From Acidobacteriota bacterium (GTDB lineage Bacteria; Acidobacteriota; Terriglobia; Terriglobales; Acidobacteriaceae), in contig JAJZAL010000285.1 in the NCBI GenBank assembly GCA_021799405.1, forward strand, positions 1-6,266: DNA of 6,266 bases, given 5' to 3'. The notes under the pieces were generated by a model that was not told where the DNA came from, ran no database searches, and saw nothing but the letters and a program-made list of their open reading frames with translations. Made by a program: the position numbers and the translations under genes. Below are positions 1 to 6,266 of this stretch, piece after piece. Positions within the stretch are counted from its first letter, which is position 1, and each line of letters starts with the position of its first letter.

Positions 1-579
1 CGAAGCGGCACCCGCGGCAACCCCATCCACAGTGCTCGCTCTCATGGCTTTCTGACCTTGCCTTGCGAGCAGATACTCCTGCTCGGTGGCCACAAGATCG
101 GGGCTGTAGACCGTAAACAACGGCTCGTCCTTATGCACATATTGATAGACCGCATTCACGAATACCTTGCGAATGTATCCGGGGAAGCGCACTTGAACAT
201 ACGAAATCAGGCGTTGGTCAATATCGACATTTCCAGTAGCACGCACGTCGTTGTCCAGGTTTCTGTATTCAACCTTGCCAACCTGTACGCCGATGCTCTG
301 CATACGCTGGGGCGAGAGTTGAATGGGCGTCAATGCCGATTGCGGCTTGGAAGGTAAAGTTGCGCCCGCCGATGATCCAGTCGTGTCAGGCGTAGACGTT
401 GACGTAGCCGCTGGACCTGTCGTCGGGCCTTCTGCTACCGGTTGCACCTCCGTTGAGATGGGTAGGTTCGCCTTTCGACGATTGGAGGTTTTATGTTTGA
501 GGTATAAGAACAATCCGCTCAGCGCGATGATCAGTACGCCAAACCATACAAGTGAAGTGCGGACAACGTATTTGTTCAT
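1..579 (-). CDS. CusB-type RND efflux periplasmic adaptor (HlyD/MFP family), 5' part only
   Basis: This is the N-terminal 193 residues of a membrane-fusion protein; the frame is open to the window edge, so the C-terminal half is missing. Such adaptors link an inner-membrane RND pump to an outer-membrane channel and in CusB-type members also bind the exported metal. Residues 8-27 are one hydrophobic anchor. Residues 37-82 form a Ser/Thr/Pro/Ala-rich linker. From about residue 88 the CusB-type beta-barrel/lipoyl region begins, with ATGNVDIDQR (114-123), RFPGYIRKVFVN (131-142) and LFTVYSPDLVATEQEYL (154-170); the last matches the YSPELV.AQ.EYL signature of CusB-like proteins. The ATG at 579 lies inside the stop of the upstream channel gene (ATGA overlap), implying translational coupling, and AGGAG sits 10 bases upstream (590-594). 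No Met-rich metal site is visible in the retained part. The family is secure; copper/silver rather than Zn/Co/Cd is an inference. Confidence 0.9.
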   Translation of the reverse strand, partial: MNKYVVRTSLVWFGVLIIALSGLFLYLKHKTSNRRKANLPISTEVQPVAEGPTTGPAATSTSTPDTTGSSAGATLPSKPQSALTPIQLSPQRMQSIGVQVGKVEYRNLDNDVRATGNVDIDQRLISYVQVRFPGYIRKVFVNAVYQYVHKDEPLFTVYSPDLVATEQEYLLARQGQKAMRASTVDGVAAGAAS

Positions 580-1838
580 CGCAGTGTTGCTCCTGTCAGG
601 GTTTCCAGATGTGCAAGTACAGTCTCGTGGTCAGCTAACACCTGGGCTTCATCGAGCTTCATGTCCAGCACGTTGACGAAGTAGAGAAGCACGTGTGTCA
701 TGACATCGCGATTGCTGGCGTAAGAACTAAGAGTGGAACGGTAGGCGGCAATCGACTGCGGAATCAGCCCTTCCCGGTATTCCCTCAGAAGCTCCTCGTC
801 GTTCGTCACCTTTACATAGCCTCGCTGCACCTGCGCAAGTTGTTCTTGCAGATGCGAATCCAGCTCTTCCTTCGATTGCGCTAGCATTTCCGCAGCCTCG
901 GCCACCTTGGCATGGAAGCGCCGTCTTCGATGGAAATGGATATTGAGCGTGAACATGTAATAGTCGGGATACTTTCGGTCATTCTGCTGCCACATGTATG
1001 CCAGACCAAAGTCCGGTTTGCCGTCTCGTTTGGCCGAAGCCAATGCGGCATTCTTTTCTTTGACCGAACTGGCATCTACCTGTATTTGCGGATTCTGCCG
1101 ACGCACCAATTGCAATAATTCAGCGGAGGCAAGCCGCAACGGATGCTCTTCTAAAGGTTCAGCGATAATGTCCGGCGAGTCCTGATCCCGGTGCAGCAGG
1201 CCCTTCAGCTCTGCTTCGGTATCGCCTCTTTCCTCGTTGTTCAGGGTAATCTCCCGCAATATTTTTGTGCGCTCCACCTGTGCCTGCAAGACATCTGCCT
1301 GCGATCCCTGGCCAACTGCATAGTGAGCCGTCGCATCCTGAATCAACTGGTCGAGCACCTTCTCGTTCTCTCTCAAAATGACGAGGGTCTTCTGCAAATA
1401 CGCCAGACGGATATAGTCCACTTTGACTGCGTCGGCGACGCTGTCCATCGTCGCATCGAGATCCGCCTGCTTCACGTCAGCCGCTCGTTTGGCTGTTTCG
1501 CCGCGTAACCGCAGTTTGCCCGGATACGGCAGTTCCTGCGATGCGCCAATGCCGATGTAAGCAAAATTGCTGGTGGTATAACCGGCGAATGGTCTGGGGC
1601 TGCCAACGCTCAAGTTCTGGTAAGTGAAGGTTGGGTCGGGCAGCGTGCTGACCTGGCGTGGAACCTGTTCCGCAGCCCGCCAGGCATCATTCGCGGTCTT
1701 TATTTCTGAATTATTCCGGCTGGCCTCAGCCAGAAGGCTGGCCAATGGTGTAGGCGTGCTCGTCACCGGAGTCTGCCCAATGGCAGAAACCGCTGTGGTG
1801 AGCACAAGGGTAATGGTCAACAAAGAGACCATGGTCAT
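576..1838 (-). CDS. TolC/CusC-family outer-membrane efflux channel
   Basis: This 420-residue protein is of normal length for the outer-membrane factor family (two OEP repeats), which forms the trimeric channel of tripartite efflux pumps. Residues 1-19 are a signal peptide with probable cleavage after VSA. There is no lipobox Cys, unlike E. coli CusC, which is acylated. Family features include PDPTFTYQ, the QELPYPGKLRLRGE segment before the first long helical hairpin, GQGSQADVLQAQVERTKI at the helix turn, and a second repeat beginning near QNPQIQV and KPDFGLAYMW. I chose the ATG at 1838 because GGAG (1846-1849) lies 7 bases upstream of it. The upstream TTG at 1844 would have only one base between it and that site, and the ATG at 1832 would be 13 bases from it. 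The stop overlaps the adaptor start by four bases. With the adaptor, this points to RND heavy-metal efflux; the substrate is not determined by this gene. Confidence 0.92.
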   Translation of the reverse strand: MTMVSLLTITLVLTTAVSAIGQTPVTSTPTPLASLLAEASRNNSEIKTANDAWRAAEQVPRQVSTLPDPTFTYQNLSVGSPRPFAGYTTSNFAYIGIGASQELPYPGKLRLRGETAKRAADVKQADLDATMDSVADAVKVDYIRLAYLQKTLVILRENEKVLDQLIQDATAHYAVGQGSQADVLQAQVERTKILREITLNNEERGDTEAELKGLLHRDQDSPDIIAEPLEEHPLRLASAELLQLVRRQNPQIQVDASSVKEKNAALASAKRDGKPDFGLAYMWQQNDRKYPDYYMFTLNIHFHRRRRFHAKVAEAAEMLAQSKEELDSHLQEQLAQVQRGYVKVTNDEELLREYREGLIPQSIAAYRSTLSSYASNRDVMTHVLLYFVNVLDMKLDEAQVLADHETVLAHLETLTGATLR

Positions 1839-1845
1839 ACACAAG

Positions 1846-1849
1846 CTCC
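1846..1849 (-). promoter_or_regulatory. Ribosome binding site deciding the tolC-type start
   Basis: GGAG on the minus strand is 7 bases from the ATG at 1838. The alternative TTG at 1844 begins only one base past it, which is too close for initiation. This site therefore favours the 420-residue form. Confidence 0.6.
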
Positions 1850-1884
1850 AATCTCAAATCCAAAGCAAGTTGTCCTCTGGAGAC

Positions 1885-1900
1885 AGGCACAACCGTGCCT
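1885..1900 (-). other. Intercistronic hairpin between Cys-rich gene and tolC-type gene
   Basis: AGGCAC and GTGCCT form a perfect 6-bp stem with a 4-base loop, about 47 bases ahead of the channel start. No T run follows on either strand, so it is not a typical intrinsic terminator. It could be an mRNA processing or stability element, or chance. A weaker 4-bp arm pair (TGTC 1871-1874, GACA 1882-1885) adjoins it. Confidence 0.3.
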
Positions 1901-1933
1901 ATCCAAAGACATTTCGTTGGAGAGAGGAGCTTG

Positions 1934-2320
1934 CTAAATTCTTAGAACGGAAATCGAACCGGGCGGGGATTGTGGAAGAGAAGAGCCGATGAGTTCGACT
2001 GGCGTGGACGACGTAAGAAAGCGTGGCCCCGGCAGCACCTTCGATGCAACGGTTAATGCGTCAAACTTCGCGATATTCGAGTTGAGAGCATATTCGTCGA
2101 CAGAAGGAATAGCGTTACGAACTGACGCGCGAGTATTCTGGCAGCAACTGCGGGAAACCGGCATGTTGGCTCCGCCGCACTGCCCCATCATAGCGCGACA
2201 ACATGCACGTTCCTGAACATTCAACTGCGCGCCGGGCATCATGCATGCTGCTGCTGGCGACAGATAGGACACCAGCAGCAAGATGAGAACACCGGCATGG
2301 CGAAGACCAGACATTTCCAT
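1934..2320 (-). CDS. Small exported Cys/Met-rich protein heading the efflux operon
   Basis: I do not recognise a named family. The 128-residue protein begins with a signal peptide (residues 1-25: basic Arg-His, a LILLLV core, cleavage after AAA). The mature N-terminus is unusually rich in Cys and Met: C26, M27, M28, then CCRAMMGQCG (40-49) and a further CC at 59-60. The rest is polar and ends in a Pro/Ser-rich tail, SPPGSISVLRI. The location (periplasm or outer surface) and the soft-metal ligands suggest capture or sensing of Cu(I), Ag or similar for the downstream pump, but this is inference. It lies 95 bases ahead of the channel gene on the same strand. The start is uncertain: the ATG at 2320 gives a textbook signal peptide but has no clear ribosome site, whereas a TTG at 2353 has GGAAG 6 bases upstream (2360-2364) and would add 11 residues. 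The ATG at 2314 is also possible. Confidence 0.7.
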   Translation of the reverse strand: MEMSGLRHAGVLILLLVSYLSPAAACMMPGAQLNVQERACCRAMMGQCGGANMPVSRSCCQNTRASVRNAIPSVDEYALNSNIAKFDALTVASKVLPGPRFLTSSTPVELIGSSLPQSPPGSISVLRI

Positions 2321-2353
2321 CGCTAGACTAAATTGAATTTGCGAGAGAAGCAA

Positions 2354-2834
2354 GGGTGACTTCCAGGCACACCTTCAAAATATGCGGAATCGGAACCAAG
2401 TGTTAGGTTTCTATGGCTTCTCTTTCTTTGAATGCTTCCGCGCATACATACCAAGGCGCATCATGGCTGTGCCTGACAATGGCCATTCGGCTGGATTAGA
2501 GAAGCGGTATACACAGCGTTCCCTTACTGTACTGCGCGGCCAAGTGGCGCGAGCCGACGGTGCATGCATATCACGGCTGACAATCGGCGCAGCGCGCAGG
2601 CATCTCTCTTCAATTCCGCGAATGACCTTGTGCCTGAGTGAGGATGCATCGCGAACGCAGGATTAACTTTCCTTGAAACCAGAAGCGAAGCCGGATAGCC
2701 GACGGCATTCGAGACCGTGCCGTAAATGTCACATTGTGTCAAGCTGACCAGGACGAGGTCATTCTCTCTTAAAGGAGTTGTTCGCAGATTCCCCGTGATT
2801 TCTAACTGATAAAGGCACGACGAGTACGCTCTGG
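2354..2834. other. Divergent intergenic region, no convincing gene
   Basis: About 480 bases separate the two divergent operons. Open frames here (for example plus strand 2382-2666 and a minus-strand frame running into the regulator gene) show no recognisable protein pattern, signal peptide or good ribosome site. The stretch should contain the minus-strand promoter of the efflux operon, but I cannot point to a clear -35/-10 pair. Small features seen are the palindrome TGCATGCA (2561-2568), two TGTCA copies ten bases apart (2727-2731 and 2737-2741), and AAAGGAG (2771-2777) not followed by a usable reading frame. It could hold a decayed gene or a second regulator site. Confidence 0.5.
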
Positions 2835-2863
2835 TTGACAAATAATACACTATATAGTGTATA
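2835..2863 (+). promoter_or_regulatory. arsR-type promoter with an 18-bp palindromic operator
   Basis: TTGACA (2835-2840) is a perfect -35 box. At the ideal 17-base spacing lies TGTATA (2858-2863), a plausible -10. The perfect palindrome ATACACTATATAGTGTAT (2845-2862) fills the spacer and runs into the -10, where a bound repressor would block RNA polymerase. ArsR/SmtB repressors bind AT-rich inverted repeats in this position, so autoregulation is the natural reading. The predicted transcript start (about 2870) is almost on the ATG at 2872, and no Shine-Dalgarno sequence precedes it, so the message may be leaderless. No second copy of the palindrome was seen upstream of the minus-strand operon. 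Confidence 0.78.
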
Positions 2864-2871
2864 AGTGAAAT

Positions 2872-3249
2872 ATGCAGACGATAGCGCCACGTCAAGCCCG
2901 CGCACCAAAGTGCCCGCCCAAACCGGCCATTGAAGATCGGTTGCTCATCGACCTGGAGCAGGCGAACTCGGTGGGGCGGACTTTTCAGGTTCTCTCCGAT
3001 CCGACGCGGCTGCGCCTGCTGCATGCGCTGGTCAGGGCGGGCGAGATGTGTGTCTCGGACCTGGCTCGCGCCGTGGGAATGAAACCGCAGGCCGTGTCGA
3101 ACCAACTACAGCGATTGTTGGACAGGGGTATCGTCGCGACCCGTCGCGACAGTAATTATGTGCACTATCGCATCGTAGATCCCTGCGTCGTAGGATTGCT
3201 CGATCTCGGCATCTGCCTGGCGGAGGATGCGCGGAAGCAAAAGCAGTGA
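2872..3249 (+). CDS. ArsR/SmtB-family metal(loid)-responsive repressor
   Basis: This 125-residue protein has the normal family length. The winged-helix fold is clear: LSDPTRLRLLHAL (41-53), the sensor-helix segment EMCVSDLA (58-65, the ELCVCDL-type position with a single Cys60), the recognition helix KPQAVSNQLQRLLDRGIV (71-88), and the wing RRDSNYVHYRI (91-101). Members of this family repress metal-resistance genes until metal binding releases them from DNA. The candidate ligands are Cys14, Cys60, Cys105 and Cys115. In the last helix D103-x-C105-x9-C115-x2-E118 resembles the SmtB alpha-5 site (Asp-x-His...His-x2-Glu) with both His replaced by Cys, which suggests a thiophilic metal or metalloid rather than zinc. 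The start is set by the promoter immediately upstream. The stop overlaps the next gene by GTGA, so it leads that operon. The exact inducer cannot be read. Confidence 0.93.
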   Translation: MQTIAPRQARAPKCPPKPAIEDRLLIDLEQANSVGRTFQVLSDPTRLRLLHALVRAGEMCVSDLARAVGMKPQAVSNQLQRLLDRGIVATRRDSNYVHYRIVDPCVVGLLDLGICLAEDARKQKQ

Positions 3250-4418
3250 AGGCAGCGTTGCCACAACTCGATACGCTCGCTCTGAACGAAGCGGTGGGTC
3301 AGCTGCACGAGGCGGCAGCCGCTAAAAAGTGCGCGCCGTGCGGATGCCTGCATGGTGCCCTGCGGGCGATCGAGCAGTCCTTTCCTGCAGGCGAGCGGCC
3401 TTCCGATCTGGATGAGGCCGTCCGGTCTGCCCGCGAACATACGACGCAGCAGAAGTATGAGTGCCTGGGCTGCCAGGTCTGCTTTCCTGCCAACGCATTG
3501 AACGCCCTCCAGGTGGAGGGTGATACCTGCCCAACCGAGCCGGATGAGGAACGGGCTGGATGGCCTCCGCTGCCGGGTGATTTCAAGGTTATTCGCTACG
3601 GCGCGCCGGTAGCGGTCTGTGCGTTGAACAGCACGGAGCTGATGAAAACCCTTACGGAAGCCAGGCCGGACGGCCTTGCCATTGTGGGAACAATGCATAC
3701 GGAGAACCTTGGCATCGAGCGCGTGATCAGGAACACTCTGGCCAATCCGAACCTCCGCTTTCTGGTGATTTGCGGAACGGACACACAGCAGACAGTGGGC
3801 CATTTGCCGGGACAGTCGCTCCATTCGCTGTTTCAAAACGGGTTGGACGAAAAAGGCCGCATCGTGGGAGCCAAAGGAAAACGCCCTGTCCTGAAGAATG
3901 TGACCCGCGAGGAAGTGCAAGCGTTCCTCGCGCAGGTGGAGCCGGTCTCGATGATCGGCGAAGAGAACCCGGCGACGGTTACGGAGCAGATTACCGCGTG
4001 TGCGAGGCGCGATCCGGGAATTTACCCCTGGCCGGCGGGGACAGTTTCGGTGGAGCGCATCCGCGCTCGGGCGCCACAGCGGTTGACACTCGATAAGGCG
4101 GGCTACTTTGTGGTGTACCCCGATGCACGCAGGCAGGAGTTGATGGTGGAGCACTACTCCAACCAGGGCGCGTTAGATTGCGTGCTGGAAGGCAATTCGC
4201 CCGCGTCCCTGTACAGCGAAGCCATTGAACGAAAGCTACTGACCCGGCTGGACCATGCCGCATATCTTGGACGCGAGCTGGCCCGTGCCGAACAATCTCT
4301 AAAAACGGGTGAACCCTTCGTACAGGACAAAGCGCCCGGCGACGAAGAGGCGACGGAAACAACGCACACGAGTTGCGGCTGCGGGTCCGGCTCGTGCATT
4401 GGGAGTACGAATGACTGA
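3246..4418 (+). CDS. MtrA-like corrinoid-domain protein with DUF4346 and Cys-rich ends
   Basis: This 390-residue soluble protein has no membrane segment. Residues 20-80 carry two Cys clusters, C29-x2-C32-x-C34 and C73-x2-C76-x2-C79, which could hold an Fe-S cluster or a metal. Residues 106-260 match subunit A of the methanogen tetrahydromethanopterin S-methyltransferase (MtrA): WPPLPGDF, PVAVCALNS, HTENLGIERVI, NPNLRFLVICG, GHLPGQS, NGLDEKGRIVGAKG. His186 in GHLPGQS falls where MtrA has the His84 that binds cobalt of its corrinoid. Residues 278-366 look like DUF4346: LDKAGYFVVYPD, ELMVEHYSN, and TRLDHAAYLGRELARAEQSL through to FVQD. The tail holds C377, C379 and C384. The start is GTG at 3246, overlapping the regulator stop (GTGA), with GGAAG 9 bases upstream. 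Known MtrA is membrane-anchored and part of an eight-subunit complex, none of which is seen here. A corrinoid methyl-transfer role under metal control is an inference; the substrate is unknown. Confidence 0.88.
   Translation: MKAALPQLDTLALNEAVGQLHEAAAAKKCAPCGCLHGALRAIEQSFPAGERPSDLDEAVRSAREHTTQQKYECLGCQVCFPANALNALQVEGDTCPTEPDEERAGWPPLPGDFKVIRYGAPVAVCALNSTELMKTLTEARPDGLAIVGTMHTENLGIERVIRNTLANPNLRFLVICGTDTQQTVGHLPGQSLHSLFQNGLDEKGRIVGAKGKRPVLKNVTREEVQAFLAQVEPVSMIGEENPATVTEQITACARRDPGIYPWPAGTVSVERIRARAPQRLTLDKAGYFVVYPDARRQELMVEHYSNQGALDCVLEGNSPASLYSEAIERKLLTRLDHAAYLGRELARAEQSLKTGEPFVQDKAPGDEEATETTHTSCGCGSGSCIGSTND
4401..4405 (+). promoter_or_regulatory. Ribosome binding site deciding the start of the two-CC-pair gene
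   Basis: GGGAG is 5 bases before the ATG at 4411, inside the end of the upstream gene. The longer in-frame start at 4309 would add 34 basic residues encoded within the upstream gene and has no comparable site. Confidence 0.6.
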
Positions 4419-4743
4419 CAGAAGTCTATGTTGCACGTTGAACCAGCCCCCGGAGATCGCGCGTCGGGGCAGCTTGCTGAAGACTTTGTACGAATCAACC
4501 CTGGAACGCCGCGAAATGGAACATGGCTTTGCCTTTCGATTCAACGGCGACGCGGCGACGGAGCGAAAAGTGTTTGAGTTCATCGCAATGGAACGGGACT
4601 GCTGCCGGTTCCTCTCCTTCCAGTTAAACCTGGCCGCGGAACGCGGATCGATCTGGCTGGCAGTGGAGGGCCCGGATGGCGTGAAGGAATTTGCTCGCGC
4701 CGAGATGGGAAGATTTGGTCTGCATGGCATAGCAGCCTCGTAG
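4411..4743 (+). CDS. Small cytoplasmic protein with two vicinal Cys pairs
   Basis: This 110-residue protein has no signal peptide or membrane helix. It carries CC at 7-8 and CC at 64-65, the latter in FEFIAMERDCCRFLSFQL (56-71...), followed by IWLAVEGPDGVKEFARAEM (81-99). From memory, small proteins with an ER-x-CC-x-F-x-x-F core and a GPEGVKEF-like end occur beside ArsR- or MerR-type regulators; I know no assigned function. Vicinal thiols suit binding of As(III), Hg(II) or Cd(II), so a soluble metal(loid) carrier or chaperone is a reasonable guess. It overlaps the upstream gene by 8 bases, consistent with coupled translation. The start at 4411 is supported by GGGAG 5 bases upstream. Confidence 0.83.
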   Translation: MTDRSLCCTLNQPPEIARRGSLLKTLYESTLERREMEHGFAFRFNGDAATERKVFEFIAMERDCCRFLSFQLNLAAERGSIWLAVEGPDGVKEFARAEMGRFGLHGIAAS

Positions 4744-4891
4744 ATCGCAATGATCGCGCCCACGGCACAACTCAGCGGCGAATCGCAGGGCAAGCCATTG
4801 GCCGGCAATCCCTGGAAAGCACAGAACGAAGAAAGTACATCTGTCATTTTTATGCTGCGGGAGGGTTTCCGCTGCTGCAAAGAGGTAACGC
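4744..4891 (+). other. 148-base gap inside the operon
   Basis: This is the only sizeable gap in an otherwise overlapping gene string. A frame opening with ATG at 4750 runs through it into the next gene but has no ribosome site and no recognisable protein pattern. No terminator hairpin or clear promoter was found. It may be spacer, a decayed gene, or a site of mRNA processing. Confidence 0.4.
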
Positions 4892-5299
4892 GTGAAGACA
4901 CGCTGGATCGGAATTCTTTTCATAGTTGTCGTGGTGGCCGGAATCATCGCGTTGAAGCTGCACAGCGAGCCGCGAGCTGCGGCTCAAACCGCGCAAGCAG
5001 GTTCGTCGGCGACGCCGCAGGTGATTCTTGTCGCCAATTTGCGCGAGGCGAATGATAAGGGCGACAACTGCTCGGTGATCATTCATCTGGTTCGGGACGC
5101 GGGTGCGCATGGAATCCGGATTCGGGAGCTCTCTGCCGGCAGCCCGTCTCCGCTGATCAAGCGGTATCACGTCCTGACCATTCCCACTCTCCTGGTGCTT
5201 CATCGCGGCAGGGTTGTTTCGCGTTACGAAGGAGAAAGCCAGTCTACAGTTCAGAAGATTCGAACCCGGTTGGCCAAACTTGAAGAGGCCCAGTCTTGA
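4892..5299 (+). CDS. Membrane-anchored thioredoxin-fold protein with a single Cys
   Basis: This 135-residue protein has a short basic N-terminus and one hydrophobic helix (residues 6-22), so the domain should face the periplasm. The body reads as a thioredoxin fold: VILVANL strand (44-50), the active-site region GDNCSVIIHLVRDAG (57-71), then RYHVLTIPTLLVLHRGRVVSRYEG (91-114) with the cis-Pro loop TIPT (97-100 region, P98). The normal CxxC appears as G57-D58-N59-C60, leaving Cys60 as the only Cys of the protein. It could therefore act as a monothiol reductant/isomerase or a metal-thiol carrier rather than a classical disulfide reductase. The start is GTG at 4892, with AGAGG 6 bases upstream (4881-4885). 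It overlaps the CcdA-type gene by TTGA, and CcdA proteins feed electrons to just such periplasmic thioredoxin-like partners. The fold is likely; the Cys alignment is a by-eye judgement. Confidence 0.8.
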   Translation: MKTRWIGILFIVVVVAGIIALKLHSEPRAAAQTAQAGSSATPQVILVANLREANDKGDNCSVIIHLVRDAGAHGIRIRELSAGSPSPLIKRYHVLTIPTLLVLHRGRVVSRYEGESQSTVQKIRTRLAKLEEAQS

Positions 5300-6009
5300 C
5301 ATCCTTGCTGAATCAACTGACCCACGACTTATCCGGCAGCAGCGTTTTGGCGATTCCTGTTGCGCTGGTGGGCGGCGCCATCGCCTCGCTGTGCCCTTGT
5401 TGCCTTCCTTTGTATCCCGCCGCCGCGGCAACCTGCAGCAGTGCAAGGGAGTCAGACTGCGGTTGTTGCGGGCCGCAGATGCCCATCGCGAAACGCGGCC
5501 TCGCTAATTCTGTAGCCTTTGCTCTTGGGATGGCGGTCGCCATGGCTCTGCTCGGCATTGTGGCGGCGCTCGTAGGACGAATTGCGACGGCGGGTGACTG
5601 GCTTCGATATGTGGTGGCGGTTATCCCACTGTTAATGGGCATGCACATTCTTGGGTGGTTGCGATTGCCGCTGCCTGCATTTTCCATCAAGGAGTCTCGG
5701 TTTCAGGCAACAGGCGCATTCGGCATTGGCTTTCTACTCTCGCTGGTGATCGCTCCCTGCGGAACCCCGATACTGGCGGCCGTGCTTTCCTACGCTGCCA
5801 TCAAGGGAAACACGCTATATGGCGCTCTGCTCCTATTCGCATATGGTGTTGGGGCGGGGATTCCACTTTTGATTGCAGCCAGTGCGAGCGGCCGCATCGC
5901 GGGATGGTTGGATCTTCGCGGCTACCGGAAATGGGTGGATAGAGCGACAGGCGCGCTGCTGCTGGGACTGGGCTTTTACCTCTGTAAGCGTGGGAAGGTT
6001 CCCTGTTGA
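5296..6009 (+). CDS. CcdA/DsbD-type transmembrane thiol-electron carrier
   Basis: This 237-residue protein has six predicted membrane helices (about 16-45, 70-95, 101-121, 139-168, 174-198, 214-230), the usual CcdA layout. The family moves reducing equivalents from cytoplasmic thioredoxin across the inner membrane to periplasmic thiol proteins. The two redox sites are visible: PCCLPLYPAA in helix 1 (C35/C36) and APCGTPILAAVLSYAA in helix 4 (C155). Extra Cys residues are unusual: C33, then C47, C55, C57 and C58 in the loop after helix 1, and C230 and C237 at the C-terminus. The start is TTG at 5296, overlapping the previous stop (TTGA), with GAGG 7 bases upstream (5285-5288). Its likely partner is the single-Cys thioredoxin-fold protein encoded just before it. 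The metal-operon context suggests delivery of electrons for metal(loid) detoxification rather than cytochrome c maturation, but this is inference. Confidence 0.88.
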   Translation: MTSLLNQLTHDLSGSSVLAIPVALVGGAIASLCPCCLPLYPAAAATCSSARESDCGCCGPQMPIAKRGLANSVAFALGMAVAMALLGIVAALVGRIATAGDWLRYVVAVIPLLMGMHILGWLRLPLPAFSIKESRFQATGAFGIGFLLSLVIAPCGTPILAAVLSYAAIKGNTLYGALLLFAYGVGAGIPLLIAASASGRIAGWLDLRGYRKWVDRATGALLLGLGFYLCKRGKVPC

Positions 6010-6028
6010 CGAAGTGGGGAGGGCTTAT

Positions 6029-6059
6029 TAGGTGTCCGCTTAATTTAGGTGGACACCTA
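6029..6059. repeat. 9-bp inverted repeat: element end or terminator
   Basis: TAGGTGTCC (6029-6037) and GGACACCTA (6051-6059) are perfect arms around a 13-base loop. The right arm lies within a smaller near-palindrome, AGGTG-GA-CACCT (6047-6058). It sits 20 bases after the CcdA-type stop and 9 bases outside the transposase stop. Only TTT follows on the plus strand, so termination would be weak. It may be part of the IS terminus or serve both converging transcripts. The other element end is outside the window, so neither reading can be tested here. Confidence 0.55.
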
Positions 6060-6067
6060 TTTGGTGC

Positions 6068-6266
6068 TTAAGCGGCTGATGCTGGCTCTGCTTGGAGGCT
6101 TGCAGCCATGTTCGAGGGCAGGAGTTCGTCGATGCGATGGATGGGATGATCGGCGATCTGAGCCAGCACCGTGCGGAGGTAGAGCGAGGGATCGAGTCCG
6201 CAGAGTTTGGCGGTGCCGATGAGAGTGTAGAAGGAGGCCGCGCGTTCGCCGCCGGAATCGGCGCCG
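6068..6266 (-). mobile_element. IS66-family transposase, C-terminal end only
   Basis: The minus strand encodes 65 residues in an open frame running off the window edge, ending with TAA at 6068-6070. The segment contains the IS66 C-terminal element pattern: GGERAASFYTLIGTAKLCG, LDPSLYLRTVLAQIADHPIH and RIDELLPSNMAA. This is close to the family form GTAKLNGLDPEAYLR...RIADHP.NRIDELLPWN, with Trp replaced by Ser. The IS66 DDE catalytic residues lie upstream, outside the window. The gene converges on the CcdA-type operon, which it appears to border rather than interrupt. Whether the element is intact cannot be seen. Confidence 0.88.

Follow-up and report, generated by a model that had tools for sequence, protein, structure and literature searches.

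Which reaction is carried out by a bacterial gene cluster whose switch resembles an antimony sensor and one of whose products resembles the B12 methyl carrier of methanogens? Because of these two resemblances, the cluster may represent an undescribed route for the methylation or demethylation of antimony or arsenic. It lies in a 6,266-nucleotide stretch of an Acidobacteriota genome (contig JAJZAL010000285.1; hereafter the window), for which a preliminary description had proposed corrinoid-dependent methyl transfer to or from a metal(loid). In a 2021 review (PMC8453088), the genes and enzymes for antimony methylation are given as unknown. If the operon does methylate antimony or arsenic, it would name a gene for the antimony methylation step, would set a second corrinoid fold alongside that of HgcA in metal methylation, as its arsenic/antimony counterpart, and would account for a large family of bacterial proteins whose present name comes from a methanogen subunit. 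This MtrA-DUF4346 family extends to cultured strains, such as Methylomonas methanica NCIMB 11130 (L041) and Anaeromyxobacter oryzae Red232 (L018), in both of which the ArsR is of the CVC type.

Locus layout and the conserved gene core

Reading of the open reading frames (ORFs) places five of them in a common direction at positions 2872-6009 of the window, preceded by promoter elements:

2835..2840, + strand: TTGACA, promoter hexamer of the operon, resembling a -35 box (direct sequence reading)
2845..2862, + strand: palindromic AntR-type operator ATACACTATATAGTGTAT, located after the -35-like box and ahead of the start codon, with 2 mismatches to TTACAC-N6-GTGTAA
2872..3249, + strand: AntR-type ArsR-family repressor, 125 aa (homology to 6uvu_A and antR)
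3246..4418, + strand: MtrA-DUF4346 corrinoid-type protein, 390 aa (PF04208, PterinBD-DUF4346, NF002128)
4411..4743, + strand: small Cys protein, 110 aa, lineage-specific accessory (alignment of 16 homologues)
4892..5299, + strand: monothiol thioredoxin-fold protein, with a single conserved Cys and a hydrophobic N-terminus (C60 conservation, MtrA fusions in relatives)
5296..6009, + strand: CcdA/DsbD-type thiol electron carrier with an additional Cys-rich loop (DsbD_TM; 5vkv CcdA)

The ORFs confirm the unidirectional arrangement and the three overlaps described earlier: the MtrA-DUF4346 frame starts with GTG and shares GTGA with the ArsR frame, the small Cys frame overlaps its predecessor by 8 bases, and the CcdA-like frame starts with TTG and shares TTGA with the thioredoxin-fold frame. 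The small Cys and thioredoxin genes are 148 bases apart. The earlier domain assignments (ArsR, MtrA/DUF4346 and CcdA-type) are likewise upheld by matches to HTH_5, PF04208, PterinBD-DUF4346, NF002128 and DsbD_TM. No Rfam family, cobalamin riboswitch included, reached its gathering score in the 9 sources scanned.

Comparative counts were derived from profile searches in all six frames. Of 116 relatives found, the best 80 were kept; the tally of 82 loci leaves out three plasmid loci (L082-L084) and two loci devoid of MtrA (L085-L086). In 64 of the 81 other loci an ArsR gene immediately precedes MtrA, a figure that includes a weak ArsR call in L064 (32 bits) and another in L020 (55 bits, same strand, its AntR-type gene being divergent). 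Together with the fusion of the thioredoxin protein to the MtrA protein in four aligned relatives (P0008, P0015, P0057 and P0062), this indicates that the association is not due to chance. The order ArsR, MtrA, thioredoxin, CcdA recurs in 26/81 other loci and is thus not confined to the source genome; 13 of these have an additional gene between ArsR and MtrA, and the count includes L012 (CcdA gene in pieces) and L043 (CcdA gene cut by the contig end). L026 and L028, which were first filed here on account of a distant DsbD-like gene, are counted as OB/c11 loci. The five-gene order of the preliminary description is not conserved as a unit: the conserved core is the four genes for ArsR, MtrA, thioredoxin and CcdA, whereas the small Cys protein, with only 16 homologues, is an addition specific to its lineage. 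Across the loci it is CcdA, c11 or OB/ABC genes that fill the downstream slot; elsewhere, genes for MerC, SMR or V4R come in addition.

Among 10 Nitrospirota regions ArsR adjoins MtrA in 3, 5 distant full-length copies lie beside parA-parB and 2 show neither arrangement; given the parA-parB copies, the ancestral role of MtrA may be unrelated to metals. As a further sign that the metal link is not exclusive, 9 of 19 Desulfobacterota MtrA regions (from 21 match rows, leaving out one from the genome of L040, G032, and one under the cut-off, G1055) are free of a metal partner. Of 297 genomes from the L001 phylum, 7 have a full-length MtrA match, in no case above the NF002128 cut-off, and relatives are found on four plasmid records (one Paraburkholderia, three Planococcus). 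B12-binding domains above the cut-off are present in 45/49 host genomes, which says little since 12/14 control genomes carry one too.

The repressor and its operator

The window ArsR matches HTH_5 in Pfam (1.1e-12), and a PDB search aligned it over its whole length with the AntR structure 6uvu_A (E 2.8e-39, residues 9-123), the runner-up being SmtB (1.6e-15). It is 59.8% identical to plasmid genes annotated as antR (antimonite-responsive), and shares both C-terminal cysteines with AntR, C105 and C115 aligning with C103/C113 of 6uvu, which we take to be the Sb ligands of AntR. In its cluster of 35 proteins these cysteines are kept in 35/35 and 34/35 respectively, while C14 is kept in 29/35 and C60 in 27/35.

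The operator TTACAC-N6-GTGTAA is common to the window (2 mismatches) and the plasmid antR gene (1 mismatch). At up to 2 mismatches it was found in 33/43 AntR-type promoters as against 0/31 other ArsR promoters, with a background, true sites included, of 440 in 20000 random 260-base stretches from the same loci; the 29/82 loci with another, CVC type of ArsR do without it. The 14-base core of the window operator occurs once in the window at up to 3 mismatches, compared with a mean of 0.07 in shuffles, 14 of 200 of which had at least one copy. By these comparisons the window switch pairs an AntR-type repressor gene with a preceding operator of the AntR type, and the clue to the metal that it offers is new relative to the preliminary description. 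The operon is probably metalloid-induced.

The closest parallel for the switch is the antimonite-resistance operon ant of Comamonas, a plasmid copy of which is present in Enterobacter, and with which the window shares a regulator of about 60% identity, the C-terminal cysteines and the operator. In the plasmid operon antR is accompanied by a Cys-rich gene of 62 aa and a P-type ATPase, presumably AntC/AntA; the corrinoid protein, thioredoxin and CcdA of the window have no counterparts there. In locus L011, an ATPase 59.6% identical to that of the plasmid operon stands beside MtrA. A candidate AntC relative in L011 was discarded: BLAST at 1e-3 gave no match between the two small proteins, their likeness being by eye only, and the profile score is meaningless because both had been used to build the profile.

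The MtrA-DUF4346 protein and its thiol partners

The MtrA-DUF4346 protein combines an N-terminal seven-Cys domain (1-~100), an MtrA domain (103-264), a DUF4346 domain (282-361) and a Cys-rich tail. It matches Pfam MtrA PF04208 at 3e-43 and PterinBD-DUF4346 at 7.2e-22, and scores 696 bits against a cut-off of 568 with NF002128; a score of 50.9 bits with TIGR00284 (dihydropteroate-synthase-like) is under the cut-off. At E <= 1, Pfam added only a weak DUF7528 match, and a CFeSP-type corrinoid domain was not found. Structure searches gave no match for the seven-Cys domain among solved structures.

The protein shares with MtrA of the methanogen methyl-H4MPT:coenzyme M methyltransferase the domain fold and equivalents of the cobalt-ligating His84, the hydrogen-bonding Glu54 and the nucleotide-tail residues. 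H186, E153, T152, N154 and G156 are present in 92/92 aligned MtrA sequences, a conservation that is partly built in because 24 rows came from a genome scan with the peptides TENLGIER and GHLPGQ, two of these very motifs; N163 is also invariant in the alignment, and the cobalt-ligating His and the Glu are each retained in 9/10 distant MtrA forms. We therefore hold it very probable that the window protein binds a corrinoid. It differs from methanogen MtrA in being bacterial, in adding the seven-Cys domain, DUF4346 and Cys tail, and in its metalloid-type regulator. Pfam and NCBIfam scans of 9 window products revealed no MtrB-H partner, and no MtrH- or MetH-like methyl-donor enzyme was seen among the window products, a point against methyl transfer.

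As for the partner proteins, the small Cys protein has no Pfam or NCBIfam match and 16 homologues in all, with C64 and C65 invariant and C8 nearly so. The reading of the next product as a single-Cys thioredoxin fold stands as regards C60, kept in 19/19 of its cluster, but the thioredoxin match of the window protein is weak (0.03) and under the Pfam cut-off; a relative of another cluster (L059) matches at 1.7e-7. The CcdA-like protein matches DsbD_TM (1.9e-20, 73.5 bits versus a cut-off of 27.1) and 5vkv CcdA (4.9e-8), and its C36 and C155, each in 29/30 of the cluster, are predicted to lie one in each of two helices. An identity as the aromatic-arsenical permease ArsG was rejected (NF040495, 33.3 bits versus a cut-off of 200), and the openly licensed PMC literature yielded nothing relevant on ArsEFG.

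Metal context and competing explanations

Co-occurrence of the cluster with ars genes, proposed earlier as a check, is indeed observed. In separate searches MtrA turned up within ars operons, in the company of ArsR, ArsP_1 permease, ACR3, thioredoxin and CcdA genes; L130, L167 and L168 are ars operons with ACR3 and ArsP-family permeases, plus MtrA (TIGR00832 above cut-off in L130 and L168). ArsP_1-family permeases lie near MtrA in L129, L130 and L168 by Pfam and in L166, L167 and L173 by our own profile, the three scored by NCBIfam being under named-family cut-offs. Thioredoxins of the ars operons carry a CxPC pair as against the single Cys of the window protein. In L052, a glyoxalase-family gene (putative ArsI), an ArsC-type gene and an ACR3-cluster gene, all named by our own reading, stand beside MtrA. 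The known methylating enzyme of ars operons is the SAM-dependent ArsM; to our knowledge, a corrinoid protein has not been described in them, and we found no account of DUF4346, or of an MtrA-type subunit with ArsR in bacteria, mercury resistance or arsenic, in the openly licensed PMC literature. With mer genes, RND pumps and P-type ATPases likewise present near MtrA loci, and some loci having the CVC-type ArsR, the metal cannot be fixed from context alone.

The methyl-transfer proposal is partly supported; the methyl step itself we infer. The window may hold a metalloid-response operon whose corrinoid protein moves methyl groups to antimony or arsenic, a reading to which we give a little less than an even chance, as we do to methyl transfer to a metalloid as such; movement from antimony or arsenic is less likely. 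Antimonite, arsenite or a methylarsenical would bind the repressor cysteines and open the operon. The MtrA protein would carry a base-off/His-on corrinoid, with the seven-Cys domain as an iron-sulphur or thiol site keeping the cobalt reducible, as may the corrinoid-type FeS domain that is joined to MtrA in L168, one of the relatives scored. Its Cys-rich tail could present the soft metalloid, so that the methyl group of CH3-Co(III) would pass to Sb(III)/As(III) and the product escape as a volatile or through a permease. Outside the membrane, reducing equivalents or thiol exchange would come from the CcdA/thioredoxin pair, a part perhaps taken elsewhere by the OB-protein/c11 membrane protein or OB/ABC modules. 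More tentatively still, this could be a resistance system that is widespread and spreads horizontally, and whose dedicated MtrA-type corrinoid protein, switched on by antimonite or arsenite and equipped with an iron-sulphur or thiol domain of its own, methylates both metalloids without SAM.

Rather unlikely, in our estimate, is efflux or trafficking without methyl transfer. In that case Sb(III)/As(III) would be bound by the Cys-rich domains and detoxified by the thiol proteins of membrane and periplasm, while the corrinoid would serve as a scavenger or redox partner. The conserved cysteines of the partners, the varied downstream slot and a Massilia plasmid AntR-type operon (OB-like, FtsX/ABC and DsbD_N genes) that does without MtrA would suit it; against it, the MtrA domain outlasts the N-terminal and DUF4346 domains, both absent from L129 and L130, and its cobalamin residues hardly vary. 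Less probable again is demethylation, with cob(I)alamin on MtrA taking the methyl group off methylarsenite or methylstibine and ACR3 or an AntA-type ATPase pumping out the inorganic product. ACR3 in the three ars operons, the FeS and seven-Cys domains, which suit a Co(I)-forming protein, and the L052 neighbourhood agree with it, whereas the ArsP_1-family permeases, albeit under the NCBIfam named-family cut-offs in the three scored, fit export of a methylated product.

We regard as improbable a corrinoid methyl carrier of C1 metabolism that is incidentally on under metalloid stress, for example sparing methionine synthesis. DUF4346 is common to dihydropteroate-synthase-like proteins (the sub-threshold TIGR00284 match), Nitrospirota relatives adjoin parAB, and in PMC7857596 MesA is predicted to accept methyl groups from MtrA in methanogens; yet the close packing of MtrA into operons with ACR3, ArsP_1 and an AntA-like ATPase counts against it, and the rarity and plasmid carriage noted above, are unlike a housekeeping gene.

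Mercury was considered first because MerC, MerT, MerP and MerA cluster genes lie near 17/81 loci, a count that covers the flanks retrieved and includes weak MerT-like genes. A MerC-family gene sits between ArsR and MtrA in 7 loci (PF03203 above cut-off in the one scored by Pfam), L131 reads AntR-MtrA-MerT with MerT above its Pfam cut-off, and according to PMC10349881 hgcAB is also under an ArsR-like regulator. However, the in-operon MerC of L058 is under the NCBIfam MerC cut-offs, and the excess of MerA above cut-off in host genomes (17/49 versus 16/297 in the L001 phylum) mixes phyla and habitats, with MerA in 1/7 genomes with a full-length MtrA match inside that phylum sample. With this genome-level link confounded, no MerA or Mer transporter among the window products scanned (Pfam, NCBIfam), and regulator and operator of AntR type, mercury was rejected as the leading metal, and a system in which MtrA replaces MerA or makes methylmercury as HgcA does is very improbable. 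HgcAB, which methylates a thiophilic metal, resembles the window in its corrinoid protein and ArsR-like regulator, and L168 joins an FeS domain to MtrA. The HgcA corrinoid domain is of the CFeSP type; here it is MtrA, the partners differ, and another metal is expected.

Operon anatomy and neighboring genes

The five same-direction genes of the preliminary description, with their GTGA, 8-base and TTGA overlaps, are borne out by open reading frames at 2872-6009 on the + strand, with one further junction being a 148-base gap:

2872-3249, + strand: ArsR-family gene (ORF, Pfam/NCBIfam)
3246-4418, + strand: MtrA-DUF4346 gene (ORF, Pfam/NCBIfam)
4411-4743, + strand: Cys protein of 110 aa (ORF)
4892-5299, + strand: thioredoxin-fold gene (ORF; weak Pfam/NCBIfam support)
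5296-6009, + strand: CcdA-like gene (ORF, Pfam/NCBIfam)

The identities it had given to the ArsR, MtrA/DUF4346 and CcdA products are upheld by Pfam and NCBIfam, and the thioredoxin fold only weakly so. The MtrA-like protein, in which the corrinoid site is conserved, falls in NCBI family NF002128 (696 bits; cut-off 568), which takes its name from the methanogen subunit, and has 3103 relatives among 7999 candidates scored. The component families are all known; what is new is their combination and likely substrate. We found no mention of DUF4346 in the openly licensed PMC literature searched, and no description of such an ArsR-MtrA operon in the literature searched.

A heavy-metal efflux system of RND type is represented in part by two genes divergent from the operon (1-1844, - strand): one of CusB-like membrane-fusion type, truncated at the edge of the window, and one of TolC-type outer-membrane type. 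Between them and the operon lies a Cys-rich 139-aa ORF (1934-2353, - strand) whose N-terminal region includes a hydrophobic stretch and which matches no Pfam or NCBIfam family. An IS66 transposase C-terminal element (PF13817; 6068-6265, - strand) faces the operon directly downstream.

Gene order in relatives and ars operons

A scan with one genome per species yielded 116 relatives, and the best 80 of the 116 loci were kept, spanning, to judge by record titles, Acidobacteria, Proteobacteria, Verrucomicrobia, Planctomycetota, Myxococcota, Nitrospirae, Chloroflexi and others. Counts derive from all-frame profile searches and a tally of 82 loci (these 80, the plasmid locus L081 and the window), or 81 with the window excluded. 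ArsR lies upstream of MtrA on the same strand within 1.3 kb in 64/81. Downstream of MtrA, with L026 and L028 reassigned from Trx/CcdA to OB/c11, we find Trx and/or CcdA (32 loci), an OB-protein/c11 membrane protein (18), OB/FtsX/ABC (5), DJ-1 (3) or none of these classes (23). The five-gene order for which a genome search had been proposed holds in part: ArsR, MtrA, Trx and CcdA keep their order in 26 of the 81 loci, 13 of them with an insert between ArsR and MtrA (V4R in 5, MerC in 5, an SMR pair in 3), whereas the 110-aa Cys protein, with just 16 homologues, is an add-on of the window's lineage. Four aligned relatives (P0008, P0015, P0057, P0062) carry Trx as a C-terminal fusion to MtrA. The V4R-domain genes occur in L002, L005, L006, L041 and L053; in L006 the domain is similar to the one in MsvR, a regulator of methanogens, at a score of 34.7 bits that falls short of the cut-off.

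The ars context of the relatives is established by loci with MtrA inside ars operons. In L130, an ArsE-type thioredoxin, ArsR, ACR3 (453.8 bits; cut-off 282.8), an MtrA without extra domains and an ArsP_1 permease are contiguous; in L129, a short MtrA sits between ArsR and Trx-CcdA, adjoined by an ArsP_1 permease, a DGC protein and an ArsE-type thioredoxin. Among Desulfobacterota, PF04208 exceeds its cut-off in 18/297 genomes. Of 19 regions fetched, which are not wholly independent (three are from G036, the genome of L047), 10 have ArsR, ArsP_1, OB or c11 as partner and 9 have none. L168 reads ArsR-ArsP_1-ArsE-type Trx-MtrA-ACR3 (464.2 bits)-Trx-CcdA, and L167 carries this set on the opposite strand with three additional genes ahead of MtrA. 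The C-terminal iron-sulphur domain of the L168 MtrA matches PF04060 (47.6 bits; cut-off 23) and, below that model's cut-off, the acetyl-CoA decarbonylase/synthase gamma subunit (49.9 bits). The thioredoxins of L129, L168 and L173 carry a CxPC pair, unlike the window's protein. ArsM-like SAM methyltransferase genes, below curated cut-offs, occur near MtrA in L047 (6794-7402) and L174 (3624-4238).

Regulator, operator and the metal probably sensed

The best solved relative of the window ArsR is 6uvu (E 2.8e-39 over residues 9-123), followed by SmtB (1.6e-15). It is 59.8% identical to plasmid genes annotated as the antimonite-responsive repressor AntR, and a single residue sets the plasmid AntR of L085 apart from the aligned sequence of 6uvu. 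Among 35 AntR-type regulators, C14 is present in 29, C60 in 27, C105 in 35 and C115 in 34. AntR-type promoters share TTACAC-N6-GTGTAA at up to 2 mismatches in 33/43, including the window (2) and plasmid antR (1), a count that is descriptive because the consensus derives from palindromes in these same promoters; the plasmid antR site lies outside those palindromes, and L087, L091 and L110/L131, among others, were fetched afterwards. CVC-type ArsR promoters have it in 0/31 at up to 2 mismatches and 1/31 at 3, and the background at up to 2 is 440/20000 random stretches of the same loci.

Further loci came from Acidobacteriota, Planctomycetota and Nitrospirota samples; these group names, like that of the Desulfobacterota, follow the record title of the centre genome. 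L093, L094 and L109 were already in the earlier set. Perfect operators precede AntR-MtrA-OB-c11 (L087) and AntR-MtrA-MerT-like (L110/L131), and one with 2 mismatches AntR-OB-c11-MtrA (L091). L088, L089 and L095 are CVC-ArsR-MtrA-Trx-CcdA, and context is mixed or absent in L090, L092 and L111-L128. In L011, MtrA-CcdA adjoins a P-type ATPase and a small gene rich in Cys; over 629 residues this ATPase shares 59.6% identity with the one beside plasmid antR.

MtrA is missing from an AntR-type cluster on a Massilia plasmid from tungsten-mine tailing (L086, 5971-10571). There the operator has 2 mismatches, and the regulator is accompanied by two proteins that match nothing in Pfam, a further one that looks OB-like by eye, an ABC permease and ATPase, and DsbD_N. 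Two small mobilizable Planococcus plasmids (L082, L083) carry MtrA-DUF4346, a P-type ATPase, an HMA-type cation transporter and ArsR.

Proposed role and the wider family

From gene context we conclude that MtrA is recruited to the metalloid operon. Sb(III) or As(III) would derepress the operon, the iron-sulphur or thiol domain would keep the corrinoid active, and a methyl group would move between cobalt and metalloid; the product might be exported or volatilised, with CcdA and the thioredoxin-fold protein providing thiols. Sb and As are methylated in vitro by MtrA-bound methylcobalamin. Because of this reaction and the presence of ArsP_1-family permeases alongside the ars-operon forms, both weak points of the argument, we lean towards methylation over demethylation of the metalloid with somewhat less than even confidence. 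A bolder reading, which we hold less likely than not, is of a widespread, horizontally moving resistance system in which an antimonite/arsenite-switched MtrA-type corrinoid protein with its own iron-sulphur/thiol domain may methylate Sb and As without SAM. For other members of the MtrA family the metal may be mercury, as mer-type genes lie near 17/81 loci.

A different MtrA form in Desulfobacterota (L162, L163, L169) is paired with a gene of ~150 aa, the L163 copy of which has no Pfam match. ArsR adjoins MtrA in 3/10 Nitrospirota regions fetched (L129-L131) and is absent from L136 and L137. In the other five regions of that phylum (L132-L135, L138), a full-length three-domain MtrA-DUF4346 gene scoring 336-345 bits precedes and accompanies parA-parB, identified by eye, and the surroundings show no metal genes. 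Given these and other non-ArsR contexts, the MtrA family extends beyond the metalloid operon.
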